Shown in pieces: positions 1-55,800 of a stretch of 55,800 nucleotides of DNA. The notes beneath the pieces were generated by a model. That model did no database searches and was not told the DNA's origin. It saw only the letters and a program-made list of their open reading frames with translations. Location: assembly GCA_025358575.1 (NCBI GenBank), contig JANYJA010000119.1:1-55800 (forward strand), written 5' to 3'. The stretch's first letter is position 1. Each line of letters opens with the position of its first letter. The position numbers and the translations under genes were made by a program. Source of the stretch: Terriglobia bacterium. Lineage in GTDB: Bacteria > Acidobacteriota > Terriglobia > Bryobacterales > Bryobacteraceae.

Positions 1-1157
1 CGCATCTGGCCCTCGGAAATTACCATCTCGCCGGGTCGCAAACCTGCTCCGACAATTGCCTGTTCACCAGTCTCCGGCGTGGTGTAGTTGCGCAGGATAT
101 TGACGACGCGCATGGACACGGTAGTGTCGTGATTCATCACCCAGACGTATTTACCGCGCGGACCGGTTTGCACCGTTCGGGAAGGAATTGAAATGCGGTC
201 GTGCTCGATCATTAGCTGGGCGCGCACGTTCACGAACTGACCGGGCCAGAGCTTTCGGGCCGCGTTGTCGAACGACGCTTTGAGCTTGATGGTGCCGGTG
301 GTTGTGTCGACCGAACTGTCAATGAAGTGAAGGCTGCCGGTGACTGTCGAGCCGTCCGCGGTCACCGCGGAAACAGCGAGCGGATGACCGACGTTGTGCC
401 TCCGAACTTCGGCGAGGAGGTTTTCAGGAATCGAGAATGAAACGTAGACTGGATTTACTTGAAGGAGCGTTACGAGAGTGGTGTCATTCTCCTTGGCGAC
501 ATTGCCTTCTTTGACGGGGATTGCGCCGGTACGGCCTGAAATCGGCGCGTAAATCTTGGTGTAGGTGAGCTGCAAGCGAGTCTCGGCGACCCGTGCGCTA
601 TCGGCTTTCATGGCGGCCTGGGCGCTTTCTACAGCGGCTTGATCGGCATCGAGGGAAGCTTTGGCGGAATCGGCGGCGGAGACGACCTGCTCGGTTTGCT
701 CGCGCGAAAAAATTCCTTCTTTCGCTAGCTGCAGGCCGCGCGCGGCGATGGACTGCGCGTTCTTTAGAGTCGCGTGATCCTTGGCGATATTGGCGCGAGC
801 TTGTTTTTCATTGGCAGTATCGCGGGCCAGATTGGCTTCGAGCTCAGTGATTTGGCGGAGAAGCGGCTGGGAATCGAGCTCGAATAGCAGAGTGCCTTCG
901 CTGACGTCCTGCCCTTCCTGGAAAAGCACTTTCAGGATAGGTCCGGTCAATCGCGGCTTCACGTCCACCGTTGACACCGCTTCAACGTTACCGATAGCCG
1001 CCACTTCCAGAGGCACATCAACAGCGCGCGCGGCCACGGCGCGCACGGCGACGGGCGGCGGGGCACTGGTTTGTGGGGCGGCGTCATTGCGGGAACACGA
1101 CACGCTAAATGCAATGAGAACGACATCTAAAACAAATGCGGTTTTTGATACTTTCAA
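1..1157 (-). CDS. RND efflux periplasmic adaptor (membrane fusion protein), 3' end beyond window
   Basis: The reverse strand stays open from a TTG at 1157 to the window edge. The N-terminus is hydrophobic and ends in a lipobox-like SVSC, suggesting a lipoprotein. A lipoyl-like half (PRLTGPILKV, EGQDVSEGTLLF) and a long alpha-helical hairpin follow. The signature YAPISGRTG comes next, then a beta-barrel region (VNPVYVSFSIPE, LWPGQFVNVRAQL). This is the classic order of HlyD/AcrA adaptors, which join an inner-membrane RND pump to an outer-membrane channel. The TTG is chosen because an in-frame stop lies just upstream and AGAGGA sits about 11 bases before it. ATG at 1168 is in another frame and closes at once. 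The RND pump gene is probably downstream, outside the window. The substrate cannot be told from this part. Confidence 0.9.
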   Translation of the reverse strand, partial: MKVSKTAFVLDVVLIAFSVSCSRNDAAPQTSAPPPVAVRAVAARAVDVPLEVAAIGNVEAVSTVDVKPRLTGPILKVLFQEGQDVSEGTLLFELDSQPLLRQITELEANLARDTANEKQARANIAKDHATLKNAQSIAARGLQLAKEGIFSREQTEQVVSAADSAKASLDADQAAVESAQAAMKADSARVAETRLQLTYTKIYAPISGRTGAIPVKEGNVAKENDTTLVTLLQVNPVYVSFSIPENLLAEVRRHNVGHPLAVSAVTADGSTVTGSLHFIDSSVDTTTGTIKLKASFDNAARKLWPGQFVNVRAQLMIEHDRISIPSRTVQTGPRGKYVWVMNHDTTVSMRVVNILRNYTTPETGEQAIVGAGLRPGEMVISEGQM

Positions 1158-1203
1158 AATCTGAACATCCTCTTAATGATGGTGACACACGGGCTGCCGT
1201 GGG

Positions 1204-2880
1204 TCAGAGCACTGGACTATCGTTGCCGAGCATGGCCTGGCGCACAATTTTGATGGGCGGGAAACCTTGCTCCATGAATTTATTGTGGAACTCCTGAAGA
1301 ATAAAGACGTTGCCCTTCATTTTGCGATAGTCCTCGCGCAACTTTAAAATTTCCAGTTTCCCGAGGGTGTAGTAGAGATACGTCGGATCGGACGTTCCGC
1401 GTTTGGTTTCGCGCTCGCCGATGGCGTGGGTTTGGTAGCCTTCCTTCACGAAGAAATCAATGCCTTGTTCGAAGGTCATTTTGCCGGTATGCATCTCGAT
1501 GCCGACGATGAAGCGGGCGTTGCGCAACAGAGCGTCCTGCAACTGGCCCAGGCGCAGCTTCAAATCACCATTGCCGTAACCTTCATCGAGCATCATCTGC
1601 TCGCAGTAGTGCGCCCAGCCTTCGGCGTTCGATGCAGCCCCAAGCAGTTTGCGAACTTTCGAATTTACGTGCTGCATCCAAAGAAACTGGACATAGTGAC
1701 CGGGGTAGGCTTCGTGAATGGCAGTGCTGATGATGACGCCGCGATTGAAGGCGGCCATGTGCTCCTCAACCTGCCGTGGCTTCCAGCTTGATTCCGGAAG
1801 CGTGACGTTGAAGAACGCTTCTTTGGCTACTTTTTCATACGCGCCCGGTGTATCCATTGAAGCAAATGTGAGGGCGCGAGCGAACGGCGGTGTTTCTTCG
1901 AGAATCGGGAGCACCGGTGACGGAATGGTGATGATTTTCTTGGCATTGATGAAGTTTTGCAATCCGCCGAGCACATCGCGAAAGGCTTGCAGCAGTTTTC
2001 CGGGTGCTGGATGATCCTTCTCCGCTTCTTCGAGAATTTGCCGCGGAGGCCGCTTGGGATCGATCTGAGCCGCCACTTTGCGGAAACGCTCTTGATTCAG
2101 ACGAAGGTTAGCGTAGCCGATGTCGAGAAGCTTGTCGAGCGGGGTATCTACCATCTCGTCGTAGAGCAGACGCTTGCGGAAGTTCTCGGCGCCTATGCGG
2201 AAATCCCCGTTGGAGCGCGGCAGAACATCGGATTGCAGATATTGGCGATAGTCGTTCAGGAGTTTAATAACCGCCTGATTGGCGTGGTGAAAATCGTCGA
2301 GCAGGGCTTTGTCGGTGACTTTGGTGAATGCGAGCGGCACGTCTTTTTCGAAGAAGCCGACGATTCCTGGAAGCTGTTCGAGCGCGACTTCAGTAAAAAT
2401 TCGCGGAGGATTTTTTATATTGGCGCGCGCGGCTGAAAATACCTGCGGCGCTTGTTTTTCGCGCGCGATCACGGATCTCAGGCGATCAGCCGGAGGCGCG
2501 AACGTGCGGCTCATGATGGTGAAGATGCTGCCGCTGAGGCCGCTGGAATAAAAATCGGGATTGTGTTCCCATCCGCGGATGGATTCCAACTGGACGAGGG
2601 TGCCACGAATGTTGGCGAGAATTAGATCGCGGTCGGGTGAGGCCGGAGCCTTGACGAAATCGGTTTCGAACTTGCGCAAAGAGGCGACTTCGGCGTCGAC
2701 GGAGGCGCGCGAATAATCTTCGAGCTTGGTGTCGTATTGATGAAATCCGGTGGCGGTGCCGGTGGTGGGCGCGAAGAGGAAGTAGCACTCGTCAAAATAG
2801 CGATCGGTCAGGTGCGAAAATGATTCAGCTTGCACGGCGGTCACAAGTATCGCGGAAAAAGCGATAGCGCGGAAGAACAT
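1204..2880 (-). CDS. DUF885 family secreted metallopeptidase-like protein
   Basis: The protein has about 558 residues with a signal peptide (MFFRAIAFSAILVTAVQA). The zinc-site motif HEAYPGH lies at about 389-395 and more acidic residues follow (NAEGWAHYCEQMMLDEG). This HExxYPGH signature marks the DUF885 family, which is related to M3-like or carboxypeptidase-type metalloenzymes. The substrate is unknown. The open frame continues upstream to 3060, but that extension encodes the C-terminus of a broken CPBP protease (HWPID motif). I therefore start at the methionine of the signal peptide; ATG at 2916 is an alternative. Neither has a strong ribosome-binding site. The gene lies at the distal end of the epimerase operon. 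Confidence 0.85.
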   Translation of the reverse strand: MFFRAIAFSAILVTAVQAESFSHLTDRYFDECYFLFAPTTGTATGFHQYDTKLEDYSRASVDAEVASLRKFETDFVKAPASPDRDLILANIRGTLVQLESIRGWEHNPDFYSSGLSGSIFTIMSRTFAPPADRLRSVIAREKQAPQVFSAARANIKNPPRIFTEVALEQLPGIVGFFEKDVPLAFTKVTDKALLDDFHHANQAVIKLLNDYRQYLQSDVLPRSNGDFRIGAENFRKRLLYDEMVDTPLDKLLDIGYANLRLNQERFRKVAAQIDPKRPPRQILEEAEKDHPAPGKLLQAFRDVLGGLQNFINAKKIITIPSPVLPILEETPPFARALTFASMDTPGAYEKVAKEAFFNVTLPESSWKPRQVEEHMAAFNRGVIISTAIHEAYPGHYVQFLWMQHVNSKVRKLLGAASNAEGWAHYCEQMMLDEGYGNGDLKLRLGQLQDALLRNARFIVGIEMHTGKMTFEQGIDFFVKEGYQTHAIGERETKRGTSDPTYLYYTLGKLEILKLREDYRKMKGNVFILQEFHNKFMEQGFPPIKIVRQAMLGNDSPVL

Positions 2881-2883
2881 AAC

Positions 2884-3622
2884 CAATGCTATCAAGAGCG
2901 GTTTGGCGTTTCCCATTAGCGTGGCACCGGCGGCGACGATGTCGATGGGCCAGTGGGAAATGATGAGCGGGGCGAGGCGGCGAGTTCTCCGGTAGAGGAG
3001 TATGGCAACGATCACGCCGGGGCAGGAACGCGCCCGAAGCGCCACACGATGTAGCGCCAATCGAGAATCAGCGGAAAGGCGCTATCTTGTAGAGCCACCA
3101 AAGGCCGACTATCATCAACGCCAGCCAGGGGCGGCCTGAGAGCGTTTCCAGCCGAGGAAGACGTAGCCCTGATAAGTTGTTTCTTCCGTGGCGGACCAGA
3201 TGATCTACCAGGCACTAACACTGTAGATCAAGGCCCAGAGCGGTAGGTGACGACCGTACAATTCACCAGGACCGAGATGCAGAACCGGGTGAACCGTAGA
3301 CGACTAGGCCGCTGAGTACGCTTCCGAAAAAGAATGTGGGCATCAGGATCAGGACGTAGCGAAGACCGAGCAGAAGGTCATGGCCGCGCCGGAACTTGAA
3401 GGGGCCGAGAAGATCGGGTATGCGCAAGCCTTCACGCTTCAAGGAGAAGCGCATTAGTAGCAATCAACCGATATCGGCAAAAGTGCCGAAAAGGTCCACC
3501 ATGGCGAGGCGGCGCCACGGAGAAGGATGGCGACGCAGTAGATAAATTCCGGCGACGATTGCTTGGCCGATTACGAGCAAGATTGTTCTCGCGGCGACCA
3601 AAGTGAGTGGGCCGATCCACAT
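2884..3622 (-). pseudogene. Broken CPBP family intramembrane metalloprotease
   Basis: Joining three frames on the reverse strand gives a CPBP (Abi/CAAX protease) protein. It starts at ATG 3622 (MWIGPLTLVAARTILLVIG) with hydrophobic segments. Next is the motif SATEETTYQGYVFLGW at about 3133-3192, with the paired catalytic glutamates at 3181-3186. The C-terminal motif HWPID follows near 2950. A stop at 3464-3466, an in-frame TAG at 3205-3207 just before the motif, and a shift near 3120 make it unreadable as one protein. The start is 4 bases after the epimerase stop, so it was the next gene of that operon. CPBP proteins are polytopic membrane proteases or immunity-type proteins. The several separate lesions argue against one sequencing error. 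Confidence 0.75.
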
Positions 3623-3626
3623 GCGG

Positions 3627-4565
3627 TTAAACGCCGTTGCGATACCAGTCCAATGTGCGGCGCAGCCCTTCCTCAAAGGTAAATTGCGGCGCGTGACCCA
3701 GGTCTCGAACAGCTAATGTGGTGTCGGCTTGTGAATCGCGAACATCGCCTGCGCGCGGCTCGGCATAGTTGGCGGGTAAGTCGACGCCTTCGAATTTCTG
3801 AAGCAGACGCCACGCTTCGTTCAGCGTGATGCGCCCACCGTTGCCGCCGTTGTACATATTACCGGAGACGTTTTCCGCTTGTGCGGCTTTCAGATTCAAC
3901 GCGACGACATCCTCGACGAAAGTGAAATCGCGAGAGTGCTCGCCATCACCGAAAATGGTTGGGGCCTGTCTCGCGAGAATGCACTTGATGAAGAGCGAAA
4001 GAACACCCGAATAAGCGCTGCCTGGGTCCTGGCGCGGGCCGTAGACATTGAAGTACCGAAGGCTCACGGTTTCGAGTCCGAAACAGGACGCAAAGACACT
4101 CATGTAGTATTCACCGGTCAGTTTCTGCACGGCGTAGGGCGATTTGGGCCGCGGAATCATGGTCTCGACCTTCGGTAGCAAATCCGAATCGCCGTAGGCG
4201 GAGCTGCTGGCGGCGTAGATCACCCGGCGCACGCCAGCTTCAGCGCAGGCGCGCAGCACGTTGAAAGTGCCATCGATATTGGCTTCGTGAGAGGGTGCGG
4301 GCTCATCGATGGATCGCGGCACGGAAGGTATTGCGGCTTCGTGGAACACGACGTCGGCGCCGCGCATCAACGACGCGATCTGATCGTAACTGCGGATGTC
4401 ATGGCCGTGAAGTTCGACATTTCCGGCGATCCCGTCGAGATTTTTCAAGTGACCGGTAAGCAGGTTGTCGATGACTACGACAGTGTCCGCGCCTTGCTCC
4501 AGAAGGCCTCGGACCAGAGCTGAGCCGATGAACCCGGCGCCGCCGGTGACCACGAATTTATTCAT
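3627..4565 (-). CDS. NAD-dependent epimerase/dehydratase (UDP-glucose 4-epimerase-like)
   Basis: This 312-residue extended short-chain dehydrogenase acts on nucleotide sugars in the cytoplasm. The Rossmann motif GGAGFIG is at 8-14. The catalytic serines are in AASSSAYG near 119-125, and the YxxxK pair is Y144 and K148 (SPYAVQK). RYFNVYGPRQDPGSAYSGV is typical of UDP-glucose or UDP-GlcNAc 4-epimerases. The length fits the family. Its ATG overlaps the stop of the TIM-barrel isomerase by 4 bases (ATGA), so the two are translationally coupled. Exact sugar specificity cannot be assigned from sequence alone. The likely role is supplying a sugar nucleotide for polysaccharide or glycoconjugate synthesis. 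Confidence 0.92.
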   Translation of the reverse strand: MNKFVVTGGAGFIGSALVRGLLEQGADTVVVIDNLLTGHLKNLDGIAGNVELHGHDIRSYDQIASLMRGADVVFHEAAIPSVPRSIDEPAPSHEANIDGTFNVLRACAEAGVRRVIYAASSSAYGDSDLLPKVETMIPRPKSPYAVQKLTGEYYMSVFASCFGLETVSLRYFNVYGPRQDPGSAYSGVLSLFIKCILARQAPTIFGDGEHSRDFTFVEDVVALNLKAAQAENVSGNMYNGGNGGRITLNEAWRLLQKFEGVDLPANYAEPRAGDVRDSQADTTLAVRDLGHAPQFTFEEGLRRTLDWYRNGV

Positions 4566-5392
4566 GCGAGTTGAAGACTTTCCGATTCGAGAAAACGCAG
4601 TGATAACTCGGCGACAGCCGCCGGACTGGGTTTGAAGTCGAAAACCTCCAGCGAAACCCAGTGCTGGTAATTCAGGCGGGCAAGCGTTTCGAGCAGACCC
4701 CGGAAATCGTAGTCGCCGGTGCCGGGCGCACGTCCATCCATTTCGTTGACGTGCACATGGCGGATCAGCGAAAAGTGTCTTTCGATGAGTGCGCAGTGAT
4801 CTTCGGTCTCATCGACGGCGTTGTGCACGTCGAACATGGTACGCACGCCGGGGCTGTCGATTTGTTTCACGATGGCGGCGGCTTCATCGAGCGAGGTTAC
4901 GACGTCCGACTGCCCGGGCGAGAGCGGCTCGACGAGCAGGGTGACGCCGCGCTCGATGGCGCGCGGGGCGAGCTTCGCGAATCCATCTATGTAGTGGCGG
5001 GTGGCGTCTGCCGCGCTCATGCCGCCGGTGCTGGAGCGCTGCTTGGGAGAGCCGAAGACGATGACGCCGTCGTCGCCGAGATCGGCACAGAGATCGATCA
5101 AGTGCGCGACGTGATCCCAACTCCGCGCGCGGACGGCGGAATCGGGAGTGGTGGCGTGCAGGCCTTTCGGACTCATCATGATCCAATGCAGGCCGACGAA
5201 ATCGAGGCCTTCGTCGGTGATGGTTTGGCGGCAATCGCGCCGTTGGGCGGCGGTGAAATCGCGCGGATCTTCAATTAGTGTGAAAGGGGCAATTTCAATG
5301 CCGGTATAGCCGACGGTCCGGAGCGTGCGACAGGATTCGGCGAACGGCGTGTGCTCGAACGCTTCGTTGCACATGGCATGGCGAAATTTCAT
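4562..5392 (-). CDS. Sugar phosphate isomerase/epimerase, xylose isomerase-like TIM barrel
   Basis: The 276-residue protein belongs to the AP-endonuclease-2/IolE-like TIM-barrel family. The expected metal-binding acidic and histidine residues are visible in VEPLSPGQSDVV, TMFDVHNAVDETED, HVHVNEMDGRAPGTGDYDF and WVSLEVFDF. Members isomerise or epimerise keto sugars or hydroxypyruvate; the substrate here is not clear. The open frame extends to 5419, but ATG at 5392 starts the conserved region and has CTGGAG about 8 bases upstream. It is the first gene of a minus-strand operon with the epimerase. It is divergent from the hydrolase gene, with only about 34 bases between the starts, so the two promoters must overlap. 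Confidence 0.9.
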   Translation of the reverse strand: MKFRHAMCNEAFEHTPFAESCRTLRTVGYTGIEIAPFTLIEDPRDFTAAQRRDCRQTITDEGLDFVGLHWIMMSPKGLHATTPDSAVRARSWDHVAHLIDLCADLGDDGVIVFGSPKQRSSTGGMSAADATRHYIDGFAKLAPRAIERGVTLLVEPLSPGQSDVVTSLDEAAAIVKQIDSPGVRTMFDVHNAVDETEDHCALIERHFSLIRHVHVNEMDGRAPGTGDYDFRGLLETLARLNYQHWVSLEVFDFKPSPAAVAELSLRFLESESLQLA

Positions 5393-5426
5393 GGAAAACT
5401 CCAGAATAGCGAAAGGCATGGAGCTT

Positions 5427-6077
5427 ATGGAGTATATCGAATCGTCTCAGACAGAGCCGCCGGTATCGGGAACACTGCACAGACCCGCGGGCGAGACCCG
5501 CGACGCGTTGGTGCTGACGCATGGCGCGGGATCGAACGCGGATGCTCCGCTGCTGGTGGCGGTCGCGCGTTTGCTGGCGGAGGCCGGCGTGGCGGTGCTG
5601 CGGTGCCATCTGCCATTTCGACAGAAGCAACCGAAAGGGCCGCCATTCCCAGCAGCGGCGGCGAGCGATCGCGAAGGTTTGCGGCATGCGGTGGAGTTGA
5701 TGCAATTGATGTTTCCAGGGCGCGTTTTTCTAGGCGGGCACTCGTATGGCGGGCGGCAGAGTTCGATGCTGGTTGCCGAGAATCCTTTGCTGGTGACGGG
5801 ATTGTTGCTGCTCTCATATCCGCTACATTCGCCTAATAAGCCGGAGAGTTTGCGGACGGCGCACTTCCCTGCCCTGCGGGTGCCATGCCTGTTCGTGCAT
5901 GGCGAGCGCGATCCGTTTGGGTCGATTGCGGAAATGGAATCTGCGGTTAGTCTGATTCCAGCGGGCACGCGCTTGTTCGCGGTGGCGGGGAAAGGACATG
6001 ATTTGCGCGGCGCGGCACCGACGATTGCGGCAGAGTTTCTGAAGGAGTTGCGCCGGCGTAATCGCTGGAATTCATAG
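5427..6077 (+). CDS. Alpha/beta hydrolase, Tex30/KANSL3-like family
   Basis: The cytoplasmic hydrolase has about 216 residues. HGAGSN near the N-terminus is the oxyanion region, and GGHSYGG holds the nucleophile serine. HGERDPFGS carries the acid and GKGHDL the catalytic histidine. The HGAG start and short GxSxG context match the small bacterial hydrolases related to Tex30 and dienelactone hydrolase. The open frame begins at 5325, but that part overlaps the divergent gene. ATG at 5427 has GAAAGG about 10 bases before it, and ATG 5418 is possible. The substrate is unknown. Confidence 0.85.
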   Translation: MEYIESSQTEPPVSGTLHRPAGETRDALVLTHGAGSNADAPLLVAVARLLAEAGVAVLRCHLPFRQKQPKGPPFPAAAASDREGLRHAVELMQLMFPGRVFLGGHSYGGRQSSMLVAENPLLVTGLLLLSYPLHSPNKPESLRTAHFPALRVPCLFVHGERDPFGSIAEMESAVSLIPAGTRLFAVAGKGHDLRGAAPTIAAEFLKELRRRNRWNS

Positions 6078-6102
6078 GCATTCAGCGGATCACGATTGCC
6101 GC

Positions 6103-6334
6103 ATGAGCAGGGCTCTCCGTCTTATGGGAGAGCATCCGATCTCGGCACTAAAACGAGCAGAGTTCGCAGTTGCAGGTATTCGCGGCAGCCATCCATTATT
6201 ATGCGACTCGAAGACGGGCGCGCCACGGTCGCCCGGATTCACTCAGGTGAAACCATCGGGCCTGGACTGCTCCATAAGATTCTCCGAGACTGCAAGTTCG
6301 CATGCAGTCGTTGGAAGCGCTCCTCGATTCGTGA
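6103..6334 (+). pseudogene. HicA/YcfA-like mRNA interferase toxin remnant, frameshifted
   Basis: Three frames read in turn give a complete HicA-like protein. The first part is MSRALRLMGEHPISALKRA, ending in IRGSH at about 6178-6192, which contains the active-site histidine motif of this double-stranded-RNA-binding fold. The second, in another frame, is LEDGRATVARI followed by HSGETIGPGLLHKILRD. The third is VRMQSLEALLDS with a TGA at 6332-6334. HicA toxins cleave mRNA and are paired with HicB antitoxins. No HicB gene is visible on either side. Two frameshifts mean no full toxin is made. The match is to the family pattern, recognised by eye. Confidence 0.7.
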
Positions 6335-6774
6335 TCAACCAGTTAAGAACCGGAGGGACCAACGTTATGACAGAACCGGCTCTGCGACCTGTTGGCGCGG
6401 CCGCGGGCATTTCCGGTAATGGGACTTTACAGGCCACTGGGTAAACGCTGCGCCGTCGGTCATGGATTTGAGGCGCACCGCCATTTGCGGGGTTCGCCGT
6501 TTCACCTTGGCTCAACTTCCAGATCGCCGACCACCCGGACACGATCGGCAAACGCTACGCCGTCGATTCGTTACACAAGCGCCCGTGCTGACATGATAGA
6601 AATCGGATTTGATCCGTTTGAGCGAGCGGTAGATTGCCGAGACCAACCCTGGATCTAGCTATGCTGGAGTTCAGTGCCATTCCTCACTCGCACCTCAAGA
6701 ACCGCACAGGATGCGCTTCCGGAACACTAGTCGGACGCTCGATTGGGTCGGGGGTCGACGGCGGACCGGACCCG
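6335..6774. other. Low-coding stretch with repeated AAACGCT-type motif
   Basis: About 440 bases carry no recognisable gene. Open frames here (for example 6243-6551 reverse) show no family pattern. The 18-base motif AAACGCTACGCCGTCGAT occurs at 6550-6567, and a near copy starts at 6443. Another copy lies at 7552, on the other side of the VOC gene. Together with the HicA remnant this looks like old inserted and decayed DNA. Confidence 0.4.
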
Positions 6775-7212
6775 TCAGCCGATCCGCTCTGCCAGTTCGA
6801 CGATGATACCCTCGGGGCCGCTGACGTAGCAGAGCCGGTAGCTATCCTCGTAGCGCCCCAGCTCGCCGACGAGCTCAGCGCCGCGGGCTCGCAGGCCGGC
6901 GACGACGGCGTCGATGTCTTCGACGGCGAATGCGACATGGCGGATGCCCGGTGTGTTCGCCGGCGCGTGCCGGTCGCCGCCCTGGGTTGACGGGGTGTGG
7001 AATTTCGTCAGCTCGAGTCGTCCGTGGCCGTCCGGTGTCTGCAGCATCGCGATCTCTGCCCGGACGCCTTCGAGCCCCACGACGCGGTCCACCCAGGGGC
7101 CCTCGACTGGCCCTTCGCCCTGCAGCTCGAGTCCGAGTTCGACGAAGAACTCGGTTGCGGCCGAGAGGTCGTCAACCACGATGCCGACGTGCTCCATCCG
7201 CTGGATCGCCAT
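6775..7212 (-). CDS. VOC family protein (glyoxalase/bleomycin-resistance fold)
   Basis: The 145-residue protein has two beta-alpha-beta-beta-beta modules. It begins MEHVGIVVDDL, and the second module begins IRHVAFAVEDIDAVV. The four usual metal ligands of a glyoxalase-I-like site are present: H8, E67 (RLELTKF), H92 and E139 (GIIVELAE). Members include lactoylglutathione lyase, methylmalonyl-CoA epimerase and dioxygenases; the exact reaction is not known here. Its codons are clearly richer in GC than those of neighbours. It sits alone between non-coding stretches with repeated motifs, which suggests horizontal gain. Confidence 0.85.
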   Translation of the reverse strand: MAIQRMEHVGIVVDDLSAATEFFVELGLELQGEGPVEGPWVDRVVGLEGVRAEIAMLQTPDGHGRLELTKFHTPSTQGGDRHAPANTPGIRHVAFAVEDIDAVVAGLRARGAELVGELGRYEDSYRLCYVSGPEGIIVELAERIG

Positions 7213-7563
7213 GTGCTCGATGGTAACGAATCCAGGTACTTACCGCAAACCGTCTTTGAGCGCACGGGGATCGGACTGAGTCCCTATTGATGGCGTCCCG
7301 TCGGAAGCGTTTCTTGGAAAAGGAATGATATGTCGGATAGCGTTTACCGTGGCCCTGTTGCCAACCCTCTGCTCTTCAGTTTCGGATTGATCCTGAATCA
7401 CGCGCCACTCCGAAATTGAGCGGGGCGATGCAAGCTGTGGGATACGCCTCACTGGAAGTGGCAAGCTGAACTTCCGATCAGTCCATGCCGCGAACCACAT
7501 CCTCAGTAGTCGCACAGCGTTTAGGATGAACCGGATTCGCGCCATTAGACAAACGCTACGCCG
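7213..7563. other. Non-coding stretch upstream of the VOC gene
   Basis: About 350 bases hold no convincing gene. The reverse frame 7240-7545 (101 codons) has no recognisable pattern and an arginine-rich, shadow-like composition. The repeat AAACGCTAC lies at 7552-7560, and inverted forms AGCGTTTA occur near 7339 and 7507. Confidence 0.35.
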
Positions 7564-8298
7564 TTAGCGGGGAGCTATTCCTGTTGAAGAGAGCTCTCTG
7601 ATGACTGTGCCCGCGTCATTCAAGAATTGAAGGACGGGCGTGCCGTCGGGCTGCACAGCCAGGATGATTCGAACCTTACCTGTGTAATCTCGCAAGGTTA
7701 AACCTACCGAGCGATCGGGGAGACGCCCGAGAACTAGCCTGCTGACGTCATGGCGATGGGTGGCGAAGTATTTTTTCCAAGCTCCTTCCCGTTGTGCAAC
7801 TGGAAGCCTCTCAATCTGGTCGTGGGCCCTCCTTTCCTCCTCGACTGGAAAGTCACCCTGATCCACGATCGTGATGCGGGAGAATTTGTCGTTCCCTTCC
7901 TGACCTGCATCAAAGGCCAAGATCTGGTTTTCCTCGTACTGATCCGCGCTCAAATGAAAGTGATTTTGAACCGTGCCATCCGGAAGCTGGCTTGCCCCCC
8001 AGATCAGGCCGCCTAGCTCAGTGCCTTCCTCGCTCATAAACAGTATTCCCGCGGCCTCTCGGCGATCTGGCCGCGGGTACTCTTTCTTGTTTCTCCATGC
8101 ACCTGGAAAGTCGGCACGATTGGAGATTGTCAATCGGACGGTGCCATCGGGTTCAACGACATTGATTCGCCGCACCGTAATGGTGTCGAAAGTATGATTG
8201 CGGGAGCCAGCGGCCCCGGTGAGTAGGGTCACAGCGAAAACGATCGTGAGCGCACCCGAGTAAATCGTCAGAAACGTGGGTTTGGAAAATAGGGTCAT
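7564..8298 (-). CDS. Conserved hypothetical membrane-anchored or exported protein
   Basis: The 244-residue protein has one N-terminal hydrophobic segment (about 10-30, FLTIYSGALTIVFAVTLLTGAAG). A beta-rich soluble part follows, with DTITVRRINVVEPDGTVRLTISN near the start. A related phrase, GKVRIILAVQPDGTPVLQFL, is near the end. The repeated D-G-T pattern suggests a duplicated beta-sheet unit. The start is supported by GGAGG about 5 bases upstream. No enzyme motif is seen. Similar proteins occur in Acidobacteria, but I cannot name a function. Confidence 0.75.
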   Translation of the reverse strand: MTLFSKPTFLTIYSGALTIVFAVTLLTGAAGSRNHTFDTITVRRINVVEPDGTVRLTISNRADFPGAWRNKKEYPRPDRREAAGILFMSEEGTELGGLIWGASQLPDGTVQNHFHLSADQYEENQILAFDAGQEGNDKFSRITIVDQGDFPVEEERRAHDQIERLPVAQREGAWKKYFATHRHDVSRLVLGRLPDRSVGLTLRDYTGKVRIILAVQPDGTPVLQFLNDAGTVIRELSSTGIAPR

Positions 8299-8459
8299 TT
8301 AGCCTCCAGCACACGGCTAGTTTACTTGCAGGCACCTTCGGAAGGGATCGTAACTTCGCTCGCTCATGAGCCGCGGATAAGTTCCTGAGCCACTTCACGA
8401 GTTACATCGCTAACACTTAGAGCCCGAAACTCATCTCATCAGCGAAGGAGACTTAACAC

Positions 8460-8918
8460 ATGCCAAAATTACTCGCTACACTTCTCGCGGCCACTTTCGC
8501 GTCGGTTCCCGTTTTTGCCGGAGCGCTGACCCTGCAGGTCGATGATCTTCCTACTAATCCCGAAGCGAGGGCTAAAAATGCTATCGTCGCGGCTCACATT
8601 ACGGCGTGCCATTCGCCAGAAAAGACGGTTGTCACGGCGACTGCGGAAGGAATCGTCAACGGCAAGCATCAGACCGTACCTCTTCACGTAATTCGCCTTT
8701 CCGAGCCGGGCGCTTTCGCGGTGGCGAAGACATGGCCGGGCGAAGGCGCATGGGCCGTGAAGATGATCGCCACCAATCCCGATTACAAGGACTACGCGAC
8801 GAGCATCGTGGTGCCGGTGACGAGGAATGCGACAAGTCGTCTGTCGGCGAAGGTTTTCTATCACGCCGCGTCGGCTGATGAAGTGGTGTCGGTCCTCAAA
8901 CAAGCTAAGCTTAATTAG
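8460..8918 (+). CDS. Small secreted protein, YtkA/FixH-like beta domain (tentative)
   Basis: The 152-residue protein has a clear signal peptide (MPKLLATLLAATFASVPVFAG) and a beta-rich body. The pattern ARAKNAIVAAHITA and later WPGEGAWAVKMIAT resembles the immunoglobulin-like YtkA/FixH domain, but the match is weak. GAAGGAG lies about 8 bases before the ATG. The next gene, an ECF sigma factor, begins 6 bases after its stop. The three genes 8460-10381 probably form one transcript, with this protein as a periplasmic partner or sensor. That role is inference. Confidence 0.7.
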   Translation: MPKLLATLLAATFASVPVFAGALTLQVDDLPTNPEARAKNAIVAAHITACHSPEKTVVTATAEGIVNGKHQTVPLHVIRLSEPGAFAVAKTWPGEGAWAVKMIATNPDYKDYATSIVVPVTRNATSRLSAKVFYHAASADEVVSVLKQAKLN

Positions 8919-8924
8919 AATCAC

Positions 8925-9464
8925 GTGCCGCTGACAACCGACCCGCGCAGCTTGCAGGTCGCGGGCACCGAGGCCGCGCTGGTCCGAGCCGCGCAGGCAG
9001 GCGACCGCGGGGCTTTCGGGACGCTCTATGGGCGATTCGCGCGCATGATCCACGGAATCCTGCTCGCCTACGTATCTTATACCGATGCAGAGGATCTTTT
9101 GCAGGACGTTTTCGTGCGCGCCATGGAACAATTACCGAGGTTGCGGGAGCCGGCAGCGTTCGGCGGCTGGTTAGCGTCGGTAGCCCGCCGTAGGGCGTTG
9201 GAACATCATCGGCGCATGCGCCCCCAGGCCGGTCTGCCGGCTGAAATTCCGGGTGGGGCAAGACCGGACGGCGAAGCGTTCGAGGTGCTCGCAATCATCC
9301 AGCGCCTTCCAGAAAGCTATCGCGAGACGCTGGTACTGCGCCTGGTAGAAGGGATGACGGGCCCGGAGATTGCGGAGCGCACGGGGCTGACACACCAATC
9401 GGTTCGGGTGAATCTTTGCCGTGGAATGAAACTCCTTCGGGAAGCAATTGGGGCGAAACAATGA
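8925..9464 (+). CDS. RNA polymerase sigma factor, ECF subfamily
   Basis: The 179-residue protein has sigma region 2 (AQAGDRGAFGTLYGRFARM, DAEDLLQDVFVRAM) at about 25-75. Region 4 lies at about 125-175, with LPESYRETLVLRLVEGMTGPEIAERTGL and the helix-turn-helix. It directs RNA polymerase to a small regulon. The start is GTG. Its stop overlaps the next ATG (ATGA), so it is coupled to the FecR-like membrane protein, which is the likely regulator of its activity. No TonB receptor gene is adjacent, unlike the classical FecI/FecR arrangement. Confidence 0.92.
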   Translation: MPLTTDPRSLQVAGTEAALVRAAQAGDRGAFGTLYGRFARMIHGILLAYVSYTDAEDLLQDVFVRAMEQLPRLREPAAFGGWLASVARRRALEHHRRMRPQAGLPAEIPGGARPDGEAFEVLAIIQRLPESYRETLVLRLVEGMTGPEIAERTGLTHQSVRVNLCRGMKLLREAIGAKQ

Positions 9465-10381
9465 ACGATGAATATCTCTGGAATCGAACCGGCGAACCGG
9501 ACGCCGAAACGGTCCGGCTGGAACAACTGCTCGGGCAGTTGAAATACAGCGGGGCGATGAGGCCGCCGCGCAAAATAAGTTCGTATTGGCGGCTTGCGGC
9601 GGCGGCTATTCTCGTCGTGGGATTAGCCACCGTTCCTCTGTTATGGCGCGCCCCACTCACGCGCTGGCAACTGCAGGGCGGGCGTCGGATGCGCGCTGGA
9701 CAGACAATCGAAACGGGCAGTAGTTATAGGGTGACGATCCGGTCGGACCAAACCGGGGAAGTCACAATCGATCCCGGATCACGGCTGCGTCTGGTTGCGG
9801 CGAGCGATCGCGAACAACGCTTCGATCTCCAGCGCGGCACTATCCACGCCTTTATCTGGGCACCTCCAGGCCGCTTCGTTGTGGATACGCCCTCTTCGAA
9901 GACGATCGACCTCGGATGCCGCTACACGCTACGGGTGTCGAAAGATGGGAATGGGCTGCTCACGGTTGAACTGGGTTGGGTAGCGTTTGAACGGAACCAG
10001 GTTGAGTCGTTTATACCGGCTGGCGCGGCGTGCGTGACCAGGCCAGAAAAGGGACCCGGCATCCCTTATTTCAGCGACGCGCCCGGAGCGCTCACGAATG
10101 CTCTGGCGCGGTTCGATACGTCAGCTGATGGCGGCGCGCTCGACGCCGCGATTGCCTCGGCCCGGCAGCGCGACGCTCTGACTTTGTGGCATCTGATGGT
10201 TCGGACGCATGGCGATGAGCGAGCAAGAGTGTTTGACCGCTTCGCGTCGCTGGTGAGTCTGCCGCGCGAGGCAACGCGCGAAGCGGTTCTGCGCGGCGAT
10301 GGAAAAGCGATTAACGCGGCGTGGAATGCGCTGGATCTCGGAAATACCGACTGGTGGAGGGAGTGGAAGCACCAGTGGTAG
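9461..10381 (+). CDS. FecR domain-containing membrane protein
   Basis: The 306-residue protein has a short cytoplasmic N-terminus (about 1-43) and one membrane span (YWRLAAAAILVVGLATVPLLW). A periplasmic FecR domain follows: GQTIETGSSYRVTI, GEVTIDPGSRLRLV, FDLQRGTIHAFIWAPPGRFVVDTP and LGCRYTLRV. A helical C-terminal extension of about 110 residues comes after it. FecR-like proteins relay an envelope signal to a partner ECF sigma. The start ATG overlaps the sigma stop by 4 bases, which decides it over the longer frame from 9416. The C-terminal extension is longer than in simple FecR proteins. Confidence 0.88.
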   Translation: MNDEYLWNRTGEPDAETVRLEQLLGQLKYSGAMRPPRKISSYWRLAAAAILVVGLATVPLLWRAPLTRWQLQGGRRMRAGQTIETGSSYRVTIRSDQTGEVTIDPGSRLRLVAASDREQRFDLQRGTIHAFIWAPPGRFVVDTPSSKTIDLGCRYTLRVSKDGNGLLTVELGWVAFERNQVESFIPAGAACVTRPEKGPGIPYFSDAPGALTNALARFDTSADGGALDAAIASARQRDALTLWHLMVRTHGDERARVFDRFASLVSLPREATREAVLRGDGKAINAAWNALDLGNTDWWREWKHQW

Positions 10382-10837
10382 GAAGGTTGCTGCCCTGCCC
10401 CGCCGGAGAAGGTGCAATCGGGTACAGTGCTGTGTAAAACAGGTCATTGACTATGCGTGGCATTACTTTTCCCCACTCAAAAGCAGCGCACGAAGCAAAG
10501 TGACGACATTGCCGTTGTCGGACCTAGCGGCCTCTCCTCTCGATTGACCGGAATAACGCGCCGTCGGTAATCCTCTTGCCTCTGTGCAATTCTCAATGGC
10601 AGCCCCCGTGGCCGCGAGCCGAGATTGATTGTGGTCGGCGCATAGCGCTCCTGTTCGAGAAAGATCCGCTATCGGCGCACTACGGTCCGATTTAATGAAA
10701 GCCTTGGTTGTGAGCAGTACCAGTCGACGAAGTCGGTGATGGCGCGGTCGTAGGTGCGCTGACCGCTTTGGGACGAATCTATTCAGGACGAATCAAACTC
10801 CGTCCCTGCGCCGTGAGCGAGAGTTAGCTTCGACGAA
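10382..10837. other. Intergenic stretch holding only a recombinase remnant
   Basis: Between the FecR-like gene and the MarR gene no intact gene is visible in 456 bases. The central part encodes a decayed tyrosine recombinase fragment on the reverse strand (separate entry). The flanks, 10382-10540 and 10789-10837, show nothing recognisable. Confidence 0.6.
10541..10788 (-). pseudogene. Tyrosine recombinase (phage integrase) N-terminal fragment
   Basis: Reverse-strand translation gives GQRTYDRAITDFVDWYCSQP and then RLSLNRTVVRR, a stop, and RIFLEQERYAPTTINL. This is the SAM-like core-binding domain of tyrosine integrases, where the usual text is close to LxFNRTVVLRYRxxLE. A TAG at 10669-10671 replaces an expected tyrosine codon. 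After TINL the frame shifts: RLAA is found in the next frame. The catalytic domain with R-H-R-Y is missing. It is a relic of a mobile element or of an integrase-carrying insertion. Confidence 0.7.
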
Positions 10838-11293
10838 TCACTTGAACGTGACGCGGCCAGCTTCCAGGCGTGAACGCAGTTTCCTCAAAACGTCTCTGGC
10901 TGCCTCGATCTCAGCTGCGCTTACACCAGATGCAGTCTCGTTGGCCCATAGTTCTTGAAGTTGGACCAGTTTCTTCATGGCGCTTCGTCCGCGCTCGGTC
11001 AGGCACACTAGTTTAGCCCGCTTATGATCCGGGTTGGTGAGGTATTCGACGATGCCTTCTATTTTCAGCGCATCCGCTAGCCTCTGGACGTTTTGCCGGG
11101 CCAACCCCATCTTACGGGCGATTTGGGCTACTGACAACGATTGGGCTTCGATCGCGCCTAGAACTTGCCAGCGCGAACTCGTCAACCCAACCGGCTTGGT
11201 AAGCCGGTCGCCAGCGGCCAACAGGCGACCGTTGAGCTGAAAAGTATCCATGATCAACTCGGTGAAGGCTCTCCCGGCTTTGGTATGTGGCAT
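10838..11293 (-). CDS. MarR family transcriptional regulator
   Basis: The roughly 151-residue protein has a winged helix: LTSSRWQVLGAIEA, then SVAQIARKMGLARQNVQRLADAL as recognition helix. The wing is PDHKRAKLVCLTERGR. MarR proteins are dimeric, ligand-released repressors. The open frame extends to 11383, but ATG at 11293 gives the usual length. It follows the antibiotic-monooxygenase-like gene on the same strand after 31 bases, so it is probably the second gene of an autoregulated operon. Palindromic sequence lies in the promoter at 11723-11764. Confidence 0.9.
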   Translation of the reverse strand: MPHTKAGRAFTELIMDTFQLNGRLLAAGDRLTKPVGLTSSRWQVLGAIEAQSLSVAQIARKMGLARQNVQRLADALKIEGIVEYLTNPDHKRAKLVCLTERGRSAMKKLVQLQELWANETASGVSAAEIEAARDVLRKLRSRLEAGRVTFK

Positions 11294-11324
11294 AACCGAC
11301 TGGTCTTGAACAATGATGCAACAC

Positions 11325-11696
11325 CTATGGCCCGACACAGAGATTCGAAACGGAGAGCCGCGTGAAGAGATGCGGGGAGGCAATTACAGAGGAAGGATAC
11401 TGCTCCAACGCTTTCTTGAAATCAGGATGATTGAAGGCTGCCCGGAAATGGGCGACGGACTCCCATACAGCGTAGTTCATCAAAACGGTGCTCCCGGCGA
11501 TTCCCTGATGGAGTTGCGTGGAAATGTAACCCGGCTGTTGTTTCATCCAGGCCGCGTCTTGTGCCCAGGCTTCGAGGAGTGCCGTAACGTCTGCCTCTGC
11601 CACCTGAAATATGTTTACGAGAATAACCGGTGACTGGTCGGCCTGAAGTTGCTGGAAAATGGGTACTTTGACGTCCAGCGGTCGGAGTTGAAGCAT
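11325..11696 (-). CDS. Antibiotic biosynthesis monooxygenase (ABM) family protein
   Basis: The 123-residue protein has one dimeric alpha-beta barrel domain. The pattern VILVNIFQVAEADVTALLEAW, QPGYISTQLHQGI, MNYAVWESVAHFRAAF is typical of ABM/YgiN-like quinol or small-aromatic monooxygenases. A near-ideal GGAGG lies 6 bases before the ATG. It leads an operon with a MarR repressor, which fits a role in detoxifying quinones or phenolic compounds. That role is inferred, not seen. Confidence 0.88.
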   Translation of the reverse strand: MLQLRPLDVKVPIFQQLQADQSPVILVNIFQVAEADVTALLEAWAQDAAWMKQQPGYISTQLHQGIAGSTVLMNYAVWESVAHFRAAFNHPDFKKALEQYPSSVIASPHLFTRLSVSNLCVGP

Positions 11697-11722
11697 CTAG
11701 AACCTCCTTGAGGATTAGCGTG

Positions 11723-11733
11723 TTAGTTGCTAA
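11723..11733. promoter_or_regulatory. Putative MarR operator half-palindrome
   Basis: TTAGTTGCTAA is a perfect inverted repeat (TTAG and CTAA, 3-base spacer). It lies about 7 bases downstream of the -10 box, where a bound repressor would block transcription. With the upstream CATCATGATG palindrome it is a candidate binding site for the MarR protein of the same operon. No binding data support it. Confidence 0.4.
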
Positions 11734-11739
11734 GGCACC

Positions 11740-11768
11740 ATAATGTCATAACGGCATCATGATGTCAA
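11740..11768 (-). promoter_or_regulatory. Sigma-70 promoter of the ABM-marR operon
   Basis: On the reverse strand TTGACA (11763-11768) is a perfect -35 box. It is spaced 17 bases from CATTAT (11740-11745), a 4/6 match to the -10 consensus. It points into the ABM gene, whose start is 44 bases further on. The -35 box and spacer overlap a perfect 10-base palindrome CATCATGATG (11755-11764). Confidence 0.65.
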
Positions 11769-12086
11769 TGCGGTTGCCTCCCGCTTTTTTCGCAAAGCGT
11801 TTACCAAACTTGACGTGAAACGGAGTTAAAGAAATCGGGCCTGCGGCGGATAGATTCGCCTTGACGGCGCGTCGTTATCAACTCACATCACGATTAGACG
11901 GCATACGACGCGGGTAACCGGCTCGCGCCGGCATTCGGGAATACTGCAAGCCGATGTATCCTCTATCCATCTAATAACTAGATCACTGGTTTAGTTGCCG
12001 GAAGCGATCGCGAGCCGCAAAGAATTCAAACGCGCGGCTCCTTCGGGAAGGGCTGGGGGAAATCAACCCCAGGCATTGCGCGAACG
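11769..12086. other. Intergenic stretch without a recognisable gene
   Basis: About 320 bases upstream of the ABM operon show no coding pattern. One copy of the inverted AGCGTTTACC motif lies near 11797. Nothing else is recognised. Confidence 0.4.
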
Positions 12087-12173
12087 TTATTTTCCGAATT
12101 TTGGGGGCGCGGAAACCATCGATAGCACGAAGCACACGACGATCAGTCCGGCCAGAATATTAGCGAGAATCAT
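12087..12173 (-). CDS. Candidate 28-residue single-span membrane peptide
   Basis: An ATG at 12173 opens a 28-codon frame with one hydrophobic segment (ANILAGLIVVCFVLSMVSA) and a basic C-terminus (PPKFGK). AAGAGG lies 4 bases upstream, a plausible ribosome-binding site. It is divergent from the LarA-like gene. It may be a real small membrane protein or chance. Conservation in relatives would decide. Confidence 0.35.
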   Translation of the reverse strand: MILANILAGLIVVCFVLSMVSAPPKFGK

Positions 12174-12247
12174 ATAACCTCTTGGGTTTCCATTTAGCAA
12201 TCGGTATGCCAAAGTTGCGGCACCGTCGTGTGTGATACGTTGCCTCT

Positions 12248-13525
12248 ATGCAACTGGATTTTGCCTTCGGAAAAACTGGTCTCACGCTCACGCTGCCCGA
12301 CGGATTTCGGTATCGAACGCTGGAGGCGCGATCGGCCGAGCCGCTGGCGGATGCGCGGGGCGCGGTAAAAGCGGCGCTGCCGGCGCTGGATGCCATCGCG
12401 CAAGGAAAATCGACGGCGTCCATTTCCGTTTGCGACATCACGCGGCCCGCGCCAAACCGTGTCGTATTGCCTCTTTTGCTGAGGCGTCTGGAAACGCTCG
12501 GAATCCGGCGTGAATGCGTCACCATCCTGATCGCAACGGGGCTGCACCGGCCGGCCACGCCCGAAGAGATTGAAGAGATTGTAGGCGCGGATATCGCGCA
12601 GACGTGCCGGATTGTAAACCACAACGCGCGGGCGCTCGACGAGCACCGGTCGCTGGGAAATACCGGGTCGGGTACGCCGGTTTATATCGACGAGCGGTTC
12701 GTCGCCGCGGACCTTCACATCACACTGGGGTTCATTGAGCCACACCTCATGCTCGGTTTTTCCGGCGGGCGAAAGCTGATCGCGCCAGGGCTGGCAGCGC
12801 AGGAGACGATAAAGGTTCTGCATAGCCCGAAATTCATGCGTGACGCGCGGTCGGTAGAGGGATCGATCAACGACAATCCGCTGCATCACGAGCTGCTCGA
12901 AATTGCGCGGATGGCGGGGCACCACTTTCTAATTGATGTCGCACTGGCCCGCGGCACGGACCCTGTTACGGGTTCGCGCGCGATTGCGGCAGTGTTTGCG
13001 GGCGCACCAGAGGAGGCTCACCGGCGCGGGGTGGAATTCGTTTCGCGGGTGATGCTGGAGACGATGCCGGAGTTTGCGGATGCAGTGATCACGACATCCG
13101 CGGGATATCCGCTGGACCTCACGTTTTATCAGGCCGTGAAGGGCGTGACGGCGGCATCGCACATCGTGAAGCCAGGGGGGAAAATTCTGCTGCTGGCCGA
13201 GTGCCGCGAGGGAGCGGGCGCGGAAGAATTCAGCCGTATGGTGACGGAGAATCCGTCAGATAGCGCGTTTCTCGAAAAGATTAGCCGGGAGCCGGTCGAA
13301 GTGGACCAGTGGCAACTCGAGAAACTCGCACTGGTAACACGCAAAGCCGAAGTGCTGTTTTATGTTCCAGGCATATCGCGCGAATATAGGCGTGCGCTCT
13401 GGGGGCGGTCCTTCGACTCGCCTGCCGCCGCTGTCGCCGCGCTCTTAGAAGGACTTGCACCGGGTGCTTCGGTGGCGCTGATTCCCGAAGGGCCGTATGT
13501 CCTGGCGCGCGCCGCTGCCGCATAA
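12248..13525 (+). CDS. larA: LarA-like nickel-pincer racemase (lactate racemase family)
   Basis: The 425-residue protein has the DUF2088 catalytic N-domain and the LarA C-domain. Residues equivalent to the L. plantarum active site are all visible. D63 and R66 lie in SVCDITRP, H100 in ATGLHRP, and H166 in GFIEPHLM. K176 is in FSGGRK, where the pincer cofactor attaches in known LarA, and H192 is in KVLHSPKF. Known members interconvert 2-hydroxy acids using a nickel pincer nucleotide made by LarB, LarC and LarE. Those helper genes are not in this window, so they must be elsewhere or the protein works on another substrate. The phosphoglucomutase gene starts 15 bases after its stop. Confidence 0.88.
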   Translation: MQLDFAFGKTGLTLTLPDGFRYRTLEARSAEPLADARGAVKAALPALDAIAQGKSTASISVCDITRPAPNRVVLPLLLRRLETLGIRRECVTILIATGLHRPATPEEIEEIVGADIAQTCRIVNHNARALDEHRSLGNTGSGTPVYIDERFVAADLHITLGFIEPHLMLGFSGGRKLIAPGLAAQETIKVLHSPKFMRDARSVEGSINDNPLHHELLEIARMAGHHFLIDVALARGTDPVTGSRAIAAVFAGAPEEAHRRGVEFVSRVMLETMPEFADAVITTSAGYPLDLTFYQAVKGVTAASHIVKPGGKILLLAECREGAGAEEFSRMVTENPSDSAFLEKISREPVEVDQWQLEKLALVTRKAEVLFYVPGISREYRRALWGRSFDSPAAAVAALLEGLAPGASVALIPEGPYVLARAAAA

Positions 13526-13540
13526 GAGGCTTTTCAAATT

Positions 13541-15181
13541 ATGGCCGTTAACCCTGGCGCGGGCCAGCTTGTTCCCGTATCGAAACTCGTCAACGTCCCT
13601 CGGCTGATCGCCGCCTATTACACGAGTCGGCCGGACCCCTCAGTGCGGGAGCAGCAGGTGGCGTTCGGCACGTCGGGGCATCGCGGATCTTCGCTTGCGA
13701 ATTCGTTCAATGAGTCTCACATTCTCGCGATTACCCAGGCGATTTGCACTTATCGACGTGGGGAGAAGATTGAGGGGCCGCTATATCTGGCGATGGATAC
13801 GCACGCGCTATCCGAGCCGGCATTCGCGAGCGCGCTCGAAGTGCTGGCGGCGAACGGGATCGCAGTCTGCATTGATTCCGAGGGCGGATTTACGCCGACG
13901 CCGGCGCTTTCGCACGCCATTTTGACGCACAACCGTGGGCGGGCGGATGGCTTGGCGGACGGAATTGTGATCACGCCCTCGCACAATCCACCTGAGGACG
14001 GCGGTTTTAAATACAATCCGCCGAGCGGAGGGCCGGCGGATACGGAGGCAACGCGCTGGATTGAGGACCATGCCAATGCGCTGATGGCAGACGAACTGCG
14101 CGGGGTTGCGCGCATGTCCTATCCCCGAGCGCTTCAAGCGGCAACAACGCACCGGCACGATTACGTTTCGGCTTACGTGAACGATCTCGAGAACGTGATT
14201 GATTTCGATGCGATTCGTGGGGCCAATCTGAAGATCGGGATTGATCCGCTCGGCGGGGCTGGCATTCATTACTGGCAGCGAATCAGCGACCGGTATCGTG
14301 TTCCGGTGACGCTATTCAATGACACGTACGATCCGACGTTCCGCTTCATGACTCTCGATTGGGATGGGAAGGTGCGGATGGATTGCTCGTCGCCCTATGC
14401 GATGGCGGGTCTGATCGGGCTGAAAGAGCGCTTCGATGTGGCGTTCGCTTCGGATACGGATCATGACCGGCACGGGATTGTGACGCGAAGCGCTGGGTTG
14501 CTGAATCCGAATCATTATTTAGCGGTGGCAATTTCATATTTATTTCAGAACCGGCCGGAATGGCCCGCTACCGCCGCCGTCGGCAAAACGCTGGTCAGCA
14601 GCGGCATGATCAATCGGGTGGCGGCGGGCATCGGGCGCAAGCTCTATGAGGTGCCGGTGGGATTCAAGTGGTTCGTGGATGGGCTGCTCTCGGGCACACT
14701 CGGATTCGGCGGCGAAGAGAGTGCGGGCGCGTCATTCCTGCGGCGTGATGGAACGGTTTGGACGACGGACAAAGATGGTCTGATTCTTGGATTGCTGTCG
14801 GCGGAGATTGTGGCGCGAACGGGGCGCGATCCAGGTGAGTTGTATCGCGAGTTGACGGTCAAGTATGGCGATCCATGTTATGAGCGCATTGATGCACCGG
14901 CGACACCGGCGCAGAAATCGATTCTGGCGCAGTTGTCGCCTGAGCGGGTTCCGTCCGGGGATCTTGCGGGTGAGAAGGTTCAGGCGATTCTGACGAGCGC
15001 ACCGGGGAACGGTGCGCCAATCGGGGGTCTGAAAGTGGAGACGGAGAACGGGTGGTTCGCGGCGCGGCCGTCCGGGACCGAAGACGTTTATAAGATCTAT
15101 GCGGAAAGTTTTCTAGGCAAAGAGCATCTGCGGCGGATTCAGACGGAGGCGCAAGATCTGGTGGCGCGCACGTTCGCATGA
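13541..15181 (+). CDS. pgm: Alpha-D-glucose phosphate-specific phosphoglucomutase
   Basis: The 546-residue protein converts glucose 1-phosphate and glucose 6-phosphate, linking glycolysis with glycogen and nucleotide-sugar synthesis. The phosphoserine loop TPSHNPPE has catalytic S147. The magnesium loop is [10 protein letters not shown], the sugar loop [11 protein letters not shown], and the phosphate-binding loop near the end is [15 protein letters not shown]. The length matches the bacterial Pgm subfamily. It follows the LarA-like gene closely and is likely cotranscribed, though no pathway link is obvious. Confidence 0.96.
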
Positions 15182-15257
15182 TCATTTTTATGGTTTGAAG
15201 TCATATATTCGGCCTCCCCAAAGCGACTAATAGATGCAACATCAAAAGGAGGCTATT

Positions 15258-15692
15258 TTGTTCTCTCGATTCCTCATGCCGTTCCTGGCGGGAGCGGTCC
15301 TGTTTGCCCAGGGCCCATCCCCCAATCCGCAACCGCCTGACGTGAAAGTCTTTCTGAATCTCTCGGACTCGCAAGTTCAAAGTTTGGTTCAGATTCAACA
15401 GCAAAAAGGGCAGGCGCTGCAGCCGGTGGTGCAACAAGCCGCCCAGACCCAGCAGAAACTTCAGCAAATCCTGGCAGCGCCGAATCCGGACCCTGCCACC
15501 GTCGGACAGTTGGTGATCGCCATAGCGGCCCTTGGGCAGCAGATTCAGCAGATCGCCGCCAGCTTCCAGGTGCAGACGTTCAATCTTCTGCAGGACGATC
15601 AGAAGGAGAAGCTGCCGCCTCTCCAGTTAGCTCTCGTGTTGCATTCCGCCGCCCTCCAAGCAGCGACCCTGGGACTTCTGAATGCGCCATGA
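15258..15692 (+). CDS. Spy/CpxP-like periplasmic helical protein
   Basis: The mature protein is about 125 residues after a signal peptide (FLMPFLAGAVLFAQ). It is glutamine-rich and helical, with LSDSQVQSLVQIQQQKGQ recalling the LTxxQ motif of Spy/CpxP/CnrX proteins. AAGGAG lies 6 bases before a TTG at 15258, so I prefer that start to ATG 15234. It is the first of four genes, followed by an ECF sigma, a single-span protein and a second LTxxQ protein. A role in envelope stress or metal sensing is inference. Confidence 0.7.
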   Translation: MFSRFLMPFLAGAVLFAQGPSPNPQPPDVKVFLNLSDSQVQSLVQIQQQKGQALQPVVQQAAQTQQKLQQILAAPNPDPATVGQLVIAIAALGQQIQQIAASFQVQTFNLLQDDQKEKLPPLQLALVLHSAALQAATLGLLNAP

Positions 15693-15713
15693 TGAAAGCA
15701 GCCTACTCCGCTC

Positions 15714-16268
15714 ATGCTCAGCGTAGCTGCCCAGCCGGTCGCCGCTCATCACGAACTGACTAAATTGTCCGAGGTCGGTGCTGTGACGCTCGACGACGCT
15801 AGGCTGCGTGAAGCGCTGGAAGCACATCACGTCGAAAGCTACGGATGGACACTGAGCTGCTGCCGGCGTCGGAGTCACGAAGCCGAGAACGTGCTTCAAC
15901 TCGTGTATGTAAAGGTGCTCAGCGGAAGAGCTGTTTTCGATGGAAAGTCCAGTTTTAAGACGTGGCTGTTTGCGGTGATCCGCAAGACCGCTGCCAATGA
16001 ACACAGAATGGAACTATTGCGGCGGCTGCGCCTGAGCCAAGTTCCCAAGGCACTCAATGGGAAACCTTCCCGTGACCAGCACGGCGTCGAAATAAGGCTA
16101 AAGGAGGCTTTAGGAAAGCTCCCCGCACGGCAGCGGGAGGTGCTGCAACTCGTCTTCTATCACGATCTTTCTATTGTGGAGGCCGCCAAGGTGATGGGCG
16201 TGGGAATTGGCTCCGCGCGAACTCATTATGAACGCGGGAAAAAACAAATGCGGCGGAGGCTTGCATGA
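15714..16268 (+). CDS. RNA polymerase sigma factor, ECF-like
   Basis: The 184-residue protein has a short region 2 (HEAENVLQLVYVKVL, FKTWLFAVIRKTAANEHR). Region 4 is LGKLPARQREVLQLVFYHDLSIVEAAKVMGV, with a helix-turn-helix ending GSARTHYERGKKQMRRRL. Region 2 is unusual, with CCRRR in place of the usual acidic helix. A GTG at 15783 with GAGG upstream is an alternative start that gives a more usual N-terminus. The stop overlaps the ATG of the next gene (ATGA), so the pair is coupled. Confidence 0.85.
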   Translation: MLSVAAQPVAAHHELTKLSEVGAVTLDDARLREALEAHHVESYGWTLSCCRRRSHEAENVLQLVYVKVLSGRAVFDGKSSFKTWLFAVIRKTAANEHRMELLRRLRLSQVPKALNGKPSRDQHGVEIRLKEALGKLPARQREVLQLVFYHDLSIVEAAKVMGVGIGSARTHYERGKKQMRRRLA

Positions 16269-16612
16269 TCTCACCGGAAGACAGCCGTCTGAGGACGCGC
16301 TTTGAGACCCTCCGCGAAGAGGACCGGCGAGCCGCCCCGCCATTTGGCCGGACCGCAGCCGCCGCAGCTTCCTTATCGCGCCGGGGTCACTCATTGAGGA
16401 TCGCTCTTGCCGCGATGCCGATTCTTGCCCTCGCTGTGATGCTTGCGGTGCGAACCCACCGCTCAACGGAAGCAGTCCCAAGCGAACTCGCGGTTTGGTC
16501 TTCGCCGACCGCGTTTCTTCTGGAAACGCCCGGCACACAACTTCTGAATCAGACACCAAAATTCGGACACCCGCTGATGAATGCTCGATCAGCCCAGGAT
16601 TGGTCCAAATGA
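16265..16612 (+). CDS. Small single-span membrane protein, candidate anti-sigma factor
   Basis: The 115-residue protein has a charged cytoplasmic N-terminus of about 45 residues rich in Arg and Glu. One membrane span (LRIALAAMPILALAVMLAV) and a periplasmic tail of about 50 residues follow. No zinc-finger motif is present. Size, topology and ATGA coupling on both sides (sigma upstream, LTxxQ protein downstream) match the position of CnrY-type anti-sigma factors. No sequence family is recognised, so the role rests on context. Confidence 0.65.
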   Translation: MISPEDSRLRTRFETLREEDRRAAPPFGRTAAAAASLSRRGHSLRIALAAMPILALAVMLAVRTHRSTEAVPSELAVWSSPTAFLLETPGTQLLNQTPKFGHPLMNARSAQDWSK

Positions 16613-17022
16613 AACCGATGATTCTGACATTGCTGCTTTTCAGCTGGCTCGCCGCGCAGCGACCTCCTGAAGATCCCTTGCGCGATATTCTGTTTCCGCC
16701 CGAGATCGTCATACAGCACCAGCAGGCCGTGGGACTCAGCGACGATCAGAAGAATCGTCTCAAGGTTCAGGTTCGCCAAGCGCAGCTTAAATTCACCGAG
16801 CTCCAATGGACCCTGCAGGACGAAATGGAACACCTGGTCTCTCTGCTCAAACAATCCAAGGTGGATGAGAAACAAGCTGGTTTGCAGTTGGATAAGGTTT
16901 TGGCCGCGGAGCATGAAATCAAGCGCGCCCAGCTCATGCTTCTCATCGGCATCAAAAACAACCTCACACCGGCTCAGCAGGAACAGCTTCGCGAGTTGGT
17001 TGAAAAGTCGAAGGCGCGATAA
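16609..17022 (+). CDS. LTxxQ-motif periplasmic protein (CnrX/Spy-like)
   Basis: The 137-residue protein has a signal peptide (MILTLLLFSWLAAQ), then a long helical body with VGLSDDQKNRLKVQVRQAQ. A classical LTPAQQEQLREL lies near the C-terminus. This two-motif layout is typical of the Spy/CpxP/CnrX/ZraP family, periplasmic chaperones or metal sensors. The ATG overlaps the previous stop (ATGA), so the earlier open frame from 16495 is not used. By position it would be the sensor of the sigma/anti-sigma pair. Confidence 0.8.
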   Translation: MKPMILTLLLFSWLAAQRPPEDPLRDILFPPEIVIQHQQAVGLSDDQKNRLKVQVRQAQLKFTELQWTLQDEMEHLVSLLKQSKVDEKQAGLQLDKVLAAEHEIKRAQLMLLIGIKNNLTPAQQEQLRELVEKSKAR

Positions 17023-17089
17023 GCGGCGCGAGGACATACGTGCTGGACCACGGCGAAGGTATCCTAATAGACGACGCGTCACGCGAATT

Positions 17090-18274
17090 ATGTTGGGAAG
17101 CGGGTACTTAAATCCATGGGCCGGCGCGAACAGCACGCGCGAAGTGTCGCGGGCCATCTCCCTCAGCCGTCGTGATTTCCTGCGCACAGCGACAGGCGCG
17201 GTTGCGGGCAGCGCGCTGTTCGGTTCGATGGCGGGCCGGGGCATGGCACTGCCGCGATCGAAGAAAGCTATCGTGGTGACATTCGGCGGAGGCGCTCGCG
17301 ACGATGAGACATTCGCCCTCGATGGTCAGGAGAACATCCCGCATCTGTTGCACGACCTGATGCCGCGCGCGACGTTCTTCAGCCAAGTGGTAAATCGCGG
17401 GATCCTGGGGCACTACGTGGCGACAGCGAGCCTGGCTACGGGCGTCTATGAGAGCTTCAACAACTTCGCCGCGGTGCCGCCCGATTTTCCCACCGTGTTC
17501 GAATACTTTCGTAAAGACCTGAAGCGGCCGGCGAGTGACGCGTGGGTGATTGCGCCGAGTAATGGCTTTAACCGAATTGGCGAGAGCGGACACCGGTCGT
17601 ATGGCGCGGGGATGGGCGCGGGCGTGATTCTTCCGAAGCGGCTTTTGGCGGCGGCGCTGCCAGGCGGGGGCGGAGGCGGTTACGATCATCTGCTGCGGGA
17701 CAACTACGAATCGGCGGTCTACAGTCCGGCGGTGGGCGGGCATGAGCTGGAAATGCAGCAACTCGCGGAAGTTTTAAAGTTATCGGTGAACGATTTCGCG
17801 GCGCACGCCAAGAGCTTGGCGAGCCCGGACGAACTTTCGGTTTACATCGCGCGGCAGTTGATGCGGCATCTGGCGCCGAGCCTGCTTTGGATTACGCTGC
17901 ACGATATAGACATTGCGCATTCGGGAACGTTCTCGCTGTATCTGGATGGAATTAAGCGTTCGGACCGTCTGTGCGGGGAGTTGTGGAGCGCGATTGAAAA
18001 TGACCCGGAGTATGCCGGTAAGACGACGATGTTCATCCTGCCTGATTTTGGACGGGACTCGGACATAAGCGCGGGCGGCAATGGGTTCCAGCATCACCGC
18101 ACCGGTGACCCGGTGTCGCGCACCACGTGGATGATGGCGATGGGGCCAGGAGTGCGGCAGAACGTGGTGGTGGAGCGGCCGGTGGAATCGACGGATCTGG
18201 TGCCAACGCTAGGATCGCTGTTGGGTTTTAATCCTCATCTATCCACGGGCAAGCCGTTGACTGAGGTGCTGTAA
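17090..18274 (+). CDS. Tat-exported alkaline-phosphatase-superfamily-like protein
   Basis: The 394-residue protein has a twin-arginine signal (LSRRDFLRTATGAVAGSALFG). The body looks like the DUF1501/sulfatase part of the alkaline phosphatase fold. AIVVTFGGGARDDE is near the start, GILGHYVATASLATG in the middle, and FILPDFGRDSD and TDLVPTLGSLLGF near the end. The canonical nucleophile is not obvious, so activity is uncertain. The start could also be GTG 17144, which puts the RR motif nearer the N-terminus. An unknown protein gene begins 3 bases after its stop. Confidence 0.75.
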   Translation: MLGSGYLNPWAGANSTREVSRAISLSRRDFLRTATGAVAGSALFGSMAGRGMALPRSKKAIVVTFGGGARDDETFALDGQENIPHLLHDLMPRATFFSQVVNRGILGHYVATASLATGVYESFNNFAAVPPDFPTVFEYFRKDLKRPASDAWVIAPSNGFNRIGESGHRSYGAGMGAGVILPKRLLAAALPGGGGGGYDHLLRDNYESAVYSPAVGGHELEMQQLAEVLKLSVNDFAAHAKSLASPDELSVYIARQLMRHLAPSLLWITLHDIDIAHSGTFSLYLDGIKRSDRLCGELWSAIENDPEYAGKTTMFILPDFGRDSDISAGGNGFQHHRTGDPVSRTTWMMAMGPGVRQNVVVERPVESTDLVPTLGSLLGFNPHLSTGKPLTEVL

Positions 18275-18277
18275 GAC

Positions 18278-19489
18278 GTGTCGCCGAAAGAACTCACTTC
18301 CGAAAGTTTCGCGCGGTACCCGGTAGAGGGGCAGAAACTCGCGGTTAGTAAAATCGCGTTGCTTCGAAACCTGCCACTGGGATTCGTACCGTTTGTTCTT
18401 AAGGAAGTGATCGCGTACGACTGGAAATTTCCGGCTGAGCGAAAGGAGTTGGAGCAGCAATTCTCCTACCTAGAGTCGCTGCCCGGGGAGGAGATGCGCC
18501 GTCAGATGGCCGTGTTTGCGCAACTGCGGCTCTCTCCCGCACTGGAAGCGTCGGACTGGGTGGATTTCCCGGGCCAGTTTCTGGAGCAGCTTTCGGCTCA
18601 ATTGTGGGCCACGCACCAGATGGATGCGTTTCGTGCGGCGTCGGAAACTTATATGCAAACCGTTTTTGCGAAGTTTCCGCAAGGGGTTCCATCCATCCCG
18701 CGGCTGGGAATCGCGGTAATTGGACAGGGCGTGGTGCAGAAGCGGTACGCGTTGTTTCGGAAGCTTTCGCGCGAAGGTGTGTACTTCCATCAGGTGAAGG
18801 CGAAAGGGGGCCTGCAGTCGATCATGAAGACTGTGAACGCGAGAGCCGAGGCGCACACCGTGCCTTATGGTCACTGGTATATCGATGGTGGTGAGACGGC
18901 GGCGCTAGCGGGCAGCGCTGTTACTTGCGTATCGTACCAAGCGCTCGCACCGGCGCGCGCGATGCTCACTGAGAAGATGCGGAAGGTTTACACCTCGGCT
19001 AACTTCAGCGCGGAGGCGTTGCGGACACTGCTGGCGCAAATCGGTCCGCAAGAGTTAGGAATGAGCGCGAGTGGGGCGGACGCCGTGCTCGACCGTTTCG
19101 CGATCAGCCTGCTGACGGAAGGTTCCGGGACTCAAATATTCAGCACGACGTTCGTTCAATGGGCGGCGCGGGAAGCGCTGCGGCGAGCGCAGCCCGTGAC
19201 CCTGCTCGCCCGATACATGCCACGGCAGCGCGAGAAGCCAATGAACGAGTTGCTGTTGGAGGTTCAGGCCAAACCGGAGTCAGACCCGCACGGTTCGCTG
19301 ATCGATGGGGACATGGGCGCTTATTACACTTGGCTTAATCAGCAGCGTTTGACGGGCGCGGACCAGTCGTCATTTCTGGTCTGGTTTGAAGATCACGGCG
19401 AAGCGGTAGCGGTGGGACCTGCATTCCCGCGCGGGACTGAAGAACGTAAATCCGTTGAAATTCACGAACTGCTGGCAAGAGTTAGTTAG
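18278..19489 (+). CDS. Unknown conserved-type protein, 403 residues
   Basis: The protein starts with GTG 3 bases after the phosphatase-like gene and must be in its operon. It has no signal peptide and no recognisable domain. WYIDGGETAALAG and WFEDHGEAVAVGPAFPRG are candidate conserved sites. Composition and codon use look normal for the window, so it is a real gene. Its stop overlaps the convergent CRTAC1 gene by 8 bases. Being coupled to a Tat-exported partner suggests a cytoplasmic accessory role, but no function can be given. Confidence 0.7.
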   Translation: MSPKELTSESFARYPVEGQKLAVSKIALLRNLPLGFVPFVLKEVIAYDWKFPAERKELEQQFSYLESLPGEEMRRQMAVFAQLRLSPALEASDWVDFPGQFLEQLSAQLWATHQMDAFRAASETYMQTVFAKFPQGVPSIPRLGIAVIGQGVVQKRYALFRKLSREGVYFHQVKAKGGLQSIMKTVNARAEAHTVPYGHWYIDGGETAALAGSAVTCVSYQALAPARAMLTEKMRKVYTSANFSAEALRTLLAQIGPQELGMSASGADAVLDRFAISLLTEGSGTQIFSTTFVQWAAREALRRAQPVTLLARYMPRQREKPMNELLLEVQAKPESDPHGSLIDGDMGAYYTWLNQQRLTGADQSSFLVWFEDHGEAVAVGPAFPRGTEERKSVEIHELLARVS

Positions 19490-21242
19490 AGGCTACGGAC
19501 CGTCGCAACAAATGCGTTGTCTTGAACGCGAGTGCGCCCTCGGTGATTGCGAATTTCTGGTTCACATCCAGATTCTTCCATTCCTGCTTGAGGCCGCTTG
19601 GCCAGTGAATGGAAAGCCGGTCGATGTGTGTGGCGGCGGCGAGCCCGAAGCATAGCGCCAAATCATTTTGGGAAAGATAGCTGCCGCCGCTCATCACTTC
19701 CCGCATTTGGGTGTGGGTATTAGACTCAATGGTCACGCGCGCGCCGATGGCACTTCGGTTCGACTCGGTTCCGGTCAGCGACACCACCACGGCATTCTGA
19801 TGGGATGCTTCATTTTTGAGAAGACTGGGCGGCTCGTTCATATTGACGATCACGACTTCGGGATGGCCGTCACCATCGAGATCCCCTGATGCCATGCCGC
19901 GGGCGGGGCGTAATTCGGAAAATGCGTCGCCGCTGGTGAGGGTCACATCCGTGAATTTGCCGTTGCCGAGATTGCGATATAGCTCTGTCTGCTGGCGATA
20001 GCGGTCGCCGACTGGAGTACGGTCCACCTCGGGGTAGACGTGCCCGTTGGCAATGAAAATGTCGGGCCATCCGTCTTCATCCGCGTCGAGGAAGAGTACG
20101 CCCCATCCGAGAAGCTGCCGCTTGCCGATACCGGCTTGCCGCGAGACGTCCGTGAAAAATTTTCCGTCTTCGTTGTTATAGAGAGAGGGGAGGTCGCCGG
20201 AGAAATTGGTCTTCACGATGTCGAGAAACCCGTTGCCATCGTAATCGGCGACAGCCACGCCCATGCCCGATTGCGAGCGGCCGTCGAAGTTGTAAGCCAC
20301 GCCGGCTTCCGAGCCGCGCTCCTCAAAAGTTCCATTGCCGCGGTTGTGATACAGAAGACTTGGAGTCTGGTCGCAGGCGACGTAGATGTCTGGAAATCCG
20401 TCGTTGTCGAAATCGGCGGCGATGACGCCCAGACCATAACGGCCACCGGGCTTCAGGATGCCGGCCTTTTCGGAGATGTCGGTGAAGCTGCCATTACCAT
20501 TATTTCGGTACAGGGCATTGTGACCCATAGGCAAACCGGTGGGACCGCACATGACCGGAAGGCCTTTCCAGACGCAGCTCTGGGCGCCGCCTGGCTTGGG
20601 AGTTTTGGCAAGGTCCAGTTCGACGTAGTTGGATACGAAGAGGTCCACGAAGCCATCGTTGTCAATGTCGGTAAAGGCGCAACCGGTGCCCCATCGGGTG
20701 CCGGATACGGGGAGATGCGTTTTCTCGGTGACATCCTCAAAGGTGCCGTCGCCGCGGTTGCGGTAGAGGATGTTGTGGCCGTAGTAGGTGACGAACAAAT
20801 CGGGATGGCCGTCATTATCGAAATCGGCAACACAAGCGCCTTGGGCCCAACCGGAGTGCGTGAGGCCAGCATGTTCGGCAACGTCAATAAACTTGCCGGT
20901 ACCGTCATTTTTGTAAAGCTGGGATCTCGTTGGTTGATGATTGAGCGTGGTGCCATTGGCGATAAAGATGTCGGCTGCGCCGTCGCCATTGAAATCAAAA
21001 ATTGCGGCACCGTTGCCGGTGGTTTCGAGAATGTAGTCCTTCCGCTCGCGGCCTCCGAACGTGTTCTTCATTGTGAGTCCGGAGGCGGCTGCGGTGTTTA
21101 CATATTGGATGCGAAACGGCTCAGCGCCGACCGCGATGAGATGATCAGCCACAAATAACAGCGTCGCGAAACAGAGGAGCCCTGCGAGGGCACGGGGCCA
21201 CGCTAATCCGCGTTGACCAAAACCGTGTGGAAGCGTTTGCAA
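19482..21242 (-). CDS. CRTAC1-type FG-GAP/VCBS repeat protein with ASPIC/UnbV domain
   Basis: The 586-residue exported protein has an N-terminal hydrophobic signal (LAGLLCFATLLFVADHL). Repeated calcium-binding FG-GAP loops form a beta-propeller (DFNGDGAADIFIANG, DFDNDGHPDLFVTYYG, DIDNDGFVDLFVSNYV and others). The C-terminal ASPIC/UnbV domain includes NRSAIGARVTIESN and GGSYLSQNDLALCFGLG-like text near 510-560. Such proteins are exported and often occur with TPR proteins and TonB receptors. Their ligand is not known. A close paralogue lies at 26242-27870. Confidence 0.92.
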   Translation of the reverse strand: MQTLPHGFGQRGLAWPRALAGLLCFATLLFVADHLIAVGAEPFRIQYVNTAAASGLTMKNTFGGRERKDYILETTGNGAAIFDFNGDGAADIFIANGTTLNHQPTRSQLYKNDGTGKFIDVAEHAGLTHSGWAQGACVADFDNDGHPDLFVTYYGHNILYRNRGDGTFEDVTEKTHLPVSGTRWGTGCAFTDIDNDGFVDLFVSNYVELDLAKTPKPGGAQSCVWKGLPVMCGPTGLPMGHNALYRNNGNGSFTDISEKAGILKPGGRYGLGVIAADFDNDGFPDIYVACDQTPSLLYHNRGNGTFEERGSEAGVAYNFDGRSQSGMGVAVADYDGNGFLDIVKTNFSGDLPSLYNNEDGKFFTDVSRQAGIGKRQLLGWGVLFLDADEDGWPDIFIANGHVYPEVDRTPVGDRYRQQTELYRNLGNGKFTDVTLTSGDAFSELRPARGMASGDLDGDGHPEVVIVNMNEPPSLLKNEASHQNAVVVSLTGTESNRSAIGARVTIESNTHTQMREVMSGGSYLSQNDLALCFGLAAATHIDRLSIHWPSGLKQEWKNLDVNQKFAITEGALAFKTTHLLRRSVASN

Positions 21243-21376
21243 AATATTAACCTTGGGTTAGCTTCGACCAAGCTATATCGCGCATAAGCTAAATGAAATC
21301 ATTACGATAGCACGCAGACGAACAAAGTACGCGGTCATCGCAAATCCTCGACCACGGCTTGACTTTCATACCCCGG

Positions 21377-21405
21377 TTGAAATAAAATTCCCTCCAGTAT
21401 AATAT
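21377..21405 (+). promoter_or_regulatory. Candidate sigma-70 promoter of the TonB receptor gene
   Basis: TTGAAA (21377-21382) is followed by TATAAT at 21398-21403 (15-base spacer), or by TAATAT at 21400-21405 (17-base spacer). It lies about 100 bases upstream of the receptor start, in an AT-rich patch between divergent genes. Confidence 0.45.
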
Positions 21406-21501
21406 CAGGGTTCCGCTTAAAAAGAAGTGCCACATCCACAATTGAAATAGTAGTGCGCAAGAGTGTTAACTAAAATTTTGCGCCTCAACGAAGGAGGGGT
21501 T

Positions 21502-24500
21502 ATGTTTCGCCACGTCGCGGGTTTTCGAATATTCCTGCTTGTCTTAGCAACCGTTTCCTGCGCATTTGCGCAGCGAGATCTGTCCACATTAACCGGTACT
21601 GTCACCGATCCCACAGGCGCGGCCATCGCAAATGCGAAGGTTACCCTAATTAAGACGCAACAGCTTTGAAGTACGAAGTTGAAACCAACTCGGCTGGCGA
21701 ATATATCCGGCCTGCACTGAAGGCGGGTACCTATTCGATCGAGGTTGAAGTTCCCGGTTTCCGCAAATCGGTTCAGCACAATGTAATTCTCACGGCGGGC
21801 GACCGCACAGCGGTGAACATGCAACTCACGGTGGGAGAAATTGGCCAGTCCGTCGAAATCAGCGCCGACAGTCCGATGCTCCAGACCGAAAGCACGATCA
21901 TCGGCGCCGATCTTAATGCAAAATCTGTCAGTGAGTTGCCTTTAGGCGGACAGCGCGTATTCACGTATTTGGCACGCTTATCGCCGGGCGTTGTTCCGGC
22001 TGAACCTGGCGCACGCGACGCTACCGGCGGCGGTTTCTCCGCTAATGGCGTTCGTGGAAATGGCCAGAACAACTTCCTGCTTAATGGCGTCGACAACAAC
22101 GTCAACGTTATCGACTTTCTTAACCAGACTTCTTACGTTGTCGGACCCTCGGTAGAGGCGATTGGGGAACTACGCGTTCTCACGAACGGTTACAACGCCG
22201 AATATGGGCGCGGTGCCGGAGGCGTTGTAAACGTAACAATCAAGTCCGGGACGAACCAGCTCCACGGGGCGATTTTTGAGTTCCTGCAGAACGGCGATTT
22301 AAACGCGAACTCCTGGGAAAATAACAAGAACGGGAAACCTCGTTCACCCCTCCATCAGAACCAGTTCGGTGCCGCCATCGGGGGCCCGATCATCCATAAC
22401 CGCACCTTCATTTTCGGTGACTACCAGGGCACGCGCATCGCCGCGCCTAGCGGTCAAGGCTCAACTTTTACGATCCCCACCGCAGCTCAACGGACAGGCG
22501 ATTTTTCATCCCTGCTCGGCGCTCAGATCGGGACCGACTCTAATAACCGGCCGATTCTTTTTGGCCAGATCTACGATCCTGCGACGCAGCGTTGCGTTAA
22601 CAACTGCGGCAATCCCGATCCCAGCCAGCGAACCTATACTCGTGATCCGTTTCCAGGGAATATAATTCCAGCCAGCCGGATTGACCCCGTGGCCCAGAAA
22701 CTGATTAATCTTTTCCCGACGCCGACGTCCTCTGTTGGACAGGGAATTCGGCCGCAGAACAATTATTTCAATCCAACCAACGGCACGCAGCAAGCCGACC
22801 AGGGTGATGTTCGCGTCGACCATCGCATTAGCGACAAAGACAGCATCTTCGGCAGTTTGAGCTGGAGCGATGTCAATAAGTTCAACGCCCAGCCGCTTCC
22901 TGGCGCGCTGGATGCTACTTATTTCAATTCCAACTCGGAAGTCGATTTGGCGCGAAACGCCATGTTGAGCTACGCGCGTGTGTGGAGCCCTTCGATTATC
23001 TCTGAAACGCGAGTCGCCTTTTCTCGCCTAGTGACCTCACGGCTGCAGGCGCAGCCAGGCGTGGATCAGTTCAAAGCCTACGGAATCGGGGGCTATGATC
23101 CGACAACCACGCTGAATGGCGGTCTTCCTTCGACAGGCATTGACGGCTACAGCGGCTTCGGCGCATCCGATTGGCTGCCGTCCAAGGAATATAACAACGT
23201 TTGGGACTTCATTCAGAACGTATCCATCAACAAGGGCAACCACTCGTACAAGTTCGGCGGCGAGTTCCGTCCGATCAAGTTCCCGTTCTTTCAAGTGCCG
23301 AGTCCCCACGGCGATCTAAACTTCAGCCGCAACACGACGGCGTATCCCTTGACAACCGGCAATATTAACAGCAACACCGGTGACGGCTACGCTTCTTTCC
23401 TGCTCGGCCAGGTGGATCGCGGGCAGATCTCAACGAACAATTTCATCTCCTCATTCAAGTCGGCTTGGGGCTTTTTTGCTCAGGATGACTGGAAACTCTC
23501 TCCCAAACTGACGCTGAACATTGGCGTGCGCTATGAGCTGTTTTCGCCAATCGGTGAAAGATTTGGGCGCCAAGCTAACTTCCAATATGAAAATCTGACG
23601 CTGTATATCCCCAAGGGCAAGGATCAGAATGCTCCGCTGCCTCCGAACTTTGCAACCGCTTTCCCGAACGTGACAGTCAGCCGGGGAGCGGTCAGCAAGT
23701 ACCTGATCCCGTGGGATAAAACCGATGTGGCTCCCCGCATTGGAGTGGCATATCAGTGGAATGACAAGACGGTGTTCCGTGTAGGCTATGGGATGTTCTA
23801 CGGAGGCGAGGAGAACCAGGGTGGCAATCCGAACCGCGGGGAGGGCGTGCCCTTTAACGAGTCAATCAATTTGAATCGCGATATCGCCGGCACAAATTAT
23901 TCCCTGGGACCGTTTGGTGCAAACCCGTATTTTGCCGGCGGCCTGCAAGCGGGCTTCCCGACCAATGTATTCAGTCTGCCAGCGCCAATCGGCTTGCGCG
24001 AAGTCGCGCCAAACTTCCGCAATCCGCTGGTGCATAAGTGGAACGCAGCGGTTCAACGCGAGCTCGGCAAGAATACAACCCTGGAAATTTCTTACATCGG
24101 CAACCACCAGGCGCGGCAGCTTTACTTCTTGAATCCAAATGCGCCCTACGAAACCGGCGATCCGAATCCAGGTAACCGATATACACCGACACCCTACATT
24201 GGTGGAGTTAATTACACCGCCACTAACGGGTTTGGAAACTATGCGGGAATGACGGCTAAGCTCGAAAAACGCTATTCGGCAGGTTTGAATGCTTTGGTGT
24301 CGTACACGTATGGACATGCGCTGTCTAACAGCGGAACCACCCTATCCGGATCGAGCAACTTCGGAACTCCTGACCAGCGGAACCAGAGTCTGGCCTACGC
24401 GAGCGCTCCCTGGGATATCCGCCACAACCTCGTTGGCAGCTTTACCTGGGACATCCCATTCGGTCGCGGTCGCAAATATGGCAGCAACATGAATCCGATG

Positions 24501-24980
24501 GTCGCGGGGCTGATTGGCAACTGGCAGATGAACGGTATTCTGACCATGCGGACCGGTCCTCCGTTCGGACTAGGCTCAAATGGTTGCCCCGGCACATACG
24601 GGGTCTGCCACCCGGATCTGGTTCCTGGAAAAGACCCCAAGAACGCCCCTGCGGGCGGGCGGAATCCGGATCATTGGTTCGACACGACGGCGGTCACTTA
24701 TCCGCATGCTCAGGCTAACGGCTTTGGAACTCCCGGCACGCTCGGAAACCAGAGCAACAACGCTCCGCCGACGCGCACCATGGACGTGTCTCTGTTCAAA
24801 GACTTCCCAATCACGGAACGTGTTCGAGTTCAGTTCCGCGCCGAGGGATTTAACATCGCCAATACGCCGCAGTTCAGTTCGCCGGACAACTATCTCCCGG
24901 ACGCTAACTTCGGAAAGATAACGTCGACGCAGAGCAATTTGCAGCGGCATATCCAGCTATCACTGCGCGTACAATTCTAA
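21502..24980 (+). CDS. TonB-dependent receptor with carboxypeptidase-regulatory domain, early frameshift
   Basis: ATG 21502, with AAGGAGG just upstream, starts a signal peptide (FLLVLATVSCAFAQ). LSTLTGTVTDPTGAAIANAKVTLI follows, the start of a CarboxypepD_reg-like domain. That frame ends at TGA 21667-21669. The rest (YEVETNSAGEYIRPALKAGTYSIEVEVPGF, plug LNGVDNN, long barrel ending LRVQF) continues in another frame to 24980. Removing or adding a base near 21654 would rejoin them, as about 1,158 residues. It is the outer-membrane oligosaccharide- or peptide-type receptor common in Acidobacteria. The shift may be a sequencing error, a real mutation or phase variation. The downstream frame has no signal peptide of its own. 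Confidence 0.85.
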
Positions 24981-25000
24981 AGTTCGCGCTACCATTTAGT

Positions 25001-26245
25001 TTGGCTCCGACCCGCCGCCAGTTTCTGTTCTCAACTGCGGCGGGTCTTTTTTTGTCCATGGTCTCGCCGGTTAAGGCCGGTCTGGCGGCGGACGAATTTG
25101 TGGTCAAGTTGCGCGATGGGTTGACAGCATTGAACGCGAATCAACTGCCGGCGGCACAAGCAAATTTGGAGGCCGCCGTGAAGTTAAGGCCCGCGAGCGC
25201 GGAGGCGTGGGCTGGGCTTGCCCAGACGTATCTGAAGGCGGGAAGCTCGAAATCGGCTGCGGCTGCGGAGCGTGCCGGCGTGCTTGGCATGAAAAACCCT
25301 GTCGTTTGCCATGTCCTGGCGATTTATTATTCCGAAACTGGTGACATCCACCGAGCGGCGCAATTTGAGCGCGTCTTTGCTTTGAGCGCGAACGCGGATC
25401 CCGAAGCGAGAGCGCGCGCAGGCGAGATGGCACTTCAAGACAAGGACGCGCGCGGCGCCATTCCGCTCCTGGAATCAGCGGTAGAAAAACAAAGCACGCG
25501 AGCGGATTTGTGGCGGATGTTGGCGTCGGCATACGCGAGCGCGGGGAAAAAGGATCGGGCTTTGGGCAGTCTCAGAAAGGTGGCGGAGCTGGCGCCTTAC
25601 GAGGAGGCGAGTTACTTCGATTTGGGAGAGATGCTCTTAAAGCAGCAGAAGTTCGAGGACGCTGTAAAAGTTTTGGAGGCAGGACTGCGGACTTTGGACA
25701 AGAGCGCCCAAATTGAACTCGCACTAGGTGTGGCTTATTACGGTCTGCGGCGCTTCACGGATGCCACGACGAGTTTCTTTCACACGATCGAATTGGCACC
25801 CGAAGTAGAGCAGCCTTACGTTTATTTAGGGCGCATGATGGACCAGTTAGGCGATCGACTGCTTGACTTTCAGCAGCGCGTGGAGGCTTGGCAGAAGGCG
25901 AATCCGAAGAATTATCAGGCCAGCTTTCTGCTTGCGAAATGCCGCATTGAAACTGGCGATCAGTTGACTACGGCTGAGGAACTACTGCGACAGTCAATTG
26001 CTCTGCGCGGGGATTTTTGGGAGTCGCATTATCAGTTCGCGACGATTCTGGAAAAGCGGCGCGACTTTTCGAGTGCCGCGGCAGAACTACGGCGAGCGAT
26101 TTCCTTAAGCCCAAATCAGGCTCCTCCGCATTACCTGCTTGCGCGCGTTTATGACCGGCTGAGACAGCCCGACAAAGCTAACGCGGAGCGCGACTTGCAT
26201 CGAAGGCTGAATGCTCTTGGGAAAAGCCCCGGCGGTATGAACTAG
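25001..26245 (+). CDS. Tat-signal tetratricopeptide repeat protein
   Basis: The 414-residue protein starts at TTG 25001, 20 bases after the TonB receptor stop. The N-terminus PTRRQFLFSTAAGLFLS is a twin-arginine signal. The rest is TPR helices, for example AANLEAAVKLRPASAEAWAGLAQTYLKAG, and ends with a typical repeat near 375-400. TPR proteins scaffold protein contacts, so a periplasmic partner of the receptor or of the convergent CRTAC1 protein is likely. Its stop overlaps that gene by 4 bases. Confidence 0.85.
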   Translation: MAPTRRQFLFSTAAGLFLSMVSPVKAGLAADEFVVKLRDGLTALNANQLPAAQANLEAAVKLRPASAEAWAGLAQTYLKAGSSKSAAAAERAGVLGMKNPVVCHVLAIYYSETGDIHRAAQFERVFALSANADPEARARAGEMALQDKDARGAIPLLESAVEKQSTRADLWRMLASAYASAGKKDRALGSLRKVAELAPYEEASYFDLGEMLLKQQKFEDAVKVLEAGLRTLDKSAQIELALGVAYYGLRRFTDATTSFFHTIELAPEVEQPYVYLGRMMDQLGDRLLDFQQRVEAWQKANPKNYQASFLLAKCRIETGDQLTTAEELLRQSIALRGDFWESHYQFATILEKRRDFSSAAAELRRAISLSPNQAPPHYLLARVYDRLRQPDKANAERDLHRRLNALGKSPGGMN

Positions 26246-27870
26246 GGTTTTTCGCGAATCGCGATTACGCGATTGACGGCGAGACCGCGCTCCACTTGCT
26301 TCTTTCCGGAGGGCCAGAGGATTTCGACTGAATCGATGGCGGTGGCGCCGGCTAAACCGAAATGGAGTCTGAGATCGTTTTGCGACAGGTAACTCCCGCC
26401 GCTGCGGACTTCATCAATTTGGGTGCGGTCCCCCGCCGTGAGGCGCACTTGCGCGCCGATGGCGCTTCGATTCGAGCGTGTACCCTCGAGCTTTAAGAGA
26501 ACCCAATTGCCCGGCGCACGCTGGAAATTTTTTAGGAATGCGGGTGGCTCATTTTGGTTGTTGATAGCGATTTCAATGGCACCGTCATTGTCGAAATCTC
26601 CGAACGCGGCTCCGCGTGAGACATGCCTCTCGAGAATTCCGAAGCCGGCGGATTCGGAGACGTCGTCAAAGGTCCCGTGGCCCGTGTTCCGGTAGACGAT
26701 GCCGCGCTGGGCGTTGTGAATGTCGATTTTCAAGCGATCGACTTCCGGGAAGACGTGGCCGTTAACAAGCATCAAGTCACTCCAGCCGTCATTGTCGAAA
26801 TCGAAAAATCCGCAACCCCACCCGACGTAGCGCGTGTTGCGCGCGAGGCCGGCGGCGGCAGTGGCGTCGTCGAATTCCCCGCCCCCGCGATTGCGATACA
26901 GCGTCTCGCGTTCGTCCGAAAAATTTGTTCGAAATAGGTCGAGCCAGCCGTCGCCATCGTAATCGGCAGCGGCCGCGCCCATACCGGAGAGTGCTTTGCC
27001 GTCCTGATCGAGAGCGACGCCGCGCAGCAGAGCCTCCTCGCGAAAAGTTCCGTCCTTCCGATTGATGAAGAGGAGCGACGGCGTTTGATCGCACGCAACG
27101 AAAATATCGGGCCAGCCGTCGCGATTGAAATCGCCCGTGATCACGCCGAGGCAGTAGCTCTGTTTGGGAGCGGACACGCCGGAAGAGTCGGAAACATCGG
27201 TGAACGTTCCGTCTCCATTGTTTCTGTAGAGAAGACTGGAAGCGAATGGCAGCCCTCGCGGGCCGCAACTCACCGCGGTGCCGCGATAGTAGCAGAAAGG
27301 GTTGGCGCCGGGCTTAGGTGTTGTAGCGAAGTCAAATTGCAGATAGTTCGCAATGAAAAGATCGAGGTGGCCATCGCGGTTGTAGTCGAGCATGGCGCAG
27401 CCGGTGTTATAGCGGGCGACGGGCTGGGTGAGATGAGCGCGCGCAGTAACGTCTTCGAATCGCCTGCCGGCGATATTTCGATAGAGCGCGTTCTGGCCCC
27501 AATAGGTCACGAGGATATCGGTGAAGCCGTCGTTATCGAAGTCGCCGACGCAGACGCCTTGTCCCCAGCCTTTCACGGTGATACCAGAACCCGCGGTGAC
27601 GTCATCGAACTTGCCCTTTCCGTTGTTGTGATAGAGGCGGCTGGAACCGCCTTCGCCGGAGACGACGAAGAGATCGAGGTAGCCGTCGTTGTCGTAATCG
27701 AGAAACGCGATTCCGCTGCCGGTGGTCTCGATGATGTACTTTTTGATGGAGGTGCCGCCGTTGGGGAAGGCCTGGGTCAAGCCTACTTGCGCGGCGATGT
27801 TGCGGAAGTCGGCGACGGGTTGCGCGGCAGTTAGCGACGCGGTTATGAGCCACACCAACCCGGACTTCAT
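26242..27870 (-). CDS. CRTAC1-type FG-GAP/VCBS repeat protein with ASPIC/UnbV domain
   Basis: The 542-residue exported protein has the signal MKSGLVWLITASLTAAQ. FG-GAP calcium loops follow (LDYDNDGYLDLFVVSG, DFDNDGFTDILVTYWG, DYNRDGHLDLFIANYL and more). The ASPIC/UnbV end has NRSAIGAQVRLTAGDRT and GGSYLSQNDLRLHFGLA. It is clearly paralogous to the 19482-21242 gene, with the same order of landmarks. Its ATG overlaps the stop of the TPR gene upstream by 4 bases, so both are made from one mRNA. The function within the receptor locus is unknown. Confidence 0.92.
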   Translation of the reverse strand: MKSGLVWLITASLTAAQPVADFRNIAAQVGLTQAFPNGGTSIKKYIIETTGSGIAFLDYDNDGYLDLFVVSGEGGSSRLYHNNGKGKFDDVTAGSGITVKGWGQGVCVGDFDNDGFTDILVTYWGQNALYRNIAGRRFEDVTARAHLTQPVARYNTGCAMLDYNRDGHLDLFIANYLQFDFATTPKPGANPFCYYRGTAVSCGPRGLPFASSLLYRNNGDGTFTDVSDSSGVSAPKQSYCLGVITGDFNRDGWPDIFVACDQTPSLLFINRKDGTFREEALLRGVALDQDGKALSGMGAAAADYDGDGWLDLFRTNFSDERETLYRNRGGGEFDDATAAAGLARNTRYVGWGCGFFDFDNDGWSDLMLVNGHVFPEVDRLKIDIHNAQRGIVYRNTGHGTFDDVSESAGFGILERHVSRGAAFGDFDNDGAIEIAINNQNEPPAFLKNFQRAPGNWVLLKLEGTRSNRSAIGAQVRLTAGDRTQIDEVRSGGSYLSQNDLRLHFGLAGATAIDSVEILWPSGKKQVERGLAVNRVIAIREKP

Positions 27871-28883
27871 GGCTGCCGTTTTTCGTCGAGCTTCTTTAGG
27901 AAATTCGTAAACTCACCTTCGGGCGGCTTGGTGATTTTCTCAAGCTCCACTTGTTCGCGTTTAGCGTCGGCGGCGCGGCCCGCGTTGCGATAGGCGAGCA
28001 TCAGCGCGTAGTGCGCGCTTTCGCTATCGGGGCGAAGGCTTACTGCGCGCTCAAGTCGCGCAATCGCTTCCGGGTAGTGATGGGCATTCAGATCGATGCG
28101 CGCCACCGCAATGAGAGCTTCCGCGAAGTCTGGATTTAACGCGACCGCCTTTTCGTAATGAGGCCGCGCTTCGGCCTGCTTTTGCTGCGCGACGAGAACC
28201 TGCGCAATTTGGTATTCAGCGGCGGCATCGGATGGATTCAATGCGAGCTCCGCCTGAAATTCCTGGAGTGCTTGATCTAGAGCTTGGGGTTCGTGAGACT
28301 CCATCAGCACCGCGCGGCCGAGCCGGAAGTGCAAATTGATGGCCTTCGGATTCTTGGCAATCGCGTTTTGATACTCGGCGATGGCTTGCTTGAAGTTGGA
28401 CTGGGTTTCGAAGACTTCAGCCGACATCTGGTTTACTCGGAAGGAGGATGGAGCTTTCTGGAACATGGTGTAAACGACATCGTTCCAAGCGCGCATGTAG
28501 ACACGGGCGGATTCGTAGAGAACATCGGCATCGTCGGGAAAACGGGCGCGCAACTGGGCGAGCACGGGAAGCGCGGCGTCGGCGGAAACTGCCGCGCGGC
28601 ATCGGGCGAGTCCGAGACCAGCGAGGAGACTCAAGTCATTGTTCAGAGGGGCGTTGAACTGCTTTTCGAGATCGGCGACGGCTTGGGGACAATGGCCAAG
28701 CGCCGCGCGAGTGAGCGCGAGAAAAGTGTGCGCACGAGGATCGTTTCCAGCTTTCTGTAAGGTGATTTCAGCGGCGAGGTATTCTCCCTTTTCGAACTGT
28801 TGCAGACCTTCGATGAGGAGATCGGATTGGGCCGAGAGCGTGACCGCAGTGAGGGCGAGTGTGAGGAAGTCAATGACCCGCAT
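27867..28883 (-). CDS. Secreted tetratricopeptide repeat protein
   Basis: The 338-residue protein has a signal peptide (MRVIDFLTLALTAVTLSAQ). At least six TPR-like helical pairs follow (for example QAIAEYQNAIAKNPKAINLHFRLGRA, ARPHYEKAVALNPDFAEALIAVARI, AIARLERAVSLRPDSESAHYALML). It probably forms a periplasmic scaffold. It is coupled to the CRTAC1 gene by a 4-base overlap. Its own start overlaps the end of the preceding small gene by 14 bases. Confidence 0.88.
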   Translation of the reverse strand: MRVIDFLTLALTAVTLSAQSDLLIEGLQQFEKGEYLAAEITLQKAGNDPRAHTFLALTRAALGHCPQAVADLEKQFNAPLNNDLSLLAGLGLARCRAAVSADAALPVLAQLRARFPDDADVLYESARVYMRAWNDVVYTMFQKAPSSFRVNQMSAEVFETQSNFKQAIAEYQNAIAKNPKAINLHFRLGRAVLMESHEPQALDQALQEFQAELALNPSDAAAEYQIAQVLVAQQKQAEARPHYEKAVALNPDFAEALIAVARIDLNAHHYPEAIARLERAVSLRPDSESAHYALMLAYRNAGRAADAKREQVELEKITKPPEGEFTNFLKKLDEKRQP

Positions 28884-29127
28884 CGTCCATAACCAAATCG
28901 AGTTTGCCGAATCGCTGCCTGGTGTTGCCTTCGAAATAGCGGAACGTTAACAAGGGCGGCGCGCCAGGGGCAATTGCGGGCTTGGGCACCGCGCGTTCTT
29001 GCGGGGTTTCCGCAATGGAGAGTATCCGGCCGGATTGAGCGATGCGGGCGGTGAGCTCACGCAGGAGTTGTTCACGCGTCGCGCTGGCGGGGGCGGCTAA
29101 CTGAAGGAGCGCGAAGACTAGGGCCAT
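28870..29127 (-). CDS. Small secreted protein of unknown function
   Basis: The 85-residue protein has an N-terminal hydrophobic signal (MALVFALLQLAAPASA) and a soluble tail of about 65 residues. PKPAIAPGAPPLLTFRYFEGN is the most distinctive part. It is the first gene of the minus-strand TPR/CRTAC1 operon and overlaps the TPR gene. No family is recognised. Its coupling to the next gene is the main support that it is real. Confidence 0.55.
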   Translation of the reverse strand: MALVFALLQLAAPASATREQLLRELTARIAQSGRILSIAETPQERAVPKPAIAPGAPPLLTFRYFEGNTRQRFGKLDLVMDDAGH

Positions 29128-30111
29128 GGGTCGATTTTAGCGCGGCGGAGCGAAGAATCAGTGCTTGTCTCGATATTCCGTGCGCTGCCAGTCTGTTCCC
29201 AGTTTGCAATTAGCACCACCTTACCGTCGCGGTGGTCAATCGCGAATCCCAACGGGGGTCGATTGTTTGCGGGCCTAGCTTGAGCGACAACACGCATTGT
29301 AGAAATGTCCGCGATGACCAACCTCTCGCCTTTGCTGATGTAGCTGTCAACGAAACAACATGCGAACTCACTCATCCCGATGCTGACCGCCACGATAGAT
29401 CCGTCCGGGGAAATCGCAACACGACCCGGTCATGCCGTCGTGGTGGAGCGCCTGCGCGCGCGGCATACCCTCCGAAGACCACGGTTGAAGGGCTTGGAAA
29501 TGCAAAAAAATGATGGGCGTGCCCATTGCTGTACTTCATGTAGCCGGGTCGCGCCTTGATCTCGGGTTCTTTGTTCCCCACAGGAACGCGGGTCACCGAC
29601 TGCAGATAGCAAGGTTTGACATGGGCGAATGGGGCCACCGACTGTGGGCAGGTCCCCCAAACGCGATTGTTTGCTGTGTCAATGCCTTTCAACCCATGAT
29701 TAAAGTAAACGGGCAGCGCGCCGATATCGACAGGGGCTTGGTTTTGGCGGTAGACCGCGAGTTGGTTGTTCATGATCGGCTGAGTCAGGCGAGCCGGAAA
29801 CTTCGGTGAACTGTAAAGGAATGGCAATTGCCGCTTCGTCCCCCTCGCGATCAATAACGAGACTACAGCTTGCCTGCCACTTCCATAATTCCGAGGCGCG
29901 CGCGCGTGACGCAGCAAGAGACTTCTGCTTTTTCCAGACGTAGAGTGAATCGTGAGGGAGAGTTCGTGCGCCACCACCGTTGCCTCAATTGAGTCCCATC
30001 CGGCGTGAAGATTCCGCGCAGGCCTGCAAAGGCACAGTGGAGAATGGACTCTGCGCCTGCAAACAGAAAGGAACTGTTCAAGCAAACAGCAGCGGAATCT
30101 GGTTCGCACAA
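29118..30111 (-). pseudogene. Decayed beta-propeller-type protein gene
   Basis: No single frame spans this interval, but pieces of a WD40-like or DPP-type propeller are visible in different frames. Near 30000 are GIFTPDGTQL and LRLEKAEVSCCVTRARLGIM. Near 29420-29180 are VAISPDGSIVAVSIG, YISKGERLVIADISTMRVV and PLGFAIDHRDGKVVLIANWE. The PDG-then-strand pattern is typical of propeller blades. Stops and frame changes separate the pieces, so it is probably an old pseudogene. Assignment of the family is tentative. Apart from these pieces, 29128-30234 shows nothing else. Confidence 0.45.
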
Positions 30112-30234
30112 TTTATCGTGCGCTTTTGTTTTGAAAGCCGTTACTGCCCTTTAAGAGGGCAGCACAACCATACCGGCGCGCAGGAACGAGGAGGCGCGGC
30201 TAATCGACGCAAGAAGTCGCGGCGAGGGTTCGAC

Positions 30235-30609
30235 TTAGGTCGTGGAGCGCTTGGCTACGAACTCCTGAGAGAAGTCGCCGCCATCACGCTTCCGTGTGAA
30301 CTTGATGGTGTCACCCTCGACCTTGCCTTTGAACATGATTTTCACGTCATTGCCATTCATGTTTCTCACTGTAACGAAAGTGATGGTATCGTCATCGATT
30401 TTCCCATCCAAGATAACCATGTCGCCGCGCGGGCTGCTGACGGTGCCGGTCACTTTGCCGCCGTCAGTTTTGAGGTCGAAAATCTGGGTCATGGTGTTGC
30501 CGTCGCGTCCGGGCACGTCGGCGGACCATTTACCGGAAACGTCCGCGGCGGAAGCGGCCAACACAAACACACCTAAGAAGGCCAGTAAGGCAAACAACGT
30601 AGTTTTCAT
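30235..30609 (-). CDS. Small secreted beta-rich protein
   Basis: The 124-residue protein has a signal peptide (MKTTLFALLAFLGVFVLAASA). A compact beta domain follows: DVSGKWSADVPGRDGNTMTQIFDLK, GKVTGTVSSPRGD and DDDTITFVTVR. The pattern of short strands resembles lipocalin-like small acidobacterial proteins, but no enzyme residue is seen. It lies downstream of gap, separated by a hairpin, and is probably its own transcript. Function unknown. Confidence 0.75.
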   Translation of the reverse strand: MKTTLFALLAFLGVFVLAASAADVSGKWSADVPGRDGNTMTQIFDLKTDGGKVTGTVSSPRGDMVILDGKIDDDTITFVTVRNMNGNDVKIMFKGKVEGDTIKFTRKRDGGDFSQEFVAKRSTT

Positions 30610-30642
30610 GACAGGAGAGATGTGCGGCAGGCAAGGAATGTT

Positions 30643-30668
30643 ACCGGGCAGGCCTAAGCCCGCCCGGT
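30643..30668. terminator. GC-rich hairpin between gap and the small secreted gene
   Basis: ACCGGGCAGGC and GCCCGCCCGGT form an 11-base-pair stem with one A-C mismatch and a CTAA loop. It lies 31 bases beyond the gap stop. No T-run follows it on either strand, so it may slow polymerase or protect the mRNA end rather than terminate alone. Confidence 0.4.
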
Positions 30669-30698
30669 GTTTAATGCGGAAGACTTCGGAGCGGACGA

Positions 30699-31748
<1,050 letters not shown>

Positions 31749-31795
31749 TCAAGAATAGCAGGTGGGCGAACGCTGATAAACTGGAGGCAATCGCC

Positions 31796-32767
31796 ATGCT
31801 GTCCATCGTTGTTCCCATTCACAATGAAGAGCACTCGATCCTGCCTTTGTACGACCGGCTGACGCGGGTGTTGATGGAGATGCGCAAGCCGTACGAGATT
31901 CTGTTCATCGACGACGCGTCGACAGACAAGAGTTTCGATCTTCTGGCAAATTTGGTGACGACGGATCCGCATCTGAAGGTGCTGCGGCTGCGGCGCAACT
32001 TCGGGCAGACGGCGGCGCTCTCGGCGGGCTTTCACGAGGCGCGGGGCAAAGTGGTAATCGCGATGGATGGCGACTTGCAGCACGCGCCGGAAGACATTCC
32101 GGCACTGCTCGCCAAGATCGATGAGGGTTACGACATTGCCAGCGGCTGGCGGAAAGAGCGGCTGGACAATGCGCTCACCCGTAAAATTCCTTCCCGCATT
32201 GCGAACTGGATGATGGCGAAGGCGTCCGGTGTGGAGTTGCGCGATTTCGGGACTACTTTCAAGGCGTACCGAGCGGAAGTGCTGAAGGACGTGCATCTGT
32301 ATGGCGAACTTCACCGTTTTATTCCGGCGCTGGCGAGCTTTTACGGGGCGCGCGTAGCCGAGGTGCCGATTCAGAATACGCCGCGGCTTTCGGGCGATTC
32401 GCACTACGGGCTGAGCCGGACGTTTCGCGTGCTGTTCGACATCGTTACCATTCGTTTTCTGCTGCGGTATTTCACGCGGCCCATGCACTTTTTTGGGAGC
32501 ATTGGGCTCTTTGGAACGACGGTAGGCGGCGGGATTTTAGCGTTTTGCGCGATTGACAAGATGTGGTGGAAACACGATCTGCTGCAAGAGCACGGGCCGC
32601 TTATGGTTTTGGGTGCGCTGCTGTTGCTGGCTGGGCTTATGATGTTCAGCACGGGACTGATCGGCGAGTTGCTGATGCGGACTTATTTCGAAAGCCAGGG
32701 CAGAAGGATTTACGCAATCAGGGATATCTTGACGCAGAAGAGACGGGTGGCGGACGAGGCGCGGTAG
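31796..32767 (+). CDS. Membrane GT2 glycosyltransferase (GtrB/ArnC/DPM-like)
   Basis: The 323-residue protein has a cytoplasmic GT2 domain: SIVVPIHNEEHSILPLYDRL, IDDASTDKS, RNFGQTAALSAGF and DGDLQHAPED with the DxD-like acid pair. Two membrane spans follow (MHFFGSIGLFGTTVGGGILAF, MVLGALLLLAGLMMFSTGLI). This is the layout of enzymes that load a sugar on undecaprenyl or dolichyl phosphate. ATG 31796 has GGAGG about 9 bases before it, which decides it over the upstream start at 31742. The donor sugar is unknown. Confidence 0.92.
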   Translation: MLSIVVPIHNEEHSILPLYDRLTRVLMEMRKPYEILFIDDASTDKSFDLLANLVTTDPHLKVLRLRRNFGQTAALSAGFHEARGKVVIAMDGDLQHAPEDIPALLAKIDEGYDIASGWRKERLDNALTRKIPSRIANWMMAKASGVELRDFGTTFKAYRAEVLKDVHLYGELHRFIPALASFYGARVAEVPIQNTPRLSGDSHYGLSRTFRVLFDIVTIRFLLRYFTRPMHFFGSIGLFGTTVGGGILAFCAIDKMWWKHDLLQEHGPLMVLGALLLLAGLMMFSTGLIGELLMRTYFESQGRRIYAIRDILTQKRRVADEAR

Positions 32768-32918
32768 GTTTGCTGCCCCAGTTGATTTCCCGAGGAACGC
32801 CAAATTAATCGATCTCGGCGGCAAGTCGCGCCGCCAATTGGTCGCGCTCTTTCTGTGTCATGCGAAGTGGTCCGTTTTCCACCTCCCCATCTTCGCAGCG
32901 ACAAATGCTGACTGTAGT

Positions 32919-32947
32919 TTGACCGGAGGCCAGCCCTTCTCTATACT
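32919..32947 (+). promoter_or_regulatory. Sigma-70 promoter of secG
   Basis: TTGACC (32919-32924) and TATACT (32942-32947) are separated by exactly 17 bases, a near-consensus pair. The GTG start of secG is only 9 bases after the -10 box, which leaves almost no 5' leader (see findings). Confidence 0.6.
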
Positions 32948-32956
32948 AAAAAGGTT

Positions 32957-33289
32957 GTGATCATTATTCTTTTAACGACTGTACACGTTCTGGTCTGCGT
33001 GTTTCTCATTATTGTGGTGTTGCTTCAGAGCGGCAAGGCTGCGGATCTTGCCGGAGCTTTTGGCGGGATGGGTTCTCAAACGGCCTTTGGCCCTCGAGGT
33101 TCGGCGACGCTGCTTTCGAAGGCGACTACTATATCGGCGATCGTGTTTATGCTGACTTCGATGTCGCTTTCGATCTTCGCAACGCGCAATGCGGGTGGTG
33201 CCGGAGCGACGATATTGAACGGAAAGGCGGCGAAACCCGCCGCTGCGGCGCCGAAACCGGCAGCCCCGTTGGCGACTCCAAAGAAATAA
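32957..33289 (+). CDS. secG: Preprotein translocase subunit SecG
   Basis: The 110-residue protein has two membrane spans (IIILLTTVHVLVCVFLIIVVLLQ and TTISAIVFMLTSMSLSIFA). The conserved linker LLQSGKAADLAGAFGGMGSQTAFGPRGSATLLSK lies between them. SecG is the accessory subunit of the SecYEG channel in the inner membrane. The C-terminal Ala/Pro/Lys-rich tail is usual. The start is GTG. The secG then tRNA-Leu order is common in bacteria and is kept here. Confidence 0.95.
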   Translation: MIIILLTTVHVLVCVFLIIVVLLQSGKAADLAGAFGGMGSQTAFGPRGSATLLSKATTISAIVFMLTSMSLSIFATRNAGGAGATILNGKAAKPAAAAPKPAAPLATPKK

Positions 33290-33316
33290 TCCGCTTCGTC
33301 GTTAATGACCACTACA

Positions 33317-33362
33317 GCGGTGGGGGAATTGGCCGGACGCACTAGCTTGAAGTGCTAACGAG
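33317..33362 (+). pseudogene. Truncated tRNA-Leu-like remnant
   Basis: This stretch lines up with the 5' half of the intact tRNA-Leu that follows: GGAATTGG, then GACGCACT, then a TAGC stem, loop TTGAAGT, and GCTA. The D-arm and anticodon-arm resemblance is good. The loop would read GAA, there is no T-arm with TTCAAGTC, and no acceptor end pairs back. It is a partial, decayed tandem copy of the tRNA gene. Confidence 0.6.
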
Positions 33363-33438
33363 TTAGTCAGTATATGTTCTTTGAAATGATTTAGTTGCTG
33401 GCAAATTGGGATGCCAATGTAACCCTTTTTGTAAACAT

Positions 33439-33525
33439 GCGGTCGTGGCGGAATTGGCAGACGCACTGCCTTGAGGTGGCAGCGGGAGCAATCCCGTGGA
33501 GGTTCAAGTCCTCTCGACCGCACCA
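33439..33525 (+). tRNA. tRNA-Leu (anticodon GAG)
   Basis: The acceptor stem GCGGTCG pairs with CGACCGC, followed by A and an encoded CCA. The D-arm contains GAATTGGCAGAC. The anticodon stem CTGCC/GGCAG holds the loop TTGAGGT, so the anticodon is GAG, reading CUC and CUU. The long variable arm and the T-arm GGTTCAAGTCC confirm a type II tRNA. It lies 150 bases after secG. Confidence 0.97.
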
Positions 33526-33603
33526 TAAAAAATAGAGCCTTTCGCTCGGTCGGGGCGAAAATCCCGCCCATGAAAGACGAAATTAGCGCCGTCTAGATCA
33601 CGG

Positions 33604-34275
33604 TCACAGCGGTTTGACTCCGCCGAAAATCGCGTGTCCGGCTTTCATGTAATACACGTCGATATCGCGCAGCCCCGCTTCATAAAGCCACCGCAACTGA
33701 TCGAACAGCGTGGAGGGTCTATCGGTCTCGGGATCTGGATATCGAAACAGATTCCATTGGGCTTGTTCGAACGCATCTCGATTAAGCACGGAATCATCCC
33801 ATTGCCGTGCTGCTAGGATCGTGCCCTGCGCTGTCGCTGGTTGTGCGATATCCGCTACTGCGAGCATGCCGCCAGGACTGAGACACTGAGACATGTCTCG
33901 AAACAGCTCGCGCTTTTGCTCGCCATCGAGATGATGGATCGCCAAGGACGAGACGATCGCGTGGACCGGAAATGAAAACGTCCGCCAATCGGACGCGGCC
34001 AAATCAAAGAGTACGGCTTTGAACCGATTTGCGTTGCGCGATTGCGCACGTCGCAGCATCAGCGGGGAGCCATCGTATCCATGTACCGTCATGTCTGGAA
34101 AGCGAGTCAAGAGATGGGCGCTAAGTAAACCTTCCCCGCAGCACAACTCAACCACGTGCGCGCCCTCCAGTGACGGGATAAGGTCGCAGAGAATTTGCAT
34201 CTGCACATCCCGATCCGGAACAAAGTTGGGACCAAGCTCGACGAACTCCGCGCTATCATTTTCCGACCAGCTCAT
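33604..34275 (-). CDS. Class I SAM-dependent methyltransferase
   Basis: The 223-residue Rossmann-fold methyltransferase has motif I VVELCCGEGLLSAHLL near 41-56 and the acidic loop VHGYDGSPLMLRRA. FPVHAIVSSLAIHHL is motif IV and SPGGMLAVADIAQPA the later strand. The substrate is unknown, and the HHL sequence suits small-molecule methyltransferases. It follows the large secreted protein gene by 4 bases, so it is the last gene of a minus-strand operon. Confidence 0.9.
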   Translation of the reverse strand: MSWSENDSAEFVELGPNFVPDRDVQMQILCDLIPSLEGAHVVELCCGEGLLSAHLLTRFPDMTVHGYDGSPLMLRRAQSRNANRFKAVLFDLAASDWRTFSFPVHAIVSSLAIHHLDGEQKRELFRDMSQCLSPGGMLAVADIAQPATAQGTILAARQWDDSVLNRDAFEQAQWNLFRYPDPETDRPSTLFDQLRWLYEAGLRDIDVYYMKAGHAIFGGVKPL

Positions 34276-34279
34276 GAGT

Positions 34280-36307
34280 TTACCGGCCTAGGGTGTATAC
34301 CGCGCGATTCGGCGAATGGGGGTTTACTTCTAGCATTATGTCACCCTGCTTACCGGACCTGAGCACTTCAACAGGAAGCGGTGCGTTCGATTCTATTGTC
34401 AGTTGAGAGTCATGCAACTCGAAACGAGCGGAGCCGAGGGGAACGCCCCCTTCAGGCAAAACGTTCCGGCCGGACTCCTTCCAGACGAATTCCATCCATC
34501 GGCCCCCTGACGCGGAACTGAAAACGGCGCGCGCTTTGAGCGATTCAAGGATCGTTTCGGGCATTCCGTCGCCATCCAAATCGGCAGTGTAGATTACGGT
34601 CCCTCCGCGAGGAATTACGAGCAACCGAACCGGCATCTCAAGCATGGTTGCGCCCGAGAGTTTGAGCCAGGCATCATGCAAACCACCTTTGGCTTTATCG
34701 GAAAAGACGCGAACCACCACATCGCGCTCGCTCGATCCCGCAATACTGATGTCCGTCTGGGCCGGCGAGAACTCAAATTCGGGCGAAGCGGCCGTGAGTG
34801 TGAAATTGCGAATCTCTGAAAAATTGTTTCGAATCGTGATGCTGATTTCTCGTCCGGCTTTCGCGTCTATCGGGATGAGCGCGGGCACAACGGGAAGTTC
34901 GGCTACGGCTCCATAGTGAAGGCCCACAGCTTCGCGAATCCGCAGTGACGCTGGCCGCAACAACTGCGGGCGTGCGTGGCTAAGCAGAATGCCGTCGGCT
35001 TCCAGGCCAAGCTCGGCGTGGTCGCCGTGCAGCGTGTTCGCGGGCACGTCCACGTCGTAATCAATCTCGTTAGGCGACTTGGTGGAGGCGCGGGCTTTCC
35101 ATCCCTGCGGGAGTTTGAGGCGCGAACGCTTGGCTAGGTCCTCCGAGGAGTAAAGCGTGGACACGCGCGTGGTGGCGCCGATGATCAGAGTCTTCGCGTC
35201 CACGAAAAATGCGGAAATCTCGGGCGGCTGGATCGCGAGCCCGACGCGAACGCGATGGTTCGCGCCCTTGCCAGCCGGGATCGCCAGCCGAACGCGCGCC
35301 GTGCTCTCATCCCACGCGAAGCTGCTTGGCTTGCCGCCCGCTAGATAGGGGCCACTGGGCTCGTGCGAAAGATGCAACACCACTTCACCGGCCGCGGGCG
35401 CACAGAACTCCATGGACAATATTCCATTTTCATACTCGACGCTGGTCAACTCCGCCGTTGCGTAGATCAGATGATCGTCGTTGCCCAGTGCCACGCAGTC
35501 CTTGCACATCGCGTTGCTGCCGAAAGGGAGATTCAAAGGCAGCCACATCGCTTCTCCGGCGGGCACGTCGATCGCGGGCAGCGTGATGGAGCGTTTTGCT
35601 GGCGGATAGAGCACCCTCAATTCGCCATGATAAGAAGAAGAAGCTCCGTTCACCACACTCACGGCGGACGTTTGTCCCATCACAATCTGCCGCACGGTAA
35701 CGCCCGGCGGAAACTCGCCCAGCACTTGCCGGACGCGGGGACCGGAGGCAACCCCGGCGCTCATCGCCTCGCCCCAGTACTGCATCAGTGCGGCACTCCG
35801 CCGGAGCGCGATGAGCGTCGGCTGCTCGTCACCGTTAAAAGCGATCGCGCCGCGACGGAACCTGGGAGCAATGGTGTCCTCCACATCAATCCACAGCAGG
35901 GCACCCGTCCCGCCAACGAGAGCCTCTCGACTCTCCGCCAGTGCGCGCGGCGATAGCGCGGAGATGCGACGGATGGGCAAAGGAGGGGCTGGCTGCGCGC
36001 CTTCCACATAAGCGATTGGTCCTCCGTGCGATTGCAATTGCGGGATGAGCTGCCCGGGCAGAACTTTGATACCGTCGAGCCGCACCCAAGCCGTAAGGTC
36101 CAACTTGCGCAGCAATCTCAGGAAATCATCAGTAGACTTCGAATCCGCATTCAACGGAAATTCAACATTGCGAATCCCCACATTCTTCAACCAGACCAGT
36201 TCACGCTCCCAATATTGCCGGGGAAACGAATCAAACGGGAACTCAACCGACTGAAGCGCCGCGTGCGATGCGGCTGCGCTCAGAAGGAGCAGCATCATCG
36301 CGCGCAT
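34280..36307 (-). CDS. Large secreted protein of unknown function, beta-rich with calcium-type loop
   Basis: The roughly 675-residue protein has a signal peptide (MMLLLLSAAASHA). Its first part, LVWLKNVGIRNVEFPL, resembles a TIM-barrel start as in GH35-like enzymes. Beta-sandwich regions follow, for example GREISITIRNNFSEIRNFTLTAA. A DLDGDGMPE loop near the end is calcium-type. No catalytic pair can be assigned. The start is ATG 36307, which overlaps the stop of the DnaC-like gene in TAATG, so translation is coupled. The open frame reaching to 36529 is a shadow of that gene. Confidence 0.75.
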   Translation of the reverse strand: MRAMMLLLLSAAASHAALQSVEFPFDSFPRQYWERELVWLKNVGIRNVEFPLNADSKSTDDFLRLLRKLDLTAWVRLDGIKVLPGQLIPQLQSHGGPIAYVEGAQPAPPLPIRRISALSPRALAESREALVGGTGALLWIDVEDTIAPRFRRGAIAFNGDEQPTLIALRRSAALMQYWGEAMSAGVASGPRVRQVLGEFPPGVTVRQIVMGQTSAVSVVNGASSSYHGELRVLYPPAKRSITLPAIDVPAGEAMWLPLNLPFGSNAMCKDCVALGNDDHLIYATAELTSVEYENGILSMEFCAPAAGEVVLHLSHEPSGPYLAGGKPSSFAWDESTARVRLAIPAGKGANHRVRVGLAIQPPEISAFFVDAKTLIIGATTRVSTLYSSEDLAKRSRLKLPQGWKARASTKSPNEIDYDVDVPANTLHGDHAELGLEADGILLSHARPQLLRPASLRIREAVGLHYGAVAELPVVPALIPIDAKAGREISITIRNNFSEIRNFTLTAASPEFEFSPAQTDISIAGSSERDVVVRVFSDKAKGGLHDAWLKLSGATMLEMPVRLLVIPRGGTVIYTADLDGDGMPETILESLKARAVFSSASGGRWMEFVWKESGRNVLPEGGVPLGSARFELHDSQLTIESNAPLPVEVLRSGKQGDIMLEVNPHSPNRAVYTLGR

Positions 36308-37074
36308 TAACGGTGAGCGATCTTGCGCAGGCGATAGTCTTCGATCAGAGGCATTTTCACGACGCGGCACATTTCGAATAGACGTGAGCGAGCCCGCTCG
36401 CCGATACGGTCGGTCAAAGTAATTTTGTAGTCGATTTTCTCGCCGCTGGCGGTTCGTCTTTGGCCCGTTTCCCCGGAATCCTGATCGCGCAAATTCGTCG
36501 TGACGATGGTTGCTTTGCGGTGGTTGCACCGGTGGGTGATGATGGCCGTGACGGTGTCTTCAACCCACTCGGTGACACGATGCGCGCCCAAATCGTCTAA
36601 AAGCAGTACCTCGGTGTCGAGTGCGATTCGATAGGCCTCTTTGTCGATAATCCCGGAGCCGGAGCTGAATCCCGCGCGGATGCGATCCAGAAGGTTTTGA
36701 TAGTCGAAAAATAAACCTTCGTGGCCGCGCGCCAGCAAAAGGCGCAAGGTGGCGGCGGCCAAGTGCGTCTTGCCAGTGCCAGGCTCCCCAACCAGCAGCA
36801 GCCCGTCTTTCTTCCCGGCAGGAAATTCGCGCGCGAATCCCTTTACGGCGATCAGCACCTCCATCAACTCTCTGTGCGCCATCTGGTTATCCCTGGGCAG
36901 CACAAAATTATCGAACGACGCGTTTTCATAAAGCGGCGGGATATTCGCGTTCTGCTCCAACCGCTCCACACGGGTCCCGCTAAGGCAGGTGCATCGCTCT
37001 GCGCCGGATACTTCATGACGCTCAACAATCCTCCATCCCGTCCCATTGCAGTTTGCGCATACCGCTGTTGCCAT
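36307..37074 (-). CDS. DnaC/IstB-like ATP-binding protein with zinc-ribbon N-terminus
   Basis: The 255-residue AAA+ ATPase has Walker A GEPGTGKTH at about 96-104 and Walker B EVLLLDDLGAH near 155-165. A sensor-like TIVTTNLRD follows. The N-terminus has CANCNGTGW and RCTCL, a likely zinc-binding pair. This is the layout of the DnaC-type helicase loader in Firmicutes and Acidobacteria, distinct from IS21 IstB. ATG 37074 is chosen because the conserved cysteines follow at once and GGAG lies nearby; the frame is open to 37185. It is the first gene of an operon with two non-replication genes. Confidence 0.85.
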   Translation of the reverse strand: MATAVCANCNGTGWRIVERHEVSGAERCTCLSGTRVERLEQNANIPPLYENASFDNFVLPRDNQMAHRELMEVLIAVKGFAREFPAGKKDGLLLVGEPGTGKTHLAAATLRLLLARGHEGLFFDYQNLLDRIRAGFSSGSGIIDKEAYRIALDTEVLLLDDLGAHRVTEWVEDTVTAIITHRCNHRKATIVTTNLRDQDSGETGQRRTASGEKIDYKITLTDRIGERARSRLFEMCRVVKMPLIEDYRLRKIAHR

Positions 37075-37176
37075 CACTCCATTATCCTCTCGCTTTTCTC
37101 TACACAATCCAGCTTGGGACCGGCATCGTATGTCTAGTTGAGTGGGAAAGAAATTCAAAAAAGGACAACAAATAAA

Positions 37177-37728
37177 ATGAATCAACGGATATTTGCAATT
37201 GCAACTCTAGCGCTGGCACTTTCGACCGGCAGCTTCGCGAGTCACAAAGACCCAATGGTGGGCGGGCATGAAATGTTTTCCACGAAAGACATCATCGACA
37301 ACGCGGTAAATTCTGCGGACCACACCACGCTGGTGGCTGCGGTTAAGGCCGCGGGTCTGGTTGACACATTAAAAGGCCCCGGGCCGTTCACGGTTTTCGC
37401 TCCGACTAATGCGGCGTTTGACAAGCTTCCGGCGGGCACCGTGGATACACTGGTGAAGCCGGAGAACAAGGAAACACTGACAAAAATCTTGACTTATCAT
37501 GTGGTTGCGGGAAAGGTCAGTGCGGGAATGCTGATGAAGAAAATAAAGGCCGGTGGTGGCACTGCGACACTCAAGACCGTCAGCGGCGGAACGCTGACGG
37601 CTATGATGGACGGCGGCAACGTTGTGCTGAAGGATGAAAAGGGCGGCACTGCGACGGTGACGATCGCGGATGTATTTCAGAAGAATGGTGTCATTCACGT
37701 GGTCGATTCCGTTCTGCAACCCAATTAG
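37177..37728 (+). CDS. Secreted fasciclin (FAS1) domain protein
   Basis: The 183-residue protein has a signal peptide (IFAIATLALALSTGSFA). One FAS1 domain follows, with the H1 motif GPFTVFAPTNAAFDKLPAGTV near 80-100. The H2-like end is HVVDSVLQPN, and the YH motif is LTYHVVAG. FAS1 domains mediate cell-surface adhesion. Expression is probably monocistronic, since a strong hairpin terminator lies just after it. Confidence 0.92.
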   Translation: MNQRIFAIATLALALSTGSFASHKDPMVGGHEMFSTKDIIDNAVNSADHTTLVAAVKAAGLVDTLKGPGPFTVFAPTNAAFDKLPAGTVDTLVKPENKETLTKILTYHVVAGKVSAGMLMKKIKAGGGTATLKTVSGGTLTAMMDGGNVVLKDEKGGTATVTIADVFQKNGVIHVVDSVLQPN

Positions 37729-37764
37729 GTTTCGCTTCACTGACACGGGGGAGTAGTAAGGGGC

Positions 37765-37788
37765 GGCGGGTGGAAACACCCGCCTTTT
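37765..37788 (+). terminator. Rho-independent terminator of the fasciclin gene
   Basis: GGCGGGTG (37765-37772) and CACCCGCC (37777-37784) form a perfect 8-base-pair stem closed by the GNRA tetraloop GAAA, followed by TTTT. It lies 37 bases after the fasciclin stop. The last bases overlap the stop of the convergent biotin carrier gene at 37787. Confidence 0.85.
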
Positions 37789-38176
37789 AATCCAAAATAA
37801 CCAGCACCGTTCCCGCGGTTACCGTGTCGTTCTGCTTTACTTCAATTCGCGCGATGGTCCCCGCGCGAGTTGCCTTCAACTCGTTCTGCATTTTCATCGC
37901 TTCAATCACTAGAATTCCCTGCCCGGCGCTTACTAACTCTCCGGGGTCAACCAATAACCGAATGATTTTGCCTGGCATGGGAGCGATGATGGTGCCAGCC
38001 CCGTTGCCGTGGGCGCTCCTGTTTTTAGGATTCCAGTCGCGCGGATCTTCATGAGAACCTGTGACTTCGTGTCCGTTGACCCAGACGCGGTTACCGTCGA
38101 CACACACTTCGTAAGAGACTCCTTCGGATATGACGGAAAATACGCCCGGCTCTACTTTTCGAAAATCGATGCTCAT
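37787..38176 (-). CDS. Biotin/lipoyl carrier domain protein (acyl-CoA carboxylase)
   Basis: The 129-residue protein ends in a biotinyl domain. GTIIAPMPGKIIRLLVDPGE leads to the biotin-attachment lysine in IEAMKMQNEL (K95). The N-terminal 55 residues form a linker domain. The ATG overlaps the biotin carboxylase stop by 4 bases (ATGA), so the two subunits are made in equal amounts. No carboxyltransferase gene is adjacent, so the acyl-CoA substrate (propionyl, methylcrotonyl or acetyl) is not known. Confidence 0.92.
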   Translation of the reverse strand: MSIDFRKVEPGVFSVISEGVSYEVCVDGNRVWVNGHEVTGSHEDPRDWNPKNRSAHGNGAGTIIAPMPGKIIRLLVDPGELVSAGQGILVIEAMKMQNELKATRAGTIARIEVKQNDTVTAGTVLVILD

Positions 38177-39654
38177 CTGAAGAACTGCTCCCGGTTCTCG
38201 CGCCATCGGGAAATAGCTGTACTCGCTACGGTCTTGGGAGGTGTATTCTGCCTCACCTCTCGCAATACGGCTTCGACAATCGAATTATGGGCAGGGGTCG
38301 CGACGGGAAGTTTAGGAAGCGCATCCAGAAAGCCCGTGTGCAAATCGCCTTCGCGGAAGCGGGGATCCTTGAGTATCCGCTCGAAGAAACGCAAATTAGT
38401 CTGAATTCCGGCGACTCGATACTCGCTCAGCGCGCGCAGCATGCGAGCCGTCGCGTTTTCGCGCGTGCTCGCCCACACAGCGAGTTTCGAGAGCATCGGA
38501 TCGTACTCCACAGGGACAGTCCAGCCCGGATAAACGCCTGAATCGAGGCGCACACCCGGACCGGAAGGCTCCGCCAGCTTGGTGATTTGGCCGGGTGACG
38601 GGAAAAACTGATTGTCTGGATCTTCCGCGTAGACACGACATTCAATCGCCGCCCCGCGCCACGTCACGTCTTCTTGTTGCAGCAGTAAGTGAGAACCTGA
38701 GGCAATCTCAATCTGAAGACGTACCAAATCCAGTCCGGTCACCAACTCCGTAACCGGATGCTCAACCTGCAGCCGCGTATTCATTTCAAGAAAGTAGAAA
38801 TTGCGGTCGGCATCGACGAGGAATTCCACTGTTCCCGCGTTATAGTAACCGGCGGCCCGCGCGGAGCGAATGGCTGCGGCTCCCATGGCATGGCGCATTT
38901 GCGGATTTAATGTGACAAGCGGTGATGGACACTCCTCCAGGATCTTCTGATGCCTTCGCTGGATGGAGCATTCGCGCTCGCCCAGATGGATCATATGCCC
39001 GTGGCGATCGCCTAACAGTTGAATCTCGATATGACGCGGATTCTCGATCAGTTTCTCAACGTAGACACGCGCGTCACCGAACGCCCGGTCCGCTTCGCTC
39101 GACGCATTTCGAAATTCCGCGTCCAGATCTTCCGCGCAATCAACGCGTCGCATACCCTTTCCACCGCCGCCCGCTACGGCTTTCAGCATCACTGGATAAC
39201 CGCACGCTCCCGCAAAATCGCGCGCCTCTTTAGGATCGAGAAGACCTTCAGGAGTGCCGGGGATGATTGGGGCCCCCGCGTCGCGGGCCATCCGTCGCGC
39301 TTCCGTCTTGGACCCCATGCGACGAATCGATTCCGCCGACGGGCCTATGAAGACAATGCCCGCGCCATCGCAAGCCGCCGCGAAGTCGGCATTCTCGCTC
39401 AGAAATCCGTAACCCGGATGGATCGCCTCCGCGTCGTGGCGATGCGCGGCTTCGAGAATGCGTTCAATATTGAGATAGCTATCGCGCGAGGGAGACGGCC
39501 CGACATGCGCCGCTTCATCGGCTTTGCGAACATGCAGCGCACCGCGATCGGCATCTGAATACACGGCTACGGATGTGATTTCCATCTCGCGCAGGGTTCG
39601 TTCAATGCGGACGGCGATCTCACCGCGATTTGCAACCAGTATTTTACGAAACAC
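38173..39654 (-). CDS. accC: Biotin carboxylase subunit of an acyl-CoA carboxylase
   Basis: The 493-residue ATP-grasp enzyme carboxylates biotin on the carrier protein. It starts MFRKILVANRGEIAVRIERTL and has HPGYGFLSENADFA near 75-90. The glycine-rich ATP loop KAVAGGGGKGMRRV is followed by EMNTRLQVEHPVTELVTGLDLV, with the catalytic arginine and metal ligands. The length fits AccC and split MccA/PccA subunits. It is followed by the biotin carrier gene. Confidence 0.93.
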   Translation of the reverse strand: MFRKILVANRGEIAVRIERTLREMEITSVAVYSDADRGALHVRKADEAAHVGPSPSRDSYLNIERILEAAHRHDAEAIHPGYGFLSENADFAAACDGAGIVFIGPSAESIRRMGSKTEARRMARDAGAPIIPGTPEGLLDPKEARDFAGACGYPVMLKAVAGGGGKGMRRVDCAEDLDAEFRNASSEADRAFGDARVYVEKLIENPRHIEIQLLGDRHGHMIHLGERECSIQRRHQKILEECPSPLVTLNPQMRHAMGAAAIRSARAAGYYNAGTVEFLVDADRNFYFLEMNTRLQVEHPVTELVTGLDLVRLQIEIASGSHLLLQQEDVTWRGAAIECRVYAEDPDNQFFPSPGQITKLAEPSGPGVRLDSGVYPGWTVPVEYDPMLSKLAVWASTRENATARMLRALSEYRVAGIQTNLRFFERILKDPRFREGDLHTGFLDALPKLPVATPAHNSIVEAVLREVRQNTPPKTVASTAISRWRENREQFFR

Positions 39655-39663
39655 CAGGGCGCT

Positions 39664-41538
39664 CTACTCCACTCTTTCAGCCGGCAGCGAATGACCCTGA
39701 AGCCGCGCGGCCGTAATCTGCGCAATGTCCAGCAGCCTGGGAGGATTCGGAGAGACCTGGGCTAGAGCATCGCGGAACATCGATTGGCAAAACGGGCAGG
39801 CGACGCCGACGGCTTCAGCGCCAGTTTCCACCAGTTCGCGCGCTCGAGTGACATTGACGCGATTGCCTTGCTCTTCGCCCATAAACATCATGCCGCCACC
39901 GGCGCCGCAGCAGAAGGACCGCTCCCGGTTGCGCGGCGCTTCGATTACATCGACGTTCCGGCCCAGCACCTCGCGCGGCTGATCGTAAATGCCGCGATAT
40001 CGCCCGAGATAGCAGGGGTCGTGATAGACCACTCTTTCTTTGGCTCCGTCGGTGAAAGGCAGAAGATCCTGAACACGCGCGAGCAGTTCGGTGTGATGTT
40101 CAATTTCGAACCTTGTGCCCGCCTCTTTCCAGTCGGTCCCGATGGTACGCACACAATGGGGGCAGATCGAAAGGAGCTTCACCGCTTTACTTTCACGCAC
40201 ATTTTCAATTCCCTGTTCCGCAAGTTGGGAAAACAAAAGATCATTGCCGAGACGTCGCGCGGGGTCTCCTGTGCACTTCTCCTTGCGAAGCACGCCGAAC
40301 TTAATATCCAAATGGCGCAAGATCTTCACCAAAGATAAAACGGTTTCGCGCCCTCCAGTGTCATAAGCGCCCATGCAGCCAAGCCAAAGGCAATATTCCT
40401 GCGTGCCATCAAAAATAGGAAGGCCGTTTTTATCGATGAATTTTTGGCGTTCGCTCGACGCAAAACCAAGAGAATTGCCGTTGCGCTCCATGGTGAGAAA
40501 AAGCTTCGTGCCATAGGAATCTTCCCAAGCGCCTGTGTTTACGGCACCGCGACGCAGCCCGATGATCATGGGCAGATGTTGAATTCCAACCGGACATTGA
40601 TACTCGCAGCCGCCGCACGTGGTGCACTGAAAGATCGCTTTCTCAGAAACGTAAGACTCCATCAGCGGCTTATCGGACTCGGTGCCGAGCTCCTTCAGAT
40701 ACTCGCGAATCCCCAAGATCACCTGCTTTGGATTGAGCTCTTTGCCGGTGTTGTAGGCGGGACAGTGCTCAGTGCAGCGTCCGCACTCCACGCAGGAGAA
40801 AGCTTGCAGGGCATCAAGCTTGGTGACGTCTTTACCCGTAACAAGCCCAAAATCCTCATCGCCCGAGAGCGGGGGGATATCACTGAAACCCGGTCTCTTT
40901 GCAAATATAGCCGCAGGGCTCAACACAAGGTGCAAATGTTTGGTGTGCGGAATTAGCGGCAGAAAGACGAGTAGCGCAACGGTATGGAGCCACCAGTTCG
41001 CATGTCCCGCAAGCGTCCCTTCGTGAACAACGAATGTCGCAAGATAGGTCACCATCAGTGTGAAAATCAGCAGGGCGATGAAACCCGATTCCCACGAGAC
41101 CTTCTCACCCAGCCATGTGGGGCGGGTCACCAGCCGACGATATGCCAATCCCGCAATCGAAATCGCGACCATGATCGCGAAGAGAGCTACAAAGCCGAAG
41201 TAGAAAAGGCCGAATCCGCTTTCATGCGCAATCAGTCTAACGCCGAATCCGGCGGCGATATGGTTGAGCGTCACTAGTGCAAAAGCGCAGAAGCCCCAGA
41301 ACACAAACGCGTGGGCGAGACCGGGCATTGGCCGCTCACGAATCACTTTCCCTTGAAGCAGCACCTCCCAGATAAATTTCTGGAGGCGCGGAATTAGTTC
41401 GCCAACGGCGAAACCGGCGTCCGGACGCGCTTGCCTAATGATGTGAAGCACTCGACGGAAGCGAATCCAAAAGCCGGCTGCCGACGCGCAAATGAGAATC
41501 AGAAGAAGGGTTTTTTCAAGCCAGCTCGGATTGGCCAT
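39664..41538 (-). CDS. Membrane Fe-S oxidoreductase, EtfD/ETF-quinone-oxidoreductase-like
   Basis: The roughly 624-residue protein has an N-terminal membrane part like the NarI gamma subunit, with several spans (about 10-230). Two 4Fe-4S motifs follow: CVECGRCTEHCPAYNTG and CTTCGGCEYQCPVG. Two CCG-type (HdrD-like) domains are last, with CLWLGCMGAYD, HDPCYLGRYRGIYDQPREVL and SFCCGAGGGMMF. The same order is known in EtfD (Rv0338c) and in membrane oxidoreductases that pass electrons from ETF to quinone in acyl-CoA oxidation. It lies 9 bases from the biotin carboxylase gene, consistent with acyl-CoA metabolism. No etfAB genes are seen here. Confidence 0.85.
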   Translation of the reverse strand: MANPSWLEKTLLLILICASAAGFWIRFRRVLHIIRQARPDAGFAVGELIPRLQKFIWEVLLQGKVIRERPMPGLAHAFVFWGFCAFALVTLNHIAAGFGVRLIAHESGFGLFYFGFVALFAIMVAISIAGLAYRRLVTRPTWLGEKVSWESGFIALLIFTLMVTYLATFVVHEGTLAGHANWWLHTVALLVFLPLIPHTKHLHLVLSPAAIFAKRPGFSDIPPLSGDEDFGLVTGKDVTKLDALQAFSCVECGRCTEHCPAYNTGKELNPKQVILGIREYLKELGTESDKPLMESYVSEKAIFQCTTCGGCEYQCPVGIQHLPMIIGLRRGAVNTGAWEDSYGTKLFLTMERNGNSLGFASSERQKFIDKNGLPIFDGTQEYCLWLGCMGAYDTGGRETVLSLVKILRHLDIKFGVLRKEKCTGDPARRLGNDLLFSQLAEQGIENVRESKAVKLLSICPHCVRTIGTDWKEAGTRFEIEHHTELLARVQDLLPFTDGAKERVVYHDPCYLGRYRGIYDQPREVLGRNVDVIEAPRNRERSFCCGAGGGMMFMGEEQGNRVNVTRARELVETGAEAVGVACPFCQSMFRDALAQVSPNPPRLLDIAQITAARLQGHSLPAERVE

Positions 41539-41571
41539 GAGGGTCAATTTGAATGTATCACCGACCCCAAA

Positions 41572-41614
41572 AGAAAAAGCGCCTGGACCGCGAATTTCCG
41601 CGATGCTGGCGCTT
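41572..41614 (-). terminator. Rho-independent terminator of the SYLF gene
   Basis: On the reverse strand AAGCGCC (41614-41608) and GGCGCTT (41583-41577) form a stem with an inner CGCG pairing, followed by TTTCTTTT. It lies 31 bases after the SYLF stop and before the Fe-S oxidoreductase gene, separating the two transcripts. Confidence 0.65.
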
Positions 41615-41644
41615 GTTAGAGAGCTTAACGAACCACAATATTAG

Positions 41645-42331
41645 TTAATTTTCTTTATGCATCGAATATTTGTCGAGTGTTGCGTTAAAAGCCATTGCTT
41701 CGGCAGGAACCGGAGTGCCGCCCATAAGAATCTTCTCTGCCGACGGGTTGCTACCGTAAAGAGCAATGTTGGCTTCCTTATCGGGTCGGAGCGTCGCGCC
41801 AGAGAGTGTAATACCGGCGAAAACCCCGCGCGAGCGCGAATAGGAAAGTATCTCAGCGCGCATCATTGCGTCGGTTTCCGCAGACGCATCACGACCCACG
41901 GGACCAGCCGCCACTTCCGCACCAGCGCCTAACGTAAATTTGCTCTGAAGAAGTTTCTCGGCACCGCTCTTGTTCATAACCAGAAGCACAACATCGGTCT
42001 CGGAACCGCCAATCTGGAAGCCCACGCTTCCGCCTTCAACTTTCACGCCTTCCGGCGCGCCCCAACCGGTGCCGGCTTTGCGGCAGGTCGTAAAACCACG
42101 CCCATACTTACCGCCGAAAACCAGGCCAAGCCGCTTCACGCTGGGAACAACAACCACGCATTGCGCTTTATCCAAAAGATCTTGGGGTATGCCCTTATCC
42201 GGAGTGCCCATAATTTCGTTCAGGACGGTATTCGAGGCGTCGAGCCGTTTGGCGACGTCCGCTCTTTCATCCCCTACTAACGAGGAAGCCATCGATGCCG
42301 CCGTAAGTGCAACTACCATCGAAATTCGCAT
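41645..42331 (-). CDS. SYLF (Ysc84-like) lipid-binding domain protein
   Basis: The 228-residue exported protein has a signal peptide (MRISMVVALTAASMASS). The SYLF domain includes GIPQDLLDKAQCVVVVPSVKRLGLVFGGKYGRGF and later SVGFQIGGSETDVVLLVMN. It ends with ALYG and NPSAEKIL. SYLF domains bind phosphoinositides in eukaryotes, and the bacterial role is unclear. The terminator at 41572-41614 ends its transcript. Confidence 0.92.
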   Translation of the reverse strand: MRISMVVALTAASMASSLVGDERADVAKRLDASNTVLNEIMGTPDKGIPQDLLDKAQCVVVVPSVKRLGLVFGGKYGRGFTTCRKAGTGWGAPEGVKVEGGSVGFQIGGSETDVVLLVMNKSGAEKLLQSKFTLGAGAEVAAGPVGRDASAETDAMMRAEILSYSRSRGVFAGITLSGATLRPDKEANIALYGSNPSAEKILMGGTPVPAEAMAFNATLDKYSMHKEN

Positions 42332-42383
42332 TTAGTTCTCCTTCGGACATCTTTCAGCAGTTCAGGCACCAAAGTACCAAGTG

Positions 42384-44906
42384 TTACTTTTTTCCAAGAA
42401 AATGAAGACGCACGGCAACAGCGCGAGGTTGTCCTCTTCCGTAAGCGAGAAATGTGGCCGAATCGATGTTGTTGTTCACAACGTTCGGATTGCCGTTGTT
42501 CGTCGCGTTATTCAAACCAACCCTCCATTCCCACAGATAATGCAACAACCGAAAGCGGCGTTCCAGGTCAAAATTAAGATCGAAATACGCCGGAAGCCGT
42601 AACCGGTTGGGAGCGCCAATTAGCACGCCTTCTTCACTGACCACGCTAAAGGGAAAGCCCGTGCGATACTCCGCCAAAAATGCGATCGCGGTTTCGCCGA
42701 TGACCGGACGCAACAGACGCGGGAACCAGCGTCGCTGAATCGGCGCCCAGCCCCACGTTACGAAGCGGTTCGGCGCGTCCCACGGAAACGGCCCGGGCGA
42801 TTGGGGCGCGAAGATCGGATTTTCCAGGCTGTAATCGACTACCGAGTTCGACCGCGCGCTGGACCGCGTATATCCCGCCGACCACTCGTATTGCTTCGCG
42901 AAGGTACGCCGCAGGGTAAATTCCGCCGCGTTGTACTGGTCGTGACGGGCGTTGCGCAGGGAATAAAAATTTTCCGGCGACGGCGGGACGAAGGGCTCCG
43001 CAACGGTGCCCACCGGTGAGTCGCTAATGAATGTGAAGCCGTGCGCCCCGACCCGATGGGTTAAGTTGATGCGGCCGAACAATTCAAATGGCAGCTTGCG
43101 CTCCACGCTGAAACTGGACGTCTGATACCGCGGGAGCCTCAATTGGTGCTCATTCAGTCGGAACCCGGTTTGGACTGGTTGACCCAGAACGTTGCCGTTG
43201 GGGGCAAAGAATGTGGAATAGCTGACTTGGTCATTGCGAATCCCGAGCGTTTCGAGTGTCAATGCGTCGTAGAAGATGCCGTATCCCGCGGCCACTTTCG
43301 TGTCGTGCAGAAACGATGGAGCGTACACTGCGGAGAGCCTCGGCGAGAGGACGGCATGACCTAGCACTTCATGCCAATCCGACCGAAGTCCGCCCTCGAT
43401 CAGCAGAGCGTCTAGCGGCGACCATCGATCCAAAACATATTGCGACGATTCGAGCACGCTCCGCGACTCAGTTGGATTTCCCAAAAAAGATACCTGCCGG
43501 GCCAACGAGAGATCGGCACGCAAAATTTGATAATCGTGCCGCTCGGATGTGCGATAGACGCCGGATCGCTCGATGTCGGTGCCAGCGGAAAACTGGTGCG
43601 ACCCCGCGAATTGAAACTTGGGCAGCACTCCCTGCACCATCCACTGTTGACGATCGCTGTGGCGCGTCAGGTCGACGAAATAATTCCCACGGCGGCCCAT
43701 CGGAGAGATTTGAAAGATTTGATTTCCCTGCGGGCTCGATCGAAAATAAACCCGCATATCGGACATTCCAAATTCCAGCACCCCGCCTCCGCGGAAATAG
43801 ATCTGGTCTCTCAGGGTGGCGAGCTGCAACGACTGGCGACGATTTAAAGTAGTCTCAACCGGATCGAGAAAGGAAAGGCCCTGCCGCGTATCCTGCCCGC
43901 GATTCATGAGAAAACTGGCGGTGAACAGATTCGACGGCTTAAGATTTACCTGAACGCGGGTTAGGTTGCTCCCCACGAAACTTCGGTTTCGATTCTGTCC
44001 ATGTGGCAAACCGTTTACTGTGTTTAGGTCGTAGAACGTGTCGAAGCCGTTGTGAAACCAGGCGCGGCCTTTCCACAGTGGTCCCGAAACTTTAATACGG
44101 GGCGTCCATTTATTGATATGGAAGCCGTCTTGGGAACCGATGCCCGGAATAAAATTCGTTCCGCTGAAGCGCCAGCGGTCATCGCCCATTTCGGTTTTGA
44201 TATCTAGAGCTCCGGAGGATCCGCGCCCGATTTCCGGAGAAAACCGGCTGGTTTTCAGTTCCAGAGTTTCCACCGATTCGATGTTCAGTCGGGTTTCGAG
44301 CCGTCCAGTAACGGGATCCGCGATGTTGAATCCATTCAACCGATAGCTAGTTTGGGCCGTTCCTCCGCCATTGAAGTGGGGGCGCCCGAAAACATCGGCC
44401 ACGACGCCCTGCAGCATGGGCAGCGCACTGCGAAAGTCCTGCGAGGCCGGATAGGGAATCTCCATGATCGCGACATTGCTGAGTTCGCTGGTGGCCGTCG
44501 GCTCCTGCAAATCGATGCCTGGAGGCGAATACACCACGTCGATGGATTCGGCGAATTCCTTAAGATGGTTCAACGTTATGGCAAGCTGGTTGACGCCTTC
44601 GTGAAAGGAAACAGCCCTTTGATCGAATACGAAGAAACCCTGCCGTTCAGCGTGAATGCTGTAGTCTCCAGGCTGCTCCAGACCCAAATTAAAATCACCC
44701 GCGGGTCCCGAGATTGCAATGATCGGAGTTGTGAGCAAGTCTCCCGCAAGGTTGATGCGGACGCCTTCCACAGCTACTCCGTTTTCGTCCAAAATCCTTC
44801 CACTGATCGAAATTGGAGTGGAAAAACTAAATAGTGATAAGGCGCAAAACGCTGCCAGACAAGCTAACGCGCACGTCTGGCGCGCTAGATATCCACCTCT
44901 GGGCAT
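42384..44906 (-). CDS. TonB-dependent receptor with N-terminal carboxypeptidase-regulatory domain
   Basis: The 840-residue outer-membrane receptor has a hydrophobic signal, then ISISGRILDENGVAVEGVRINL, a CarboxypepD_reg domain (about 33-115). The plug has YRLNGFNIADP near 190-205, and the barrel ends with AVRLHFLGKK. Unlike the receptor at 21502-24980, the frame is intact. Such receptors import large substrates with energy from TonB. It stands alone between the SYLF gene and the divergent methyltransferase operon. Confidence 0.9.
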   Translation of the reverse strand: MPRGGYLARQTCALACLAAFCALSLFSFSTPISISGRILDENGVAVEGVRINLAGDLLTTPIIAISGPAGDFNLGLEQPGDYSIHAERQGFFVFDQRAVSFHEGVNQLAITLNHLKEFAESIDVVYSPPGIDLQEPTATSELSNVAIMEIPYPASQDFRSALPMLQGVVADVFGRPHFNGGGTAQTSYRLNGFNIADPVTGRLETRLNIESVETLELKTSRFSPEIGRGSSGALDIKTEMGDDRWRFSGTNFIPGIGSQDGFHINKWTPRIKVSGPLWKGRAWFHNGFDTFYDLNTVNGLPHGQNRNRSFVGSNLTRVQVNLKPSNLFTASFLMNRGQDTRQGLSFLDPVETTLNRRQSLQLATLRDQIYFRGGGVLEFGMSDMRVYFRSSPQGNQIFQISPMGRRGNYFVDLTRHSDRQQWMVQGVLPKFQFAGSHQFSAGTDIERSGVYRTSERHDYQILRADLSLARQVSFLGNPTESRSVLESSQYVLDRWSPLDALLIEGGLRSDWHEVLGHAVLSPRLSAVYAPSFLHDTKVAAGYGIFYDALTLETLGIRNDQVSYSTFFAPNGNVLGQPVQTGFRLNEHQLRLPRYQTSSFSVERKLPFELFGRINLTHRVGAHGFTFISDSPVGTVAEPFVPPSPENFYSLRNARHDQYNAAEFTLRRTFAKQYEWSAGYTRSSARSNSVVDYSLENPIFAPQSPGPFPWDAPNRFVTWGWAPIQRRWFPRLLRPVIGETAIAFLAEYRTGFPFSVVSEEGVLIGAPNRLRLPAYFDLNFDLERRFRLLHYLWEWRVGLNNATNNGNPNVVNNNIDSATFLAYGRGQPRAVAVRLHFLGKK

Positions 44907-44977
44907 GATGTTCCATTCTGGCAGATTTTGGCCCGGCCGATAGATTACAAGACCACTTCCATTAAGCTGAAGTAGAC

Positions 44978-45907
44978 ATGAACATTGAAGTGCTCTTGAC
45001 CGAGGCCGAGATCGCCCACGAATTCGCGGAGGCCCTGGAGGCTCGCGATCTGCCGGAGAAATTCTTCTACTGGTTTCCCTTGTCTGTGCGGGCTTGGCGC
45101 GAGTTGTCGCAATCCGAAGAGCACCAACCCTTGAATCGCGCCTGGAACGTGATCGGAGAGAAGGCGCAATCGATCACCCGGCATTTCGGTAAGGCAGTGC
45201 CAGTGATTAGTTTCGGGGCTGGGGATGGCTCGAAAGATCGCGCGCTTATGCAAGCTCTTCGATCCGCCGGCCGGCAGGTAAAGTACTTCCCCGTGGATGC
45301 CAGTCAGGCGCTGCTTGAAATCGCGTGTGCCGACGCCGAAGATGACGAAATCGAAGTGCTGGGCATCAAAGCCGACATTTCTAGCCCCATGCATCTGATG
45401 CTCGCTTCCGATGCCGCCGAATCGCCGAAGCTTTTCTTAATGGCGGGAAACACGCTCGGCGGCTTCGACCCGTTGGAGCAAGTGAGGCACGTAGCCGATT
45501 GCCTTCATGCCGAAGACCGGCTGGTGATCGATGGCGAACTCTATCGCCCGGAAGCTTTGCCAGCAGCGGCGCAAACGGACGCAAAAAAGTTGGCCTTCGC
45601 GCCCCTTGCGAGCATCGGTGTTACCGAAGAGGATGGCCAGATCCGCTTCGAACAGAAGCGCGATGAGCGCCATGAAGGCCTATACATGATCACGAAGCGT
45701 TTTCACGCCGATCGCGATTTGCGGGTTACGGTGGCGGCGCGGGAGATTCAGATGGCGCGCGGCGAGCGCATTTTCATGAACTTCCACTACCTCTACACTC
45801 CAGAAGCTTTCCGGTGGCTGCTAGAAAAGAAGGGCGGGCTTGAAGTGCTTGAGCAGACGCTTAGTCCCGACGGGCGTTTCATTACGGCGGTTTGCGCCAA
45901 AAAGTGA
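44978..45907 (+). CDS. EgtD-like SAM-dependent methyltransferase (Methyltransf_33)
   Basis: The 309-residue protein carries the EgtD-type motifs: ISFGAGDGSKDRAL near 78-91, VKYFPVDASQALLEIA, and LFLMAGNTLGGFDPLEQV. EgtD proper makes hercynine by triple methylation of histidine. The residues for histidine binding are not obvious here, so the substrate may differ. It begins an operon: its stop overlaps the deacetylase start (GTGA). It is the first of four coupled genes, with a deacetylase, an ACP and a ketosynthase. Confidence 0.8.
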   Translation: MNIEVLLTEAEIAHEFAEALEARDLPEKFFYWFPLSVRAWRELSQSEEHQPLNRAWNVIGEKAQSITRHFGKAVPVISFGAGDGSKDRALMQALRSAGRQVKYFPVDASQALLEIACADAEDDEIEVLGIKADISSPMHLMLASDAAESPKLFLMAGNTLGGFDPLEQVRHVADCLHAEDRLVIDGELYRPEALPAAAQTDAKKLAFAPLASIGVTEEDGQIRFEQKRDERHEGLYMITKRFHADRDLRVTVAAREIQMARGERIFMNFHYLYTPEAFRWLLEKKGGLEVLEQTLSPDGRFITAVCAKK

Positions 45908-46623
45908 GCGACCGTCGTGCGTGGAAATTCAAGGCTGCGGCGATTGGCGCCACGGCTGTCACTGGCATGGCGTACGCAGTGCGCGGGCGGTCGTCCAGTT
46001 TGCTTGGACCCTCCGTCTATCGCGGCTGCCGGACTCGTCATGCAGTGGCGTTGACGTTTGACGACGGTCCGTCCGAAAGCACGCCCGCGCTTCTGAACGT
46101 TTTGGCGGAACACCAGGTGCGTGCCACCTTTTTCCAATGCGGCGCAAATATTCGCCGGCTGCCCGCGATTGCGCGCGCGGTGCGGGACGCCGGGCATGAA
46201 ATCGGCAATCATAGTGACACGCATCCGCGCTTCTATTTCAAATCGCCGGCATATATTCTTGACGAGTTCGTCAGCGCGCAACGGGCAATTGGCGATGTCC
46301 TCGAATTAACTCCGCGTGTAATGCGTCCTCCTTTTGGCGTGCGCTGGTTCGGCTTTCGCGCCATGCAGCAGGACCTCGGGTTGCTGGGTGTCATGTGGAC
46401 TTGCATCGGCAACGATTGGGATCAGCCAGCGGCTAAAGTAGTAGTTCGCGTAACCGATGCCATAACCAACGGGGCAATCATCTGCCTGCATGACGGTCGT
46501 GAACTCCGGCCTGATCCCGACATCACAAATACCATCGACGCCTTGCGTATGTTGATTCCGCGGCTCGCCTCCCGGGGGTTTACCTTCGAAACCGTTTCTC
46601 AATTGATATGTCCGACGACCTGA
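45904..46623 (+). CDS. Polysaccharide deacetylase (NodB homology domain)
   Basis: The 239-residue protein has an N-terminal hydrophobic segment, then the NodB domain. Motif 1 is LTFDDGPS with D53 and D54. The metal-binding HSDTH has H103 and H107. Motif 3 is RPPFGVRW and the last is CLHDGR. All landmarks of a CE4 deacetylase are present. These enzymes remove acetyl groups from chitin-like, peptidoglycan or other amino-sugar polymers. The GTG at 45904 overlaps the preceding stop and is preferred to ATG 45892. Its end overlaps the ACP start by 16 bases. Confidence 0.9.
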   Translation: MSDRRAWKFKAAAIGATAVTGMAYAVRGRSSSLLGPSVYRGCRTRHAVALTFDDGPSESTPALLNVLAEHQVRATFFQCGANIRRLPAIARAVRDAGHEIGNHSDTHPRFYFKSPAYILDEFVSAQRAIGDVLELTPRVMRPPFGVRWFGFRAMQQDLGLLGVMWTCIGNDWDQPAAKVVVRVTDAITNGAIICLHDGRELRPDPDITNTIDALRMLIPRLASRGFTFETVSQLICPTT

Positions 46624-46859
46624 TTCAAAGAGTTTTGAAAACGATTGCCGAAGCGCAGCGGCTGCCCCTCGAGCAAGTCACGCTCGACAGCACCTTCGAG
46701 GCTTTGGGAATCGATTCCATGGATGGAGTGAACATTCTGTTTGCGCTTGAGAATGAGTTTGATATCTCAATTCCCGATGAGGCCGCGCGCGGCATCCGGA
46801 CGGTCAAAGAGATGGCTGAGGGCGTCGACAAAATGGTCGCTGCCAGGGTGTCAAACTAG
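46608..46859 (+). CDS. Acyl carrier protein
   Basis: The 83-residue helical protein has the phosphopantetheine site S37 in LGIDSMDGVN, flanked by the usual acidic helix II (FALENEFDISIPDEAARGI). It tethers acyl chains on the pantetheine arm. The start overlaps the deacetylase end, and the ketosynthase begins 3 bases after its stop. This dedicated copy sits apart from the housekeeping fatty-acid genes, implying a specialised acyl product. Confidence 0.93.
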   Translation: MSDDLIQRVLKTIAEAQRLPLEQVTLDSTFEALGIDSMDGVNILFALENEFDISIPDEAARGIRTVKEMAEGVDKMVAARVSN

Positions 46860-46862
46860 CGC

Positions 46863-48077
46863 ATGCGGCGGGTCGCGATCACGGGGATCGGTGTGCTAAG
46901 CGGGATCGGCAGCACTCGCGAAGAGTTTTGGAATAGCCTGCGCGCCGGCCGGCCGGGCTTTGCCCCGATTACTCTGACGGATTGTTCGCAGATCCGCTTT
47001 CGTAACGGGGCCGAAGTGCGGGGGTTTCGCGCGACCGATCATTTTGGCGAGAGGCAGACGGATTTCATGGACCGTTTCGCGCAGTTCGCCGTGGTGGCCG
47101 CACGGGAAGCGGTGCAGGATTCCGGCATTCAGTGGTCTGATGCGCTGCGCGAGACGACCGCGATCGTGACCGGTTCCTGCGTCGGCGGCCAGACGAGCGA
47201 GGACGCGGGCTACGTTGAACTCTACCGCGTCGGCCGTGGGCGGGTTCATCCCTTGACCATTCCCCGCATCATGGCGAACGCCGGGGCGAGCCATATTTCG
47301 ATGGATCTTCACATCTCTGGACCAACTTTTACAATCTCCACTGCGTGCGCGTCCGCGGCGCACGCCATTGGACAGGCGTTCGGGATGGTGCGTTCGGGTG
47401 CGTCGGAGATGGCCATCGCGGGGGGCAGCGAAGCGCCATTTGCGTTCGGCATGCTCAAAGCGTGGGAAGCCATGCGCGTCGTCTCGGCGGATACTTGCCG
47501 GCCGTTTGCTTACGAACGCAACGGAATGATTCTGGGCGAAGGCGCGGCCATGCTGGTGCTTGAGCCTTTGGAAGCGGCCCTTGCGCGCGGCGCTCATATC
47601 TATGCCGAGATGAGCGGAATCGGAATGTCGTCGGACGCGAGTCATCTGACGCAGCCGTCACCCTTGGGTGCGGCGCGGGCCATGCGTGCGGCTCTGGCCG
47701 ATGGAGGGCTTTCGCCCGAGCAGATTGGCTACATTAACGCGCACGGCACCGCGACTCAGGCGAACGATGCCGCTGAAGCCAGCGCTATCCGTCTTGTTTT
47801 TGGCGAGCGGACATCCCAGCTGCCGGTGAGTTCCACCAAGTCAATGCATGGTCATACCCTGGGCGCGGCGGGCGCGCTGGAAGCTGCCGCCACGGCGCTC
47901 GCGCTCGACCGCGGATGGCTTCCGCCCACGGCAAATTTTGCAACGCGCGATCCGGAATGCGATCTTGATGTAATTCCCAACGCGGCCCGCGAAGTACAAG
48001 CGGATGCAGCGCTTTCCAACTCATTTGCATTCGGCGGATTGAACGCGGTGCTGGCTTTTCGCGCCCGCCGCGGATAG
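46863..48077 (+). CDS. Beta-ketoacyl-ACP synthase (KAS II / NodE type)
   Basis: The 404-residue condensing enzyme has the Cys-His-His triad: C162 in FTISTACASA, H294 in NAHGTATQ and H331 in SMHGHTLGAAG. It elongates an acyl chain on an ACP with malonyl-ACP. It is closest by layout to FabF, NodE and type II PKS ketosynthase alpha subunits. It closes the methyltransferase-deacetylase-ACP-ketosynthase operon. The Rieske gene begins 42 bases later, and the two could be separate transcripts. Confidence 0.93.
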   Translation: MRRVAITGIGVLSGIGSTREEFWNSLRAGRPGFAPITLTDCSQIRFRNGAEVRGFRATDHFGERQTDFMDRFAQFAVVAAREAVQDSGIQWSDALRETTAIVTGSCVGGQTSEDAGYVELYRVGRGRVHPLTIPRIMANAGASHISMDLHISGPTFTISTACASAAHAIGQAFGMVRSGASEMAIAGGSEAPFAFGMLKAWEAMRVVSADTCRPFAYERNGMILGEGAAMLVLEPLEAALARGAHIYAEMSGIGMSSDASHLTQPSPLGAARAMRAALADGGLSPEQIGYINAHGTATQANDAAEASAIRLVFGERTSQLPVSSTKSMHGHTLGAAGALEAAATALALDRGWLPPTANFATRDPECDLDVIPNAAREVQADAALSNSFAFGGLNAVLAFRARRG

Positions 48078-48119
48078 AGTTTTACATCTGGTTTTGATTT
48101 ACCGTGATAAATGTAGTTT

Positions 48120-48614
48120 GTGCCGCCTGAGACTTCCCGCCGCCGATTTCACTTAACCGTCATTTACGGGCTGGGCGCCGTGATCACCGGCGCTTTGGCC
48201 ATCCCAGCGGCACTCTACCTATTGCTTCCCCCGCGCCTTCGCCAAAAAGACGAATGGATCGATGCCGGCGACGTAAGCAAAATGGATTTGAAGACGCCGG
48301 TGGAAGTTGTGTTCCGGAAGAATCGATTGGACGGCTGGAAACTTACCAGTGAAAAGAAAACTGCGTGGGTGGTGCAGCAGCCGTCAAATACAGTAGTAGC
48401 CTTCGGCCCGCAATGCACACACCTCGGTTGCGCTTACCATTTTGAGGATGATACGAAGCAGTTCTTTTGTCCGTGCCACAACTCAGTATTCTCTTTGGAC
48501 GGCCGCGTGGTATCCGGACCCGCGCAGCGACCCCTGGATCGTTATGAGACTAGGGTTCAAAACCAGAGACTGCTGCTTGGCGCCCTGAAAGAATCGAACG
48601 GGACATCCGCATGA
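48120..48614 (+). CDS. Rieske iron-sulfur protein of a cytochrome bc-type complex
   Basis: The 164-residue protein has a Tat-like N-terminus (ETSRRRFHLTVIYGLGAVI), one span and the soluble Rieske domain. The cluster ligands are C99 and H101 in CTHLGC, and C117 and H120 in CPCHNS. C104 and C119 can form the usual disulfide. The protein passes electrons from quinol to cytochrome c. The start is GTG. The stop overlaps the cytochrome b ATG (ATGA). Confidence 0.93.
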   Translation: MPPETSRRRFHLTVIYGLGAVITGALAIPAALYLLLPPRLRQKDEWIDAGDVSKMDLKTPVEVVFRKNRLDGWKLTSEKKTAWVVQQPSNTVVAFGPQCTHLGCAYHFEDDTKQFFCPCHNSVFSLDGRVVSGPAQRPLDRYETRVQNQRLLLGALKESNGTSA

Positions 48615-50239
48615 AAGATCGTCTGCAGGCTTGGTTCGACCACCGCACCGGCCTCGAAACGGCGATCCGGAAGTTCCTGTACGAGGAAATCCCCGCATCG
48701 AGCGGATGGCATCAGGTATTCGGCAGTGTCGCCGCCTTTCTCTTCATGGTGCAAGCGTTCACGGGTGCACTACTGGCATTCAATTTCGCGCCTACTCCCG
48801 GCGATGCTTACAACAGCCTTCGCTACATCTTGACTGAAGTCACCGGCGGGCGGCTGATTCGCGGGCTGCACCATTGGGGCGCGAGCATGATTGTGGTTGT
48901 GGTGGTGCTGCACATGGTTCAGGTATTTTTGTACGGCAGTTATAAAAAACCGCGCGAAGCCACCTGGATGGTTGGCGTAGTCCTGCTGCTGCTTACCATG
49001 GCATACGGCCTTACCGGATATCTTCTTCCGTGGGACAACCGGGCTTATTGGGGCACCGTGGTAGCGACGCAGATCGCGGCCAGCATCCCGTTGGTGGGGC
49101 CCTACTTGAGCCGGCTTCTCGGAAGCGTGGGTGACATCGGCGTCGTGACCTTCGCGCGATTTTATGGATTGCACGTGTTGTTACTGCCGCCCGCGACCAC
49201 TTTCCTGATCGCGATGCACATCTACCTGGTCCGGAAGCATGGCGTCGCGCCGACCGTTGAGGATGAGACGCTGCCGAAAAAGAAGTTTTACCCGGAGCAA
49301 GTTTTTAAGGATACGGTTGCAATCTTCGTTGCATTCGCAATTCTGTTCACGCTGGCGGTGGCGGTGCGTGTGCCGCTGGAACGACTCGCGGATCCAACGG
49401 ATACGGCTTATATCCCGCGGCCTGAATGGTATTTTCTGTTTCTCTTTCAGACCCTTAAACTGTTCGGCGGATCGTTGGAGGTAGTTGGAACGGTATTGCT
49501 GCCGACATTGGCGATTCTGGCCTTGATGCTAGTGCCTTTTGGGGATCGCGGGCGGGTGACGCGAGTTACGCAGCGAACGTTCGCATTCGCTGTCGTGCTG
49601 CTAGTTGGTACTGGCTGGGCGGCCCTTACGCTCGCCGCCGTGCGCGGCACACCACAGCCATCCGCGGCGGCACAAATCGATTTCTCGCAGCCTACCGACT
49701 GGATGCAACTCTCACCGGTCGAGCTCGCGGGCATCGGCTATTTCCGACGCGAGAATTGCCAGAGCTGCCACACCATTGGCGAAAGCAAACCGAAAGTCGG
49801 TCCTGACTTGGCGAATGTCGGCAATCGCCGCACGGGTGCCTGGATCATCGAACATTTCAAACACCCCGAGGTCATGGTGCCAGGAAGTTCGATGCCTGCC
49901 ATTCATCTCTCGACGGCTCAGCTCAATTCGCTCACCGCGTTACTTCTCAAAGTCACCGCGCAGAATGCCGAAGCCATGCAAGTTGCGCCAACGTTCGCGG
50001 TGGCGGGTGCCATGCTGTATCAGGAGAAATTCTGCGGAAGCTGTCACCAGGTGAATGGCGTGGGCACGAAGGTGGGCCCTGGGCTGAACGGGGTGGGAAA
50101 CCGGCGCACAACGACCTGGCTTAAGCAGCATTTCAACGATCCGCGGAAAATGTCGCCTGATACCATCATGCCTCCTTACGCGTTTTCTCCAACAGACATG
50201 GACAACGTGATTGGTTATCTGTTAACTCTTCCTGAGTAG
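48611..50239 (+). CDS. Cytochrome b fused to two cytochrome c domains
   Basis: The 542-residue protein has a cytochrome b part of about 345 residues with several spans. The haem b histidines are in RGLHHWGAS (H87), VVLHMVQ (H101), YGLHVLL (H188) and AMHIYL (H203). The Qo-site PEWY is at 271-274. Two cytochrome c domains follow, with CQSCH at 383-387 and CGSCH at 475-479. Candidate distal methionines are in GSSMPA and TIMPPY. This fusion puts the bc complex core and its electron acceptor in one chain. It is coupled to the Rieske gene by an ATGA overlap. Confidence 0.93.
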   Translation: MKDRLQAWFDHRTGLETAIRKFLYEEIPASSGWHQVFGSVAAFLFMVQAFTGALLAFNFAPTPGDAYNSLRYILTEVTGGRLIRGLHHWGASMIVVVVVLHMVQVFLYGSYKKPREATWMVGVVLLLLTMAYGLTGYLLPWDNRAYWGTVVATQIAASIPLVGPYLSRLLGSVGDIGVVTFARFYGLHVLLLPPATTFLIAMHIYLVRKHGVAPTVEDETLPKKKFYPEQVFKDTVAIFVAFAILFTLAVAVRVPLERLADPTDTAYIPRPEWYFLFLFQTLKLFGGSLEVVGTVLLPTLAILALMLVPFGDRGRVTRVTQRTFAFAVVLLVGTGWAALTLAAVRGTPQPSAAAQIDFSQPTDWMQLSPVELAGIGYFRRENCQSCHTIGESKPKVGPDLANVGNRRTGAWIIEHFKHPEVMVPGSSMPAIHLSTAQLNSLTALLLKVTAQNAEAMQVAPTFAVAGAMLYQEKFCGSCHQVNGVGTKVGPGLNGVGNRRTTTWLKQHFNDPRKMSPDTIMPPYAFSPTDMDNVIGYLLTLPE

Positions 50240-50241
50240 CT

Positions 50242-51009
50242 TTAAACCAGCGCCTCGCTGGAGTGGATGCCCTGCTCCTGGAGCGCCGCTCCCATTTTCT
50301 CAAGAGCGCTCTTGTGAATCTGCGAAACCCGGCTCTCATTGATTCCCAACAGCGCACCAATTTCTTTCATGGTCATTTCCTTCGCATAATACAACGCTAC
50401 AACCCGCTGATAACGCGCTGGCAGCTTCTGCATCGCGGTACCAAGAGCGCACCCCATCTGCTTGCGCTCCCAGATATTGTCCGGCTGCGATTCGGGCTTT
50501 GCCGGGAATTCTGGAATAGTCTGATTCTCGCTTTCTGGCTGGCGGCTGGACGCCGACAGCAGGCCGACCATGCGCAACTCCACGGCCATTTGACGCCACC
50601 GTTGCAGACCCACTCCCATCTTCTCGGCAATCTGCGATTCTTCCGGCGCGCCCGACGCTAAAGTGGTAAGTTCCCGCGTTACCACCTCGAGCTGCTTATG
50701 CCGCTTTCGTAAGTCACGCGAGGCCCAGTCGAGTTGTCGGAGACTATCTAGAATCGCTCCCTTAATCCGATGTTTGGCATAGCTGCGAAACGCCACTTCT
50801 TTGTGCGAATCGTACCTCACCGCGGCATCGAATAGGCCCATCACTCCGGCGTGAATCAGATCGTCTAAGTCGACATGAACGGGAAGGTTGTCGTGAACCC
50901 GCAATGCGATTGCCTTGACCAGCGGAAGGTTTTCAAGGACGATCTTATCGCGAAGCGCAATAGCTTCGCTCTGCTCTTCGCGTTGTGCGGATACACTTCG
51001 GGCTTTCAT
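50242..51009 (-). CDS. RNA polymerase sigma factor, FliA/WhiG (sigma-28) family
   Basis: The 255-residue protein has region 2 (LVKAIALRVHDNLPVHVDLDDLIHAGVMGLFDAAVRYD). Region 3 is EESQIAEKMGVGLQRW. Region 4 is LPARYQRVVALYYAKEMTMKEIGALLGINESRVSQIHKSAL, with the helix-turn-helix. This is the group that serves flagellar or sporulation-type promoters. No flagellar gene is nearby, so its regulon is unclear. Its stop lies 2 bases from the convergent cytochrome gene. Confidence 0.93.
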   Translation of the reverse strand: MKARSVSAQREEQSEAIALRDKIVLENLPLVKAIALRVHDNLPVHVDLDDLIHAGVMGLFDAAVRYDSHKEVAFRSYAKHRIKGAILDSLRQLDWASRDLRKRHKQLEVVTRELTTLASGAPEESQIAEKMGVGLQRWRQMAVELRMVGLLSASSRQPESENQTIPEFPAKPESQPDNIWERKQMGCALGTAMQKLPARYQRVVALYYAKEMTMKEIGALLGINESRVSQIHKSALEKMGAALQEQGIHSSEALV

Positions 51010-51242
51010 TCCAGGAGCCTCTTTTTAAAAGATTTGCCGGCCGCTATTTGCGATGTCCTGCGATACTAGAAAAGCATTCGCGCGGCCACTTGTCGAGTTT
51101 CCCGGAATTCGGCGTAAGTAGTTAGAAACTATGCGGATTTACGAAGGTGATAGAACTGGCCTTTTCTACGAAGATCGTTCTAGTACCGAGGTGGATTTCA
51201 CTTTGGAACACTTTGTTTCCTTGCGGAACAGATGAGAGGGCC

Positions 51243-51395
51243 TCACCATCCAGCGGCGTTCGCTATCCAAATCTTGGCCGCTAGTCCAAGGAGAAAAATC
51301 CAGACCGCAATTCGGAAGACTCCATCGAGCGTGAAACCGGCGAGAAGGGCCAGCACGGCGTAAAATCCGAGCGCCGCGAGGTACTTGGGTTTCAT
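51243..51395 (-). CDS. Small two-span membrane protein, 50 residues
   Basis: ATG 51395 opens a 50-codon frame. The first part is MKPKYLAALGFYAVLALLAG. FTLDGVFRIAVWIFLLGLAA and the tail KIWIANAAGW follow. The two hydrophobic stretches of about 16-20 residues are joined by a short polar turn, and a Trp/Lys-rich end is typical of real small membrane proteins. No strong ribosome-binding site is seen. Function unknown. Confidence 0.6.
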   Translation of the reverse strand: MKPKYLAALGFYAVLALLAGFTLDGVFRIAVWIFLLGLAAKIWIANAAGW

Positions 51396-51464
51396 CTGAT
51401 TTTAATTGTGTCACAAGCGACTTCCTTCGCTACTTTGCGTTTGGATGAGCAGGAGGCAGTAAAC

Positions 51465-51776
51465 ATGAAGACTTTTATTTTCAGCACATTGGCCGTTTCA
51501 GCCCTATTTGCGGGAGGCTTGGGAGCACAGACCATAAATCACGCTCGGGAGAACCAGCAAGACCGCATTGCTCAAGGGATTAAGTCCGGGGAACTGACAC
51601 CCGCCGAGGCCGCGAAAGTGGAGGGACGCGAAGCGCGCATCAACCGAAGAATTCATCGCGACCGCGTGGCCAACGGTGGAACCTTGACGAAGGGCGAGAA
51701 ACGTCGTATCGACCACGCGCAAGATCAAACCAGCAAAGAAATCTACCGTTTGAAGCACAACAAACGTGGAGCGTAG
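51465..51776 (+). CDS. Small secreted basic helical protein
   Basis: The 103-residue protein has a signal peptide (MKTFIFSTLAVSALFAGGLGAQ). A charged helical region follows, with two similar units: IAQGIKSGELTPAEAAKVEGREARINRRIHRDR and VANGGTLTKGEKRRIDHAQ. GGAGG lies about 8 bases before ATG 51465. Similar small proteins with the ELTPxE/A motif are known in several phyla. The role is unknown. Confidence 0.75.
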   Translation: MKTFIFSTLAVSALFAGGLGAQTINHARENQQDRIAQGIKSGELTPAEAAKVEGREARINRRIHRDRVANGGTLTKGEKRRIDHAQDQTSKEIYRLKHNKRGA

Positions 51777-51838
51777 AGCTGCAGTGTTTCAGTCTTGATC
51801 TCCATGAAAATTGGTGGCTCCGTTAGGCGCCCTACCCC

Positions 51839-53000
51839 CTATTCCGTGGAGATTGCGATCGAGCTGCAAGCGCTAACCCGCTGATCGAGAAATCGGCGCT
51901 CCATCGAATTGCGCGCGAGCGCGAGCGCCGACTGAAAGTGCTCTCGCGCGGCCTCATGCCTCCCGCGGCGAAATTCAAGCTCGCCCCGCGCCGCGTAGTA
52001 GAACGGATACGTGGCCAAACGATCGCAATCGTGCCGATCGAGCCCGCGTTCGGGATCTTCGTTCTGCGCGACGGCGAGGGCGCGGTTGAGCGCGACAATG
52101 GGCGAAGGACGTATCGTCATCAGATCGTCGTAAAGCGAAACTATGGTTTTCCAGTCTGTGTTTTCCGCGCGGAGAGCGCTCGCGTGAACTGACGCGATGG
52201 CGGCCTCGACGTGATACTCGGTCAGTTCGAAACCCATAGCGGAGAGTTCGTGAAGTTTAAGTCCCTCGGCCACGAGTTCTTGATCCCATTGCAACCGGTC
52301 CTGATCGAAGAGTGAGCGTAGATTACCCGAAGCGTCGACACGGGCCGGCAGACGCGCCGCATTGAGACACATCAGGGCGGCCAGCGCGTATGTTGCGGGA
52401 GTCTTGCCGAGCGGGTTTTCCAGGAGCAATGCAGTGAGCCGCATAGCCTCCTGGCAGAGTTCGGCGCGCACCGCCGAGACCGGCGACGCGCCGTGGTATC
52501 CCTCGTTGAAAAGCGCGCGATGGACCGCTGGAAGTCGCCCGCTGAAGTCGTCGGCCCCCGTGACGTCGAACAGCCTCTTCGATGTTGCTACACCTTCTTC
52601 GCCCCCGTTATGCGCTTTTCGCCTCCTCGGCTAAGCGCGGATGGCAGCAGGTGAACATCATGCGAAGCAGGTCGTCTTTAATCGCGTTCGCCGCAAAGAG
52701 TTCCTCAACTACCGGCGCGAGTGTCCACTCACTCTCCAGCAGCCATCCCAGCTCAGGGGCGAAAGAAAGCGCCGTGCGTTGACGCCGAAGCATATCGAGC
52801 GCCCGATTCTTCGCTGTGGCCATCAGCCACACGGAAGGATTTTCAGGCACGCCGCGAAATTTCCACAACTCCAGCGCGCGGCAGAAGTCATCTTGTACGA
52901 CATCTTCCGCCAGCGCGAGGTTATGCACACCGAAGACCCGCGTCAAGGCGGCTACCATGCGTCCCGCCTCGCGCCGGAAGAGATGATCGCTGAGCTCCAT
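51839..53000 (-). pseudogene. ECF42-type sigma factor gene broken by a deletion and frameshifts
   Basis: The N-terminal part, starting MELSDHLFRREAGRMVAALTR and reaching CHPRLAEEA, is sigma region 2 plus the start of region 4. The C-terminal part is a DUF6596/TPR-like extension ending LARNSMERRFLDQRVSAC. Between them, around 52608-52625, RLAEEA is joined in another frame to EKRITGAKKV, so about 30 codons of region 4 (the helix-turn-helix) are missing. A single-base loss (GTGTAG for GTGTTAG) then shifts the frame before KRLFDVTGADDFSGRLPAV. The gene cannot make a working sigma factor. Its partner YCII gene lies directly upstream. Confidence 0.8.
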
Positions 53001-53342
53001 TTACATGGTCAGCTTCCGGATCGGGCGCACTTCAACAGAACCTCCGATGTCAAAGATGGGGCAGCCTTTGGAAAGCTCCGTTGCATGGTCGAGATCCGTG
53101 GCCTCGACCACAATATAGCCGCCGATTAGGTCATTAGCCTCGGCGTATGGACCGTCATTGACGATCTTATGTGTGCCCTTGACCACCTTGCCGGTGTCCT
53201 CTAACGGATGTCCGGGGTCCTTGATGTGGCCTTTTGGCGCCTAAATCCTTGAACCACGCGACCCATTTCTCATTGTCTTCTGCATCTGCTCTGGGGAAGC
53301 GGATGTTTATCTGCCGGGAAAAAGATATGTAAATTCGCTCAT
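53001..53342 (-). pseudogene. YCII/DGPF domain gene with two frameshifts
   Basis: ATG 53342, with GAGGAG upstream, reads MSEFTYLFPGR then a stop. The next frame gives NIRFPRADAEDNEKWVAWFK and DLGAK. The last frame gives KVVKGTHKIVNDGPYAEAND and IIGGYIVVEATDLDHA-like text up to LTM. The NDGPYAE sequence is the DGPF-type signature of YCII proteins that go with ECF42 sigma factors. The first lesion is a lost base near 53307. The second is an extra A in an AAAA run near 53233. The stop abuts the sigma start. Homopolymer error cannot be excluded for the second. Confidence 0.75.
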
Positions 53343-53365
53343 TGGTGTCTCCTCGGTTCGAATGA

Positions 53366-53887
53366 CTAAGTCCGCTTAGCCATTGTCTCGCCGCGCTCGA
53401 CGTAGTCGCGCATCCATGCAAACACTCTCTTCCAGCCCTGATCGTGGGCTTCGGCTGCACCCGAGCCCGCAAATCTTGAATGTCGCAAACGCACCAGGGT
53501 GCCCGTGCGATCTCCCTCGGTGGCTGGCTCCAGCATCCAATCCACCCGTGTTGTTAAATCGCCCGTCCACGTGGCCTGCCACGTGTGCGAGAGGCGACGT
53601 GGCAGTTCGACGACCGAATATTCGCCAGTCACCTCGAACGGCTCCCCTGCTGCGTTATCGCCCTTCTGCCACCATTTGCCGCCCGGACGAACTTCTCCTT
53701 CCCAAAACGTTGTACGATACATTCCCGACTGTCCCCCCCACTGCGGAACCTGCGCCCGAGCGGTAAGCGCCTGGAAGATTCGCTCTGGCGGCGCTGCGAT
53801 GAATATCTCTGAAGTGATCACGTCTGTATCTGTAGAAACTGCTGATGTAGACACGTCTTTTGCTCCTTGATTAATTTGGTGCTTCAT
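53366..53887 (-). CDS. SRPBCC/AHSA1-type START-like protein
   Basis: The roughly 173-residue protein has the AHSA1 pattern: SEIFIAAPPERIFQALTAR, then FWEGEVRPGGKWW and FEVTGEYSVVELPRRLSHTW. RVDWMLEPATEGDRTGTLVRLRH and a terminal amphipathic helix (DQGWKRVFAWMRDYVE) follow. The fold binds hydrophobic ligands. ATG 53887 is chosen over 53935. It is the first gene of the ECF42-type group, and SRPBCC proteins are common members of such groups. Confidence 0.88.
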   Translation of the reverse strand: MKHQINQGAKDVSTSAVSTDTDVITSEIFIAAPPERIFQALTARAQVPQWGGQSGMYRTTFWEGEVRPGGKWWQKGDNAAGEPFEVTGEYSVVELPRRLSHTWQATWTGDLTTRVDWMLEPATEGDRTGTLVRLRHSRFAGSGAAEAHDQGWKRVFAWMRDYVERGETMAKRT

Positions 53888-53952
53888 ATCTACAACGTGT
53901 GAGGGACGGGGCAGCGGACAATTTTCTTTCGCCAAAAAGGGGGCGGCACGCC

Positions 53953-54981
53953 TCAGCGCGGCATGTTGTAGAGGAACGTAAATTGAAGCACGATACGCTC
54001 TCCGTGGAAGTCGGCAGGTAACGGCGGAAGAGGGTCGGACGCGCTAAGCGAGGCCACGGCGGCCCGATCCAGCGCGCGAGCGCCTGATTCGGTGGAGATT
54101 ACCACTTTGTTGATGCGGCCATTGGCGCCAATCGCAAACTGAATCGCGACCTTTCCACGTTGTCCTAACTTGGCGCTTTCCGGATATACGGCGAACCAGT
54201 TTCGACGCACCGTTTGGAGCACCTGCAACAGGTACGGTTTGAAATCGACTCCCTTTGGATCGCTGAGCAATTCGAGGTTGCTTTGCGGACGGCCCGGACT
54301 TGGGCTTTGCGTCAGGCCTGCGAGCGGCGAATCGTTCCCGGCGTCGCCCACTTGAGTTCCGCCTGAGGATCCAGTGCGGGCCACGTTCCGCGTGGCTTCC
54401 GTGACTGACAGTGGCGGCGCGAGTCTGTTCACTGTGTTGCTCGAAGAAGGCGGCGCTTGGTGAGGAGTTTCGAACGCCAGCGCCGGTTTTTCGACGGGCG
54501 GCAGGGGAGGCCTTTCCTGTGCCTGAATTTGCGGCGTTAATGCCGGAGGAGCTTGGGCGACTTCCACCTTGGGAGCCGATTCCGTCTTGGCATTGCGTGC
54601 CGGAGCTGGCGGCGTGAACGCCGGTTTCGGCGGCGGCGCGGGCGGTGCCGCTGCAGCGTGACTCGGCGCTCCCTTCTGAGCCCGCGGCGTCGGCAGCAGC
54701 ATGTCGGCCGTGATATCTTTGCTCAATTTCGCCCGGTTTGGCGCGTGCTGAGTCAATTGAGACGGAGGGTCAACCAGGGGCGTGATTCGAGGCTTTGGTG
54801 GTTCTTGCACCGGGGCGCGGGGGGCGCTCCCCGAACTCACGATCAGACCGCCCCCCAATACAAAGTGCAGCAACAGTGAGAGTATGGCGGCTTGACGCCA
54901 GCGCGTTTCGCCAAACTCACGGTCCCAGTGCAGGAGAAGATCGGGTCCCTGCTCCTTCGGCGGCGAGACTACGGTTTCCAT
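53953..54981 (-). CDS. TonB-type energy transducer
   Basis: The 342-residue protein has an N-terminal cytoplasmic part and one membrane span (AAILSLLLHFVLGGGLIVSSG, about 31-51). A long proline-rich periplasmic stretch follows. The C-terminal TonB domain is GKVAIQFAIGANGRINKVVISTESGARALDRAAVASLSA. TonB passes energy from ExbB/ExbD to outer-membrane receptors such as the two in this window. Its start overlaps the oxidoreductase end by 13 bases, which is an odd pairing. Confidence 0.9.
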   Translation of the reverse strand: METVVSPPKEQGPDLLLHWDREFGETRWRQAAILSLLLHFVLGGGLIVSSGSAPRAPVQEPPKPRITPLVDPPSQLTQHAPNRAKLSKDITADMLLPTPRAQKGAPSHAAAAPPAPPPKPAFTPPAPARNAKTESAPKVEVAQAPPALTPQIQAQERPPLPPVEKPALAFETPHQAPPSSSNTVNRLAPPLSVTEATRNVARTGSSGGTQVGDAGNDSPLAGLTQSPSPGRPQSNLELLSDPKGVDFKPYLLQVLQTVRRNWFAVYPESAKLGQRGKVAIQFAIGANGRINKVVISTESGARALDRAAVASLSASDPLPPLPADFHGERIVLQFTFLYNMPR

Positions 54982-55800
54982 TCGGAGTTCAAGGTCTTGG
55001 CAACAACGCGTGAGTGCTCTTCAATTTTATCAAGGATGCGCAACGCCACTTCGAGGGTGCGACGCGCCGCGGCACCATCCAGTTTCGGCTGGCTTCGCGA
55101 TTCCACGCAGTCGAGGAAGGCGTCAAACTGAATTTGCAGCGGCTCGCCCTTCACAATCTCCACCGGATCGAAGCTCACTTCTTTTTGTTCGTCCACCGAA
55201 ATCGCGATCAGGCTTTGCGCGGCATAATCGAGCGAGATGTATTGCCGCGGTTGAAAAACGCGAAGTTTTCGAATACGCTCGATGGAAACGCGACTGGCAG
55301 TCAAGTTTGCGACACATCCATCGTTGAATTGGAGACGCACATTGGCGATATCCACCTTGGGCGAAAGAATTGAGATCCCGGCCGCGCGTATCTCTTCCAG
55401 CTCGCCGCGCGCCAGCGCCAGAACTACGTCCAAATCGTGGATCATCAGATCCAGCACAACATCGACATCCAAGCTGCGCGGGCTAAACACGCTCATACGA
55501 TGAACTTCGAAGAACAGCGGCAGCTTGGCGATCTTCTCAAGCGCTAGGACTGCTGGATTGAAACGTTCGAGATGACCAACCTGCAGAATCCGCCCGTGTA
55601 TGCGCGCGGCATCGATCAATAGGTCGGCATAGGCGAGAGTGGGCGTGATGGGCTTCTCAATCAGAACATCAATGCCAGCTTTGAGAAGCGCACACCCGAT
55701 TTCCGCGTGGGCCGAAGTTGGTGCGGCAATTATGGCGCAATCCACCTTGCCGAGAATTTCGCTCGCACTCTGATAAGCCGTGCACTGACGAGCGGCAGCC
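54969..55800 (-). CDS. Gfo/Idh/MocA family oxidoreductase, 5' end beyond window
   Basis: The reverse frame stays open to the edge, so the N-terminal Rossmann motif is missing. Visible are VDCAIIAAPTSAHAEIGCALLKAGIDVLIEKPIT, with the EKP lysine, and RILQVGHLERFNPAVLALE. The substrate-domain text VDVVLDLMIHDLDVVLALARGE also fits. GHLERFNP and MIHDLD suit the branch of nucleotide-sugar dehydrogenases found in lipid A clusters (GnnA-like). That is inferred, as no lpx gene is visible. Confidence 0.88.
   Translation of the reverse strand, partial: AAARQCTAYQSASEILGKVDCAIIAAPTSAHAEIGCALLKAGIDVLIEKPITPTLAYADLLIDAARIHGRILQVGHLERFNPAVLALEKIAKLPLFFEVHRMSVFSPRSLDVDVVLDLMIHDLDVVLALARGELEEIRAAGISILSPKVDIANVRLQFNDGCVANLTASRVSIERIRKLRVFQPRQYISLDYAAQSLIAISVDEQKEVSFDPVEIVKGEPLQIQFDAFLDCVESRSQPKLDGAAARRTLEVALRILDKIEEHSRVVAKTLNSEWKP

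Follow-up and report, generated by a model that had tools for sequence, protein, structure and literature searches.

A candidate chaperone-coupled ECF sigma switch encoded by a four-gene locus of a Terriglobia bacterium

INTRODUCTION

The stretch of DNA that we analyzed (the window, 55,800 nucleotides of a Terriglobia bacterium contig) carries a gene for an ECF sigma factor that is flanked by a secreted LTxxQ-like protein (LTxxQ-A) on one side, and by a 115-residue single-span membrane protein and a periplasmic LTxxQ protein (LTxxQ-B) on the other. What could such a locus sense, and how could a periplasmic protein act on a sigma factor across the membrane? A sequence-only reading of the window proposed a CnrYXH-like envelope module.

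The combination of a sigma, an anti-sigma and an LTxxQ-type partner is of a kind already known from the Cnr and CirYZ-Spy systems. The Cnr genes are arranged in the order Y-X-H and the metal ligands of CnrX are His-rich; anti-sigma factors of the CnrY type (class II) embrace sigma2 and sigma4 through a short, two-helix cytoplasmic domain. Spy and CpxP belong to two-component systems, and CpxP is the feedback partner of a membrane sensor. In the RseA/RseB/sigmaE system, a periplasmic partner protein is bound to the anti-sigma; the fold of RseB differs from the LTxxQ-B type. Site-1/site-2-type proteases are often unlinked to the anti-sigma genes.

RESULTS

Organization of the locus

All four genes are on the forward strand, in the order LTxxQ-A, ECF sigma, single-span protein and LTxxQ-B (Table 1); re-checking of the reading frames showed that the order, strand and coordinates originally proposed were all correct. 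The last three genes are indeed linked by ATGA overlaps, which are 4 bp each at both the sigma/membrane protein and the membrane protein/LTxxQ-B junctions. LTxxQ-A does not overlap the sigma gene; the gap is 21 bp, or 90 bp with the later sigma start described below. The first ATG of the listed LTxxQ-A reading frame is at 15234, 2 bases past the -10 element. TTG 15258, the start chosen before, is likelier, since AAAAGGAGG lies in front of it and a signal-peptide-like sequence begins there.

Table 1. Features of the four-gene locus (window positions)
Feature	Position	Strand	Basis or remark
Predicted promoter	15200-15231	+	GTCATAT 15200-15206, 17 nt, CGACTAAT 15224-15231
LTxxQ-A, secreted LTxxQ/Metal_resist protein	15258-15692	+	PF13801 above cut-off; AAAAGGAGG 5' of TTG
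ECF sigma factor	15714-16268	+	Sigma70_r2 and r4_2 above cut-off; 37 relatives
Short single-span anti-sigma candidate, 115 aa	16265-16612	+	Relative adjoins sigma in 37/37 other loci
Cytoplasmic N-terminal segment, residues 6-27	16280-16345	+	LFxELRxxDxxxAPxF; proposed sigma-binding helices
Transmembrane span, residues ~44-62	16394-16450	+	Kyte-Doolittle 19-residue maximum 2.4 at residue 44
Periplasmic tail motif WSSPTAFLL, residues 78-86	16496-16522	+	Proposed LTxxQ-B docking site
LTxxQ-B, 137 aa, Spy/CpxP/CnrX-like, signal-peptide-like start	16609-17022	+	Profile, AF2, Foldseek

Because the window copy of the sigma-family promoter precedes LTxxQ-A, all four genes are probably transcribed together as a single autoregulated operon. 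A sigma-70 consensus scan found no promoter at the operon. Terminator-like sites were fewer than in shuffled sequences; the single one lies within the anti-sigma gene. Downstream, a gene for a Tat-signal protein (17090-18274, forward strand) starts 67 bp past LTxxQ-B, and transcription of the operon may continue into it; Pfam gave just a weak signal match for its product, and a 403-residue protein without a family comes after it. Elsewhere in the window, a second ECF sigma gene (Sigma70_r2, 1.3e-14) overlaps that of a FecR-domain protein (PF04773, 6.7e-7) at 8925-10381 on the forward strand, and the two form an ordinary FecIR-like pair.

The sigma factor and its family

The window sigma matches PF04542, PF08281 and TIGR02937 with 31.8, 50.8 and 68.2 bits, respectively, all exceeding the cut-offs, and no region 3 family is found among its Pfam and NCBIfam matches. 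With regions 2 and 4 recognized, it is classified as an ECF sigma factor. Its region 2 had been called unusual; that description is not supported, as region 2 exceeds the Pfam cut-off and is thus recognizable. In alignment to its relatives (A1, 33 of 38 sigmas), the true start is probably near GTG 15783. Region 2 contains two neighboring cysteines at sigma residues 49-50 of A1; all 33 aligned sigmas have Cys49, and at least 90% of 17 sigmas have Cys50.

A search of genome contigs with the window sigma returned 50 loci. We define the sigma family as 35 of these plus two from relatives (tblastn E of 1e-25 or better); the 37 members are 38-57% identical to the window sigma, and the remaining 15 loci match ECF-like sigmas more weakly (22-37%). 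Judged by record titles and tree labels, the family includes Acidobacteriota, Verrucomicrobiota, Lentisphaerota, Planctomycetota, Armatimonadota, Gemmatimonadota, Nitrospirota, Myxococcota and Bacteroidota, and since the arrangement recurs in these other phyla, it is not due to chance. The sequence-only reading depended on the 115-residue protein being conserved beside the sigma. It is: profile search of 4322 stretches placed a relative next to the sigma at every one of the 37 loci besides the window, so the objection falls. LTxxQ-B relatives were found in 29 of the 37 by the same search; in L014 the sole LTxxQ-B sits upstream of the sigma.

The family is patchy. Among 101 near genomes, it occurs in two besides the source genome, and in Bacteroidota it occurs in 5 of 296. 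Within the phylum, the sigma is present in 35 of 396 genomes (own included), LTxxQ-B in 30 and both in 28. All these genome counts may be low, since just the first candidates of each genome were scored. In all 28 genomes with both, at least one sigma/LTxxQ-B pair is less than 1 kb apart. The two genomes with LTxxQ-B only (G275 and G376) have it at a contig edge (loci L179 and L101); at L101, in G376, an anti-sigma is still in view. Of the seven sigma-only genomes, all but G384 are accounted for: the contig ends before the LTxxQ-B position in G197 and G408, the position is masked in G254, G360 and G424 carry VWA fusions, and G316 is of the rhodanese type (see below). Judged by its distribution, LTxxQ-B is a dedicated partner of the sigma/anti-sigma pair.

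LTxxQ-A is distributed differently. It had been counted as a member of the module, a place it does not keep: an additional LTxxQ gene ahead of the sigma was observed in just one of the 37 other loci (L019). In the window, the sigma-type promoter has LTxxQ-A as its first gene; LTxxQ-A would be a chaperone-like output rather than a core part of the module.

The short membrane protein and its extracytoplasmic tail

The 115-residue protein, an anti-sigma candidate, was suggested to have no known family, and this stands: Pfam returned nothing above a cut-off for it and NCBIfam nothing at E<=1, and its family profile found no family among PDB sequences. Fourteen Pfam families, each matched by one member of the 26 aligned anti-sigmas, were taken as chance. 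The cytoplasmic part consists of ~45 residues ahead of the span. As seen in alignment A3 (26 of 38 anti-sigmas, with OmpA fusions excluded), the shared layout is LFxELRxxDxxxAPxF, the span, a linker of widely varying length and the tail; F13 and D20 are conserved in 24 rows, P25 in 23 and F27 in 21.

The tail carries a conserved extracytoplasmic motif, about W-x-[SAP]-P-[TS]-x-x-L-L, whose Trp is present in 26/26 rows of A3. In several Bacteroidota the motif is located at or beside the extreme C-terminus. A wide form of the tail pattern, which was widened after the sequences were inspected and which 4.8% of shuffled tails match, is carried by 63 of the 64 loci that have LTxxQ-B in the fetched stretch and by 2 of the 12 that do not; the other 10 lack the tail pattern as well. 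The narrower pattern missed five LTxxQ-B loci (L079, L082, L087, L106 and L115). L009 has the tail motif without an adjacent LTxxQ-B, and its genome has LTxxQ-B ~7 kb off on the same contig; the match in L084 is a stray one inside the span of a VWA fusion. Excluded from these counts were L026 and L073, which contain masked letters, L060 and L086, which are at contig ends, L078, which gave no hit for the anti-sigma, and repeated entries with the same anti-sigma start. The Fisher p of 7e-10 for the co-occurrence is not a true probability, because the loci are related. Four later Bacteroidota loci (L182-L185), which entered no model, all have both the tail motif and LTxxQ-B; they are not wholly independent, being from the same phylum as L030, L031 and L034.

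We modeled the anti-sigma and LTxxQ-B of L016 by AF2 as one chain, with the stop codon read through (pTM 0.53). Residues 81-90, which include most of the tail motif, have a pLDDT of 77, compared to 52 in the block before and 58, 47 and 41 in the blocks after. This pattern weakly suggests that the tail docks on LTxxQ-B. In the two-protein alignment used (A6), 5 of 24 rows span both proteins. The model also contains two anti-sigma helices before the span (residues 3-24 and 28-38).

LTxxQ-B resembles Spy, CpxP and CnrX

LTxxQ-A matches Metal_resist (PF13801) with 36.0 bits, above the Pfam cut-off of 29.2, and LTxxQ-B scores 24.7 bits, below it; all 27 rows of the LTxxQ-B family alignment (A2) match the family at E<=0.1, the best at 1.9e-11. 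The two LTxxQ proteins are akin, as had been assumed, although distantly: a profile built without LTxxQ-A gives it 17.3 bits. A profile search with CnrX/Spy families had been proposed, and its outcome was divided. Against PDB sequences, profile A2 found Spy (2.2e-6) and CpxP (2.8e-4), whereas CnrX was absent from its matches.

The AF2 model of LTxxQ-B (pLDDT 91.7) is helical and contains two long helices. In the Foldseek search CnrX ranked first (E 0.051, TM 0.60/0.72), followed by CpxP, Spy and NccX, and no match reached E<=0.001; the titles of the PDB entries matched name E63 and M123 of CnrX. Since the VIA-align Z of 9-11 is below the 13 advised for helical models, it was not used to choose among ZraP, CpxP, CnrX and Spy. 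Taken together, LTxxQ-B is predicted to be of Spy/CpxP/CnrX-like fold and is a candidate chaperone. Metal sensing by LTxxQ-B was also looked for, and lost support. None of the columns of the 27 aligned domains has an invariant His or Cys; His occupies any one column in at most 14 of the 27, and five domains contain no His at all.

Promoter motif and candidate regulon

Upstream of the sigma genes we spotted, by eye, a bipartite motif, TGTC[AC]TAT-N16-CGACTAAT. Its loose pattern is present in 51 of 63 sigma upstream regions (mean 0.045 and maximum 2 in shuffles) and the strict, exact pattern in 17 of 63 (0 in shuffles); both were counted in the set of regions from which the pattern was derived. 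The window and L019 are among the 12 regions missed by the loose pattern, because an LTxxQ gene lies between promoter and sigma; L019 has a GTCATAT element ahead of its LTxxQ gene. The second half of the motif varies in other lineages, for example GCACTCAT and CCACTCAT, and the Bacteroidota loci L182-L185 likewise keep the first half and vary the second.

In the 4.77-Mb source genome the window site is the only match, and the reversed-pattern control also gives one. Across 162 genomes of another class, the exact pattern matched 22 sites and the reversed pattern 5. Of the 22, 13 precede a sigma operon, four of these being assigned by the coordinates of the sigma matches; four precede a DUF1800 gene (L132, L164, L165 and L166, in four genomes), two an LTxxQ gene (L131 and L167) and three nothing recognized. 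Pfam confirmed DUF1800 in the two cases tested (L132 and L164) and LTXXQ in both L131 and L167. DUF1800, a family of unknown function, is thus a candidate regulon link to the sigma promoter. Exact matches were also found in 8 of 20 chosen sigma-bearing genomes (10 sites versus 2 reversed) and in 14 of another choice of 45 (21 versus 11); part of the shortfall is due to the variable -10 half.

One genome, G315, contains seven exact sites (L136, L147 and L149-L153), two of identical sequence, which lie ahead of the sigma operon and of genes that, judged by eye, encode a kinase, a small basic secreted protein and other products; its regulon is perhaps enlarged. Inverted promoter-like elements occur upstream of the sigma in L028 (4893) and L072 (1387) on the minus strand, and also in L006 and L010, and the pattern matches the second half only in L028 and L072. 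In part of the genomes, these elements point to a divergently transcribed gene under the same control.

Possible exchange of the sensor part

In some loci, the anti-sigma ends in another domain. Five (L021, L022, L029, L032 and L035) have an OmpA-domain C-terminus (Pfam, 1.9e-26 for L032 and 7e-21 for L035), and the genomes of these five fusions gave no LTxxQ-B match at E<=0.001. The genome of L004 has one weak match, 3.4e-5. Four others (L070, L071, L080 and L084) end in a YfbK-type VWA region, assigned by eye for L070 and L071; Pfam YfbK_C matches L169 and L170, which extend the L080 and L084 loci, at 1.4e-63 and 5.4e-66, respectively. The OmpA type groups as a single clade (98/89) in the sigma tree, for which the bootstrap had not settled, and two changes are needed to account for the VWA type, so independent losses are few.

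The anti-sigma of L069/L172 ends in CVEC, and a rhodanese gene is adjacent (PF00581, 1.4e-9). In L172 (3138-4112) the rhodanese is a secreted one and no LTxxQ-B was seen; a redox- or sulfur-sensing variant is possible.

DISCUSSION

Comparison with known systems

The CnrYXH-like layout proposed at first holds for the kinds of parts. Like CnrYXH/NccYXH of Cupriavidus metallidurans, the locus combines an ECF sigma, a short single-span anti-sigma candidate and a periplasmic partner of LTxxQ-like fold, and the AF2 model of LTxxQ-B resembles CnrX, its first Foldseek match, and NccX. Kinship with Cnr in particular does not follow. The profiles matched neither CnrX nor CnrY (the latter was not among the A3 matches to PDB sequences at E<=10, and the short CnrY peptide may lie outside that set), CnrH was outscored by several other ECF structures as a match to the window sigma, and the conserved metal site of CnrX has no counterpart in the 27 aligned LTxxQ-B domains. 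Different from Cnr, the gene order here is sigma-anti-partner, and the window family has a promoter motif of its own. The two helices predicted before the span in the L016 model may be CnrY-like, CnrY being described with two such helices in the accessible text of two reports (PMC7406223, PMC4598750).

Among solved structures, the sequence profile of LTxxQ-B is nearest to Spy and CpxP of Escherichia coli; the neighbor of LTxxQ-B is an anti-sigma candidate, however, in place of their two-component systems. The experimental parallel for a sigma/anti-sigma/Spy-like system would be CirY/CirZ-Spy of Phocaeicola vulgatus, likened here by layout, an operon of ECF sigma, anti-sigma and Spy-like protein. 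As far as the available part of that 2026 report goes, cirY, cirZ and spy are up 143-, 132- and 155-fold in colitis, deletion of the anti-sigma gene cirZ places cirY and the co-transcribed spy among the most raised genes, and neither a tail motif nor a promoter is named (PMC13114119). RseA is a class I anti-sigma according to the accessible portion of another report (PMC7406223), and our searches of the window proteins saw no sequence match to RseA/RseB/sigmaE. The promoter, tail motif and sensor exchange of the family are undescribed in the accessible text of the literature searched, which was mostly non-subscription and did not include the main ECF classification.

Proposed mechanism and alternatives

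The reading that we favor, with somewhat better than even confidence, is a Spy/CpxP-type chaperone-coupled sigma switch in an autoregulated four-gene operon, in which the anti-sigma tail docks on the chaperone. At rest, the N-terminal helices of the membrane protein would hold the sigma, as its gene position and what is known of such pairs suggest, and LTxxQ-B would dock on the outer tail, W-S-S-P-T-A-F-L-L, and keep the membrane protein inhibiting; that LTxxQ-B reads the tail we infer from the co-occurrence of the two. By analogy with CpxP and Spy, envelope damage would titrate LTxxQ-B away: occupied by other things, it would leave the tail free, the sigma would be released, and transcription would start from the predicted promoter. 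Newly made LTxxQ-B would reset the switch, with LTxxQ-A as extra chaperone-like output.

Three other explanations were weighed. The least improbable, though still unlikely, is a proteolysis-type switch like RseA/RseB, in which LTxxQ-B shields the tail from a site-1 protease and stress unshields it, so that the anti-sigma is cut. A short, conserved, extracytoplasmic tail that lies at or next to the C-terminus in several Bacteroidota would suit such cleavage. Nothing decisive speaks against it: no protease gene was recognized in the locus stretches inspected, where the annotation of neighbors was unsystematic, and the headpiece is retained without the tail in the OmpA and VWA fusions.

We give a lower chance, roughly one in eight in our judgment put loosely, to both LTxxQ proteins being outputs only, on-demand chaperones, with the anti-sigma tail sensing something else. 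The promoter sites before stand-alone LTxxQ genes of relatives (L131 and L167) fit this explanation, as does the rise of co-transcribed spy on cirZ deletion reported, in the part available, for P. vulgatus (PMC13114119). However, the tail motif is largely present where LTxxQ-B is and absent where it is not, which a pure output would not need, and L009 retains both despite their ~7 kb separation.

A CnrYXH-style metal sensor, in which metal-bound LTxxQ-B pulls the anti-sigma off the sigma, is the least probable: the same kinds of parts, the first Foldseek rank of CnrX and the Metal_resist matches of both LTxxQ proteins agree with it, but the family has no invariant His or Cys column, its profile picks Spy/CpxP rather than CnrX, and no metal-efflux family was seen among the window proteins scanned with Pfam, which were part of the reading frames.

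Beyond the chaperone-coupled switch itself, we tentatively consider a broader reading, which we hold somewhat more doubtful than not: one sigma family, with its short anti-sigma headpiece and its promoter code, would be a plug-in platform for interchangeable envelope sensors. The sensors in view would be a Spy-like protein reading a client-mimic tail, a fused OmpA domain, a fused YfbK/VWA region, and a CxxC tail with a secreted rhodanese next to it. The chaperone of the window type would then be a co-anti-sigma, and free chaperone would be measured directly.

Implications

If the chaperone-coupled switch is real, it would provide an envelope stress response for phyla in which little such biology is known, Acidobacteriota and Verrucomicrobiota among them. 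The promoter motif would make much of the regulon readable from DNA, and the nine-residue tail would make the sensing step testable via single mutations. A Spy-type chaperone would act on an anti-sigma as its direct gauge, and the family would offer an example of sensor swapping within one sigma family.
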